Source: a virus. Taken from it: a DNA stretch of 40,668 nt. The notes beneath the pieces are model-generated. The model saw only the letters and a list, made by a program, of their open reading frames with translations, did no database searches and had not been told where the DNA came from. Every line of letters begins with the position of its first letter. Positions within the stretch are counted from its first letter, which is position 1. A program made the position numbers and the translations under genes. This document shows positions 1 to 40,668 of this stretch, one piece after another. The stretch is from IMG/VR virus record IMGVR_UViG_3300034374_004273, positions 1-40,668 of that record. The stretch is one strand, 5' to 3'.

Positions 1-706
1 ACACACCATAAGGAACTACTACATCTTCAGCTGGCACATAAATAGATACCTGCCGTGCTAACGATGGATCGTAGTAAACCTTTTTAAAGGCGTTACCAGA
101 AAGTCCTAAACCCCATAACATCCTTTCATGCTCTGGCCTATACTCAGGCATATTTTCTGTCAGCTGATAATTCATATCGTCTTTGACGCGAACTGCAGCT
201 TCCTTTTTCTCTTTGGTTTCTCTACCAATGATCTGAGTTTTGACAGGGCCAGAAGCAGGAAAAGTTTCCATCATGGTTTCTGCTTGGAACTTTACTAAGG
301 CTTCAGAAAGAAGTGGGTGATAAACACCACACGCACCGGGCCACGGTTCGGTTCTTTCTTCTACTTTCATTCCAAGGAGTTCAAGACCATCTACGTAAGT
401 TTGTATCCAGTCTTTTCTAGAATTTACATCATCTTCAAAGTCACCTAGCAGATCACCGGAGAGCATTTGTAGTTCGTCATCATCCAGTTCTTCTGCTAGG
501 TTTACCCCGAAATCATCATCTTCTTCGCCAGGTTCTATTTCAATCTCTAGCCCACCAGCCTTAATATTTACGCTTTCAGGATCTTCAATTTCAATTTCAA
601 GATCTGGTTCTAAGTTTTCTGGGGCGGATAAACCTCCCATCTCTTGCGCATTAGTTAGCCCCATTGGTGCTGGGCTAAATGATTTATCTATAGAATTCGT
701 GGCCAT
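1..706 (-). CDS. Portal protein, N-terminal part (cut by window edge)
   Basis: Open frame running off the left edge; about 235 N-terminal residues are visible. The start is ATG at 704-706, preceded by AAGGAT and lying 12 bases after the terL stop. The first ~90 residues are strongly acidic (runs such as EIEIE and EEDDDF), followed by a portal-like segment including GACGVYHPLLSEALVKFQAE and PEYRPEHERMLWGLGLSGNAFKK split by polar residues. Portals form the dodecameric ring at the capsid vertex through which TerL pumps DNA. The order TerS-TerL-portal is the classic packaging module and supports the call more than any single motif. The C-terminal half is missing because the window ends, not because of a visible mutation. 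Confidence 0.8.
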   Translation of the reverse strand, partial: MATNSIDKSFSPAPMGLTNAQEMGGLSAPENLEPDLEIEIEDPESVNIKAGGLEIEIEPGEEDDDFGVNLAEELDDDELQMLSGDLLGDFEDDVNSRKDWIQTYVDGLELLGMKVEERTEPWPGACGVYHPLLSEALVKFQAETMMETFPASGPVKTQIIGRETKEKKEAAVRVKDDMNYQLTENMPEYRPEHERMLWGLGLSGNAFKKVYYDPSLARQVSIYVPAEDVVVPYGV

Positions 707-718
707 TTTTATATATCC

Positions 719-2257
719 TTAGTAATATCCTGGTGAGTATCTTCTAAACGTACGTTCTTCACCTTCTTCATCCAACGCTGAACGCAAATATCCCCCTTTT
801 CTAAAGCGCATAAGCGCCAGGGATACCGAGTCCACATAGTCATCATGCTCCCCTGCGGGAAATGACGCAACCTCGTCAATCACTTCTTCTGCCCAACTTG
901 TAGGCGGTGCCCATACTCTACCAGACGCAAATAAGTCTGACACAGCATTAAGTCTACTTATTTTATCGTTTCCCTTAACCGGCGTGAACTCTTGTACAGG
1001 AATCCCCATCGCCCTCATTTCATATATAAGTGGCGCACCAGAGGCTTTTTTCTCGATAATGATGGAATCTGGATCAAATTCTTCGACTTGCTCCAAAGCT
1101 TTTCGTTTCAAAGTCGGAAACTCCATCCTATCTCGGAACGCATTCAACAATATAATGTTTGCCTCGTTTTTTCCGGTGTTTTCGTCTTCCATAAAGAACA
1201 CACCCCACGTTGTACACGCAGAATAGTCCGATCTATTAGTCTTTTCAAACGCCGTATCCCAAGATTGTAATACAAAATCACAGAACGGAGGGTCTGGTTG
1301 ATCCCATTCTTGCCACCATTCCCGTTTTACGATAGCTGAAGTCTCAGATGTAGGGTTTTGTTGGTACTGAGCCATCCATTTTGAGTTTGGAAGCTCCTCT
1401 TTTAACGCCGAAAGCTCTGACATTGACCAAAATTCGGGCCAAAGTGGGTTACCAGACGGCAAAATAGCTGGAAATTCGATAACTTCCCACTCTTCACCCC
1501 CTCTTAACCCCGCTGCTTTAATAACTTGACCCGTCAAATCCCGTTTTGACCACCTTGTCATCACGATCACGATGGCTCCGCCCGGTTGTAAACGCTGTCG
1601 AGGGCCGGATGTGTACCACTCGTACACTTTATCGTAGATATCTGGATTAGTATCTGCTAGCGCCGCTTCTTGTTCCGAGTGAGGGTCGTCAATAATGAGG
1701 AGATCCGCGCCCTTACCTGTAACTGCACCACCCACACCAATAGCAAAATAGTCTCCACCTTTGTTAGTGGCCCACCTACCGGCTGCTTTGCTGTCCGCCT
1801 GTAAGCCAACTTGTGGAAATAGTTTTGTGTAGATCTCTTGATCAACAAGGTTTCTCACCTTTCTACCAAAGCCAACAGCCAACTCAGCTGTATGGGATGT
1901 TTGAATAACTTTTTTATGCGGATACTTACCTAGGAACCACGCGGGCAGCAGGTAAGAAGCAAACTCTGACTTAGTATGTCGGGGCGGCATATTAATAATC
2001 AGGCGTTTACTCTTACCCTCTGCTACTCGCTCAAAAGCAGCAGCCATCTTCTCATGATGTCTACCACTTATGAATGTGGGCCATACCTGTTTAACAAATG
2101 CTAAAAACCTCGACTGCGCCAGTTTGCGCGTCTTTAGCTCTTCGAGCTTCTCAAGCTCAGCCAATAACTTTTCTTGCTCCGGTAATGAGAGCATAGGCAA
2201 AATAGACGGAATGTCCTTTATAGAGACGTTCTCAATCGCTTGTTTTGCTGTCGTCAT
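719..2257 (-). CDS. terL: Terminase large subunit (TerL)
   Basis: 512-aa packaging motor, ATPase plus nuclease, acting at the portal to translocate and cut DNA. Visible features: Walker A-like PPRHTKSE at residues 91-98, Walker B LLIIDD near 187-191, a coupling-type motif MTRW near 233, and the RNase H-like nuclease acidic residues in SWDTAFEK (D~333), SIIIEKK (E~404) and HDDYVD (~478). Length and motif order fit full-length TerL of tailed phages. It overlaps the end of terS by 26 bases, so translation is probably coupled, and is followed by the portal gene after 12 bases. Confidence 0.96.
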   Translation of the reverse strand: MTTAKQAIENVSIKDIPSILPMLSLPEQEKLLAELEKLEELKTRKLAQSRFLAFVKQVWPTFISGRHHEKMAAAFERVAEGKSKRLIINMPPRHTKSEFASYLLPAWFLGKYPHKKVIQTSHTAELAVGFGRKVRNLVDQEIYTKLFPQVGLQADSKAAGRWATNKGGDYFAIGVGGAVTGKGADLLIIDDPHSEQEAALADTNPDIYDKVYEWYTSGPRQRLQPGGAIVIVMTRWSKRDLTGQVIKAAGLRGGEEWEVIEFPAILPSGNPLWPEFWSMSELSALKEELPNSKWMAQYQQNPTSETSAIVKREWWQEWDQPDPPFCDFVLQSWDTAFEKTNRSDYSACTTWGVFFMEDENTGKNEANIILLNAFRDRMEFPTLKRKALEQVEEFDPDSIIIEKKASGAPLIYEMRAMGIPVQEFTPVKGNDKISRLNAVSDLFASGRVWAPPTSWAEEVIDEVASFPAGEHDDYVDSVSLALMRFRKGGYLRSALDEEGEERTFRRYSPGYY

Positions 2258-2840
2258 TTACCGGTTCTCGTAGCTCCGCCACACCCAACTCTTCATCCAA
2301 GTTAGTATTCATTGGCGTAATATCTATCACATCCGCGTTTAGTAACCGCTTGACTCGCTCTTTAATGGCAGACTCAAGATCCTCAGGGTTTTTGTAATTG
2401 ATCGTAATTTCACTGCGGTCAGTGAAGAGTCCTATATCACTATGCTTACCTAATAACTCCAACGCCTTTAGTTCATACTTTGCGTCACCACAGTTTGCTA
2501 TTTCCATCAACTTATTTGTTATAGCCGCTCTAGCTTGCGCTGCATCAAGTGCTAACTGCGCTCCGTACTCTCTTAAAAATGCTGCGGCGGCAAAGGCTGT
2601 ATTCTGGGTTTGTAGTGCACCAGTCTTTCTGTGCTTTACTACTTCTTCTAATAAGCGTTTTTCTCTATCCGCCGTCTCTTCATCCACCTCAAGCATTGCA
2701 CCAAGTTCGTGTTGAAGTTCTGCGGTGTTACCTGCAACAGCTAGTTCCTCTAGCAAGCTATTTGGCTTATCATCTGCTGTATCGAATGGTATCTTGTGTT
2801 TAGATGTTGGTTCGATAAAAACAGTTTGTGGTTTTGGCAT
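2232..2840 (-). CDS. terS: Terminase small subunit (TerS)-like
   Basis: 202-aa protein, mostly helical, with a central segment (FAAAAFLREYGAQLALDAAQ, then ITNKLMEIANCGDAKYELKALELLGK) that reads like the DNA-binding/oligomerisation core of phage small terminases, and an acidic flexible C-terminus. TerS recognises phage DNA and hands it to TerL. The assignment rests mainly on position directly upstream of, and overlapping, terL and on the helical LLGKHSDIGLF type segment common in these proteins. No strong Shine-Dalgarno is visible before the ATG at 2838-2840. A minus-strand sigma70-like promoter lies 43-71 bases upstream. Confidence 0.8.
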   Translation of the reverse strand: MPKPQTVFIEPTSKHKIPFDTADDKPNSLLEELAVAGNTAELQHELGAMLEVDEETADREKRLLEEVVKHRKTGALQTQNTAFAAAAFLREYGAQLALDAAQARAAITNKLMEIANCGDAKYELKALELLGKHSDIGLFTDRSEITINYKNPEDLESAIKERVKRLLNADVIDITPMNTNLDEELGVAELREPVNDDSKTSD

Positions 2841-2882
2841 GTACGTCGCGGTTTGTGGCTACGTTAATATATGGTTGGGGCC

Positions 2883-2911
2883 TTTATATAATAAAATGAA
2901 ATAAAAATCAA
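2883..2911 (-). promoter_or_regulatory. Sigma70-type promoter for terS-terL-portal
   Basis: On the minus strand, TTGATT (2906-2911) is followed by a 17-base spacer and TATAAA (2883-2888). It lies 43 bases upstream of the terS start. The surrounding sequence is very A+T-rich, so chance matches are possible, but spacing is optimal and orientation fits the packaging operon. Confidence 0.5.
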
Positions 2912-2943
2912 ATATAATCAAGGTAAGACAAAAAGGACTACTT

Positions 2944-3249
2944 ATGCGACCTAAGAGAACACCTAAAGCGCAACCCAAACCGAGGGTAGAAAAAGAGAAG
3001 GAAAAGGACGTTGTAACTTGGGGATGTGCCTATATAGAGTGGGAAGATGCAGTGGCTGACTCAGGCTGGGAAGAGACTAAAAAGCCCGAAATACATAAGT
3101 GTCAGACTCTAGGTTTTATTGTAGCTGAAGATAAAGATGCGATCTGTGTGGCAGCTGCCGTATCCAAAAAGGAATCTAATGCCAAGATCAATATCCCCAA
3201 AGGGTGGATTCAGAAGATCAAGCGATTCAAGGTTGAGGGGTTAGGTTAA
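2944..3249 (+). CDS. Hypothetical protein, basic N-terminus
   Basis: 101-aa protein of unrecognised family. The first 23 residues are Lys/Arg/Pro-rich and look disordered (RPKRTPKAQPKPR), followed by a compact region with WGCAYIEWEDAVADSGW and a C-terminal KGWIQKIKRF. The start is preceded by AAAAGGA at good distance. It is the only plus-strand gene between the packaging genes and the main early block, diverging from terS and converging on pqqA (12 bases between stop codons). The fold resembles small phage proteins that carry a short beta-rich domain, but I cannot name a function. Confidence 0.7.
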   Translation: MRPKRTPKAQPKPRVEKEKEKDVVTWGCAYIEWEDAVADSGWEETKKPEIHKCQTLGFIVAEDKDAICVAAAVSKKESNAKINIPKGWIQKIKRFKVEGLG

Positions 3250-3253
3250 CCCC
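3237..3253. terminator. Hairpin between convergent genes
   Basis: GGGGTTA-GGT-TAACCCC forms a perfect 7-bp stem with a 3-base loop and includes the stop codon of the plus-strand gene. It sits in the 12-base gap between convergent stop codons (3249 and 3262). Neither strand has a clear T-tract afterwards, so it may slow polymerase or protect 3' ends rather than act as a full intrinsic terminator. Confidence 0.35.
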
Positions 3254-3261
3254 CCGTTGTA

Positions 3262-3333
3262 TTACTTAGTAGCAATGTACATTGTTACTTCAAAGCCAAA
3301 TCTCATTTCGGTGTATTCAGGTTTTGTCCACAT
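3262..3333 (-). CDS. pqqA: PqqA, pyrroloquinoline quinone precursor peptide
   Basis: A 23-codon gene, ATG at 3331-3333 and TAA at 3262-3264. The peptide begins [12 protein letters not shown] and ends [11 protein letters not shown]. Known PqqA peptides of the 23-24 aa class start MWxKP and carry G-x-E-V-T-x-Y. The Glu and Tyr that the radical SAM enzyme PqqE cross-links to build PQQ are at positions 15 and 19, exactly as in the Klebsiella-type peptide. AAAGGA lies 7 bases before the start. It is the last gene of a minus-strand operon behind a metallopeptidase-like gene and an exported protein. No pqqB, C, D or E is visible, so maturation would depend on the host pathway. The role is inferred: raising PQQ supply for host quinoprotein dehydrogenases, or acting as a competing substrate. 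Confidence 0.88.
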
Positions 3334-3353
3334 GGCAGTTCCTTTGTTTTTGG

Positions 3354-3653
3354 TTAGTAAGTCTCATAACTGTACCTAACCTTTACCCGCCACTCATCAT
3401 AATTATCATGAAATAGCATCTCGGCTCTAACGGCTTCTGCTTCACGTAATCTCCACTCACTCCAGTCTTTAGCCCCACCACCAGACTTATTATATTGGCA
3501 GCTGTGGTACAGCTCGTGCACTAGAACTCCAGCCCTCATCATATCGGGTCTTACATATACTACGTTATCCAGAAAGAAAGTCGCGTTCGATGGAAGCACC
3601 CATGCGGTAGGTATGCAGTTAAGAGTTAGCAGAAATGCAAGAACGGTGTCCAC
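3354..3653 (-). CDS. Small HExxH metallopeptidase-like protein
   Basis: 99-aa protein with a zincin signature HELYH at residues 46-50, preceded by the hydrophobic helix start AGVLV and followed by REAEAVRAE (E71/E73), where a third zinc ligand of a gluzincin would be expected. The N-terminal ~20 residues ([18 protein letters not shown]) are hydrophobic and may be a signal or membrane segment. The start appears to be GTG at 3651-3653, reached two bases after the TAA of the upstream gene, suggesting translational coupling, because an in-frame stop lies just upstream and no other start fits. It is followed 20 bases later by pqqA. The protein is short for a protease; it could be a minimal peptidase or a non-catalytic relative. 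Confidence 0.65.
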
Positions 3654-3655
3654 AT

Positions 3656-3976
3656 TTATATGTACTCATCAGATCCTTGTTTTACGCAGTCTGAATAAAT
3701 CCCTTCCGTTAGCTTTAACAAGTCAGACTCAATTCTCATCCGTTCTACCACTTCTAGCTTAAACTGCTCGGCCCAAGCCAGTGACATACCTAACTCACTA
3801 GGGGTTTTTGCATCTGGAAAAACAAATTTTATTTGGTCAAGTGCTACCCCATCATTCACTGCATTTGCCACATCCCTACCTAGTAATGCCTTTGTTTTGC
3901 ATTCTTCTTTTAGTTGATCATCCGCATACAAAGGAAATGCAAACAGCGCCAACCATATATAAACCAGTTTTTTCAT
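3656..3976 (-). CDS. Exported protein with signal peptide, unknown function
   Basis: 106-aa protein starting MKKLVYIWLALFAFPLYADD, a textbook Sec signal peptide with likely cleavage after the ALYA-like PLYA site. The mature part is about 88 residues, helical, with cysteines in EECKTK and SDCVKQG that could form one disulfide in the periplasm. AGGAG precedes the ATG. It is the first gene of the minus-strand operon ending in pqqA, so an envelope or periplasmic role linked to the other two products is possible. I do not recognise the family. Confidence 0.7.
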   Translation of the reverse strand: MKKLVYIWLALFAFPLYADDQLKEECKTKALLGRDVANAVNDGVALDQIKFVFPDAKTPSELGMSLAWAEQFKLEVVERMRIESDLLKLTEGIYSDCVKQGSDEYI

Positions 3977-4002
3977 AAAAACTCCTAAAGTTCGTAATGT
4001 AA

Positions 4003-4031
4003 AAAATACACCCTACTAATTTATAAAGCAA
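4003..4031 (-). promoter_or_regulatory. Candidate sigma70 promoter for the pqqA operon
   Basis: Minus strand TTGCTT (4026-4031), 17-base spacer, TATTTT (4003-4008), about 27 bases upstream of the first ATG of the operon. The hexamers are imperfect; TATAAA inside the spacer is an alternative -10. Confidence 0.35.
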
Positions 4032-4047
4032 CTCAGGGGAACCTTAA

Positions 4048-4226
4048 GGGGGGGTTTCTGTGTGGTGCGACCTAGACGTAGCCTGGCAAAAATGAAGGGG
4101 GTGGGGGGTCAGTTGTCAAGGGATGCAAATGAAGTATTTGCGGTATATCTAATGTGCAGATTACTAAGTAAGGGGGGATGCAAGTAACATAATCTGGATT
4201 TGGGGGGTACCCCCCTACACCCCCCC
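4048..4226. other. Non-coding G-run tract with GC palindrome
   Basis: No gene is seen between 3977 and 4366. The plus strand carries G runs at 4048-4054 (7), 4097-4101 (5), 4103-4108 (6), 4172-4177 (6) and 4202-4207 (6), then C runs at 4210-4215 and 4220-4226. GGGGGGTACCCCCC at 4202-4215 is a perfect palindrome. Such runs stand out in an A+T-rich genome and could form G-quadruplex or cruciform structures at the divergent junction of leftward and rightward transcription. Function is not shown. Confidence 0.5.
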
Positions 4227-4227
4227 A

Positions 4228-4256
4228 TTTCAACGTAAATAATAACTATTATATCC
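4228..4256 (+). repeat. 29-bp leader element, copy A
   Basis: Begins TTTCAACGTAAATAATAA and ends TTATATCC. Three further copies lie at 5103, 5616 and 6729. This copy is 29 bases upstream of the TTGACA box of the next promoter. Confidence 0.7.
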
Positions 4257-4284
4257 GTTTAGAATCAAAGACTTACAAGGCTAA

Positions 4285-4313
4285 TTGACAAACGTATTAC
4301 GTAAGAGTAGAAT
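4285..4313 (+). promoter_or_regulatory. Near-consensus sigma70 promoter
   Basis: TTGACA (4285-4290), 17-base spacer, TAGAAT (4308-4313). It lies 54 bases upstream of the 196-aa gene. The spacer contains the palindrome ACGTATTACGT (4292-4302), sitting exactly between the boxes like an operator. It is one of the strongest promoter matches in the window, so strong early expression by host polymerase is expected. Confidence 0.8.
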
Positions 4314-4366
4314 TCAATTACCGGATCAATTCCGATTCGGTCTAACACAAATGAAAGGTAATAACT

Positions 4367-4957
4367 ATGTCTACTAACGACAAGGCGGTAAAGGAAGTTG
4401 CAATACCAGTAGTTAATTTTGCTATATTCGGTGAAGGTTATGCGGAATCCATTAAGGATTATGTTGCTCAAGAAACTCAGGGCAATGCCGTATTGGCCAA
4501 GACCCGTCGTGCTGGTGCTTTGTTACTCAATGAAATGCACAAGTATTGCGAGCAAGTCGTTGAATTTGAAGGTATTGACGGCAAGGTTGAGAAGCGTATC
4601 AACGGATGGTGGAACTTCCAATTGACTGATACCGGCCCAAATGCCGATAAGGTTAACCAAGTATCCCGATTCATTGTAGCTAGCTTAAAAGCTGCAGGCC
4701 ATTCGAACCCTTCTCAAGCACTCAGAGATCTAAAAAATTACGCCAAAGAAATCGCAAATGGCGGGAAGAAATCTGAGAAAAGAGAATCATTGAAATCTAC
4801 CAATGATTTCCTCGAAGGCCACTTGGTCGCTTGCTACAAAAAACTGGTTCGAACCACTGGCGAAAACCCCGCCGCATTCGATACCTTCCGCGACCGGCTA
4901 GCTAAGTTCCTACGCGATGAACTAAAAGTCGCCGCGAACAAGCTTCGAGTCGAGTAA
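4367..4957 (+). CDS. Conserved-looking hypothetical protein, monocistronic
   Basis: 196-aa soluble, mixed-charge protein of unrecognised family (starts MSTNDKAVKEVAIPVV). It is predicted mostly helical, with a basic C-terminal region (AKFLRDELKVAANKLRVE) and a lysine/serine-rich central stretch (GGKKSEKRESLKS). AAAGG precedes the ATG. It has its own near-consensus promoter at 4285 and a strong intrinsic terminator at 4972, unlike any other gene here, and adjoins the repeat-rich control region. That arrangement suits an abundant early product such as a regulator, origin-binding or host-takeover protein; this is inference from context only. Confidence 0.75.
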   Translation: MSTNDKAVKEVAIPVVNFAIFGEGYAESIKDYVAQETQGNAVLAKTRRAGALLLNEMHKYCEQVVEFEGIDGKVEKRINGWWNFQLTDTGPNADKVNQVSRFIVASLKAAGHSNPSQALRDLKNYAKEIANGGKKSEKRESLKSTNDFLEGHLVACYKKLVRTTGENPAAFDTFRDRLAKFLRDELKVAANKLRVE

Positions 4958-4971
4958 CACCCGCACCACTC

Positions 4972-4999
4972 GCCCCAGCTTCGGCTGGGGCATTTTTTT
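4972..4999 (+). terminator. Intrinsic terminator with UUCG loop
   Basis: Stem GCCCCAGC / GCTGGGGC (4972-4979 and 4984-4991) closed by a TTCG tetraloop, followed by A and seven Ts (4993-4999). It starts 14 bases after the stop codon of the 196-aa gene. This is a textbook rho-independent terminator isolating that gene from the rightward operon. Confidence 0.93.
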
Positions 5000-5005
5000 G
5001 TCCGC

Positions 5006-5092
5006 TGATGATAGTGATGAGGGAGGGGGGTGGATAATGTTAGAAAACGAAAAAGGATGCGGGTCGATGATGATAGTGATCAGGGAGGTGGG
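5006..5092 (+). repeat. 25-bp imperfect direct repeat pair
   Basis: TGATGATAGTGAT followed by a G-rich tail occurs at 5006-5030 and 5068-5092, with 2 mismatches over 25 bases (G/C after GTGAT and one base in the G-run). It flanks the first iteron at 5035. Confidence 0.6.
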
Positions 5093-5102
5093 TGTAGTTT
5101 AA

Positions 5103-5131
5103 GTTCAACGTAAATAATAATCCTTATATCC
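5103..5131 (+). repeat. 29-bp leader element, copy B
   Basis: GTTCAACGTAAATAATAA followed by TCCTTATATCC. It sits just before the dense iteron cluster at 5141-5205 rather than directly before a gene. Confidence 0.7.
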
Positions 5132-5543
5132 AATTATCCATAATGTTAGAAAAGTTTGTAATGTTAGAAAGTAATGTTAGAAAATTTTGGGGTAATGTTA
5201 GAAAATATTTTTCGTGTTTCGTTTATAATCAAGTACTTACCTTGTAATGTTAGAATGTTCAGTTTTTTTTAAGGTATAGAATTAAAAATACCTCTTAAAG
5301 CGAGGCTTTCGGCAAGTGTAAGTAGTGGCAATGTGCAAAGTCGCGTGGGGCTCTCTATACTATATTAATTATCTAACATTCTAACATTACATTAAAAATT
5401 AACGCACAAACCGCATTCTAAAGCCATTCATAATGTTAGAAAACTAATGTTAGAAAACTTACAAAAAACTTAACATTCTAACTTTACCCGCCCAATTATT
5501 TCTAACAAAACCCCGTCTCAAGAAAGATATCCTGATGAAACAA

Positions 5544-5572
5544 TGGATTAGCGTATTACACTTTGCTATAAT
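5544..5572 (+). promoter_or_regulatory. Extended -10 promoter for the rightward operon
   Basis: TGGATT (5544-5549), 17-base spacer, TGC-TATAAT (TATAAT at 5567-5572). The region from GAAACAATGG to TATAATA is closely similar to that at 6659-6693. The spacer contains CGTATTAC at the same offset as in the promoter at 4285. It lies 93 bases upstream of the gene at 5665. Confidence 0.65.
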
Positions 5573-5615
5573 ATAAGGGTAGGCTAGAAAAACGAGTTAC
5601 TTTTCTAACATTACA

Positions 5616-5644
5616 TTTCAACGTAAATAATAATTCTTATATCC
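5616..5644 (+). repeat. 29-bp leader element, copy C
   Basis: TTTCAACGTAAATAATAA followed by TTCTTATATCC. It lies 43 bases after the TATAAT box and 20 bases before the ATG at 5665, so it would be in the 5' leader of the mRNA. Confidence 0.75.
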
Positions 5645-5664
5645 AACAACACGAAGGAGCGACA

Positions 5665-5907
5665 ATGTTCAAAGATCAAGACTTACAAAAACTCTCAATA
5701 CTCAAGTCTTACTTGCGCGCCAAAAATGCGCAGTCTGTAAAGTGGACTAACCCTAAAAACATGGTGCGACTGGCGAATTACCCATCCCAGCTTAACCCTA
5801 ACTCTAATATAGCCAAGTACCCGCCCAAGCACCTGACGAGTACGACAATGGATTGGCATAAATTTCTTGAGTCTGCAAACCTAACCCAGTTACGAGGTAG
5901 AAGATGA
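5665..5907 (+). CDS. Small hypothetical protein, first gene of rightward operon
   Basis: 80-aa basic protein of unrecognised family (starts MFKDQDLQKLSILKSYLRAK). A good Shine-Dalgarno, GAAGGAGCGACA, precedes the ATG. It ends with an ATGA overlap with the next gene. Its position right after promoter and leader element marks it as an early phage gene. N-terminal helix LQKLSILKSYLRA and a polar, proline-containing middle are the only notable features. Confidence 0.65.
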   Translation: MFKDQDLQKLSILKSYLRAKNAQSVKWTNPKNMVRLANYPSQLNPNSNIAKYPPKHLTSTTMDWHKFLESANLTQLRGRR

Positions 5908-6140
5908 GCCATTGCAAAAAATGTGGGGCAAGTGTTCCGTATGCTAGAGCAGGTGTAACAGTTAATTGGTACGGATGTGTGGTATGTTTTAGCGAAGCCT
6001 GTACCAAGTGGGCGGAGCGATATGCACCGAAGCTAGTAATAGTAGAGGGGCATAAGCAGGGGGCGACAGCGTATACCCAGAGTGGGGCGCGTATGGCGTT
6101 AAAGTGTAACAACAAGAAATCTAATCTGTGGAGGGATTGA
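5904..6140 (+). CDS. Small zinc-ribbon-like protein
   Basis: 78-aa protein beginning MSHCKKCGASVPYARAG and carrying a second pair in WYGCVVCF. Two CxxC knuckles about 20 residues apart suggest a single zinc ribbon. Zinc-ribbon mini-proteins in phages often bind nucleic acid or host polymerase, but no specific role can be named. ATGA overlap with the upstream gene shows translational coupling. Confidence 0.65.
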   Translation: MSHCKKCGASVPYARAGVTVNWYGCVVCFSEACTKWAERYAPKLVIVEGHKQGATAYTQSGARMALKCNNKKSNLWRD

Positions 6141-6141
6141 T

Positions 6142-6336
6142 ATGAAATATGTGTGCATAGGTAGCGGTAGCTACAATGAGAAGTTTCATGTGGTGGATGC
6201 AGATAGCGAAGCCGATGCGTGGTATACCATCGAGATGGAGAAGCCACTATTTGATTGTAAGTCTGTGCTGAGTGAGATGTATGTTAACTATATACATTCT
6301 GTATTACAGGCAGAGAAATTTGCGGAGGTCGTATGA
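6142..6336 (+). CDS. Small hypothetical protein
   Basis: 64-aa acidic protein (starts MKYVCIGSGSYNEKFHVVDAD) with an alternating strand pattern typical of a small alpha/beta fold. GGAGG precedes the ATG. It overlaps the next gene by ATGA. The family is not recognised. Confidence 0.6.
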   Translation: MKYVCIGSGSYNEKFHVVDADSEADAWYTIEMEKPLFDCKSVLSEMYVNYIHSVLQAEKFAEVV

Positions 6337-6533
6337 GTAAACAGCAAAGCAAACTGCGTGAGGCGATGCCCCACAAAACGAGTTATCCAACAAAAGATAA
6401 CAAGTCTAGTACCAGTAATCATCGAACCCCAGTTTATTGGGATGAGTTTGAAAATAATATGTATCAGCAACGTAGGGAGGAGCAAGAATGGCGAGAGGAA
6501 AATGGGTGGGCGTCGTTTCAGATTTCATTATAG
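6333..6533 (+). CDS. Small polar hypothetical protein
   Basis: 66-aa hydrophilic protein with many Lys/Gln/Ser residues, then a Glu/Arg/Trp-rich end (QQRREEQEWREENGW). It is probably disordered or a short helix. The start overlaps the preceding stop (ATGA), and the last 46 bases overlap the membrane-protein gene in another frame. Modest support, based on coupling and operon position. Confidence 0.5.
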   Translation: MSKQQSKLREAMPHKTSYPTKDNKSSTSNHRTPVYWDEFENNMYQQRREEQEWREENGWASFQISL

Positions 6534-6676
6534 TTTCACTTGTAGCTATTCTGCTAGGTCTAGTGCTTTTAGGCTGGTTGGAGGGCTGTGGTGAGCATTA
6601 TGTAGATTCGGATGGGAATGTTCATCCGTATGAGTGTTCATCAATATTTTTCTGGCGAAACAATGGTTTAAGGTAA
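6488..6676 (+). CDS. Small membrane protein
   Basis: 62-aa protein with one hydrophobic segment at about residues 10-30 (DFIIVSLVAILLGLVLLGWL) after a basic start, then a polar tail with cysteines in EGCGEH and YECSS. The topology suggests an inner-membrane anchor with a periplasmic tail. AGGGAGGAG lies at the right distance from the ATG, supporting this start despite overlap with the gene before it. It is the last gene before the second promoter-leader module. The function is unknown. Confidence 0.65.
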   Translation: MARGKWVGVVSDFIIVSLVAILLGLVLLGWLEGCGEHYVDSDGNVHPYECSSIFFWRNNGLR

Positions 6677-6692
6677 TACGTTTTGCTATAAT
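6664..6692 (+). promoter_or_regulatory. Extended -10 promoter before the MoxR gene
   Basis: TGGTTT (6664-6669), 17-base spacer, TGC-TATAAT (6687-6692). It is a near-copy of the promoter at 5544. The spacer carries GGTAATACG at the same offset as the GTATTAC core of the other two. The leader that follows has an imperfect stem GGTGG / CCACC around 6701-6726. Confidence 0.65.
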
Positions 6693-6728
6693 AGTAAGTA
6701 TGGTGGGAGAGCGACGAAATTCCACCTA

Positions 6729-6757
6729 GTTCAACATAAATAATCAACATTATTTCT
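6729..6757 (+). repeat. 29-bp leader element, copy D (diverged)
   Basis: GTTCAACATAAATAATCAAC then ATTATTTCT. It is the least conserved copy, but in the same place as copy C: 37 bases after TATAAT and 21 bases before the ATG at 6779. Confidence 0.6.
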
Positions 6758-6778
6758 AACGAAACACAAGGAGGTTGT

Positions 6779-7915
6779 ATGTCTGATGACAAACACAATA
6801 TAGACGGCTATGTTTCACTCAGCCAAGCCATAGAGTTTATTGCTCATAACCCAGAAGTACGAGTGCATTTAGAGGGTAACCCAGGAATGGGTAAAAGTTC
6901 TGCTACCCCACTAATATCCAAAAGAGCTAGCGAAATACATGATGTGGAGTATGTGGATGCTTATTTTGACGCGGCTACTGCCGATACTGGTGATGTGGTT
7001 TATCCATTAGTAGATAGGGAGAACAAGACATACGAGTGGATTGCCAATAGCCTGTTCAGATTGCGAGAGGGTAAGCGAGTAGTCATAAATATAGACGAGC
7101 TAACTAAGGCTTTCGCTTCTGTGGTGAATGCTGTCCACCCACTACTTGAACAGAACAATCCGAGGTTGGGTATCGAGAAGTTGCCCAAGGGTTCTATTGT
7201 CTTTAGTACCGGTAACCTTACGTCGGATGGGGTTGGGGATAAGATGCAGGGCCATACCAGAAATCGCTTGGTGAAGTTGCGGGTTCGTAACCATACTAAC
7301 GAGGAGTGGCTACATAACTACGCTGTACCTAATGAGTTACACCCAATACTTTGTGCGTGGGTACACCGAAAGCCTGAGTTGTTCGAGATGCACACCCAGT
7401 ATAAGGATTCGGATAGGGCTGAGAATGGTGGTAAGTTACCAAACCCATATATCTTTGACCCCAAGATGCAAGGTGGACAGGGATGCGTTACACCTAGATC
7501 GCTATCCTTTTGTAGCCCGATACTAAAATCTTACGAGCGCAAAGTGATTGATTATCATACTTGTAGGCAAGCACTGGTAGGTACAATTGGTGAGGTGGGT
7601 GGCAGAGACTTGATCTCTTTTGTGGATGCTCACGCTACGTTGCCACACCTAGAGCATATTATCGCCAAACCACTTGAAGCCCCTATGCCTACTGATTTAG
7701 GTGCTATGTGTCTATTGTCTTGGGAGTTGCAAGCCAAGCTCGATAAAGATAATGCGATTAGTTTGATGCAGTATGTGGGGCGTATGACACCAGAGTGGCA
7801 ATCAGTTGTGCGGTTTGCTTTGGTTAAGCATCCTACGAAAATGAACATAGTGACTCGTATCAAAGAGTTTACGCATTGGTTCGCAGAGAATCACGATTTA
7901 GTAGCTAGCGTATAA
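6779..7915 (+). CDS. MoxR-family AAA+ ATPase
   Basis: 378-aa AAA+ ATPase. Walker A GNPGMGKSS is at residues 33-41, Walker B VVINIDEL at 101-108 and a sensor-1 type STGN at 143-146. The short N-terminus before Walker A and the order of motifs fit the MoxR group, whose members act as chaperone-like remodelers, usually together with a VWA-domain partner. That partner is encoded next, after 15 bases with a GGAGG site. AAGGAGG precedes this ATG, and the gene is headed by its own promoter and leader element. The substrate is unknown. In phages such pairs may assemble or remodel metal-containing or membrane complexes; this is inference. Confidence 0.9.
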   Translation: MSDDKHNIDGYVSLSQAIEFIAHNPEVRVHLEGNPGMGKSSATPLISKRASEIHDVEYVDAYFDAATADTGDVVYPLVDRENKTYEWIANSLFRLREGKRVVINIDELTKAFASVVNAVHPLLEQNNPRLGIEKLPKGSIVFSTGNLTSDGVGDKMQGHTRNRLVKLRVRNHTNEEWLHNYAVPNELHPILCAWVHRKPELFEMHTQYKDSDRAENGGKLPNPYIFDPKMQGGQGCVTPRSLSFCSPILKSYERKVIDYHTCRQALVGTIGEVGGRDLISFVDAHATLPHLEHIIAKPLEAPMPTDLGAMCLLSWELQAKLDKDNAISLMQYVGRMTPEWQSVVRFALVKHPTKMNIVTRIKEFTHWFAENHDLVASV

Positions 7916-7930
7916 GGAGGTAACACTAAC

Positions 7931-9127
7931 ATGATTAATATTCATTCGGCTGAACGTAAAGTAGAACGGGCGAAGATATTTCTATCTACACAACCCAAGT
8001 TTGCGTTGTGGTCTGGCGCTCTTTTCGTAGGTAAACACACCATAGTTGATGACCCAGAGATGACCGCCTGTACTAATGGAGTTGATGACAAGTACGGAAG
8101 GCAGTTCATCGAATCTCTTACTGATAAGCAAGTACGGTATGTGGTACTTCATGAAACCATGCACAAGTTGTTCAAACACCTACGAGTGTATAGGAGTTTG
8201 TTTAAGAAGAACGCTGATGTAGCTAATCAAGCCTGTGATTATGTGGGCAATCTGGAGTTGGAGAAGGCTGACCCGAGGAAAGAGTTTATCGAGATGCCTA
8301 CCATTAACGGTATCAAAGTTGGGCTACTGGATTGGCGGTTTGATAATATGAGTTCCGATAAAGTGTTCGACATACTCTACAAGGAGCAAGCACAGAATGA
8401 TGGCGGAGAGAGTGAGGGAACGGGTGGTTTTGATAGCCACGATTGGGAAGGGGCTGGCAATATGTCCGCCGAGGAGTGGGAAAAAGCTGAGAAGGATATT
8501 GAGACCGCAGTGCAACAAGGCAAGCGTAACCACGAGAAGTTACATGGTAAAGGCTCCGCCAAAGGCTCGATGGTACTGAATGAGTTGCTAGACCCTAAGA
8601 TTAATTGGGTAGATGTATTAGCTGAGTTTATATCTACTAACATGAAGGGGCGCGATGCTACCACTTGGGCGCGACCTAACCGCAGATTTGTTGGGGCTGG
8701 TGAGTATATGCCTAGTTCAATATCCCGAACCATGCAATCCGTTGCCTTATGTGGTGATACTTCCGGCTCTATGTATGAGGATATGACTCGCTCGATGTCT
8801 GAGGCGCAAGCAATCATTAGTTTGTGTCAACCCGAGCAAGTGGATGTGCTGTTTTGGGACTCCGCAGTTACAGGCCACGAGGTATATAAATCGCGTGAGG
8901 ATACTGACTTATACACAAAGACAAAACCCACTGGTGGCGGCGGTACTGATCCTAACTGTATACCCGCGTATATGAAAGATAAGCAGATGACCCCCCAATG
9001 TGCAGTAGTAATAACCGATGGCTACTTCGCATCATGGGGCGAGTGGGATGTACCAGTATTGTGGTGTGTGATAGGCAACAAGAAAGCAATAGCACCAGTA
9101 GGACAAACCGTACATATAGATAATTAA
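7931..9127 (+). CDS. VWA-like metallopeptidase-domain protein (MoxR partner)
   Basis: 398-aa protein with two parts. The N-terminal part has HETMH at residues 74-78 within VRYVVLHETMHKLFKHL, followed by ANQACDYVGN, the signature of the putative metallopeptidase domain usually found with this VWA type. The C-terminal part has a MIDAS motif DTSGS at 276-280 and a glycine-rich GGGGTDP near 336, typical of a metal-binding VWA-like fold. A Glu/Gly-rich linker (about 155-200) joins them. The architecture corresponds to the DUF2201-type N-domain plus VWA-like family commonly paired with MoxR ATPases. The role is probably as adaptor or effector of the ATPase. Confidence 0.88.
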   Translation: MINIHSAERKVERAKIFLSTQPKFALWSGALFVGKHTIVDDPEMTACTNGVDDKYGRQFIESLTDKQVRYVVLHETMHKLFKHLRVYRSLFKKNADVANQACDYVGNLELEKADPRKEFIEMPTINGIKVGLLDWRFDNMSSDKVFDILYKEQAQNDGGESEGTGGFDSHDWEGAGNMSAEEWEKAEKDIETAVQQGKRNHEKLHGKGSAKGSMVLNELLDPKINWVDVLAEFISTNMKGRDATTWARPNRRFVGAGEYMPSSISRTMQSVALCGDTSGSMYEDMTRSMSEAQAIISLCQPEQVDVLFWDSAVTGHEVYKSREDTDLYTKTKPTGGGGTDPNCIPAYMKDKQMTPQCAVVITDGYFASWGEWDVPVLWCVIGNKKAIAPVGQTVHIDN

Positions 9128-9155
9128 AAAGGAGGATATATGGTATAACGCTATT

Positions 9156-9356
9156 ATGAAAATAAAGAAACCAATGCCGGACGAAGAATTCCTTATGCCT
9201 ACTGAGTTATTGGAAAAGGTAAGGATGGCGTTCTGGATATTAGAAACTGCGGAAATAATTGATGATGAATCTGAGGAGGAGAGGATTCTCATTAGTGTTG
9301 ACCGTTCAACATATGATCAATATATAGAACCTTTAAGTTTTCTTCATTTACATTAA
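9156..9356 (+). CDS. Small acidic hypothetical protein
   Basis: 66-aa acidic protein (starts MKIKKPMPDEEFLMPTELLE). An excellent AAAAGGAGG site upstream is spaced for an ATG at 9140-9142 that opens a two-codon frame (ATG GTA TAA); this gene starts eight bases after that stop and has no Shine-Dalgarno of its own. Translation may therefore occur by reinitiation. It lies between the VWA gene and the following coiled-coil gene of the same operon. The family is not recognised. Confidence 0.55.
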   Translation: MKIKKPMPDEEFLMPTELLEKVRMAFWILETAEIIDDESEEERILISVDRSTYDQYIEPLSFLHLH

Positions 9357-9374
9357 TCCCAAAGGAGAGCGACA

Positions 9375-10241
9375 ATGGGTATTTCATCTAGTGCGTTGCT
9401 AGTGGACGCTAGCATTTCAGTATGGACAGCAAATAAATTAGACAAAGCAGCGACGTCTAAAGTGCTTATGGATAATAACGTAACCGCAAATAATGGTGCG
9501 CAAGTCCGTAAGAATCTTATGGCGGGTACTAGCTTACTCAAAGACATTTCAGATTTCGCCGCGCAAACTAGGCTATGGCATAACAAACAAACCCTAGCTT
9601 GGATGGATCGTGGTGCAAGGCTTGTGCCTACTAGCTCATTCATAGACTACAAACAGGAGATGAGTAGGCGTGAGGCAAAGTTTTGGGGCATGGTTGATAA
9701 GTTTGTAAACGAGTACCCTAACTTTGTGCAGATATCAAAGAACCACTTAGGTACTTTGGCGAAGGACGAGGACTACCCTACTACTGACGAGATCAGAAAC
9801 AAGTTTGCGTTTAGCATTGTGTTTACTCCCGTTCCTGAGTCTGGTGATTTTAGAGTAGACGTAGCGCAAGAAGATTTGAAAGAACTGAAAGAGCAGTACG
9901 AAAGTAGCTTTGATAATCGTGTTAAAGATGCCATGAAAGAAGCATGGGATAGGTTGCATGATCTTATCAAAGGTATGAGCGACAAATTGCGAGATGAGGA
10001 GAGCGCAGATGGTACGGAAGTTAAGAAGCGTTACCACGGTTCTCTTATCACTAACGCTACTGAGTTATGTGCAATGCTTACCCACTTGAACATAACCAAA
10101 GACCCACAGTTGGAGAGTGCTAGGCAAGACCTCGAGCGTGCCATGTATGGTGTTGACATTGACGATATTAAAGAAAGTGTACACACCCGACGTGATGTCA
10201 AAACTAAACTCGACAACATTCTTAATCAATATAGCTGGTAA
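9375..10241 (+). CDS. Helical protein, DUF3150-like, third member of MoxR-VWA operon
   Basis: 288-aa soluble, mostly helical protein. It has a long charged region (QEDLKELKEQYESSFDNRVKDAMKEAWDRLHDLIKGMSDKLRD, shown here only as a region at about residues 155-200) suitable for coiled coil, and ends in KTKLDNILNQYSW. Size, position behind MoxR/VWA and the C-terminal pattern resemble DUF3150 proteins that accompany phage MoxR genes; I cannot confirm this without a profile search. GGAGAGCGACA precedes the ATG. It is probably a structural or regulatory partner of the ATPase system. Confidence 0.7.
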   Translation: MGISSSALLVDASISVWTANKLDKAATSKVLMDNNVTANNGAQVRKNLMAGTSLLKDISDFAAQTRLWHNKQTLAWMDRGARLVPTSSFIDYKQEMSRREAKFWGMVDKFVNEYPNFVQISKNHLGTLAKDEDYPTTDEIRNKFAFSIVFTPVPESGDFRVDVAQEDLKELKEQYESSFDNRVKDAMKEAWDRLHDLIKGMSDKLRDEESADGTEVKKRYHGSLITNATELCAMLTHLNITKDPQLESARQDLERAMYGVDIDDIKESVHTRRDVKTKLDNILNQYSW

Positions 10242-10260
10242 TTTAGGAGGAGAATAATAA

Positions 10261-11298
10261 ATGTTAGTTCAATCGAACAATCCATGCATGGCTGTAAAAT
10301 GTGCTGATAAAACATACCAATGGTATCATGAAGGTAATAGATATGAGATGGAGCTTAGGCCTGAGTTGATATCTGTAAGCATAAATCCATTCTTGGAAAG
10401 GTGGGTTGATGACTTAAAAGACAAATGTCCGCAGTTTAATTTTGTAGCAGAAGGAATGAATTGGCTGAACAGAGTAACCCCAAAGAACGTGAGTGATTCG
10501 GATCACAAAAGGAAGCCGATTGATTTTGAATTAACCGTTACCACTACTAAAGTTTATGCAGATGGTGAGTTTATCGGCGAGCTTATGGTAGAAAATACTA
10601 AGCCAAATACTTTCGGGCAGGATGACTTAGAGGTATGTACCTACGAGGTAATCTCTAAAGTGATACCCAAACGAGGTTGCAAAACTTCCACTAGAAAATA
10701 TACGAAGGCACTACAAAACGCCAAAAAATATATTCGAGCTACTCCATCAGTCAAACTGATTGTCAAATCTTTTGATGATGTAGATCGTGCTATGTCTAAC
10801 GTGCTTGTTAGCGCTAAGAACAATATCATTGCCCGCAACGAGTCGGTTATCCCTGAGAAAGTAGCAGTAGAACTTATGTTGCGGCTAGTGGATACACAAC
10901 AAGAACTTATTGAAACAGCGTACGCATCGGCAGGGTACATCAATAAACATAAAGAGTTGATGACGGAAGTGGAAAAATATAAGGATACTAAAGACCTTAT
11001 AGATGCTTATAACTCTGGAGACGGTTGGGTTCTTCAGCTAAAACAGAACGGTAAGTATCTTGTGTCTAAGGTAATACTTAAAGGCGATAGAAAAGACGGG
11101 ATTCAAGTTAAGAGTGTTAACTCCCTAGCGGAATTGCCTGAAGATATTAGAGGAGGTGTAGTTATGTTGGACTTACAAGGTAGTAAATCGAATGGGGTAT
11201 ATAACCCCGCAATTATTCCAGCTGTGGGGTTAAAGATAGACGATGGAATTAGCAGGGATATAGTTTCTTACTTTATTAGAGGTAACCAAAATGCCTAA
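10261..11298 (+). CDS. Hypothetical protein following the MoxR-VWA genes
   Basis: 345-aa protein, family not recognised. The N-terminal part (about 1-160) is beta-rich with VYADGEFIGELMVEN; the middle is helical and charged (about 165-245); the C-terminal part has strand patterns (WVLQLKQNGKYLVSKVILKG) that could be a small beta-barrel. TAGGAGGAG lies before the ATG. The 3' end overlaps the RHH gene by 8 bases. Position suggests it belongs to the MoxR-VWA operon. Confidence 0.75.
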   Translation: MLVQSNNPCMAVKCADKTYQWYHEGNRYEMELRPELISVSINPFLERWVDDLKDKCPQFNFVAEGMNWLNRVTPKNVSDSDHKRKPIDFELTVTTTKVYADGEFIGELMVENTKPNTFGQDDLEVCTYEVISKVIPKRGCKTSTRKYTKALQNAKKYIRATPSVKLIVKSFDDVDRAMSNVLVSAKNNIIARNESVIPEKVAVELMLRLVDTQQELIETAYASAGYINKHKELMTEVEKYKDTKDLIDAYNSGDGWVLQLKQNGKYLVSKVILKGDRKDGIQVKSVNSLAELPEDIRGGVVMLDLQGSKSNGVYNPAIIPAVGLKIDDGISRDIVSYFIRGNQNA

Positions 11299-11440
11299 AC
11301 TTAAAAACAGAGAGCCGATGGTCGTCGTGGCTTTAAGAATACCCAAGCATGTGCTAGACCATTATAGACAGCTTGGGAATCCGACTGTGAAAATGCGGGA
11401 AGTTTTATCCAAAGAAGTTGGACAAAGTAAAAAATTGTGA
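11291..11440 (+). CDS. 49-aa ribbon-helix-helix protein, BrnA-like
   Basis: Short gene starting ATG at 11291 (overlapping the previous gene by 8 bases) and ending TGA at 11440. The core VVVALRIPKHVLDHYRQLG followed by MREVL matches the strand-helix-helix layout of RHH DNA-binding proteins, closest in pattern to BrnA-type antitoxins (ALRI..hVLdhyR..G). No BrnT-like toxin gene is next to it. It may be a small repressor. It is truncated relative to typical BrnA, so it could be a minimal variant. Confidence 0.6.
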   Translation: MPKLKNREPMVVVALRIPKHVLDHYRQLGNPTVKMREVLSKEVGQSKKL

Positions 11441-11474
11441 TACTCTAAAAAATCTAGCACAAGGAGAAAGGGAA

Positions 11475-11906
11475 ATGAAATTAGAACTAGATAGCTATGA
11501 ATTCAAATCAGAAGTTTTCCAGCCTTCACTAACCGAGTGGTACGAAGTTGAAATAGTTGCCGTTGAACTGCGAAACTCTAGGGTAAACGAATACGCCCCA
11601 GAAGGAGGAAAGCATATACATATAGTATATGAAATAGTTGATGGCCCCTATACTGGTGAGTTTTTGTATAGCAACATAACCTTACACAACCCAGCTAATC
11701 CAATACATGAAAATAGAGGGAAGCTAAACCTTAGTGCAATCTGTAAGGCTATTGGCATGAAAAAGTTGCCAGACAATACAGATATGTTACTAGATAAAGC
11801 TATCAGTATTAAAGCAAGAAGTATTGGTGCCGTGGTTGATTGGAGGCCCAGCCAGAAGTTTAGCACCAGTGGTTTTGTTAAATCTATTTTTAGTCACAAC
11901 AAATAA
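11475..11906 (+). CDS. DUF669-like phage recombination/replication protein
   Basis: 143-aa protein starting MKLELDSYEFKSE; this start is chosen because AAGGAGAAAGGG precedes it, while an upstream in-frame ATG at 11418 lacks a site. Hallmarks: WYEVEIVAVEL, the long strand HIVYEIVDGPYTGEFLY, and LNLSAICKAIGM. This pattern is typical of DUF669, a family of single-domain phage proteins found in recombination and replication modules and suspected to bind ssDNA. Here it lies upstream of VRR-NUC and polymerase genes, in keeping with that. Confidence 0.75.
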   Translation: MKLELDSYEFKSEVFQPSLTEWYEVEIVAVELRNSRVNEYAPEGGKHIHIVYEIVDGPYTGEFLYSNITLHNPANPIHENRGKLNLSAICKAIGMKKLPDNTDMLLDKAISIKARSIGAVVDWRPSQKFSTSGFVKSIFSHNK

Positions 11907-11917
11907 AAGGAGGTTTT

Positions 11918-12106
11918 ATGGTTAAGAAAATAATAGCTGTTTTATTGATTTCACTACCACTTACCGCTCTTGCTGGTAGGTTGTTGAAGTGCGAAGGGGT
12001 GTCTACTGCGCAGGGTTACAAGTACGTTGGTACATACTGTATGGACTATAACTGTAAATATGTTCAACGGTATGTTTTTTCTAGCTACTGCCCATATAGC
12101 ATCTAA
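11918..12106 (+). CDS. Small exported cysteine-rich protein
   Basis: 62-aa protein with a clear signal peptide (KKIIAVLLISLPLTALAG, cleavage likely after ALA). The ~43-residue mature part is rich in Cys and Tyr (CEG, TYCMDYNCKY, SSYCPY), so about four cysteines could form two disulfides in the periplasm. AAGGAGG precedes the ATG. It overlaps the nuclease gene through TAATG. A periplasmic role such as superinfection blocking is possible but unproven. Confidence 0.65.
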   Translation: MVKKIIAVLLISLPLTALAGRLLKCEGVSTAQGYKYVGTYCMDYNCKYVQRYVFSSYCPYSI

Positions 12107-12399
12107 TGGCTAGTACACCAGAGAAGAAGGTGAAGGAAAAGGTAGTTAAGATACTCAAAGAGTTTGGGGTCTACTACTTTTTCCCAGCTACTTACGGTAT
12201 GGGTAGGAGTGGAGTACCTGATATCGTGTGTTGTTTCAATGGAAACTTTTTTGCTATTGAATGTAAGGCTGGTAACAACAAACCCACAGCTTTACAGGAA
12301 CGAGAGTTGGGTTTGATAAGAGAAGCAAAGGGTACTGCGCTAGTTGTGAATGAGGACAACATAGATCATGTACGTATTTTAATAGAGGAAATGATATAG
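12106..12399 (+). CDS. VRR-NUC domain nuclease
   Basis: 97-aa single-domain nuclease of the PD-(D/E)xK superfamily. GRSGVPDIV (D39), then AIECKAG (E52, K54) and Q64 in TALQERE give the VRR-NUC catalytic layout. Free-standing phage VRR-NUC proteins cleave branched DNA and are thought to act as junction resolvases in replication and recombination. Length is right for the stand-alone form. It is located between DUF669-like and polymerase genes. Confidence 0.9.
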   Translation: MASTPEKKVKEKVVKILKEFGVYYFFPATYGMGRSGVPDIVCCFNGNFFAIECKAGNNKPTALQERELGLIREAKGTALVVNEDNIDHVRILIEEMI

Positions 12400-12407
12400 G
12401 AGTCTGT

Positions 12408-12686
12408 ATGGAAAAGTTTACGTTTGAAAATAAAACAGAAATTGAACTAATGGGTAGGATAATAGATTTGTTAGCAGATTCTAGAGCGCACCATGAGGAT
12501 GCTAAGATAGGCGCTCCAATTTACAGGATAACTTCCGACGAAGCTATTAAAACATTAATGGGAGATATAGTTGTAAATAAATTTTTAGAAGATAGCGATA
12601 AGCAAAAATATATACGGTGGTGTACCGATGCCCTAGAAGTACCAAGTGTAGGCGCATTCATGAATGAGTTTGAAGATTTGAGTTAA
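12408..12686 (+). CDS. Hypothetical protein
   Basis: 92-aa acidic helical protein (starts MEKFTFENKTEIELMGRIID). TAGGAG precedes the ATG. There are no motifs I recognise. It lies within the replication operon, 8 bases after the VRR-NUC gene. Confidence 0.65.
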   Translation: MEKFTFENKTEIELMGRIIDLLADSRAHHEDAKIGAPIYRITSDEAIKTLMGDIVVNKFLEDSDKQKYIRWCTDALEVPSVGAFMNEFEDLS

Positions 12687-12704
12687 ACAAAACAAGGAGG
12701 AGTT

Positions 12705-12896
12705 ATGAGCGATAAAATCTCTGAGCGAGAGTGGCTTTACCATGTGCAGGGTTGGGAGTTGAGACGCAAGACCGCGCTTAATGACCTAATGCTAACCATT
12801 TTGGAATCTAGTCTTGACCCCCAACGCAAACACGCTATGTCTGATCTAGTCGTTGAGTTTGTAAAAGCTAAAGCAGAACAGGGGGCACCCATATGA
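12705..12896 (+). CDS. Small hypothetical protein
   Basis: 63-aa protein (starts MSDKISEREWLYHVQGWELR) with a helical, amphipathic character. AAGGAGGAG before the ATG is a strong ribosome site. It ends with an ATGA overlap with the next gene. The family is unknown. Confidence 0.65.
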   Translation: MSDKISEREWLYHVQGWELRRKTALNDLMLTILESSLDPQRKHAMSDLVVEFVKAKAEQGAPI

Positions 12897-13150
12897 TTTA
12901 TCACCATACAGTAAGAGCGACAATTGAAGTTACTGAAGTATATGAAATAGAAGTTGTTGTTGATTCGGTAGACGTAGACCCATCACAAAGCCAAGTAGAA
13001 AATGCAGTAATGGATGAGTTTAATCGCCTTGTAGATTCTACTTACGACGAGAACCTTGAGAACGCATTAACAGAAAAACAAGTGGATACTACAACCTTTA
13101 TAGCTGGTTTGGAGATTACTGCTACTGACGTATCTGGGGGTGTGGAATGA
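12893..13150 (+). CDS. Small acidic hypothetical protein
   Basis: 85-aa, strongly acidic protein with alternating Val/Glu strands (ATIEVTEVYEIEVVVDSVDVD) followed by a helix. The acidic surface could mimic DNA, a common trait of phage anti-host proteins, but that is speculation. It has ATGA overlaps at both ends. Confidence 0.6.
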   Translation: MIYHHTVRATIEVTEVYEIEVVVDSVDVDPSQSQVENAVMDEFNRLVDSTYDENLENALTEKQVDTTTFIAGLEITATDVSGGVE

Positions 13151-13614
13151 ACTTATTTTTTATAAACCAAGACCCTGTTATGGCGGCTATGGACTTAGCA
13201 GATAAGCACGTAGTCAAAATGCTTTTGGAGTGCTGCCAGATGATGTCAACCGCAGCCCGTAGAAATGGTTACACCTCAGAGCATATATACAAGGACGCCC
13301 ACGTGAAACATCCGATGACAATATGGGTGGGCGATTCACGTAAACATTACGAGTGGTGCTGGGAACACGCGGTTGCTTTGTCTGCTGAATATAAATGTAG
13401 ATACTACAAAGACCATAAGTCTGCATCTCTATTACCCCGACTAGCCTACGCTATGTATAACCACGTACCTGATAACGGTTGGGTTGACCCGCCTTTGTGT
13501 ATGCCTGATGAGTACAAGATCGGTAACTATGTGGATTCATACAGAGAGTACTACCGTAAGGGTAAGGCTCACTTACACCAGTGGACTAATAAGCTGACAC
13601 CAGCTTGGATATAG
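13147..13614 (+). CDS. Conserved phage protein, putative pyrimidine-dimer glycosylase-like
   Basis: 155-aa protein with MNLFFINQDPVMAAMDLADK, DKHVVKMLLECCQMMSTAAR, HPMTIWVGDSRKHYEWCWEH and a C-terminal PAWI. I recognise this as a family widespread in phages and bacteria that is often labelled pyrimidine dimer DNA glycosylase or left as hypothetical. His, Trp and Cys residues are abundant. A DNA-repair role near the polymerase is plausible; the enzymatic label comes from general annotation habit and should be treated as tentative. ATGA overlap upstream. Confidence 0.65.
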   Translation: MNLFFINQDPVMAAMDLADKHVVKMLLECCQMMSTAARRNGYTSEHIYKDAHVKHPMTIWVGDSRKHYEWCWEHAVALSAEYKCRYYKDHKSASLLPRLAYAMYNHVPDNGWVDPPLCMPDEYKIGNYVDSYREYYRKGKAHLHQWTNKLTPAWI

Positions 13615-13616
13615 TG

Positions 13617-13736
13617 ATGATAGTAAAGACGTGGAAGATAAAACGTGTGATTGGTAACTGGATGTATTGGTGGGTTACTCAATCTTTTTATGCAAGATGG
13701 ATTAGCAAATACCGTAGGTGGAAACGTAATAGATGA
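13617..13736 (+). CDS. 39-aa basic, aromatic peptide
   Basis: Fills the gap between two genes: ATG at 13617 two bases after the previous stop, TGA at 13734-13736 overlapping the polymerase start (ATGA). The peptide is Trp/Arg/Lys-rich (about six Trp, eleven Lys/Arg), beginning MIVKTWKIKRVIGNW. It lacks a clear Shine-Dalgarno, so translation would rely on coupling. The perfect fit between neighbours is the main support. It could be a membrane-active or nucleic-acid-binding peptide, or just a coupling device for the polymerase. Confidence 0.5.
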   Translation: MIVKTWKIKRVIGNWMYWWVTQSFYARWISKYRRWKRNR

Positions 13737-15568
13737 AATTAATAACACTAGATTTTGAGACGTATTACGACAAGAAGTATTCGCTGTCGAAACTAACCAC
13801 CGAAGAATACATACGCCACCCTGAGTTTGAAGTTATCGGCGTAGCTGTAAAACAAGTATCTTCGGGCCCAGGAGAAACAAAATGGTTTAGTGGTACTAAA
13901 GAACGTACAAAAGATTTCCTAGACCAATTTGATTGGGATAACTGCTTAGTTGTAGCTCACAATGCTATGTTTGATATGGCTATTCTATCTTGGATATTTG
14001 GTATCAAACCAAAGAGAGTAGCTGACACGCTGTCGATGTCTAGGGCCATTCACAGTATCGAAGTAGGTGGAAGTCTTAAAGCGCTCGCTGAATATTATCA
14101 GTTGGGTGAAAAAGGTACGGAAGTTGTCAATGCGCTAGGCAAACGTCGTATAGATTTTACTGACGAAGAGCTTGCTAGGTATGCTGAGTATTGCATAAAC
14201 GATGTCGAACTGACTGAAGATTTATTCAAAGTACTGCTACCTAAACTAAACATGCTCGAACTCAAGTTAATAGACCTGACTATAAAGATGTTCAGCGAAC
14301 CCGCGCTGGAGTTGGATATTGATGTGCTTGAGGCTCATTTGCAAGGGGTACAAAAGAAGAAGCAAGACCTCATGGCTAAGATCGAAGCCGATAAGAAAGT
14401 CATAATGAGTAACCCAAAGTTTGCGGAGTTGCTCCAAAATAATGGGATTATTCCCCCCAAGAAAATTAGTCCTACTACTGGAAAAGAAACCTACGCATTT
14501 GCTAAAACCGATGAAGAATTTAAAGCGCTGTTGGAGCATGAAAACTCTGATGTTCAAGCGCTTGTGTCGGCTAGATTAGGAGTAAAGTCCACCATTGAAG
14601 AAACCAGAACTGAACGGTTTATAAACATAGCGATGCGGGGAACTCTACCCATACCACTACGTTACTACGCGGCTCATACAGGAAGATGGGGTGGTGATGA
14701 CAAAGTTAATATGCAGAACCTTCCACGTACTTCAGCACTTAAAGATGCGATATGCGCTCCGTTCGGGTACAGGATAATTGACTGTGATTCATCCCAGATT
14801 GAGGCTAGAACTCTAGCGTGGTTGGCAGAACAGAATGATTTGGTAGACGCTTTTGATAAGGGTGAGGATGTCTACAAAATTATGGCTAGCTCAATATATG
14901 GTAAGCCGGTTGAAGAGATTACTAAAGATGAAAGGTTTGTTGGCAAAACTACAATTCTTGGTGCTGGTTATGGTATGGGGGCTAGGAAATTTCAGGCTCA
15001 GTTGAAGAACTTTGGTGTGGAACTACCAGAAGATGAGTGCCAGAGGATCATTACTGTTTATAGAGAACAGTATCAGTGGATACCGCAGTTGTGGCGCGAT
15101 GCTGGTAAGGCACTAGAGGCTATGATGAACGACCAGACTACTGAGTTTGGTAGAAATGGACTTTTGTGTGTAGAGGGTAACAGAGGAATACGTTTACCAA
15201 ATGGACTATATATACAGTACCCCAATATACGCAAAGAACGAAACGAAGATGGTGATGCCGAGGTGGTTTATGATACACGCCGTGGCAAGATGACTGTACC
15301 TAATAGAATATATGGTGGGAAGGTTATTGAGAATGTATGTCAGGCATTGGCTCGTATCGTGATCGGTGAGCAGATGCTGGAGATAGCGAAGCGGTACAAA
15401 GTTGTAATGACTGTGCATGACGCTGTGGCTTGTATCGTACCCAAAGAAGAAGAGGAAGAAGGTAGAGCTTTTGTAGAAAAGATGATGAGGATGCGACCCA
15501 CATGGGCACAAGAGCTTCCTCTTGATTGTGAATCTGGTGTAGGTAAATCTTATGGAGACTGTAAATGA
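13733..15568 (+). CDS. polA: DNA polymerase, family A, with 3'-5' exonuclease
   Basis: 611-aa replicative polymerase. Exonuclease residues: D7 and E9 (LDFETYYDK), N77/D81 (VVAHNAMFD), Y153/D157 (YCINDVEL). Polymerase domain: HTGRWGGDDKVNMQNLPR, motif A with D352 in DCDSSQIEAR, motif B R401-K405-LGAGYG, motif C H562-D563. Two unusual points: the residue equivalent to E. coli F762 is leucine (L409), and motif C reads HDA instead of the usual HDE. No 5'-3' exonuclease domain. It is the main replication enzyme with the primase-helicase downstream. Confidence 0.95.
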   Translation: MKLITLDFETYYDKKYSLSKLTTEEYIRHPEFEVIGVAVKQVSSGPGETKWFSGTKERTKDFLDQFDWDNCLVVAHNAMFDMAILSWIFGIKPKRVADTLSMSRAIHSIEVGGSLKALAEYYQLGEKGTEVVNALGKRRIDFTDEELARYAEYCINDVELTEDLFKVLLPKLNMLELKLIDLTIKMFSEPALELDIDVLEAHLQGVQKKKQDLMAKIEADKKVIMSNPKFAELLQNNGIIPPKKISPTTGKETYAFAKTDEEFKALLEHENSDVQALVSARLGVKSTIEETRTERFINIAMRGTLPIPLRYYAAHTGRWGGDDKVNMQNLPRTSALKDAICAPFGYRIIDCDSSQIEARTLAWLAEQNDLVDAFDKGEDVYKIMASSIYGKPVEEITKDERFVGKTTILGAGYGMGARKFQAQLKNFGVELPEDECQRIITVYREQYQWIPQLWRDAGKALEAMMNDQTTEFGRNGLLCVEGNRGIRLPNGLYIQYPNIRKERNEDGDAEVVYDTRRGKMTVPNRIYGGKVIENVCQALARIVIGEQMLEIAKRYKVVMTVHDAVACIVPKEEEEEGRAFVEKMMRMRPTWAQELPLDCESGVGKSYGDCK

Positions 15569-15759
15569 GTGATGGACATGATGCAAATTTGGATTATAGC
15601 TTTTATTACTTGGAAGCACGTAAGGCGCTTGAACAAGTGCACAAACATATGAATAACAAAGAATATTCATTAGCAGAAAAAGCCGCTATGAATGCGATGG
15701 TAGATATGAAGTTGATGTGGAACGCAGTTAAATGCGAGGAGGAAAAGTGGAAGAGGTAA
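15565..15759 (+). CDS. Small hypothetical protein
   Basis: 64-aa helical protein (starts MSDGHDANLDYSFYYLEARK) with a pattern like a pair of helices (ALEQVHKHM, SLAEKAAMNAMVDMKLMWNAV). ATGA overlap with the polymerase stop. The end overlaps the methyltransferase start. The function is unknown; co-expression with the polymerase is certain from the layout. Confidence 0.6.
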   Translation: MSDGHDANLDYSFYYLEARKALEQVHKHMNNKEYSLAEKAAMNAMVDMKLMWNAVKCEEEKWKR

Positions 15760-16358
15760 GCGAGTATGAATTTACAACCGACTGGTTTAAGTGGGCTGTT
15801 CCAGTATGGGAAGATTTGTTCAGTAAGATACCCAAAGATCGCAGGGTAAACTTTCTTGAGATAGGTTCTTTTGAGGGTAGGTCGGCTGTCTGGTTAATAG
15901 AAAATGCAATCGACAGGCACGGTGCTATCTACTGTGTAGATACTTGGGAAGGTGGAGAAGAACACAAAGCGCAAGGCATTGACATGGTAGAAGTCGAAAA
16001 GCGGTTCGATGCCAACATAGCTACAGCTAACTTTAAGAACTCTACCGTAAGCGTAATTAAAAAGAAGGCGACCAGTTATGAAGCTATGGCTAGTCTAGTA
16101 GGTAGTATGGCTGGTAAGTTTGACTTCATTTATATAGATGGTTCACACCAAGCGACGGATGTTATGACGGATGCTTGCATGGCATTGGGACTGCTGAAGG
16201 AAGGTGGAGTTATGGTGTTCGATGACTATCTCTGGGACTTCCGTATACCTCAGATGCAACGCCCGAAGATTGCTATTGATTTATTCGCCACGTTGTTTGA
16301 GCCAAAGATAAACATAGTAAATATAGGATATCAGTACATAATCCAGAGGAAAGTTTAA
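15747..16358 (+). CDS. Class I SAM-dependent methyltransferase
   Basis: About 203 aa. SAM-binding motif I FLEIGSFEGRSAVW, motif II acidic end YCVDTWEGG, and motif post-III FDFIYIDGSHQATDV plus GGVMVFDDYLW fit the Methyltransf_24-type fold. GTG at 15747 is preferred because GAGGAGG lies four bases before it; an in-frame ATG at 15732 has no site. It overlaps the upstream gene and ends TAATG with the glycosyltransferase. Such enzymes usually methylate sugars or small molecules rather than DNA. Here it is probably part of a glycan or nucleobase-modification pair with the next gene. Confidence 0.85.
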   Translation: MEEVSEYEFTTDWFKWAVPVWEDLFSKIPKDRRVNFLEIGSFEGRSAVWLIENAIDRHGAIYCVDTWEGGEEHKAQGIDMVEVEKRFDANIATANFKNSTVSVIKKKATSYEAMASLVGSMAGKFDFIYIDGSHQATDVMTDACMALGLLKEGGVMVFDDYLWDFRIPQMQRPKIAIDLFATLFEPKINIVNIGYQYIIQRKV

Positions 16359-17122
16359 TGGAAGAAGATAAAAGACCGTCGATTCTAATTGCTACTCCCA
16401 TGTACGGTGGTATGTGTAGTGGAGAGTATATGGCTAGTGTTATTAAAGCATTAACTACCCTACGCAACCTAAAAGTACCCGTATTCCATACCTACCTGAC
16501 TAATGAGAGTCTTATCACGAGGGCAAGGAATGAGTTGGTTCGGATATTTCTTGAGAAAGATATTGACTACTTAATGTTTATTGACGCCGACATTCAGTTT
16601 CCACCAGAGGCTATCCCTGCGTTACTACTGGCAGAGAAGGATGTAATCTGTGGTATTTACCCAAAGAAAGAAGTGAACTGGGAGAGTATTGAGAAAGCGG
16701 CAAAAGCTGGTAAGTCTGAACTAAAAGACTACGCTGGAGCATTTGTTTTAACCATGATTCAAAACGAGCAAGGGTTTGTTGAGACTGATGAAAGTGGTGC
16801 GCTCGAAGTACGGCATGGTGGTACTGGCTTCATGCTAATCAAACGTAGTGTATTTGAGAAGTTGGGCCCCCATGTACCGACCTACCGAGTGTCTACATTT
16901 ACTGACCCAGAGACAGGGGAGTACCTCAAACCGTTGACCCATGAGTTTTTTGCTACAAGCATTGACCATACTGGGGCGTTGCTATCTGAGGACTACCACT
17001 TCTGTGAACTATGGCGTAAGTATGGTGGCAAGGTGTACGCCCATCCATTCGTAAAATTAAATCATATGGGTTCATACGTATACCAAGGCGACATTCTTAA
17101 ATCTGGCGGAAACATAAAGTAA
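16358..17122 (+). CDS. GT2-like glycosyltransferase
   Basis: 254-aa protein with the GT-A features SILIATPMYGGM at the N-terminus, the metal-binding DAD motif in LMFIDADIQFPPEA, and a downstream GGTGFMLIKRSVFEKLG and EDYHFCELWRKYGG (acceptor-side acidic residue). It lacks membrane segments, so it is cytosolic. It pairs with the methyltransferase through a one-base overlap. Possible targets are virion proteins, host surface glycan precursors or phage DNA. The gene ends the transcriptional unit before a tandem repeat and a new promoter. Confidence 0.85.
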   Translation: MEEDKRPSILIATPMYGGMCSGEYMASVIKALTTLRNLKVPVFHTYLTNESLITRARNELVRIFLEKDIDYLMFIDADIQFPPEAIPALLLAEKDVICGIYPKKEVNWESIEKAAKAGKSELKDYAGAFVLTMIQNEQGFVETDESGALEVRHGGTGFMLIKRSVFEKLGPHVPTYRVSTFTDPETGEYLKPLTHEFFATSIDHTGALLSEDYHFCELWRKYGGKVYAHPFVKLNHMGSYVYQGDILKSGGNIK

Positions 17123-17128
17123 TTATGC

Positions 17129-17168
17129 TGACACTCTATGACACTCTATGACACTCTATGACACTCTA
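17129..17168 (+). repeat. Four perfect 10-bp tandem repeats
   Basis: TGACACTCTA is repeated four times without mismatch immediately after the glycosyltransferase stop codon, 48 bases before the -35 box at 17217. It is non-coding. The period of about one helical turn would place protein sites on one face of the DNA. Confidence 0.85.
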
Positions 17169-17216
17169 TGGCTAGTAACTATTTGACTTATGGCACTTTT
17201 TTAGTGAAATGAAGAG

Positions 17217-17244
17217 TTGACTTTTACATGTACTGTGCTATAAC
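17217..17244 (+). promoter_or_regulatory. Sigma70 promoter with extended -10
   Basis: TTGACT (17217-17222), 16-base spacer ending TGTGC, TATAAC (17239-17244). TG one base before the -10 box makes it an extended -10. It drives the Cas4-like nuclease/HNH/helicase genes from 17275. Confidence 0.7.
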
Positions 17245-17274
17245 GAGCTAAGTTTATTCTTGTAAAGGCTCTTT

Positions 17275-17943
17275 ATGTCAAGTGCATGGTCGTACTCTAG
17301 TATTAAAACGTTTGAACAATGCCCTAAAAAATATTACCACTTAAAGGTACTGCAGGACGTTAAAGACACTGGTAGCGAAGCAACTATTTACGGGCAAAAA
17401 GTGCATACCGCGGCTGAAGAATATATAAAAAATGGCATAGAGATACCAGAAAAATTTGCCTATATAAGAGGAGTAGTAGAAGCGTTAGGAAGGAAAAAAG
17501 GAGAGAAACACACGGAACTTAGAATGGGCGTAAAGAAAACGGAAGCTGGATATGAGCCTTGTAAGTTTTTAGGTAAAGATGTTTGGTGGCGTGGTATAGC
17601 CGACTTGTTAATCATAGATGGTGATACAGCTTATTCCGTAGACTATAAGACCAGTAAGAATGCCAAGTATGCAGATGTTAAGCAGTTAGATTTAATAGCT
17701 GGTGGTGTATTTGTCCACTTTCCACAAGTAAATAAGGTTAAGTCAGCGCTGATATTTTTAGTTTGCGATGAGGTTATAAAGAAAGATCACTACAGAGAGC
17801 ACATGGACAAGTACTTATCCACATTTAATCCACTGCTAGAGAGGCTAGAGGTAGCAGAGCAGGTTGATGTTTGGAACGCTATTTCTGGCCCGTTGTGTAA
17901 ATTTTGCCCTGTGGTATCATGCGAAAATAACTCTAGAAACTGA
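17275..17943 (+). CDS. PD-(D/E)xK nuclease, Cas4/RecB-like with Fe-S cysteines
   Basis: 222-aa nuclease. The catalytic set is H44, D110 (GIADLLIID), D123 and K125 (VDYKTSK). Four cysteines, C16 in FEQCPKKYYH and C208/C211/C216 in LCKFCPVVSC, match the 4Fe-4S clamp of Cas4 and AddB-type nucleases. It probably acts as a DNA end-processing exonuclease in recombination-dependent replication; there is no CRISPR array or cas gene here. It is followed by an HNH-like gene and a helicase, a normal set in phage replication modules. Confidence 0.88.
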   Translation: MSSAWSYSSIKTFEQCPKKYYHLKVLQDVKDTGSEATIYGQKVHTAAEEYIKNGIEIPEKFAYIRGVVEALGRKKGEKHTELRMGVKKTEAGYEPCKFLGKDVWWRGIADLLIIDGDTAYSVDYKTSKNAKYADVKQLDLIAGGVFVHFPQVNKVKSALIFLVCDEVIKKDHYREHMDKYLSTFNPLLERLEVAEQVDVWNAISGPLCKFCPVVSCENNSRN

Positions 17944-17953
17944 AGGCTAGATC

Positions 17954-18250
17954 ATGGCAAGAAACTATAAAAGAGAATACGAACTGTACCAAGGCACTGA
18001 AGAACAAAAGAAAAATAGGGCCATGCGTAATTCGGCTCGGCGTAAAGCTTTGAAAAAAGGAAGAGTAACTAAGGGCGACGGTAAAGATATAGCGCACAAA
18101 AAAGCTATTTCTAAAGGAGGAAACAATGGTGATGGAACTAGAGTTACCACCGCATCCGCTAATCGCTCTTTCGATAGGAATTCAAAAAACGGCCTAGTGT
18201 CAGAAACTAGTCCGCGAGAGAGGAAACGACGTGGAAATAATAGACGATAA
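17954..18250 (+). CDS. Small very basic HNH-like protein
   Basis: 98-aa Lys/Arg-rich protein. NRAMRNSARRKALKKGRVTK, GKDIAHKKAISKGG and RVTTASANRSFDR form the pattern seen in many phages, with the D-x-H and downstream N of an HNH-like fold. It may bind or nick DNA. No zinc cysteines are present. Its end overlaps the helicase start by 20 bases. Confidence 0.65.
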   Translation: MARNYKREYELYQGTEEQKKNRAMRNSARRKALKKGRVTKGDGKDIAHKKAISKGGNNGDGTRVTTASANRSFDRNSKNGLVSETSPRERKRRGNNRR

Positions 18251-19784
18251 AGCATTACTCGTAAGAACCAGAAGGCCACAGTTAGTCACAGACTTAATAG
18301 AAAAAAGCAAGGTAGTAGATCAAGAGGGCGACATATACAACGTAGCTGTAAAGTGGGAGCTGGAAGAAGCTTCTGCTCTTGCTGGCTTACGTATAAGAAA
18401 TGTACCATCCCCAATAAAAAGAGACTATGAGTGGACAGGTAAGTTTAAACCTTACGAACACCAACGGGATACTGCATCCTTCCTAACTCTGCATAAGAAA
18501 GCCTTTTGTTTTAACGAACAAGGTACTGGTAAGACAGCATCTGTTATATGGGCGGCTGACTACCTAATGAAGCTAGGGCTGATAAAGCGAGTGCTAGTCA
18601 TTTGCCCCCTTTCAATTATGAAGTCAGCTTGGCAACAAGACTTGTTTACATTTGCTATGCACCGCAGTTGTAGTGTGGCACATGGCGAATCCAAAACCCG
18701 AAAGAAAATAATTCAGTCCCCTACTGAATTTGTAATCATTAACTTTGACGGAGTTGCTGTTGTTGAAGAAGAACTAAGAAATGGTGGTTTCGATCTAGTT
18801 GTAGTTGATGAGGCAAACGCCTACAAGAACCCCCAGACTAACCGTTGGAAAGTTTTAAAAAGGATCATAGATAGAGTTAGCTGGTTGTGGATGCTTACTG
18901 GTACGCCAGCAGCTCAATCTCCACTTGACGCTTATGGATTGGCTAAGTTGGTAAACCCAAATGGATCACCAAAATACTACGGTCAATTTAGAGACCAAGT
19001 AATGTTTAAAGTCTCGCAATTTAAATGGATTCCAAAACCTAGTGCAAAAGAGTTCGTACATAAAATGTTGCAACCTGCTATTAGGTTTGAAAAAGCACAA
19101 TGTCTTGATTTGCCAGAAGTAACTTATGTAGAGCGAGAAGCGCCACTTACCCCACAGCAAAATAAGTATTACCAAAAGCTAAAAAATAGAATGATAATGG
19201 AAGCAGATGGTGAACAAGTTACAGCTGTTAATGCGGCTACAAATTTAAACAAACTACTCCAGATATCAGGTGGTGCGGTCTATTCGGATACTAAAGAAGT
19301 TATAGAGTTCGATATATCCAATAGAATAAACGTAGTGCTTGAGGTTATTGAAGAGTCGTCAAATAAAGTGTTGGTGTTTATTCCATTTACTCACACCATA
19401 GATATTCTTAAAGATCACCTAAATAAAAACTCTATAAGTTGTGATGTCATAAATGGAAAGGTTCCTGTAAACAGACGTTCGGACATAATTAAAAGGTTCC
19501 AGACAGAGAAAGATCCTTACGTATTACTAATACAGCCCCAAGCCGCATCGCACGGACTAACTTTGACAGCCGCGAATACAATTATCTGGTATGCCCCAGT
19601 TACTAGCGTAGAAACTTATCTTCAAGCCAATGCACGTATTGATAGGCCGGGGCAAAAGAACGCTATGACTGTTGTGCACATCAGAGGGAGCGAAGTTGAA
19701 AACAGATTGTATTCAATGTTGCAAAGCAAAATCGGTAATCACTCTCAGATTATTGATCTCTACAGACAAGAAATATCAGAATAA
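18231..19784 (+). CDS. SNF2-type DNA helicase/translocase
   Basis: 517-aa superfamily 2 protein. The Q-motif region YEHQRDTASF is followed by Walker A NEQGTGKT (95-102), DEAN-box VVDEAN (191-196), motif III WMLTGTPAAQSP, and the C-terminal motifs V/VI HGLTLTAANTIIWY and QANARIDRPGQK. This is the classical SNF2 layout in its small phage form. The start is GTG at 18231 with GAGAGGAAA before it. It probably remodels DNA or moves forks and recombination intermediates. Confidence 0.92.
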   Translation: MEIIDDKALLVRTRRPQLVTDLIEKSKVVDQEGDIYNVAVKWELEEASALAGLRIRNVPSPIKRDYEWTGKFKPYEHQRDTASFLTLHKKAFCFNEQGTGKTASVIWAADYLMKLGLIKRVLVICPLSIMKSAWQQDLFTFAMHRSCSVAHGESKTRKKIIQSPTEFVIINFDGVAVVEEELRNGGFDLVVVDEANAYKNPQTNRWKVLKRIIDRVSWLWMLTGTPAAQSPLDAYGLAKLVNPNGSPKYYGQFRDQVMFKVSQFKWIPKPSAKEFVHKMLQPAIRFEKAQCLDLPEVTYVEREAPLTPQQNKYYQKLKNRMIMEADGEQVTAVNAATNLNKLLQISGGAVYSDTKEVIEFDISNRINVVLEVIEESSNKVLVFIPFTHTIDILKDHLNKNSISCDVINGKVPVNRRSDIIKRFQTEKDPYVLLIQPQAASHGLTLTAANTIIWYAPVTSVETYLQANARIDRPGQKNAMTVVHIRGSEVENRLYSMLQSKIGNHSQIIDLYRQEISE

Positions 19785-19787
19785 CGT

Positions 19788-19815
19788 TTGACATTGTAAA
19801 ACACTCTGGTATACT
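19788..19815 (+). promoter_or_regulatory. Sigma70 promoter
   Basis: TTGACA (19788-19793), 16-base spacer, TATACT (19810-19815). Five of six -10 positions and all -35 positions match consensus. It starts 3 bases after the helicase stop and lies 29 bases before the ATG at 19845; it serves the SSB/primase group. Confidence 0.8.
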
Positions 19816-19844
19816 TGTAATTTCCTACAACACAAGGAGGCCTT

Positions 19845-20108
19845 ATGGCAAATGTACTGACGCTGGCAGAGCGACGTGCCAGAGATAAGAAAGCGTCGCC
19901 CAAAGAAAACCTACCTAAAAAATCATACAAATGTTTTAGGTTGAAAAACGTGCTGTTTGTCCCTGCTTATACACAAGTTGTTCCAACAAGAATTGATTAT
20001 GTTGGCCCTGCTTACGATACAAATCGTGTTCGGTATACAGAGCTTCAATTACGAGCAATGGGCGCTTCATCCACTACTGAATTTCTTTGGGAAAGGTCGT
20101 ATCTATGA
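19845..20108 (+). CDS. Hypothetical protein
   Basis: 87-aa basic protein (starts MANVLTLAERRARDKKASPK). The N-terminus is probably disordered; the remainder has a YKCFRLKNVLFVPAYTQVVP strand region. ACAAGGAGG before the ATG is a strong site, and it is the first gene after the promoter at 19788. It ends ATGA with the next gene. The family is unknown. Confidence 0.65.
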   Translation: MANVLTLAERRARDKKASPKENLPKKSYKCFRLKNVLFVPAYTQVVPTRIDYVGPAYDTNRVRYTELQLRAMGASSTTEFLWERSYL

Positions 20109-20500
20109 CAGAAGAATTACCCTTAGAAAAATATGTAGAAGCGTATGTAAAAGTACGTGACGTAATAGAAGAAAAGAAAGAGGAGCTTTCTAGTTTAAGA
20201 GAGCAGTTAGATACTCTTACCGATAAACTCCTTGAATTTTGCAACACCGAAAACTTAGACAGTGTAAAAACTAAAGCAGGGACAATTACACGCAGAGTTC
20301 GTACCAAATACTGGACGAATGACTGGTCTGAGTTACATAAGTTTATTAAAGAGAATGACGCTTTGCATTTATTGGAAGCGAGAATACATCAAGGCAATAT
20401 GTTGGAGTACCTACAAAACAATCCAGATAAGTTACCTGTAGGTTTAAATTCCAATAGTTCTTACGCAGTTGTTGTTAGAAAACCCACTACTAAATCTTAA
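20105..20500 (+). CDS. Coiled-coil phage protein, Gp157/Gam-like in shape
   Basis: About 131 aa. ATG at 20105 is chosen for its ATGA coupling and GGGAAAGG site; a longer frame begins at 20087. The N-terminal half is coiled coil (VRDVIEEKKEELSSLREQLD), followed by a compact domain with TKAGTITRRVRTKYW and a helix-rich C-terminus. This shape occurs in host-nuclease inhibitor and Gp157-like phage proteins that guard DNA ends. No sequence signature lets me decide. Located directly before the SSB-like gene. Confidence 0.6.
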   Translation: MTEELPLEKYVEAYVKVRDVIEEKKEELSSLREQLDTLTDKLLEFCNTENLDSVKTKAGTITRRVRTKYWTNDWSELHKFIKENDALHLLEARIHQGNMLEYLQNNPDKLPVGLNSNSSYAVVVRKPTTKS

Positions 20501-20509
20501 GGAGAACAA

Positions 20510-21403
20510 ATGGGAAATGTAGCAATTTTTAAAGACCAAACAGCGGTAGCCACTACCGGTAAACGGGAGCTTAGTGATCTAGCTAAATCTCTGTTGCAGA
20601 ACACCACTTCTACTAATAGAAGAATACAGACTAACACCAATGGTACGTTTAAACGAATCATAAACGGTGAAGTTGTTGGAAACGCGGCTCGTAATGAGAT
20701 CAATGTCATTATTATTAATCTCTTGCCGAAAGTATCTCGTATCTTCTACGCATCTAAGTTTGACCCTAATAAAGAAGCCACACTACCAAACTGTTGGTCA
20801 AACGAAGGCGATAGGCCAGAAGAAGCCGCAAAGGATAAACAAAGTGCCAACTGTTTGACTTGCCCCCAAAACATTAAGGGTTCAGGTGAAAATGGTAGCA
20901 AAGCATGTAAGTACCAAAGACGTATAGCAGTATTAATAGCTGGAGATCCTTCCGGTGATGTTTATCAAATGAACATACCTTCTAAATCTTTGTTTGGTAA
21001 GGGTGTAGGTAATTCACATCCATTTGAGTCTTACTGGAAATACCTAGTGGCTAACCATGAATCTATAGATAACGTGGTTACTAATATCTCATTTGATTCT
21101 AATGCGGATACAATGGAACTTATCTTTACGCCGATGAGAAACATTAGTGATGAAGAGTATGAGCAAGTTCAAGCCGCTCGAGAAAAACCAGAAACAAAAA
21201 TGTATACCGTTATTACCGTAGCACAAACAGACGGTGTAAAGAAACAACCTAAACCGCAAGCGACGATTGAACGTGCTGACGAGCCGGAAGAAGAGGAAGT
21301 AGAAACAGAACCTAAAGTTCGCCAAACCAAGAAAGCAACTGAAGAGACTCCTAAACCCAAAAAGGATGCCGCCGCTTTAGTTGACGACTGGTTGAGCGAA
21401 TAA
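20510..21403 (+). CDS. Candidate phage single-stranded DNA-binding protein
   Basis: 297-aa protein. The central region has cysteines in LPNCWS, NCLTCPQN and KACKYQRR that look like a zinc site within an OB-type core. The C-terminus is a long acidic/lysine linker (EPEEEEVETEP) ending in DDWLSE, an acidic tip typical of SSBs that recruits partner enzymes. T4 gp32-like proteins combine a zinc site and acidic tail in the same way. It sits in the replication operon between a coiled-coil protein and primase-helicase. The function is inferred from architecture. Confidence 0.65.
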   Translation: MGNVAIFKDQTAVATTGKRELSDLAKSLLQNTTSTNRRIQTNTNGTFKRIINGEVVGNAARNEINVIIINLLPKVSRIFYASKFDPNKEATLPNCWSNEGDRPEEAAKDKQSANCLTCPQNIKGSGENGSKACKYQRRIAVLIAGDPSGDVYQMNIPSKSLFGKGVGNSHPFESYWKYLVANHESIDNVVTNISFDSNADTMELIFTPMRNISDEEYEQVQAAREKPETKMYTVITVAQTDGVKKQPKPQATIERADEPEEEEVETEPKVRQTKKATEETPKPKKDAAALVDDWLSE

Positions 21404-21633
21404 TGGGATACGGTTACAGCATACGTTTAATAGATCTAAATAAAAAAGCTGACAAGCAATCGCTAGGAGTACGCCTCGGTAAACTGTGTATAAAAAATAA
21501 TATACCAGTAGCCGAGGTAGCTACTAGTTTTGGGGTTAGTAGGCAAACCATTTACAACTGGTTTATTGGGGCTACTTTTCCACAACCTGCTTTTGAAGAA
21601 TCTATAAACGAATTTATTAACACATTAAAGTAA
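21403..21633 (+). CDS. Helix-turn-helix DNA-binding protein
   Basis: 76-aa protein with an HTH at about residues 35-55 (VAEVATSFGVSRQTIYNWF), the pattern of Cro/CI or transposase-type HTH domains. It is one domain only, so likely a small repressor, activator or origin-binding factor. It overlaps the SSB-like gene by TAATG. It is a candidate for binding the shared promoter palindrome or the iteron repeats, which is inference. Confidence 0.8.
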   Translation: MGYGYSIRLIDLNKKADKQSLGVRLGKLCIKNNIPVAEVATSFGVSRQTIYNWFIGATFPQPAFEESINEFINTLK

Positions 21634-21644
21634 GAGAGCGACGC

Positions 21645-24467
21645 ATGGATCTACTTAATACAGTACAGCCGTCCACTGGGTGGTTTTGCGTATTAGGTTT
21701 AAAAGGAGACGAGCAAAAACAGTTTTTAGTTGAGACACGGGGTGAAGTAGATGAGATAGCTAGAGACCTTGTTGAGAAAAACTGGAATGTGTTTTTTGCA
21801 GTAGCCAAGTTTGCTACAGGAGAGAATAGGAGAAAGGATAACGTACAAGCACTAAAAGCTTTTTGGGTTGATATTGACTGTGGTGAAAACAAAGCTATAG
21901 TTAACGAGACAACTGGTAGACCGAATGGTTATCTAGACCAAGCTGTTGGACGAAAAGCACTGAGTGACTTCTGCGAAGATGTAGGACTGCCTGATCCTAT
22001 AGTAGTAAATTCTGGACGCGGTATACACGCATACTGGCCTTTAACCGAAGAAATAACTAGACAGGAATGGGAACCTGTCGCTAAGAGGTTAAAAGATGTT
22101 TGTGTTACCCGTAACTTTTATGCCGATAGCGCATGCACTACAGACGCGGCAAGGGTTCTTAGAATACCTGGAACTTTTAACTTTAAGGATATTCCACCTA
22201 AAGAAGTAAAGGTAATAAGAGAAGCAGAACCAGTAGACTTCGAGCAGTTTAAAAAGATACTGGGCGTAAAAACGTTTGACCAAGTAGCACCAGAAAGAGA
22301 GTTATCTGAGCTAACTAAATCATTGATGGCTAATAATGCGTTTAGTTTCCACAAGATAATGATTAAAGGTGAAAACGGTTGTCAGCAGTTATTAAGCTGT
22401 TTTAAAGAACGTGCGACTCTTTCGGAGCCTAGATGGTTTAATGCTTTATCTATTGCTAAGTTTTGTGAAGATAAAGATGTAGCTATTCACAAGCTGTCTA
22501 AAGACCACCCCGATTATGATCCTGCTACCACAGAGGAGAAGATCGAGCATATCAAAGGGCCACATGGTTGCGCTGAGTTTGAGAAGCATAACTCTGGTGG
22601 GTGTCAAGGTTGTCCACACAAAGGCGCAATTAAAAGCCCAATACTGCTCGGCAAGGAAATTCTAAGAGCAGAGACAGATGAAGTAACTATTGAATCAGAG
22701 CTTGAAGATGAGCCAGCAGAAGTAGTAAAAATACCTCCATACCCAAGCCCTTATTTCAGGGGTAAAAATGGTGGTGTTTATCGTGAGGTAGTTTCAGACG
22801 ATGGAGAGATATTAGAACCAGTCTTAATATACGAGCACGATTTGTATGTTATGAAACGTATGCACGATAGGGAGTTAGGCGACGTCGTTTTAATGAAAGT
22901 GCATCTACCTAGAGATGGCATAAGAGAATTTGTTGTGCCTAATACTCTTGTACAAGACCCTGAAAAACTTAGGCCAGAGTTATCTAAATATGGAATCCTA
23001 GCGGATACAAAGAAACGATTTGAGCCTATTGGAAACTATGTTCTTAAAAGCTTGAAGGAGCTTCAAACTAAAAAGAAAGCGGAGATTATGCGTAGTCAAT
23101 TTGGTTGGGCTGACCATAACAGCAAGTTTATTATTGGGGATAGAGAGATATCTGCAGATGGGATATATTTTAGCCCCCCGTCTAAAGCTACCAAAGAAAC
23201 AGCCGAGTATATGCAAAAACATGGGACGCTAGAAGGTTGGAAAGAAGTGTTCTCTACATATGGCAGAGAAGGTCTAGAGCCCCATGCGTTCGCTGCGTTG
23301 ACTGCTTTTGGGTCACCACTTTTAAAATTTACAGGTCAAAATGGTGCGGCTATCAACGTAATCCACCCAGACTCAGGGACTGGTAAGTCTACTATCTTAT
23401 ATATGATTAACAGCGTATATGGGCACCCAAAAGAACTATGTGGAAAGTGGAAGGATACTGGTAATTCAGTATTCGCTAAATTGGGTATATGGAACTGTTT
23501 GCCATACACTATTGATGAAATTACCAATATGCCAGCGGCTTTGTTCTCGGATTATATTTACGGTATAACGCAAGGTAAGGGCAAAGACAGATTAACTGCT
23601 AACTCTGAGTTACGTTCGAATATAGCTAGGTGGGCTACTACAGGAGTATTCTCCTCTAACTCTTCAGCGACTGAAAAAATGCAGAAAGTAAAAAACAACC
23701 CCGCTGGTGAGCTTGCTCGTCTCATAGAATACACAGTTGGATATAACAAAGTGGTAAGCCTTGAAGAAGGTAAAGAGCTTTTTGACCGTAAGTTATTTGA
23801 TAACTGGGGGCACGCTGGCGATATTTATATGCAGTATCTTGTAAGTAATTTAGAAGAAGTTAGAGGACGTCTAGTTGGTGTACAAACTAAGATAGACAGA
23901 GAACTAAATCTAACACCTAAAGAACGCTATTGGTCAGCCGTAGTAGCTAGTAATATTACCGGTGGGATGTTTGCAAAACGTTTAGGTCTTATAGACTGGG
24001 ATCTACAACGGATTTATAAATGGGCCGCAGATTTAATTCAAGACCTAAAGCAGAATGTAAAACCTCCTGCTACTAGTGTTACTACAATATTAGGGGACTA
24101 CATGAACCGGCATATACCTAATACTTTGGTAATCAATGATGGAGTTGATTTGAGAACTAACAAACCAGCGCTACCCCAGCATGAACCTACTAGAGAGTTA
24201 TATATTCGTGTTGAACCTGATACGAAGCAGATATACCTAACCGCAAAACACTTTAAAAATGATTGTGTAGAAGGGCAAATACACTATAAAGAAGTCATGA
24301 GCGAACTTAAAAAGAAAGGTATATTGGTGAATTCTTTGAACAAGAGGCTTTCAAAAGGTATGAAGGTTAATACCTTTCCTGTTCATACTTTACAACTAAA
24401 TGCGGCGCATCCAGAACTAGAAGAGTTAATAAAGCATGGAGATAGAGAAGGTCAATTACCAAATTGA
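21645..24467 (+). CDS. Primase-helicase with DUF927-type ATPase
   Basis: 940-aa protein. The N-terminal ~230 residues look like an archaeo-eukaryotic-type primase domain: FWVDIDCGENK (metal-binding D-x-D), VVNSGRGIHAYWPL and AARVLRIPGTFNFKD. A cysteine cluster C309/C320/C323 (CAEFE..., GGCQGCPHKG) follows and may bind zinc. The C-terminal ATPase has Walker A HPDSGTGKST (574-583) and Walker B IDE (D624/E625), as in DUF927 helicase-like domains. It is expected to prime and unwind for PolA. GAGAGCGACGC precedes the ATG. Confidence 0.9.
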   Translation: MDLLNTVQPSTGWFCVLGLKGDEQKQFLVETRGEVDEIARDLVEKNWNVFFAVAKFATGENRRKDNVQALKAFWVDIDCGENKAIVNETTGRPNGYLDQAVGRKALSDFCEDVGLPDPIVVNSGRGIHAYWPLTEEITRQEWEPVAKRLKDVCVTRNFYADSACTTDAARVLRIPGTFNFKDIPPKEVKVIREAEPVDFEQFKKILGVKTFDQVAPERELSELTKSLMANNAFSFHKIMIKGENGCQQLLSCFKERATLSEPRWFNALSIAKFCEDKDVAIHKLSKDHPDYDPATTEEKIEHIKGPHGCAEFEKHNSGGCQGCPHKGAIKSPILLGKEILRAETDEVTIESELEDEPAEVVKIPPYPSPYFRGKNGGVYREVVSDDGEILEPVLIYEHDLYVMKRMHDRELGDVVLMKVHLPRDGIREFVVPNTLVQDPEKLRPELSKYGILADTKKRFEPIGNYVLKSLKELQTKKKAEIMRSQFGWADHNSKFIIGDREISADGIYFSPPSKATKETAEYMQKHGTLEGWKEVFSTYGREGLEPHAFAALTAFGSPLLKFTGQNGAAINVIHPDSGTGKSTILYMINSVYGHPKELCGKWKDTGNSVFAKLGIWNCLPYTIDEITNMPAALFSDYIYGITQGKGKDRLTANSELRSNIARWATTGVFSSNSSATEKMQKVKNNPAGELARLIEYTVGYNKVVSLEEGKELFDRKLFDNWGHAGDIYMQYLVSNLEEVRGRLVGVQTKIDRELNLTPKERYWSAVVASNITGGMFAKRLGLIDWDLQRIYKWAADLIQDLKQNVKPPATSVTTILGDYMNRHIPNTLVINDGVDLRTNKPALPQHEPTRELYIRVEPDTKQIYLTAKHFKNDCVEGQIHYKEVMSELKKKGILVNSLNKRLSKGMKVNTFPVHTLQLNAAHPELEELIKHGDREGQLPN

Positions 24468-24630
24468 TTGGACTAAGTTTAAGAGAGGAACATCCTTTTT
24501 TATACCATGTTTAGATCCAGTGCGAGCCAAACAGCGTATACTAAAGACTACTAAACGCTTGAAATATAAGGTTTTATTTAAGGTAGTAATAGAGGAAGGC
24601 GTAAAGGGTTTACGTATATGGAAATTGTAG
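24436..24630 (+). CDS. Small basic hypothetical protein
   Basis: 64-aa Lys-rich protein (starts MEIEKVNYQIDWTKFKRGTS) with the conserved-looking FFIPCLDP and a basic helix. It overlaps the primase-helicase by 32 bases and is the last gene of the rightward block, before the terminator at 24722. The function is unknown; proteins with this shape (about 60 aa, TKFKRGTSFFIPC) recur at operon ends in phages. Confidence 0.55.
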   Translation: MEIEKVNYQIDWTKFKRGTSFFIPCLDPVRAKQRILKTTKRLKYKVLFKVVIEEGVKGLRIWKL

Positions 24631-24643
24631 GTAAAATAGGGTC

Positions 24644-24676
24644 AGGCTAAAAACTCCTCCTTTCTCGTTTTAGCCT
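24644..24676. other. Perfect 9-bp inverted repeat in convergent junction
   Basis: AGGCTAAAA (24644-24652) and TTTTAGCCT (24668-24676) enclose a 15-base pyrimidine-rich loop. A smaller hairpin, AACAC / GTGTT, follows at 24701-24716. Neither is part of a gene. Confidence 0.5.
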
Positions 24677-24721
24677 TGGGTCACGAAGAGTCGCTCCTTC
24701 AACACCCCCTTGTGTTAGTGG

Positions 24722-24752
24722 CCCCCAGTGTAACAACTGGGGGTTTCTTTTT
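24722..24752 (+). terminator. Intrinsic terminator of the rightward block
   Basis: Stem CCCCCAGT / ACTGGGGG (24722-24729, 24736-24743), six-base loop, then TTTCTTTTT. It lies 91 bases after the last plus-strand gene and just before the 3' end of the leftward late block. It stops early/middle transcription from reading antisense into the late genes. Confidence 0.9.
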
Positions 24753-27700
24753 ACTCCTCTGGATAAACTCTACTCTTAAGGACTAAGGGTAGGATTGCAT
24801 TCATTGAGTTAGGGCTAAGTATCAAACCATCTCCAGCAGACATCCTGCTCTTTGCTCTACCGGTTGCAGACTTATAAAGTGCCTCTCCAGTTATGGCGTA
24901 CTGTCCGTTGCGTACGTTGAATATACCTATTTCTTTCCATACTTCTTCTAAGTTTTCAACGCTCTCGTCAGTCATAGACCTGTTGTATTGCTGTATAGCT
25001 TTATCGTATTTGTCGTAGAGAGCGGATCTTTCATTCAATATGGATTTCTCAAGCTCTTTAGCTAGTACATTTTTCTCCCTAACTTCCGCTACTTCTGTGC
25101 TGCTAAATCCAGCTGCTGTACCTATTAACTTACCAGTGTGATACCACTCAGCACTTCTAATCGGAACACCTTTGTTTGTTATCTCACCTTGTTCAGCCAA
25201 CCTGGATGCTTTTATAAATCCACGTATTGCGGCAGGGGTAAGCTTTTCGAACCCACGTTTATATTCTCCGTTAGCCAAATCTTCAACTATAGCTGTCTTA
25301 AAGTCTTTTACTAAGCTACCAGCAGGGCCAAAAGCGGCATTCACTACATTAACCCATAGGCTGTCTATATCTTCATTTGCCAAACTACGGGTGTAGAAAA
25401 GACCATCTAGGCTAGTTGAAGAACCAATGTTTTGGTCTGTAATCGCTGATATAGGGCCAAGTTTAACTGCTCGTTGTAGTGTAAGAGCTTGCTCATCAGT
25501 TAACCCAAAAGCTTTAGCAATACTGCTATCTGGGCCGAAGTAAGTTGGAAGGAACCACTCTCTAAACCACAAATCTAAATTACGTTTGCCTAGAGGGTTA
25601 CCGTCGTCATCCATGTCATACCATAAGGCTTCCTCATCCTCGTCATCTGGTCTGAACATATCCCTCACTGCTTCAGCTAACCCCATCATTACACTGTAAT
25701 GGAACAAACCTGTAGTTCCAGCAAACATAAATGACATACCCATCACACCAAAGAATTTAATAGCTGCTTCTCTCTTCTGTGTCTTGTTTAGCAGGGGTAT
25801 CATCCCAAAGAAGTTTTTATACATGAACAACGTCATGTTTATTGGGAAGGTCATAAACTGTGCAGGCAACCTTACAAATGCAGTAATACCTCTACCCTTC
25901 ATTAACTCTGGTTTATTGAAATTACCATAATCAAACAGAGATTCGTAAGTAACATCAACTGCGTTCATAGCCGCTGTTCTTGCGGCAGCTCTAGGAGATA
26001 CTATTTTCTTGTCTTTTGCGAGTAGCTCATTAACAGCATCTTCTTCTGTATATCTACCAGTATCAGCTAAGAATTTATTTTCAGTCATCAAGTTTTGTAT
26101 AGCTTGAGTCTGAGATCTATAAGGTGCATACAAAGCCTCGACTGCCTGTGCGCGGGTCATATTTGGATTAGCATTTCTTATCTTGCTAATCTGCGCTTCA
26201 TATCCAGTCATTTGTTTTTTCATTTCCAAGTCTAAAGCGGCGCTAAACATCAACTGTCTACTTGTTCTCTCCATATGATGGAACGCACCAGATAGGAAAT
26301 TAGCCACAGTGCGAGTAACAAATGCTGTCGTATTATGGTATTCTCGACTTGGAACTCTTGTTCTTTGTGAAACTTCAGTAGCAAAAGTATCGTTAATAAC
26401 CCCAGATTCTTCTGCTATGTCTATAGCATCGTTATACCAACCCCTATAATCTTCAGGGATATCTTCTAGTACATGCTTTGTTCTTTTTAGGTCTGGCTTT
26501 TCAAACGTCATTGCTAGCTGACCATCAGCTCTAACTTTTCTAGTAGCAAGTTTATTGGAGAGGTTTAGATATTTAGTAGCCGTAGCCACAGCCTCAATAG
26601 TTCCATATCTTGCTGCAAGAACCGGTAATCCAACTAAAGGTAACTGAGTCAACTGAACCATAGCTGATTTAGCCGAAGTTAAGTAATAGAAGAACGCGGC
26701 TTGGTTTCCATACCGTATAGCTCTTTCTAAGCCTTCATACCTTTCACCTATTGGATCACCACTTGTTTCAGCTAAGGCCCTTGATACCATACGATCTACA
26801 TATGCTCTTGCCTTTAGTAAGTTAGTTCCACCTCTACCTTCTAGCTCAGCATATGCAGAAGCAATAGATGCGTTAACTCGGTTAGAGTATTTCATTTTAG
26901 ACAACTGGTTTGTAGCTTGGTGGTTGCTTACCAAGAACGCTCTAAAAGCATCTCCAGAAAAACCAGCGGTGCCTTTTCTTTTAACAAATCTTCTGCGCAT
27001 ACTTTGTTCTGGCAGAGTCTGTATATATAGCTGATATATTTCATTCTTAAGGTTATTTACACTAGTTCCGCTTAGTACTTTTTGTCCCGTTGCTGGGTCG
27101 ACAACTAAATTACTGTCTATCTCAGAGAATATCTTCTTCATTAATTTAGAAGAAGCATCCACATTTTTAGGGTCTAATCCGGCTAATTCATTTCTAAGCT
27201 GAACGCTATCCCCAATATCTGTTATTTCTTGTTGTATTTCAGAAAGTGGCCTTGGGTCGTTTGTGTTTTCTTTGTACTCTTCAGCTAGTTGTCTAGCTTT
27301 TAAATTACGCGCGGTAGCACTCTCAAACATATAAAATGCTCTGTCTGCGCCCTTACCAAACCCAACATAATGATTACCAAAACGCATTAACGGAAAGTAA
27401 ATGTTTCCTCGTTTAGCAATTTCATCTAAAACTTCTACTTGAATAGTGGCAAGTATGTTGCTCTTTGCTGTCTCGGATATACTATTATTATCTTTAACGC
27501 GCTTTATAAGGGCGTCATAGTATTCTTGGAAATTCTTCTGATACCGGTTTTTAGCCATTTCATATATTATTTTGGCTTGACCATTAGTATCCTTATTTAA
27601 CTGCTCCCACCCACTGTACTGATACGTTATATTTCCTTTAGTATCTTTATTCACAAACCCTTTATAAAAAATTTGCAGTGCTTCGGTTCTTTTCTTTGCT

Positions 27701-30700
27701 TCACCCTTTGCAGCTGCTTGTTGCCTTACACTTAACGCTGGGTCTTGTGCTCTAGCTTGGGCATCTTTTATAACGGAGTCATTCTTTACTGCTTCTTCAA
27801 AAGTATTATGTTTTGTACCATCTATATCGTATAAAGTAGATAGGTGCATCGAGTCAGATAAGTTTCTATTAGCTATCCCACCAAACTTGCGAACAAACTT
27901 ACTCCACAAATCAGCTTCTTCAGCTAGCGTTTTTGTTCTCTTCATCCTCTCAGCAGTTACTGCCCTAACCATTTCTCTAATTCTTTTAGGGGCGTTCAAC
28001 CCGTAGAACTTATTGGCTAAGTCTATAATCTTGTCACTAGGTAAGGTATAAAGAATAGCTTTAAGCGATCCAACTGATATGGAGTCTTTAAACGCGTCTA
28101 AAAATTTTACCGATGACGCTACGTCTCTAGTCCTAAATAAGTCTTTGACTGCTTCCGCGAAAGAATTAAAAGTCTGAGAAGCCATAACTTTCTTCTTAGC
28201 TCTAGCTGCTGTCTTACTTTCTTTATTTGCATAGGCAACTATATTAGCTGGGGGAGACGTGCCAAAGACTTTAGGATCTAGTATACGGTCAGTAACCAGC
28301 ACTAAGTCTTCAAAAGCCGTACTTATGTCCCCTTCAAACCCGAATAGTTTCTGTACAGCTTTAATAAACTGGCTGAGTTTTCCACGTTTAGTGTTCTGTG
28401 CAGGAATTTTCTGCAGGATATTCTGCATTTCAGGCTGGCTAAGGCCATAGCTCACAAAGTCTTTTGTATCTGCAAAAGCACCCAGGTCTTTTAGTGCTAG
28501 CTCTTCGTCAGTAGCCACACCGTTTTGTTGTCTCTGGTCAATATAGTTCTCGACCTGACCTCTAAGATCTTCTAGCTGGTTCAACGCTTTCTGTTGTTTT
28601 AGCGGTGTCTTTGTAGGATCTTGAGCATGGTTATCTATTATTCTAGCAGTTGCAGCATGAATAGCTTCGTGTAAGAAAGTAACGTTATTGGTGCCCGCTT
28701 TAGGGCCAGTTCTAGCTAGGTTAATATTCCTAGTACCATCTTCGTTCTCTATATATACGCCAGCACTATCATTCATTTTTTCCGGGTCAGCAAGTCTAAC
28801 TTCGACTCTCTCCAAAAACGGCTTTAATCTATTTGCTAGTAACCGCTCGAATGGCGTTCCAGTTTTCTTGATTCTTTCGATAACATTATCAGCAGGGAAA
28901 AAGTCTCTACCAATTTCCGCATTGTTTCTATCCAGCTCTTCAAATGCAGGATTAACAGTAGGTTGTTGTAGCTGTGGGCCAGTAGGAGTAGTAACTTGTT
29001 TAGGTTGTTTTCCTCTTGGCTTTAGATTCTGTCTAGCCTGTGCAATCCGTTCGGCGGCTGCATCAAATGAGCTCGCACTTGCAGGTATTTCTTCATTTGT
29101 TCTGTTATATACCGCTGTAAAATCACCGTTAAGAACTGTGTTTACAAAAGCATCTATATCTTCATTATCTAGAGCTTCTAAAGCACTTCTTTCTTCAGCT
29201 GTTTGTTCGCCAGTGGTGTCTTGTGTATACTCAGTTTCGTATATATCAGCGTCTGTATACCCGTAGCTTTCAGGGCGTTCTGGATCTTCCTTTATTTTTG
29301 CTATAACTTCCTGTTCAGCCCTGTTTACAATCTCATCAAAAGCTAAAGGCTCGCCTTGAAAATCAGGAGAATCTTGTTCGGACTTTATATCTCTAGCCCT
29401 TTTAACTATTTGGCTCGTTACATTTGAAGTATATGTCTCCCCTGCAGCATCAGGGTCTCTAAAGTTAGTAGCTGTTTCTGCTAGCTGCCTATTAAACTTC
29501 TTGTCTCTTAAAATTCTTTCTTGGCGCTCTATTGCATTAAGCCCATCATATGGGTCTACTTCAGGCTTTTCACCTTTTTTTCTTCGTTTTTTGGTTATTG
29601 TTTCTGTTGGATTTTTTTCTGGGTCTACTTGATCTATTTGGTCTTGAGACGCAGTAAGATTAGGAGCAGTTTCTACCTGTGCGGCTTCTACCTGTGTAGT
29701 TTCTACCTGTGCAGCTTCTACTTTTCTACCTTTTTTACCTTTAGGTTTTACCGGCTCTTCAGTTACTGTTTCAGTTTCAGTTACTGTTTCTGTTGGTTTT
29801 GGGGCTAATACAGTTCTTTTGCCTTGTTTATCTAGGCCTGTTACCAACCCAAAGCTTTCCATTTGGTCTAGAGCCGCTACTACATCAGCGGAATTACCAA
29901 TTTGTAAGTCTCTTTGTATTCTAGAAGGAGAAGTATCACCAGTGGCTAACACATGATCTACTATGCGTTGGTACGCTGCATCTTGTTCTTCTGTAGATAG
30001 TTCTGTAACAGATGGCCCTTCTTCTGTTGTTGTAACATCTTCCGTAGCCGTTTGTCCTTCTATTACTGGGGTAGGTGTATCAATTTTAGACTCTGTTGCT
30101 CTAGCTCTTTCTTCACGCCTTTCTTGGTCTAATCTTGTTCCAGCAATTTGAATAGCTTCAATATCATCTATAGGTTTACCAGCAGCTACGGCGTTATCTT
30201 TCGCTTCGTTTGCATACTGCTCTAATTTTGCAGCAAGATCAGCGGCTTCTTCTTCAGATACATTATTAGCTTCTTCCGCTATTTTGATTGCTTCTTCAAT
30301 ATTTGCTTTAGCTCTGTTAGCAGCTTTTTGTTTTACTCCAGCAACACCTACGTTGATACCTTGTGCTGTTAAAGAACCTAACGACTCGGAGATTGCTGAA
30401 TCTACAACTGCCTTAATGTTGTCGCCAGTAAACACATCCCCAGTCTGCTCTCCTACCGCGAACTGTCCCGCAATATCTATAACTTCTTGGCCTGCACCAG
30501 TAAGAGCCTCTTCGAGCATTACTTTTGGTGTCTCTCTGGCTACACCTTTCATAGCTTCCAGAGCAGTTTTTTCTACTACTTCAGACTCTTTTAGTATTTG
30601 TTCCCCTGCTTCGCCAGCAAGTTTCTTTTTAAATAAACCACTAATTACTCTTGTAGGACCAAAAGCATCGAGCGCACCTTGACCTAAAGCCACTAAAGCA

Positions 30701-31545
30701 GAGGTACTTCCAGTTTTAGCTAAGTACTCTATAACTGCATCAGCACGTTCATTTTCATCCGGTATATTTTTAGTAAGTTCTATTGCATACTCCAAACGTT
30801 GTGAATATTGTTCGGGTAATGCTTGCGCTGTTGATGCACTAACTGCACCGGCAACTGCACCGGGAGGGCCAAAAGTTAAACCACCGACTACTGAAGCACC
30901 TACAACTGGCAAGTACTGTGCACCTGCTGATCCTAAAATATAACCTAAATAATCTCTAAAATCGGCAAGGCTACGGATATCCGTAGGGTTTACTACACGA
31001 GGAGCTAATTCTTCTTCTTTTGCGGCACGTGCTTCAGCGTCTTGTGCTCTTGCATCGCTTACAGATTCTTGGAAATCTTTTAAGTTTTCCTGTATCCGGC
31101 TTTCTATACGTTGTTTTTGTTTTGCTCTATCTTCTGCGGACGCTTGTGTATAGTAATTTATTTGTCCTGAATATTTTAATTTTGTTTCTTCGTCTATGGG
31201 TTGACCGGCGTCTATCTTAGCAAAAACATCTTGTATTTCTCGGTCATTTCTAACAGCAGTTGCATTGTATTGCGCAGAATAGAGCGATGGGTAAGTGCCC
31301 ATTCTTTTGAGCGTACCCTTAAGACCTGTTTCATATAGATTTGCAAAGAATCCACTAGCTTCTTCTTGTTGGGTTTGTTCCCCAAACATAGAAGATTTTT
31401 GCTCTTCTTGTCGATCTTCCTGACCTAAATCAGTAAAAGCGGTGGGGTAATCTCTTTCGATTAGTGCTCGTATTTCTTCTTTAGTAGCATCAGCTCGAAA
31501 TAGCCCTATTTTCCCGTCAGGAAGTCTTATTTTTCTAGGTTCCAC
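24751..31545 (-). CDS. Giant internal virion (ejection) protein, gp16-like, with metallopeptidase motif
   Basis: 2264-aa protein, last of the late block. The start is GTG (31543-31545) with AAGGA before it. The N-terminus EPRKIRLPDGKIGLFRADAT, then EEIRALIERDYPT, is typical of phage ejection proteins. It contains Ala-rich and Gln/Glu/Thr-rich low-complexity regions (about 400-640), an HExxH motif HEAIH at 959-963 followed by DFVSYGLS, and long helical stretches with PF-type hydrophobic segments (about 1910-1950) that could insert in membrane. In T7-like phages gp16 enters the host envelope and cuts peptidoglycan; here a metallopeptidase-like domain may replace the transglycosylase. No transglycosylase signature was seen. 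Confidence 0.85.
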   Translation of the reverse strand: MEPRKIRLPDGKIGLFRADATKEEIRALIERDYPTAFTDLGQEDRQEEQKSSMFGEQTQQEEASGFFANLYETGLKGTLKRMGTYPSLYSAQYNATAVRNDREIQDVFAKIDAGQPIDEETKLKYSGQINYYTQASAEDRAKQKQRIESRIQENLKDFQESVSDARAQDAEARAAKEEELAPRVVNPTDIRSLADFRDYLGYILGSAGAQYLPVVGASVVGGLTFGPPGAVAGAVSASTAQALPEQYSQRLEYAIELTKNIPDENERADAVIEYLAKTGSTSALVALGQGALDAFGPTRVISGLFKKKLAGEAGEQILKESEVVEKTALEAMKGVARETPKVMLEEALTGAGQEVIDIAGQFAVGEQTGDVFTGDNIKAVVDSAISESLGSLTAQGINVGVAGVKQKAANRAKANIEEAIKIAEEANNVSEEEAADLAAKLEQYANEAKDNAVAAGKPIDDIEAIQIAGTRLDQERREERARATESKIDTPTPVIEGQTATEDVTTTEEGPSVTELSTEEQDAAYQRIVDHVLATGDTSPSRIQRDLQIGNSADVVAALDQMESFGLVTGLDKQGKRTVLAPKPTETVTETETVTEEPVKPKGKKGRKVEAAQVETTQVEAAQVETAPNLTASQDQIDQVDPEKNPTETITKKRRKKGEKPEVDPYDGLNAIERQERILRDKKFNRQLAETATNFRDPDAAGETYTSNVTSQIVKRARDIKSEQDSPDFQGEPLAFDEIVNRAEQEVIAKIKEDPERPESYGYTDADIYETEYTQDTTGEQTAEERSALEALDNEDIDAFVNTVLNGDFTAVYNRTNEEIPASASSFDAAAERIAQARQNLKPRGKQPKQVTTPTGPQLQQPTVNPAFEELDRNNAEIGRDFFPADNVIERIKKTGTPFERLLANRLKPFLERVEVRLADPEKMNDSAGVYIENEDGTRNINLARTGPKAGTNNVTFLHEAIHAATARIIDNHAQDPTKTPLKQQKALNQLEDLRGQVENYIDQRQQNGVATDEELALKDLGAFADTKDFVSYGLSQPEMQNILQKIPAQNTKRGKLSQFIKAVQKLFGFEGDISTAFEDLVLVTDRILDPKVFGTSPPANIVAYANKESKTAARAKKKVMASQTFNSFAEAVKDLFRTRDVASSVKFLDAFKDSISVGSLKAILYTLPSDKIIDLANKFYGLNAPKRIREMVRAVTAERMKRTKTLAEEADLWSKFVRKFGGIANRNLSDSMHLSTLYDIDGTKHNTFEEAVKNDSVIKDAQARAQDPALSVRQQAAAKGEAKKRTEALQIFYKGFVNKDTKGNITYQYSGWEQLNKDTNGQAKIIYEMAKNRYQKNFQEYYDALIKRVKDNNSISETAKSNILATIQVEVLDEIAKRGNIYFPLMRFGNHYVGFGKGADRAFYMFESATARNLKARQLAEEYKENTNDPRPLSEIQQEITDIGDSVQLRNELAGLDPKNVDASSKLMKKIFSEIDSNLVVDPATGQKVLSGTSVNNLKNEIYQLYIQTLPEQSMRRRFVKRKGTAGFSGDAFRAFLVSNHQATNQLSKMKYSNRVNASIASAYAELEGRGGTNLLKARAYVDRMVSRALAETSGDPIGERYEGLERAIRYGNQAAFFYYLTSAKSAMVQLTQLPLVGLPVLAARYGTIEAVATATKYLNLSNKLATRKVRADGQLAMTFEKPDLKRTKHVLEDIPEDYRGWYNDAIDIAEESGVINDTFATEVSQRTRVPSREYHNTTAFVTRTVANFLSGAFHHMERTSRQLMFSAALDLEMKKQMTGYEAQISKIRNANPNMTRAQAVEALYAPYRSQTQAIQNLMTENKFLADTGRYTEEDAVNELLAKDKKIVSPRAAARTAAMNAVDVTYESLFDYGNFNKPELMKGRGITAFVRLPAQFMTFPINMTLFMYKNFFGMIPLLNKTQKREAAIKFFGVMGMSFMFAGTTGLFHYSVMMGLAEAVRDMFRPDDEDEEALWYDMDDDGNPLGKRNLDLWFREWFLPTYFGPDSSIAKAFGLTDEQALTLQRAVKLGPISAITDQNIGSSTSLDGLFYTRSLANEDIDSLWVNVVNAAFGPAGSLVKDFKTAIVEDLANGEYKRGFEKLTPAAIRGFIKASRLAEQGEITNKGVPIRSAEWYHTGKLIGTAAGFSSTEVAEVREKNVLAKELEKSILNERSALYDKYDKAIQQYNRSMTDESVENLEEVWKEIGIFNVRNGQYAITGEALYKSATGRAKSRMSAGDGLILSPNSMNAILPLVLKSRVYPEE
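29671..29718 (-). repeat. 15-bp tandem repeats inside the giant gene
   Basis: Three copies of a 15-base unit (plus strand TTCTACCTGTG plus four variable bases) and a partial fourth encode EAAQVETTQVEAAQVE in a Thr/Glu/Val-rich linker. This is probably a slippage-prone, disordered spacer. Confidence 0.75.
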
Positions 31546-31554
31546 CGGCTTTCC

Positions 31555-33741
31555 TTATTGGTAATCTACGTAAGATTCTACTCCTGAAGAACTACCAGAA
31601 TCTCCTTCTGATACTCGTCTGGCTACGTCTCTAATATTATCTATATAAGCTTTTTCCCACTGCGCTTTAAACGCATTTGCTGCTTTAATATCATTTCCAA
31701 AACTATTATATTTTCCTTGGGCGCGGAAATCCGCCATAAACGCGGCACTAGCGTCTTTTGCTAGATCGTGTGCCTTATCTTGCTTCCACAGCTCCCACTT
31801 AAAGCCATTTTGGATCATATTTTGTGACTGAATTACAGCATCTTGGGCTTTTTTATCAAGCTCTTCTTTGCCCATATTTGGATTTTGGCTCTTAAGATAA
31901 GCTCTTTCTCTAGCCACCTGTCTATCAAAAGTTGTAGGCGCATTAACTTGCATTTTTGCTATGCGATACTGTTGTTCTCTATTAAGCGCGTTTTGGTCCC
32001 CAGTAAAGGTTCTATCAATTTCTTTTTGCACTGTTTGCCAAGCTCGTTCTTTATCTTTTTCACTAGCTTGAAACTCTCTACCTTTTCTACCTTCTGATAT
32101 TGTCAAAGCTCGGTCAAGAACTTTTTCAGAGCTGTTCCACTCCCTACTTAATCTATTCTCTCTAGAAGTAAATTCGTTTTGTGCTTCTTGAATATCTCTC
32201 TTAGTAACAAGATCTAAAAGTTGCATTCTTTCCTGCGAATCTCGGCTCATATCTGCGATTGCAAATTTGTTTCTTTCTCCAAGTAACGCAAGTTGAGTCT
32301 TAATTTCTCTATCTGCTTCATCGCCATAAAGCCCCATTGATGCTTTAAGTTGCTCCATTTTTCTGTTGTTGACAATAACATCGGACGCAGCAGCTCGATC
32401 AAGGGCCGCTTGGTATTCTTTTCGTCGTTCTTTTCTTTGTGCAGTTGCTTTTGGTATTACGTCTGCACCTGCCTCACCAATAGCTTGAGATAGATATGGA
32501 GATTTTGAAGCCGCTACTTTAAATCCAAATTCTGCTATCGACGCCCACATATCTTTATCAGCTTCAGCTTTTAGTGTGTCCTTCATTTTCTGATTGTATT
32601 CAAGCTGTGCTTTTTCATTTTCACCCAACTCAGCACCACCCATAATACTTTTAATTCTATCTCTAGCACTTTCAAGCGAACTCGTCGCTGCTGGGACATC
32701 AGATGTAAACGTAAAGTCTTTATCTTTTTTATTTTCTATAGCTTTATCTAATGTAGGCGTAGATATTGTAGCGGCTACTTCTTCTGTTGTAGTTTTAGCT
32801 CTGTCTCTGTTAACCGCATCTTGCGCAACGGTAAACTCATCAAATTGAGCATTACTTCTTGGTTGCCCATACATTACTTCGTCTGTTCTTACAGGGCCGC
32901 TGTTCTGAATTGCTGTTAACCCAGAGTAAGAAGTCGCCGCATCTCTTCCGTCGCCCGGAAGTGCCTCTGTAGTTCCAGATGAATCTACTGTTGTTAATTG
33001 TTCTCTAACTGTAGGGGCTTTGTTTACTTTTGTTGAATCTACAGGAGTTATATTTGTAAGATCAGGTTTTCCTAAATCTACATCACCACCACGATAGGCT
33101 TCTTCTAATGAAGCAGCATCTGTAGCTATAGGCCCTCCCGATATTCCTCCTAACTCTACAGCTTTCTTTGACATTTCTTCTAAATATTTAGGATCAGAGT
33201 AAGTACCAGGTGCTAACAATCTATTAACTTCTGCTAGTCGTGCTTCAGCAGCATCTAATGAAGGGCCAACATTTTTAAGGCCCAGTTGTTTTTGCCTTCT
33301 AAGTGGTACTAATGCAGTTTCAAGTTGTGTTCTTTCCTGCATCAGAGCGTTTCTATCTACAGGCCTACCACCATCAGCAAATGCAACTAGTCCACCGCCA
33401 GCTGCGGAAGGCATCATATTAGGATCGGTTGGAATTCTATCCATACCTCTAGCCCCCGGACGAGGTGCATATTGTTCCTGCATAGCTGCCATTTGCGCAG
33501 CTTGAGGTGTGGCACCCAGTGCTGGTTGAGGACTACTAAAGACTTGTTGGGCTACTGTTTGTTTAGGAGCTTGCTCCTGTGCTTGTGCGCCTCTCATACG
33601 GTCAATAAACATTCCAGCTAGTACAGCAGCTGTAGGATCAACTAGACCCATTTTTGCTGCTTCAGCTATCTTTTGTTTATTACCACCGTATTCTTTAGCA
33701 ATAGCCTCTGGTGCTTGTAGAGAGTATGGTTTAGTTTGCAT
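31555..33741 (-). CDS. Internal virion protein, gp15-like
   Basis: 728-aa protein, mainly helical with Gln/Arg/Glu-rich repeats at about 480-600 (REWNSSEKVLDRAL, SEGRKGREFQASEKDKERAW type) suggesting long coiled coil. It is placed between the 337-aa and the giant protein, as T7 gp15 is between gp14 and gp16. Such proteins form part of the inner core and the periplasmic DNA conduit. The N-terminus AKEYGGNKQKIAEAAKMGLV is typical of marine podovirus homologues. TAATG overlap upstream. Confidence 0.75.
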   Translation of the reverse strand: MQTKPYSLQAPEAIAKEYGGNKQKIAEAAKMGLVDPTAAVLAGMFIDRMRGAQAQEQAPKQTVAQQVFSSPQPALGATPQAAQMAAMQEQYAPRPGARGMDRIPTDPNMMPSAAGGGLVAFADGGRPVDRNALMQERTQLETALVPLRRQKQLGLKNVGPSLDAAEARLAEVNRLLAPGTYSDPKYLEEMSKKAVELGGISGGPIATDAASLEEAYRGGDVDLGKPDLTNITPVDSTKVNKAPTVREQLTTVDSSGTTEALPGDGRDAATSYSGLTAIQNSGPVRTDEVMYGQPRSNAQFDEFTVAQDAVNRDRAKTTTEEVAATISTPTLDKAIENKKDKDFTFTSDVPAATSSLESARDRIKSIMGGAELGENEKAQLEYNQKMKDTLKAEADKDMWASIAEFGFKVAASKSPYLSQAIGEAGADVIPKATAQRKERRKEYQAALDRAAASDVIVNNRKMEQLKASMGLYGDEADREIKTQLALLGERNKFAIADMSRDSQERMQLLDLVTKRDIQEAQNEFTSRENRLSREWNSSEKVLDRALTISEGRKGREFQASEKDKERAWQTVQKEIDRTFTGDQNALNREQQYRIAKMQVNAPTTFDRQVARERAYLKSQNPNMGKEELDKKAQDAVIQSQNMIQNGFKWELWKQDKAHDLAKDASAAFMADFRAQGKYNSFGNDIKAANAFKAQWEKAYIDNIRDVARRVSEGDSGSSSGVESYVDYQ

Positions 33742-34754
33742 TACTGACCTCCAACTTTAGAGCCTAGATTATATAAACCTAGCCCCGCTAACCCAAGACC
33801 TGTTACCTGTGATGCAAGTGACGGAGGTGGTGCATATGTTGTTGTAGTAGAACCAAGCTGTATAGGAATACCTCGCATCAAGTTACTGAAGTACCCCAAC
33901 TGCTCCATTGGATAATCACGTTGCGCCAAGAAGTCAGCATAAGCTCTATCGTATTGTTGTTGTGAAAGCCCTCTCTGTTCTGCCCCTGCAGCGGCTTGCG
34001 CTTGTAGTCTTTGCAATTGAGTAGCTTGTTGTTGCTGACCAATATTTGCTAGTGACGTTCCGGCTTGAGCAGCTTGCTGTGCGCCTTGTAAACCCACTTG
34101 TGCACCTTGTAGACCTGTTTGTATACCTTGTAATCCCAGTTGTGCACCAAATTGCTGAGCTTTTTGTGCATCCTCAAAAGCCTTTTGCATACCTGTTGCT
34201 TGTATATTAGCTAAATTTTGACCTAATGCACGTTCTCTTTCAGTTTGAGCTAGTAATTGTCTAGCACCGCCATATGTACCTTGCCTAGTAGCCGCTAAAT
34301 TTTGACCAAGTTGTGCCTTTTGTGCATCTCGTATGGCTTCTTGTTTCTGCACATCGAGTACATTTTGCATATAAGGTGACATATATGCTTGCATAGCAGC
34401 TGGACTTGTAGCCATTGCTTGATATTGTTGCCCAGTTCCCGCACCAAGAGCACCAAGCCCGGCGCCAAATTGCCCGTATCCTGTTGCTGCCTGACCTCCC
34501 CCAGTAACCATTCCAGTAGCTGGAGCAAACTGTTCAGGGGTTTGCATACCAAAAGCTTCTTGTTGTATAGCGGTTTGTTCTGGAGTAAAACCAGCAATTC
34601 TTTCGCCACCATATGGCGTATAAGGTCTATACGACTCAGCTTGAGCACGCTGCATTATGTTTTCAAAATATGGCCTCGCGTACTCAGGTAAGTTTGTCTG
34701 AGTTACATTTTGTTGCGTTGGTTGCCCACCGCCGCCACCACCACCTTTACCCAT
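33741..34754 (-). CDS. Internal virion protein, gp14-like
   Basis: 337-aa protein with a glycine-rich N-terminus (GKGGGGGGGQPTQQN), the segment NLPEYARPYFENIMQRAQAE common in these proteins, and a Gln/Ala/Gly-rich central coiled coil with repeats of LQGIQTGLQGAQVGLQGAQ. The C-terminus has a hydrophobic segment (SLASQVTGLGLAGLGLY). In T7, gp14 forms a pore in the outer membrane. Overlaps the upstream gene by 8 bases. Confidence 0.75.
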   Translation of the reverse strand: MGKGGGGGGGQPTQQNVTQTNLPEYARPYFENIMQRAQAESYRPYTPYGGERIAGFTPEQTAIQQEAFGMQTPEQFAPATGMVTGGGQAATGYGQFGAGLGALGAGTGQQYQAMATSPAAMQAYMSPYMQNVLDVQKQEAIRDAQKAQLGQNLAATRQGTYGGARQLLAQTERERALGQNLANIQATGMQKAFEDAQKAQQFGAQLGLQGIQTGLQGAQVGLQGAQQAAQAGTSLANIGQQQQATQLQRLQAQAAAGAEQRGLSQQQYDRAYADFLAQRDYPMEQLGYFSNLMRGIPIQLGSTTTTYAPPPSLASQVTGLGLAGLGLYNLGSKVGGQ

Positions 34755-35190
34755 GCTTTTCTCCTATTCCTGCGTCACCAGCAGGTAACTGAAATGTGTG
34801 CCACAACGATTTGTGTCCGTCATCTTTAAATATCTTTAACCATCCGGGGCGTGCAGTAGCTTCAATGCCATCACAGTTATTGTCGTATGCCCAACACTGT
34901 AACAATTTCAACATATTATCTTTCCACTTATCTAACTCTACACCACCACAAAATACAAGAGATAAATACTTTTTCCTTGGGTACGTCATAATATTTGTTA
35001 CGACTGCGCCCTTTATCTCTTCATTATCAAATGCTATCCACAACGTATGGTCATAATCTGTTATGCAATCTAAGATATCTCCAACTTCATATCTACCATG
35101 CGTATACTGTGCAGCACCTTCTAAATACTTCTCAACTTTATCCCAGCACTGAAATACGTGATCTGGGGGTACCATTGAAACTTTTATCAT
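34747..35190 (-). CDS. GNAT-like protein, gp13-type virion protein
   Basis: 147-aa protein with an acetyltransferase-like fold: HTLWIAFDNEEIKGAVVTNI, KYLSLVFCGG and LLQCWAYDNNCDGIEATARPGW. Podoviruses often carry this gene just before gp14-like genes, corresponding to T7 gp13, which is needed for virion morphogenesis; enzymatic activity there is not established. The start overlaps the preceding stop (ATGA). Confidence 0.75.
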   Translation of the reverse strand: MIKVSMVPPDHVFQCWDKVEKYLEGAAQYTHGRYEVGDILDCITDYDHTLWIAFDNEEIKGAVVTNIMTYPRKKYLSLVFCGGVELDKWKDNMLKLLQCWAYDNNCDGIEATARPGWLKIFKDDGHKSLWHTFQLPAGDAGIGEKHG

Positions 35191-36719
35191 GCAGTGGCGG
35201 TAAGACCTTTTAAGTATTGATCAGCGCCTGAAGGCTTACCTCGTTCTGCATTTTGTCTTGCATTATGTACGTTATCCATCATCGCATAAAGTTTTCTTGC
35301 CCCTGCATCTGAAGATCCATTTCCTATTTCTGATACTGTTCTAGCATCAACAACAAACTCTCCATCTGCTAGTCTTGCTGGCTGATTCTGCCCTATTGTG
35401 GCAGGTATACTATCACTCGTTCCGTCGCCAGCTCCTTTTAAATACCGCCCACCAGCCATTTTATTCATAGCAAGTAATCCGCCCTTTGCCGCACTAGGCA
35501 TAAAACTATACCCCGGTAGCGGGTTGGAAGGGGTGAAGTATGTAAACTCTCTACCTCCACTGCTTAGTATTTGCTGTGTAGTAGGTTGTGTATAAGTACG
35601 TTCGTCGGGTACATAAATACCTGCGGGAGATTTTTCTGGTTCAGCAACTTTGAACTCTTCCTGATCCATAGAATCTTGTATTAGTGGCCCTCCAGCTAAA
35701 GCAGCTAAACCTAGTTTTCCACCTGGGTACTGCTCAGCTAATCTACCAAACCCACCTTCAGTAAATAAATCTTTTGCGCCAGCTTCTACTCCAGAATACG
35801 TAGCCATCGGTGTTCCGGGAGTCGGTACTAATTGTTTACCATAAGTAAGAGTTCCTGTTTTTGAGATAGCATTGCCTGGCATTACGTATTGTTGGTTTGG
35901 TATAGCTCTTCCAGCCAGATAATCCTGGTTAATTACTTCATAATTTTCTATAGGGATCTGTTTATATGTTGGCCCTACTTGAGAAGCTACATCAGATGCG
36001 GCCCTAGTTGCAGTATCAGTAGCGACATTACCAGCCCCTTGTGAAGCCCCTGCTAAACTATATTGAGGCGCTCCAGACATATACGCAGGTTGGGAAACAT
36101 TCATAGTAGCAAGACTTGGGCCACCTCCACCGCCAATTATTCCAGCGTTATTAACATTAGCTCCAAAGTCCATTCCACCATAGTTACCTAATTGGGTGCC
36201 AGCTAATGTTTGTGATTGTTGCCCCGCCAATGCGGTTTTAGCTGCTTCGCCCTCTGCTACTTTAGTTGTTAGATCAGCCCCTGCCCCAGCTGCAGCACCC
36301 ATACCTTGTAACGCTCCGCCTAATTGGGCACCACTATATCCGCCAAGACCAGCCATCAAACCTTCTTGTAGATTACCTCCAGTAAGCATTCTAAGACCAC
36401 CAGTAATCATACCTCTGGTAATAGCCCCACCTAGAGTTCCACCAAGTGCCCCACTAGCTCCAGCAAATACATTTAATCCTGGTACAAAACTAAGTCCAAA
36501 ACCTACTAGAGTAGGAAGAAGAGCTTTAAGGAAACTAGATTTTGCTTCAGGTAACCCAGTATCTGGGTTTATAGTCATTGGATCACCGCCATATTGAGCT
36601 AGTGCCGCAAGACCTCCAACCTCTTTTGGATTCATATGGACGAGCATTGTGTCGCCACCGCGACCTTTAGCTGCTAAATTATCAGCTTGTCTTGCCATTC
36701 CACCTTCAGCGTAATACAT
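35187..36719 (-). CDS. Gly/Ala-rich virion protein
   Basis: 510-aa protein with long glycine/alanine regions (GLNVFAGASGALGGTLGGAI, and about 140-200), hydrophobic stretches early on, and a structured C-terminus (LADGEFVVDARTVSEIGNGS, ARKLYAMMDNVHNAR). The LADGEFV-V-DA-TVS-IGNGS segment occurs repeatedly in marine phage virion proteins. Probably an internal or tail-associated structural protein; not a tape measure, given podovirus layout. GAGGAC precedes the ATG. Confidence 0.7.
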   Translation of the reverse strand: MYYAEGGMARQADNLAAKGRGGDTMLVHMNPKEVGGLAALAQYGGDPMTINPDTGLPEAKSSFLKALLPTLVGFGLSFVPGLNVFAGASGALGGTLGGAITRGMITGGLRMLTGGNLQEGLMAGLGGYSGAQLGGALQGMGAAAGAGADLTTKVAEGEAAKTALAGQQSQTLAGTQLGNYGGMDFGANVNNAGIIGGGGGPSLATMNVSQPAYMSGAPQYSLAGASQGAGNVATDTATRAASDVASQVGPTYKQIPIENYEVINQDYLAGRAIPNQQYVMPGNAISKTGTLTYGKQLVPTPGTPMATYSGVEAGAKDLFTEGGFGRLAEQYPGGKLGLAALAGGPLIQDSMDQEEFKVAEPEKSPAGIYVPDERTYTQPTTQQILSSGGREFTYFTPSNPLPGYSFMPSAAKGGLLAMNKMAGGRYLKGAGDGTSDSIPATIGQNQPARLADGEFVVDARTVSEIGNGSSDAGARKLYAMMDNVHNARQNAERGKPSGADQYLKGLTATA

Positions 36720-36762
36720 AATTTGTCCTCACAATCAAAGCACTACCTTTACATTTTACCCA

Positions 36763-37413
36763 TTATGGTGTAGGTGTGGTAGCTATTGCAAAACCTTCTG
36801 TGTTAGAAATAAAATTAACCGTAACTACAGCCGACGGTATACCCGGATATGGGGGTGAAGCAACTTCTGGGTTAAAGTATAAGTCTGTGCCGGTGGTAGC
36901 CCACATAAGTTCTATATACCCACCCGCTGCCAAATCAATATTAAAGTTCCAAACGGCGTCTAAATACCCCATATTCATGTCAAGAGTGTAGGCACGCGCA
37001 GAATATCCAACGTCAGTTCCGTTCTTACGTATCCAAACCTGCGCTGCTTTTGCGCTACCACTACCACTCCATAGCTGACCAGAAAACTGAAAGTTGTATA
37101 TCCCCGGTCTATCTACCGTAAATGTAGTACCACCCGTACCGCTAATAGTAATACCATTTTGGAAATAAGTGTTGCCAAACTTTAGCTTATATGCTGTATT
37201 TATTGCGGCTACCGTTTGAGCCGTAGTGTCGTAGTAGAGCGCCGTTGGTACATTTAGTTGCGCTGCACCAAGAGTATCACTCAATGCAGTTAAATCACCA
37301 TCTAGTCGGTTAAAGTAAAGACGGAGCGTGTCGTTAAATATAGTAGACCGTTGCCTATCATATACATCAGTAGGCTGTGGTAACGACGGTGCTCTTACTT
37401 TATAAAAAGGCAT
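36763..37413 (-). CDS. Tail fibre-type protein with C1q-like domain
   Basis: 216-aa protein. The N-terminal ~70 residues contain a coiled region (IFNDTLRLYFNRLDGDLTAL) that would trimerise, followed by a C1q/TNF-like jelly roll (about 75-210: FTVDRPGIYNFQFSGQL, AQVWIRKNGTDVGYSA, YIELMWATTGT). This fold is common in receptor-binding tips. Overlap TAATG with the upstream tail gene. Likely a host-attachment component. Confidence 0.75.
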   Translation of the reverse strand: MPFYKVRAPSLPQPTDVYDRQRSTIFNDTLRLYFNRLDGDLTALSDTLGAAQLNVPTALYYDTTAQTVAAINTAYKLKFGNTYFQNGITISGTGGTTFTVDRPGIYNFQFSGQLWSGSGSAKAAQVWIRKNGTDVGYSARAYTLDMNMGYLDAVWNFNIDLAAGGYIELMWATTGTDLYFNPEVASPPYPGIPSAVVTVNFISNTEGFAIATTPTP

Positions 37414-39287
37414 TAACGTCTTCCATCTGGTCTAACATCAATACGTGGGCTACCTAACTGCCATTTAACCCCTAAATCACTTGAACTAATCTTAAGCGCC
37501 ATTTGTCTGGCTCTAGCTCGAATAAACAACTGGTCGGTATATATTCCAACAGAAGATTCAACTACTGCATCGGTATCTGCTACATCAGACTGGAATGTAC
37601 TACCAGGAAAATTACGAGGTCTTACTTGGAATGTAACTTCGGGGGTAGCTGCTTCAGAGCCAGTAAAGTTGAGGTCTGGAATAATACGACGGCTAAGCAT
37701 AAACTGATCTCCGTCTGCCAAATCAAAGTCGGAAGACTGTATATAAGCAGCTAAAGGAGCACCGTCAGCGTCTACTCCATCCTCATGGAAATATAAATTA
37801 CCGTCGGTATCAGTTTCTCCAGTATACGCAGCTTGTGGAAAATCTCTTAGTGAAGTATCTAACCATGCTGTTCTAGATAATTGACCGTAGTACCAGACTT
37901 TTTCTAGATGGTTATAAACAACATAACGGTCATTCCAGTTTGAACTGCCGCTTGCATAAAACCACCAGACTTCATTAAAACCTTCATTATTACCACATAT
38001 AATCTGATCTGACTGAGTGTAGTTAATATCATTAAACACATACTCTCGTACTTCACAAGGTAGCGTTTCAACTCGACCAGAATAAGCATAGAACTTATCG
38101 TGCCCCATCCAGTACACAACGTTATTTACAGACGTACAGCCACGAGGGGATATCATAGATACATTATCAGCCAATTCCTGTATCCCAAATACATCTGTAG
38201 TGCCCAAGAACTGTAGAGAATAAAGCTGTGCTTCAGTCCAAACCAATATCTCCTGTCTGGTAGCTAGGCCGCGAACAATTCTAGAACCCCTCGATACTTG
38301 TAAGAAACCAGCACTATTAGTTACTTCTGGTGTCCAGTTAACTGGATCATCTTGGTTAGACCATCTAATTAACAAACGATCTTGGTCACCACCACCATAT
38401 GGAGTGCACCCTAGCGCAATTAAGTGCTTATCGTTCTGGGATACTAATACCTGCATAGCTATAGCAGGGACATCACTAGCGCCACCTAAAGATGAAAGAA
38501 GCACCGCTCTGTTAGACAATGCACTAGATGGGTCTGCAGTAGCCCCACGATCCCAGTAGTAAATAGCTCCATCACGAATATTGGATACTAAATCATTATC
38601 AAAGTTATCTAACCACCAGTCACGTTGCGGAAGGTCAACTGGCACAGTCGAACCAAGACCCCAATAACTACGACTCCAAGTTCCCGTTCCCCAACCATAA
38701 CCTAATGTAACAGAAGGATTACCAGGCTCTATTTCAAACTCAGCAGTAATCCCAGTGCCACCCCCAACTGCAACGGTTGAAGTAGCCGCAGTAGTTACAG
38801 TAATAACAAAAGTATCTGCGTCGATTACTTGTGCAACATGACTTGTATTTAATTCGTCAGCTGGAACACCACCCACTGCTGTAGCACCACTAAATATAAC
38901 AGTATCGCCTTCATTCGCGCCATGAGACGTAATAGTCACAGTAACATCAGTACTACCTGACGAAGTGGCAAAACAGTTATTGGTTGCCGGAGAAGTAAAT
39001 GTCTGCCTAATAGGTGTGATGTTGTACATAACGCCACCCACCTCGATATAGAGCTTTGAGTTAGTACCCATTGCCAAGAAGTTATCGAGATAAGATGTGA
39101 CCCAGTTCCACATTTGACGGCAAACACCTAAGAATGTCTGGCTCGTTTGTTTAGTCCAGCCACCTATCTTTTGTGGAAAACCAGAATAAAAACGCACATT
39201 ATCCGAATCATACCAACCACCTTCATTAGAGTAGTTAGTGACGTTGCGGTTAATTCCTGGTTTTAGTTGTAACTTAATGAACGCCAT
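37413..39287 (-). CDS. Tail/head stabilisation protein, P22 gp10-like
   Basis: 624-aa protein starting MAFIKLQLKPGINRNVTNYS, then GGWYDSDNVRFYSGFPQKIGGW, a hallmark of podovirus tail accessory proteins related to P22 gp10 (packaged DNA stabilisation). An insertion at about 100-170 (TDVTVTITSHGANEGDTVIF) resembles the FCCH-type beta domain seen in other phage structural proteins. The remainder has beta-propeller-like repeats with SVNNVVYWMGHDKFY. It is two bases from the endolysin stop; coupling is likely. Confidence 0.8.
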   Translation of the reverse strand: MAFIKLQLKPGINRNVTNYSNEGGWYDSDNVRFYSGFPQKIGGWTKQTSQTFLGVCRQMWNWVTSYLDNFLAMGTNSKLYIEVGGVMYNITPIRQTFTSPATNNCFATSSGSTDVTVTITSHGANEGDTVIFSGATAVGGVPADELNTSHVAQVIDADTFVITVTTAATSTVAVGGGTGITAEFEIEPGNPSVTLGYGWGTGTWSRSYWGLGSTVPVDLPQRDWWLDNFDNDLVSNIRDGAIYYWDRGATADPSSALSNRAVLLSSLGGASDVPAIAMQVLVSQNDKHLIALGCTPYGGGDQDRLLIRWSNQDDPVNWTPEVTNSAGFLQVSRGSRIVRGLATRQEILVWTEAQLYSLQFLGTTDVFGIQELADNVSMISPRGCTSVNNVVYWMGHDKFYAYSGRVETLPCEVREYVFNDINYTQSDQIICGNNEGFNEVWWFYASGSSNWNDRYVVYNHLEKVWYYGQLSRTAWLDTSLRDFPQAAYTGETDTDGNLYFHEDGVDADGAPLAAYIQSSDFDLADGDQFMLSRRIIPDLNFTGSEAATPEVTFQVRPRNFPGSTFQSDVADTDAVVESSVGIYTDQLFIRARARQMALKISSSDLGVKWQLGSPRIDVRPDGRR

Positions 39288-39289
39288 CT

Positions 39290-39742
39290 TTATACCAATT
39301 CAAAATGAGGAGCATCAATAAACGGTCTTTTTCCCTGTGATCTACGAGTATCAATGTAGTGATTCATAGCAGATTCCATAGAGCCAGTCCACTCACATAT
39401 ATTATTTACATTCCAAGCAGCACCCCAACGGATTGCAACATTTAATTCTTTTGCGGCTTGTTTCACAGCATCGGCTATATCATCATATAAGTTAAGCTCC
39501 CATGAAACTCTATCGCCTACATAAGCTACCAGATCAACAGCTTTTCCTTCTATATGTTTACTAGCCATAGTCTGGCTTGCACCAGAGTTAACTAGCTCTT
39601 GCTGCCTTTCAATAGTACGTAGCCCTTCAGTTACGCCAAAATCTACCTTAGTTAGCTCAATCGCTTTTTTGACCACTTTTACAAGCTTTTCGTCAACACC
39701 ATCGAGTCTACCTAGACTTCGTTCAGAGAGCTTAAAACTCAT
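39290..39742 (-). CDS. M15-type endolysin (D-Ala/L-Ala-D-Glu peptidase)
   Basis: 150-aa zinc peptidase. SKHIEGKAVD (H63, D70) and DAPHFEL (H146, with E148) are the M15 metal ligands and active-site motifs of VanY/endolysin peptidases. The start is ATG at 39740-39742, just after GGAAGGAA; a longer frame to 39874 exists but overlaps the small basic gene and has no such site. The common start MSFKLSERSLGRLDGV fits the family. No signal peptide, so export relies on the holin two genes upstream. Confidence 0.92.
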   Translation of the reverse strand: MSFKLSERSLGRLDGVDEKLVKVVKKAIELTKVDFGVTEGLRTIERQQELVNSGASQTMASKHIEGKAVDLVAYVGDRVSWELNLYDDIADAVKQAAKELNVAIRWGAAWNVNNICEWTGSMESAMNHYIDTRRSQGKRPFIDAPHFELV

Positions 39743-39743
39743 A

Positions 39744-39896
39744 CTATTTCCTTCCGCCTTGACCTCTATATTTCTTAAAGTTTCTCTTTTCGTTTTTACT
39801 TCTTGGCCTAGAGAATGGAGAACTTCCGTCGCTAGTCTTATGCTTATGCTTAATGCGTGGGCCTTTTTCTCCAATCCCTAATTTTACTTTTGCCAT
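39744..39896 (-). CDS. 50-aa very basic protein
   Basis: Short gene from ATG at 39894-39896 (one base shared with the holin stop, TAATG) to TAG at 39744-39746, one base before the endolysin start. The peptide is about 40% Lys/Arg/His (KLGIGEKGPRIKHKHKTSDG, then RPRSKNEKRNFKKYRGQGGR). Nucleic-acid binding is likely, possibly as a minor virion or packaging peptide. Tight coupling on both sides supports it being real. Confidence 0.7.
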   Translation of the reverse strand: MAKVKLGIGEKGPRIKHKHKTSDGSSPFSRPRSKNEKRNFKKYRGQGGRK

Positions 39897-40303
39897 TACT
39901 TAGTTACTCCTTTGTACTTCTCAAAGCTACGCAAGCCACCAAGTCCTAGCATACCCATAAGCACGGTCATCAACTGCCCCATGTCAAAATCTGGGAGAGG
40001 AGGGGTTTCCATTCCGTAGTAAGCCAAGACAAAAATAGCCAAAGGCTGGATAACGAAATGATAAGCAAAGGCAGTACCGCAAACCCAACCCACGAACGGT
40101 CTCCAACCACCTTTAAAAGTCGAATTACTAGCTGCTTCCGCCTTGTTAACCTCGATTTGGGCCAAGGCCAATTGGTGCGCGTGGTTGTCCGCCATCGTAG
40201 CAATTTCATGAGCTAACTTCGCTTTCTGGTCTTTATCTTCTATGACCTTATCTAAAAGTCCGGTTACTGGTTCAATTAAAGCACTTAGAAATGGTATTGC
40301 CAT
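39896..40303 (-). CDS. Holin, 3TM GTA-holin-like
   Basis: 135-aa membrane protein. The N-terminal amphipathic region (about 1-60) has a helix with KLAHEIATMADNHAHQLALA. Next is the signature FKGGWRPFVGWVC, then hydrophobic spans at about 70-95 and 110-128. This pattern matches the GTA_holin_3TM type. It would make lesions in the inner membrane and release the endolysin encoded two genes later. Confidence 0.88.
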   Translation of the reverse strand: MAIPFLSALIEPVTGLLDKVIEDKDQKAKLAHEIATMADNHAHQLALAQIEVNKAEAASNSTFKGGWRPFVGWVCGTAFAYHFVIQPLAIFVLAYYGMETPPLPDFDMGQLMTVLMGMLGLGGLRSFEKYKGVTK

Positions 40304-40328
40304 AAATTTTCCTTATTTCGTTGGCATT

Positions 40329-40496
40329 TTATTTAGAGCATTTGCAAATATCTATGCCGCATTTTGCGAGCACCCAAACAATAAACTGTTTAATTTTTCT
40401 AAATACCCATATAACAACTTTTTTAACCCAATCTAAAATTGTTTCGATACAAATAATAAACCAGTTTAAAATTTTTCCTATAAATTCAAGAATCAT
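40329..40496 (-). CDS. 55-aa amphipathic membrane-associated peptide
   Basis: ATG at 40494-40496 preceded by AGGAG, TAA at 40329-40331. The peptide alternates Ile/Val/Trp/Phe with Lys/Asp/Glu (starts MILEFIGKILNWFIICIETI), giving repeated amphipathic helices, and ends with cysteines (KCGIDICKCSK). It lies between a zinc-ribbon protein and the holin, so it may be a second lysis or membrane factor. The family is not recognised. Confidence 0.6.
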   Translation of the reverse strand: MILEFIGKILNWFIICIETILDWVKKVVIWVFRKIKQFIVWVLAKCGIDICKCSK

Positions 40497-40505
40497 AATA
40501 ATCTC

Positions 40506-40668
40506 CTATTGACCCATTGTTTTAGCACCGGCTTCTGGCACCGATGTAGCCCAAATAGATATTGATTGTTTTGGTTGCCAAGGCTCATTGCAATTAGTGC
40601 AGGTTCCTGTAGCTTCCTCATGTTCACTAACGGGATCAGCACAGTTACTACAAACAATTTCTATTTCA
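40506..40668 (-). CDS. Zinc-ribbon protein, C-terminal fragment (cut by window edge)
   Basis: Last 53 residues visible. VCSNCADP and GTCTNCNEPW carry two CxxC pairs 15-20 residues apart, forming a probable zinc ribbon; the tail ISIWATSVPEAGAKTMGQ follows. The gene continues beyond position 40668. Adjacent to the lysis genes; its role is unknown. Confidence 0.65.
   Translation of the reverse strand, partial: EIEIVCSNCADPVSEHEEATGTCTNCNEPWQPKQSISIWATSVPEAGAKTMGQ

What the first reader, a model, noticed from the sequence alone, without database searches (positions are those of the whole stretch)
3262..3333. Phage-encoded PqqA precursor peptide
A 23-codon gene with ribosome site encodes a peptide that matches the PqqA layout from end to end: MWxKP start, G-x-E-V-T-x-Y core, and Glu15/Tyr19 in the exact places used for the PqqE cross-link. 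It is in a phage genome, between packaging genes and the early region. No other pqq gene is present, so the phage would feed a substrate into the host PQQ pathway. PQQ limits periplasmic alcohol, aldehyde or glucose dehydrogenases, so this could boost host respiration during infection, or divert the pathway as a decoy. It was probably missed before because it is too short for usual gene callers.
Basis: partly seen in the sequence, partly recalled or inferred. Interest (0 to 1): 0.92.

Follow-up and report, generated by a model that had tools for sequence, protein, structure and literature searches.

The report
Phage-carried PqqA peptide, PQQ cofactor precursor
This virus of bacteria carries a tiny, usually overlooked gene for the consumable peptide from which its host builds the cofactor PQQ, and the same lone gene turns up in many unrelated viruses, including every virus of methanol-eating bacteria that our phage searches returned, so it probably keeps alcohol-burning metabolism running during infection.

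Summary
On the minus strand at 3333-3262 lies an intact 23-codon gene with a ribosome site. Its product, [23 protein letters not shown], passes both curated PqqA models at about twice the cut-off, with Glu15 and Tyr19 in place. It is a lone pqq gene in a real phage genome.

It is also far from isolated. A capped scan of IMG/VR gave at least 120 viral contigs with a complete pqqA, in phage backgrounds that share little else. Among 50,697 phage records, three PqqA queries hit only nine Methylophilales/Methylophilaceae phage records, one environmental phage, and two mislabelled host contigs. In the records I opened, the gene is unannotated or a hypothetical ORF is called on the wrong strand. An unrelated phage lineage encodes exactly the window's peptide with different synonymous codons. 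No copy with a lost Glu15 or Tyr19 was found by the negative patterns run.

That this raises PQQ is inferred, not shown. Phage pqqA has been reported before (Lake Baikal VP_266, 2020), so the kind is known; the breadth, lone-gene pattern and selection evidence appear new.

The parts
3262..3333 (-). pqqA: 23-aa PQQ precursor peptide [23 protein letters not shown] plus stop; Glu15 and Tyr19 are the expected PqqE cross-link residues
   Evidence: frame conserved in related phages
3340..3345 (-). Shine-Dalgarno-like AAAGGA, 6 nt before the ATG
   Evidence: upstream sequence; comparable AGGAG/AAGGA sites precede nearly all of the 121 viral pqqA genes printed there
3354..3653 (-). 99-aa ORF with a HELYH metallopeptidase-like motif, ending 20 nt before pqqA and probably co-transcribed with it; function unknown
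   Evidence: no PHROG or Pfam match. Co-transcription is inferred from spacing
3656..3976 (-). 106-aa ORF with signal-peptide-like N-terminus, upstream in the same minus-strand run
   Evidence: no family match
719..2257 (-). terminase large subunit, synteny anchor: pqqA starts about 1.1 kb before terL here and in L124 and L125

Best explanation
It is a true pqqA gene acting as a phage auxiliary metabolic gene. The phage makes extra PqqA peptide. The host's PqqD and PqqE would cross-link Glu15 to Tyr19, and PqqF/G, PqqB and PqqC would finish PQQ, which loads the host's periplasmic PQQ alcohol/methanol dehydrogenases. PqqA is the only component consumed one per PQQ, while the enzymes turn over, so a phage needs to carry only this gene to keep PQQ supplied once host gene expression is cut off. 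Shown: identity of the gene, intactness, purifying selection, occurrence in unrelated phages, absence of other PQQ genes in nearly all records tested. Inferred: expression in infection, processing by host enzymes, rise in PQQ, benefit to the phage, and the host.
For: Curated PqqA models passed at about twice the cut-off. At least 120 viral contigs carry a complete pqqA, in 31 groups by shared gene content, 20 of them single contigs, including portal, T7-type polymerase, tail-sheath and tail-fibre neighbours. Three PqqA queries against 50,697 phage records return only nine Methylophilales/Methylophilaceae phage records, one spring-water phage, and two Acinetobacter 'phage' contigs; the one of these I opened carries pqqB, pqqC, pqqD and a radical SAM gene, so it is host DNA. 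It is a lone PQQ gene: radical SAM in 1 of 50 records, PQQ dehydrogenase repeats in 0 of 50, radical SAM in 0 of 9 further records. Selection: pN/pS 0.20 overall and 0.31 at codons not fixed by the search pattern. Forty-eight contigs of an unrelated lineage share only pqqA with the window and encode the identical peptide; the four compared differ by 7-8 synonymous changes and no nonsynonymous one. Host biology fits: 185 of 187 Methylophilaceae genomes have pqqA, in 1 to 12 copies, and published Methylophilaceae genomes carry 3-12 pqqA copies with the other pqq genes typically single (PMC4109929). Purified PqqA is reported to be converted to PQQ by Gluconobacter extract at 70-80% (cited in PMC9851590).
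Against: No expression or PQQ data were found for any of these phages. The host of the window is not established. Its peptide type was not found in Methylophilaceae (0 of 187); the closest host peptide found (21 of 23) is in small Burkholderiales genomes with two pqqA copies, pqqB/C/E and PQQ alcohol dehydrogenases. Such hosts already carry more than one pqqA, so PqqA need not be limiting. Presence is patchy: four contig fragments with terminase about 90% identical lack it at that place.
Confidence: 0.77

Rival explanations
1. Decoy or pathway diverter: phage PqqA occupies PqqD/PqqE and lowers or redirects host PQQ synthesis.
For: PqqA binds PqqD at sub-micromolar Kd (PMC10906245), so excess peptide could titrate the chaperone.
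Against: A decoy should tolerate or favour loss of the cross-link residues. Corrected collection scans for phage-like PqqA with Glu15 replaced (first base not G) or Tyr19 replaced (second base not A) gave 0 hits, against 106 intact loci in the capped sample. The scans do not cover every possible substitution, such as Glu to Asp.
Confidence: 0.06
2. PqqA-derived signal or other role: the peptide or its modified form acts in regulation, superinfection exclusion or another process rather than as cofactor precursor.
For: Host methylotrophs carry many dispersed pqqA copies, more than a simple precursor need might suggest; one pqqA copy was reported to dominate PQQ synthesis (title of reference 20 in PMC9851590).
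Against: The conserved positions are those expected for cross-linking, G-F-E-V-T-x-Y, in all 130 phage copies compared, though most of these positions were fixed by the search pattern. No separate function of PqqA turned up in the papers read.
Confidence: 0.08
3. Passenger or host contamination: a host fragment in viral bins, or a neutral hitchhiker.
For: A contaminated case exists: an 'Acinetobacter phage' contig with pqqB, pqqC, pqqD and a radical SAM gene.
Against: The window has a terminase, DNA polymerase, helicase and virion genes. The gene is in isolated, sequenced phages. It is under purifying selection and no phage copy is identical in DNA to a sampled host copy.
Confidence: 0.03

Closest known systems
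PqqA of Lake Baikal methylotroph phage VP_266 (Coutinho et al. 2020, PMC7678222)
   Same: Phage-encoded PqqA predicted to support host methanol oxidation through PQQ.
   Different: There, in T4-like metagenomic contigs that also encode methanol dehydrogenase. Here a lone pqqA, without PQQ dehydrogenase repeats in any of 50 sampled pqqA-bearing records, in many unrelated phage types. That paper also states that isolate P19250A encoded none of the reported AMGs, yet it has an unannotated intact pqqA.
Virus-encoded pqqA/pqqD/pqqE reported in reservoir sediments (PMC13188868, 2026)
   Same: PQQ genes listed among viral auxiliary genes.
   Different: Interpreted as phosphate solubilisation and not analysed as peptides in the passages read.
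Host pqqA copies of Methylophilaceae, Methylophagaceae and marine Burkholderiales
   Same: Same 23-aa peptide family; several phage peptides are identical to host ones ([23 protein letters not shown]).
   Different: Phage copies lie in viral genomes without pqqBCDE; DNA differs from every sampled host copy.
Isolated methylophages Venkman, P19250A, MEP301, MEP401, MEP402, Melnitz
   Same: All carry an intact pqqA.
   Different: Unrelated genomes; the gene is not annotated as pqqA in the records opened. The papers on MEP301, MEP401/402 and Melnitz do not discuss it.

Membership tests
PqqA (PF08042 / TIGR02107) | Scores above the curated family cut-offs over the full profile | tested here: met
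   43.9 vs 21.1 bits (residues 1-19 of 19 profile positions) and 47.7 vs 20 bits (profile 1-21 of 21)
PqqA (PF08042 / TIGR02107) | Glu and Tyr spaced i/i+4 in an E-V-T-x-Y core for PqqE cross-linking | tested here: met
   E15-V-T-M-Y19; numbering in PMC10906245
PqqA (PF08042 / TIGR02107) | Free-standing short ORF of about 22-29 codons with its own start and ribosome site | tested here: met
   23 codons, AAAGGA 6 nt upstream
PqqA (PF08042 / TIGR02107) | Serves as substrate of PqqD/PqqE and is converted to PQQ | not testable with these tools
   Needs biochemistry
Phage auxiliary metabolic gene | Lies in a bona fide viral genome | tested here: met
   Terminase, DNA polymerase, helicase, virion proteins in the window; pqqA also in isolated phages
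Phage auxiliary metabolic gene | Homologue of a host metabolic gene, kept functional by selection, but not core to the phage | tested here: met
   pN/pS 0.20-0.31; present in L124, L125, L352 and absent at the same place in contigs L126, L128-L130
Phage auxiliary metabolic gene | Expressed in infection and raises host flux | not testable with these tools
   No transcript or metabolite data held
Decoy peptide | Altered or lost cross-link residues | tested here: not met
   0 hits for Glu15 or Tyr19 replacements by the patterns used

The most novel reading that the evidence does not exclude
A lone pqqA is a near-universal, convergently acquired signature gene of phages that infect PQQ-dependent (mostly methylotrophic) bacteria: unrelated phage families each carry only the consumable RiPP precursor and leave the enzymes to the host, making substrate-peptide supply a distinct and largely unannotated class of auxiliary gene that marks methylotroph phages in metagenomes.
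Probability: 0.55. Interest if true: 0.75.

Novelty: new member of a known kind. Interest (0 to 1): 0.66.

Why it matters
PQQ is needed for the first step of methanol oxidation, a sizeable carbon flux in the sea and in lakes. If phages carry the consumed precursor of that cofactor, viral control of methylotrophy is wider than the few published cases suggest, and short-gene blindness has hidden it even in cultured, published phages. It is directly testable, because isolated phage-host pairs with the gene exist, and it offers a 69-base marker for methylotroph phages in metagenomes. It also argues that PqqA supply, rather than the PQQ enzymes, may be what runs short in an infected cell.

Tried and rejected
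Searches used patterns one N too short and are invalid; their zero counts are not used. Contamination was considered and rejected for the window and the isolates, but accepted for Acinetobacter phage MD-2021a. Host assignment by PqqA pattern failed in Methylophilaceae and in a sample of the class of the Methylophaga genome; Methylophagaceae give EYSDM-type peptides, not EYTEM; Burkholderiales gave the nearest match. The window has no tRNA to help. Not settled: whether NCBI-listed phages MEP431-434, HIM624-A, Venkman EXVC038S, MG-MtP1 and RSA-MFP1 lack the gene or are simply not held.

Full report
WHAT IS THERE. The gene lies on the minus strand, 3333 to 3262, and reads [23 protein letters not shown] followed by a stop. 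AAAGGA sits 6 nt before the ATG. Pfam PqqA scores 43.9 bits against a cut-off of 21.1, and NCBIfam TIGR02107 scores 47.7 against 20. It is the only PqqA match in the 40.7-kb virus record, E 8.8e-12. The gene starts 20 nt after a 99-aa ORF on the same strand and about 1 kb before the terminase large subunit. A convergent 101-aa ORF on the plus strand ends at 3249 with a terminator-like hairpin beside it; one such site in this stretch is no more than chance gives. The record encodes terminase, a family A DNA polymerase, helicase, primase/helicase-like, virion and endolysin proteins. It has no radical SAM gene, so no PqqE.

IT IS COMMON IN PHAGES. A pattern for W-x-K-P ... All have an ATG and a stop giving 23 to 25 residues, and nearly all a purine-rich ribosome-site-like stretch upstream. 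By shared gene families the 121 loci, window included, fall into 31 groups, 20 of which are single contigs; short contigs inflate that number. Proteins from several groups are portal, T7-type DNA polymerase, tail sheath, tail fibre and other phage proteins. In the curated phage collection, three PqqA queries (window type, Pseudomonas/Neptuniibacter type, Methylophilaceae type) at E up to 10 found the same twelve records: MEP301, MEP401, MEP402, Venkman, four Melnitz records, P19250A, one spring-water podovirus, and two Acinetobacter 'phage' contigs. The Acinetobacter contig I opened carries pqqB, pqqC, pqqD and a radical SAM gene and is host DNA. No other phage of Pseudomonas, Klebsiella or Acinetobacter, whose hosts can own pqqA, was returned. 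In the isolates no feature is annotated at the gene (MEP301, MEP401, MEP402, Venkman, P19250A) or a hypothetical ORF is called on the other strand (Melnitz-1, and the spring-water MW202481).

IT IS A LONE PQQ GENE. Of 50 pqqA-bearing viral records, one had any radical SAM domain and none had PQQ dehydrogenase repeats; nine further records had no radical SAM. Many of these are fragments, so absence is not proven for each, but the pattern across records is clear.

IT IS KEPT BY SELECTION. Relatives of the window found through the terminase, not through pqqA, keep the frame at the same place: L124 with 7.5 of 13.0 synonymous and 4.5 of 53.0 nonsynonymous differences, L125 with 9.5 of 11.8 and 3.5 of 54.2. 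Over all phage copies pN/pS is 0.20, and 0.31 at codons the search pattern did not fix; synonymous sites are near saturation, so these are rough. The window's exact peptide occurs in 50 contigs. Two belong to the window's own lineage (L351 100% and L352 90% identical DNA). The other 48 form a different lineage with no homology to the window outside pqqA. The four of those 48 compared in detail encode the same 23 residues with 7-8 synonymous changes and no nonsynonymous change; these were picked for identical peptides, so the zero is by selection of cases, but the absence of any other shared gene is not. Presence is patchy: contigs L126, L128, L129 and L130, with terminase about 90% identical, lack it at that place. 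Corrected scans for copies with Glu15 or Tyr19 replaced gave none.

THE HOSTS. 185 of 187 Methylophilaceae genomes have pqqA, with 1 to 12 copies each. This matches a published statement that this family carries 3-12 pqqA copies with the other pqq genes typically in single copy (PMC4109929). Methylophaga and related genomes often carry two or three tandem copies and several more elsewhere. Many phage peptides are identical to Methylophilaceae ones, so those phages probably infect Methylophilaceae. For the window itself the nearest host peptide, 21 of 23 residues, is in small Burkholderiales genomes (about 1.8-2.1 Mb, 44-46% GC at the locus; window 41.6%). They have two pqqA copies about 5 kb apart, with pqqB, pqqC and pqqE adjacent in the one examined, and PQQ alcohol dehydrogenases. 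The related phage L125 shares the core [18 protein letters not shown] with them. This host guess rests on one short peptide and is weak.

HOW IT PROBABLY WORKS. PqqE, with PqqD, joins Glu and Tyr of PqqA; protease, PqqB and PqqC finish PQQ (PMC10906245). PqqA is consumed one per PQQ while enzymes are reused (established pathway knowledge). Gluconobacter extract is reported to turn added PqqA into PQQ at 70-80% (cited in PMC9851590), so added peptide can be used where enzymes are present. A phage that stops host expression would cut off this short peptide, and re-supplying it costs 72 bases. This explains why only pqqA is carried, why it is intact, and why hosts themselves amplify it. Expression, processing and benefit are inferred.

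PRIOR ART AND NOVELTY. Phage PqqA was reported in 2020 in a T4-like Baikal contig alongside methanol dehydrogenase (PMC7678222), and virus-encoded pqqA/D/E in 2026 reservoir data (PMC13188868). The papers on MEP301, MEP401/402 and Melnitz do not mention PqqA, and the Baikal paper says P19250A lacks the AMGs reported there, although it carries an intact pqqA. A survey of viral methane-metabolism AMGs has no PQQ term in its text. In the open-access library searched, I found no report of the general pattern; subscription papers and preprints were not searched. The gene is therefore a new member of a known kind, with a breadth that appears unreported.

LIMITS. Most contigs are fragments. Host links are by peptide similarity except for isolates. 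Several NCBI-listed Methylophilales phages were not seen in the collection, and I could not tell absence of the gene from absence of the record.

Noticed in passing
window 6779-9127 (+): Adjacent AAA_5 (MoxR-like) ATPase and DUF2201 metallopeptidase/VWA pair. MoxR/VWA pairs are known in methanol dehydrogenase maturation clusters (from memory), so a second link to methanol oxidation is possible, though such pairs also occur elsewhere.
   Followed up: no
window 24751-31545 (-): 2264-aa protein with an FtsK gamma domain and stretches resembling DarB-like antirestriction and virion RNA polymerase PHROGs; probably an injected internal virion protein.
   Followed up: partly
L301 (CAKLQF020000010.1 104210-112275): Record deposited as Acinetobacter phage MD-2021a carries pqqA followed by pqqB, pqqC, pqqD and a radical SAM gene, plus polyphosphate kinase: it is bacterial DNA, not phage.
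   Followed up: yes
L298 (Melnitz-1, MZ577095.1 about 74882-74953): Melnitz pqqA overlaps a hypothetical ORF called on the opposite strand and lies just before a tRNA-Leu gene; its peptide starts MKWTKP.
   Followed up: yes
L368, L370, L371 (Burkholderiales genomes G849, G688, G879): Two or three pqqA copies in opposite orientations about 5 kb apart. In L368 pqqB, pqqC and pqqE follow one copy and a sensor kinase, response regulator and cytochrome b561-like gene lie near the other.
   Followed up: partly
L361 (IMGVR_UViG_3300025652_006157, 58 kb): Only viral contig found with the Methylophaga-type EYSDM PqqA core; a possible Methylophaga phage, or host DNA (no radical SAM on the record).
   Followed up: partly
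L036 record G014 (IMGVR_UViG_3300023110_001238), 47243-47563: The one pqqA-bearing viral record with a radical SAM gene; not checked whether it is PqqE-like.
   Followed up: no

Follow-up and report, generated by a model that had tools for sequence, protein, structure and literature searches.

The cluster of short repeated sites at 5035–5613 of the window (the whole stretch of DNA analysed, a virus record of 40,668 bases) is probably the origin from which this phage and its relatives replicate, one that, judging from its sequence features, would be iteron-like in working. The initial annotation had proposed binding sites for either an origin initiator or a master repressor, and the origin half of that proposal is now supported by comparison with relatives: the array keeps its position, has an IHF-type site, a melting-prone core and blocks of sites in opposed orientation, and is linked to the replication module. 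Exact copies of TAATGTTAGAAAA number seven (six forward, one reverse), starting at 5035, 5141, 5172, 5193, 5431, 5445 and 5601, and a scan of the whole 40.7-kb record found none outside 5035–5613. When up to three mismatches were allowed, the record contained 45 matches, 13 of them inside the array. TGTTAGA/TCTAACA occurs 12 times in the surrounding gap, whereas 1000 dinucleotide shuffles of that gap averaged 0.12 occurrences and never gave more than 3; such clustering of short sites is characteristic of iteron-type origins. The repeat array first read from the letters is thus confirmed, with its exact copies confined to this one region.

The DNA around the array is gene-free, as had been claimed, with no reading frame of at least 50 aa, but the gap is wider than the 580 bases given at first and spans 707 bp (4958–5664), with the array inside it, behind a terminator and ahead of the early replication operon. 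The sites do occur in both orientations, but they are ordered rather than random, being all forward to the left of the centre and mostly reverse to the right. A CRISPR array, which has regular repeats of one orientation with equal spacers, had been excluded on the mixed orientation and irregular spacing, and this still holds. No second array was found within the 40.7 kb of the window. Two other repeats were observed nearby: a 30-nt repeat, TTCAACGTAAATAATAATYCTTATATCCAA, is present at 5104–5133 inside the array and at 5617–5646 just before the first early gene (97% identical), and a second 30-nt repeat containing GATGATAGTGAT lies at the left edge of the gap (5003–5032 and 5065–5094, 90% identical), resembled by GATGATAGT or TGATAGTA sequences in three other loci (L053, L058 and L073).

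The rightward operon that begins at 5665 encodes an ATPase, a metallopeptidase-VWA protein, DNA polymerase A, a PD-(D/E)XK nuclease, an SNF2 helicase, the 76-aa helix-turn-helix protein (HTH76) and a DUF927 primase-helicase, and the array is linked to a complete replication module in the window (Table 1). Farther right, four exact tandem copies of TGACACTCTA with a 10-bp step (17129–17168) lie just upstream of a promoter-like TTGACT...TATAAC sequence before the RecB-like nuclease gene and are possibly a second set of regulatory sites.

Table 1. Features of the array and of the genes discussed with it, in window coordinates
Feature	Position	Strand	Basis or remark
IHF-type site AATCAAAGACTTA	4263..4275	+	exact match to WATCAANNACTTA; just upstream of the 196-aa gene promoter
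Promoter-like TTGACA-17-TAGAAT, 196-aa gene	4285..4313	+	11/12 consensus positions; inferred from sequence
Gene for 196-aa protein, candidate binder	4367..4957	+	unnamed family, left of array in relatives
Terminator-like hairpin and T run	4972..4991	+	after 196-aa gene
Left block, five forward TAATGTTAGAAA(A/G)	5035..5205	+	at 5035, 5141, 5159, 5172, 5193
Core IHF-type site AATCAAGTACTTA	5227..5239	+	exact pattern in 17/23 array gaps
Forward tandem pair TAATGTTAGAATGTTC	5245..5260	+	8-bp step
GCAAGTG box	5312..5318	+	85 bp from IHF-type site
Melting-prone stretch, candidate DNA unwinding element	5352..5401	.	rank 0.00% (rounded) among the record's 50-bp windows
Reverse tandem pair TTATCTAACATTCTAACATTA	5369..5389	-	8-bp step
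Two forward exact copies, 14 bp apart	5431..5457	+	right of core
Degenerate reverse copies	5466..5510	-	motif scan
Rightward promoter-like TGGATT-17-TATAAT, TG before second hexamer	5544..5572	+	read from sequence
Last exact copy, reversed	5601..5613	-	motif scan
First gene of rightward early operon, 80 aa	5665..5907	+	reading frame
DNA polymerase A, replication module	13733..15568	+	Pfam DNA_pol_A; relatives
76-aa HTH protein (HTH76), Cro/XRE-like model	21403..21633	+	considered as binder, disfavoured
940-aa primase-helicase (DUF927)	21645..24467	+	directly after HTH76 gene

The array contains a conserved core that was absent from the initial annotation. When the relatives were aligned by their centres, they shared an IHF-type site, a forward 8-bp tandem pair, a GCAAGTG box, an AT- or pyrimidine-rich stretch and a reverse 8-bp tandem pair, with the facing tandem pairs ∼115–130 bp apart. 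A core profile trained on six relatives (L138, L144, L145, L146, L149 and L151), with the window left out, was run on 175 loci (2.04 Mb) and matched 12 further non-duplicate loci at E <0.01, all on the expected strand: L152, L148, L083, L086, L181, L173, L069, L171, L100, L073 (duplicate L213), L157 and the window itself, at 5239–5391 with an E value of 0.0014. The same sequences read backwards as a decoy gave nothing up to E 10. The IHF-type pattern WATCAANNACTTA, which agrees with the consensus WATCAAnnnnTTR given in the available part of PMC10380432, is found at 17 places in the 18.4 kb of array gaps, in 17 of the 23 loci and at 5227–5239 in the window, compared with 14 places in 1.81 Mb elsewhere, an enrichment that is descriptive more than a test because some of the loci had served to define the pattern; after similar gaps were joined by hand, 9 of 15 groups carry it. 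In 14/23 array gaps the GCAAGTG box lies on the + strand, and in 11 phages its distance from the IHF-type site is 81–96 bp; the strand of the IHF-type site in the window and L062 is opposite to that in the other phages.

Two further properties of the core were compared over 21 phages. Left of the centre there are 118 forward and 33 reverse sites, and right of it 36 forward and 108 reverse; the sites in related phages are not independent, and with the reverse tandem pair taken as the centre some two reverse sites in each phage fall to its right by construction, so that the Fisher value for this contrast is not to be read literally. This polarity of opposed blocks is seen in 20/21 phages, the exception being L152, which is cut off by its contig. 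Among the 50-bp stretches of each locus, the least stable one around the reverse pair ranks within the top 0.16% at the median, a level that 1.8% of random spans also reach; the rank is 0.00% after rounding in 9 of the 21 loci, including the window, where it falls to sixth with 60-bp windows. AT-rich, easily opened DNA is thus present at 5352–5401, as at iteron-type origins, but noncoding DNA is often AT-rich and the melting rank is therefore not specific.

To define conservation, we took as complete each interval running from the small terminase to the ATPase/VWA gene, dropped the duplicate contig L213, entered four pieces cut from larger records whole, and called an array where a WTGTTA, WTGTTC or WTGTAA cluster was reached in its best class by at most one of 200 local shuffles. 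An array is present at the equivalent place in 19 of the 21 complete intervals, the window included, and in 0/7 control stretches to the right; L201 passes the threshold only narrowly, and no significant array was found by this comparison in the complete intervals of L053 and L166. The initial annotation had staked its reading on homologous phages carrying the repeats, and on this count they largely do. The motif itself drifts, from TGTTAG (window, L144, L145, L146, L149, L151 and L173) to TGTTAC/T (L069, L083, L086, L058 and L073), TGTTC (L100 and L185–L187) and TGTAAG (L181, L203, L211 and L064), although the layout of forward sites to the left and reversed sites to the right of the core is kept. 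With one mismatch allowed, tandem TAACATTATAACA matches 10 of 14 IMG/VR records, at a single place in each, and has no match in the other four, which belong to other motif classes or are fragments.

These comparisons drew on IMG/VR searches with the polymerase alignment and the large terminase, the best 80 loci of at least 600 stretches being taken for each; of the 600 stretches examined for the polymerase, 593 count as its relatives, and more matches exist. Replication genes similar to those of the window occur in Rhizobium phage RHph_TM3_14A and in the Pseudomonas phages KPP25 and Rollin (polymerase 34–37%). Neither RHph_TM3_14A nor Rollin contains a TGTTA cluster, which counts against a family-wide claim; in RHph_TM3_14A the corresponding place is taken by a gene-free, AT-rich gap that carries IHF-like sites. 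Searches of phage records gave no DNA relative for the array region, and 15 loci from bacterial genomes, few or none of which reach the equivalent interval, gave no core match. A query with the window ATPase alone found no relatives, and one with the 196-aa protein alone retrieved nothing but the contig L001 (IMGVR_UViG_3300006869_004128), which comes from the same phage (protein 100% identical) and ends at about window position 5015, just before the array; the array repeats may interrupt assembly, as at the end of this contig. A search of viral contigs for two near copies of TAATGTTAGAA gave 35 stretches; on inspection by eye most were coding sequence or repeats that arose by chance, many of them with a period of 30 bp, and they were therefore left out of the evidence. 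Short palindromes such as CCTAACAATTGTTAGG are repeated before genes or in gaps of L058 (977, 1106, 1686 and 1990), L053 (2381, 3099 and 3343), L073 (2945 and 3655) and L044 (17676–20958), with a sequence that differs per phage. In a Dehalococcoidia MAG labelled as a chromosome (L267, CP070693.1), a polymerase 65% identical to that of the phage has only one other recognised window gene nearby, a possible misassembly or transfer.

The leading candidate for the protein that binds the array is the 196-aa protein encoded beside it. In an iterative search, 17 of 32 phages, among them the window, had a member of its family immediately to the left of the array; some of the 32 may be wrongly assigned, since the longest ATG reading frame was chosen there. 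The family spans the TGTTAG, TGTTAC/T and TGTAAG classes, and the four TGTTC phages (L100 and L185–L187) have a different protein family in this place. No relatives of the 196-aa protein were found in Pfam, PHROG or PDB, and its structure model is poor (pLDDT 50.6). HTH76, named earlier as one of three proteins to try as binder, is predicted to be Cro/XRE-like, with weak structure matches that say only this much, and a homologue is present in 13/20 larger records, the remainder of which include fragments. No match was found in the 66-kb record G014, although this has a clear TGTAAGAA array, nor by profile search in KPP25; HTH76 is therefore disfavoured as a universal binder, as two array-carrying phages are without a detectable homologue. 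No Rep-type initiator was recognised in the window, and no RepA_N initiator among 20 window proteins compared with Pfam. It is possible, but doubtful, that the phages share a new initiator system, in which an early, origin-adjacent 196-aa family would recognise a drifting TGTT(A/C)/TGTAAG site in facing blocks joined by IHF over the shared core, with protein and site evolving together throughout a large uncultured phage clade.

The array could instead be a set of operators through which a Cro-like or other phage regulator controls the rightward early promoter, with the AT-rich DNA and the IHF-type site serving that promoter. We consider this unlikely. A promoter-like sequence does lie among the right-hand sites, a few of which flank it (5544–5572; missing from the program's promoter list because its first hexamer fits only 3/6), strong promoter-like sequences stand at the right end of the array in L083, L100 and L073, another IHF-type site is found at the promoter of the 196-aa gene, and HTH76 is of the appropriate Cro/XRE-like type. 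However, most sites and the core are 100–500 bp upstream of the promoter, beyond a repressor's need, and HTH76 was not found in two array-bearing phages. Operators would also leave unexplained the melting-prone stretch, the facing tandem pairs and the GCAAGTG box at its kept distances. Of the master repressor first proposed, a role at the rightward promoter is possible, but not an account of the core, and an array that acts as an origin possibly also tunes the early promoter.

Further evidence comes from KPP25, where TGTTACGA/TCGTGACA sites run in both orientations through a gene-free gap of 677 bp that also contains an AT-rich stretch. It has a second array at 58.26–58.54 kb, in which the first three forward positions recur with the same internal distances; the two arrays are homologous and have AT-rich stretches, and their cores are 80% identical over 159 bp. 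Of the 22 genome occurrences of TGTYACGA, 21 are within the two arrays; the TGTTA count by itself fails to single out KPP25, as 34/100 shuffles reach it. The record (NC_024123) is labelled circular and carries a direct terminal repeat of 426 bp (1–426 and 63688–64113, 99.8% identical). The large terminase of KPP25 is only 29% identical to that of the window, its packaging module being distant, and its two arrays favour an association with the replication module over a packaging site or a lone operator.

This bears on a packaging site, pac or cosB-like, at which the small terminase would bind the repeats to start packaging. The small and large terminase genes do lie 2–4 kb left of the array, and repeats are combined with an IHF site in lambda cosB as well. 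The packaging genes of the window are like those of DSL-LC04, 023Pt_psg01, HTVC023P, HTVC027P and Planktothrix phage Pag-Yong1 (large terminase 49–56%), and Pag-Yong1 (L051) has TGTCATAC repeats in both directions at 11890–12405, in a gap between divergent operons near its terminase genes; these are perhaps an unrelated array of the same kind. The other four packaging relatives, however, have neither a core match nor a TGTTA cluster in the approximately half of each record examined, and the motif drifts while the small terminase stays 55–80% identical in many relatives. The array therefore does not track the packaging module, given also its presence in KPP25, and we find this explanation very unlikely. 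A centromere-like partition site, or another nucleoprotein assembly that serves DNA maintenance instead of initiation, is highly improbable. Repeated sites for a single protein in gene-free DNA would suit any such assembly, but the 20 window proteins compared with Pfam included no named ParA/ParM-type partner, and neither the melting element nor the linkage with the replication operon would be explained.

If the array is a replication origin, as we favour, an early phage protein, perhaps the 196-aa protein encoded beside the array, would load on the opposed blocks, and host IHF would bend the DNA and bring the two blocks close. Strain from the bending would open the AT-rich stretch, the phage primase-helicase and polymerase would then enter, and forks would depart in both directions. 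The right-hand sites may in addition let the binder tune the early promoter. GC skew, proposed at the outset as a check, changes direction close to the gap in the window, KPP25 and RHph_TM3_14A, which speaks for an origin, but the turn is also explicable by gene strand and its sign is opposite in KPP25.

Comparison with known origins shows partial likeness to several. Phage P4 requires two separate arrays, ori1 and crr, with sites repeated in both orientations; sites in both orientations are found here too, and two arrays in KPP25, but the window has no second array in its 40.7 kb, and the P4 motif and alpha protein are presumably unlike those here. The plasmid iteron origins of P1, F, RK2, pSC101 and R6K, as described in the available part of PMC5043065, likewise place short repeated sites beside an AT-rich stretch, and in several of them IHF or HU aids opening. 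Their repeats are mostly direct and in helical phase, however, whereas those of the window are irregularly spaced in two facing blocks; as the sites are neither direct nor phased, the array departs from the classical plasmid iteron form. The same part of PMC5043065 describes ori lambda, where iterons beside an AT-rich region are opened by a phage initiator. The four lambda iterons lie inside the initiator gene O, unlike the ∼13 sites in a noncoding gap of the window. The PLE satellite origin is also a phage-related origin with repeats in a noncoding region (PMC7145576, in the part available), but uses a RepA_N initiator, a type not recognised in the 20 window proteins. In pRN1, the gene for a small DNA-binding protein (orf56) directly precedes that for a primase-helicase (orf904), as HTH76 precedes the 940-aa protein; pRN1 differs in having no recognisable iterons and a putative origin at a stem-loop downstream of orf904, according to the portion of PMC4234260 available. 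Literature searches found no published description of an origin such as this one: by term search of the accessible text, the Kochitakasuvirus CRPAP1904 paper (PMC13340246) contains neither "origin" nor "promoter", and the DSL-LC04 paper (PMC10611076) has "origin" once and "repeat" never.

Hardly any uncultured phages have a known replication origin, and the array offers a testable candidate, with a fixed layout and a drifting site. The clade concerned includes hundreds of polymerase relatives in IMG/VR as well as the culturable Pseudomonas phage KPP25, whose two arrays predict two origins, or an origin and a helper site. Finally, the analysis flags an unannotated 196-aa protein family as a possible initiator.
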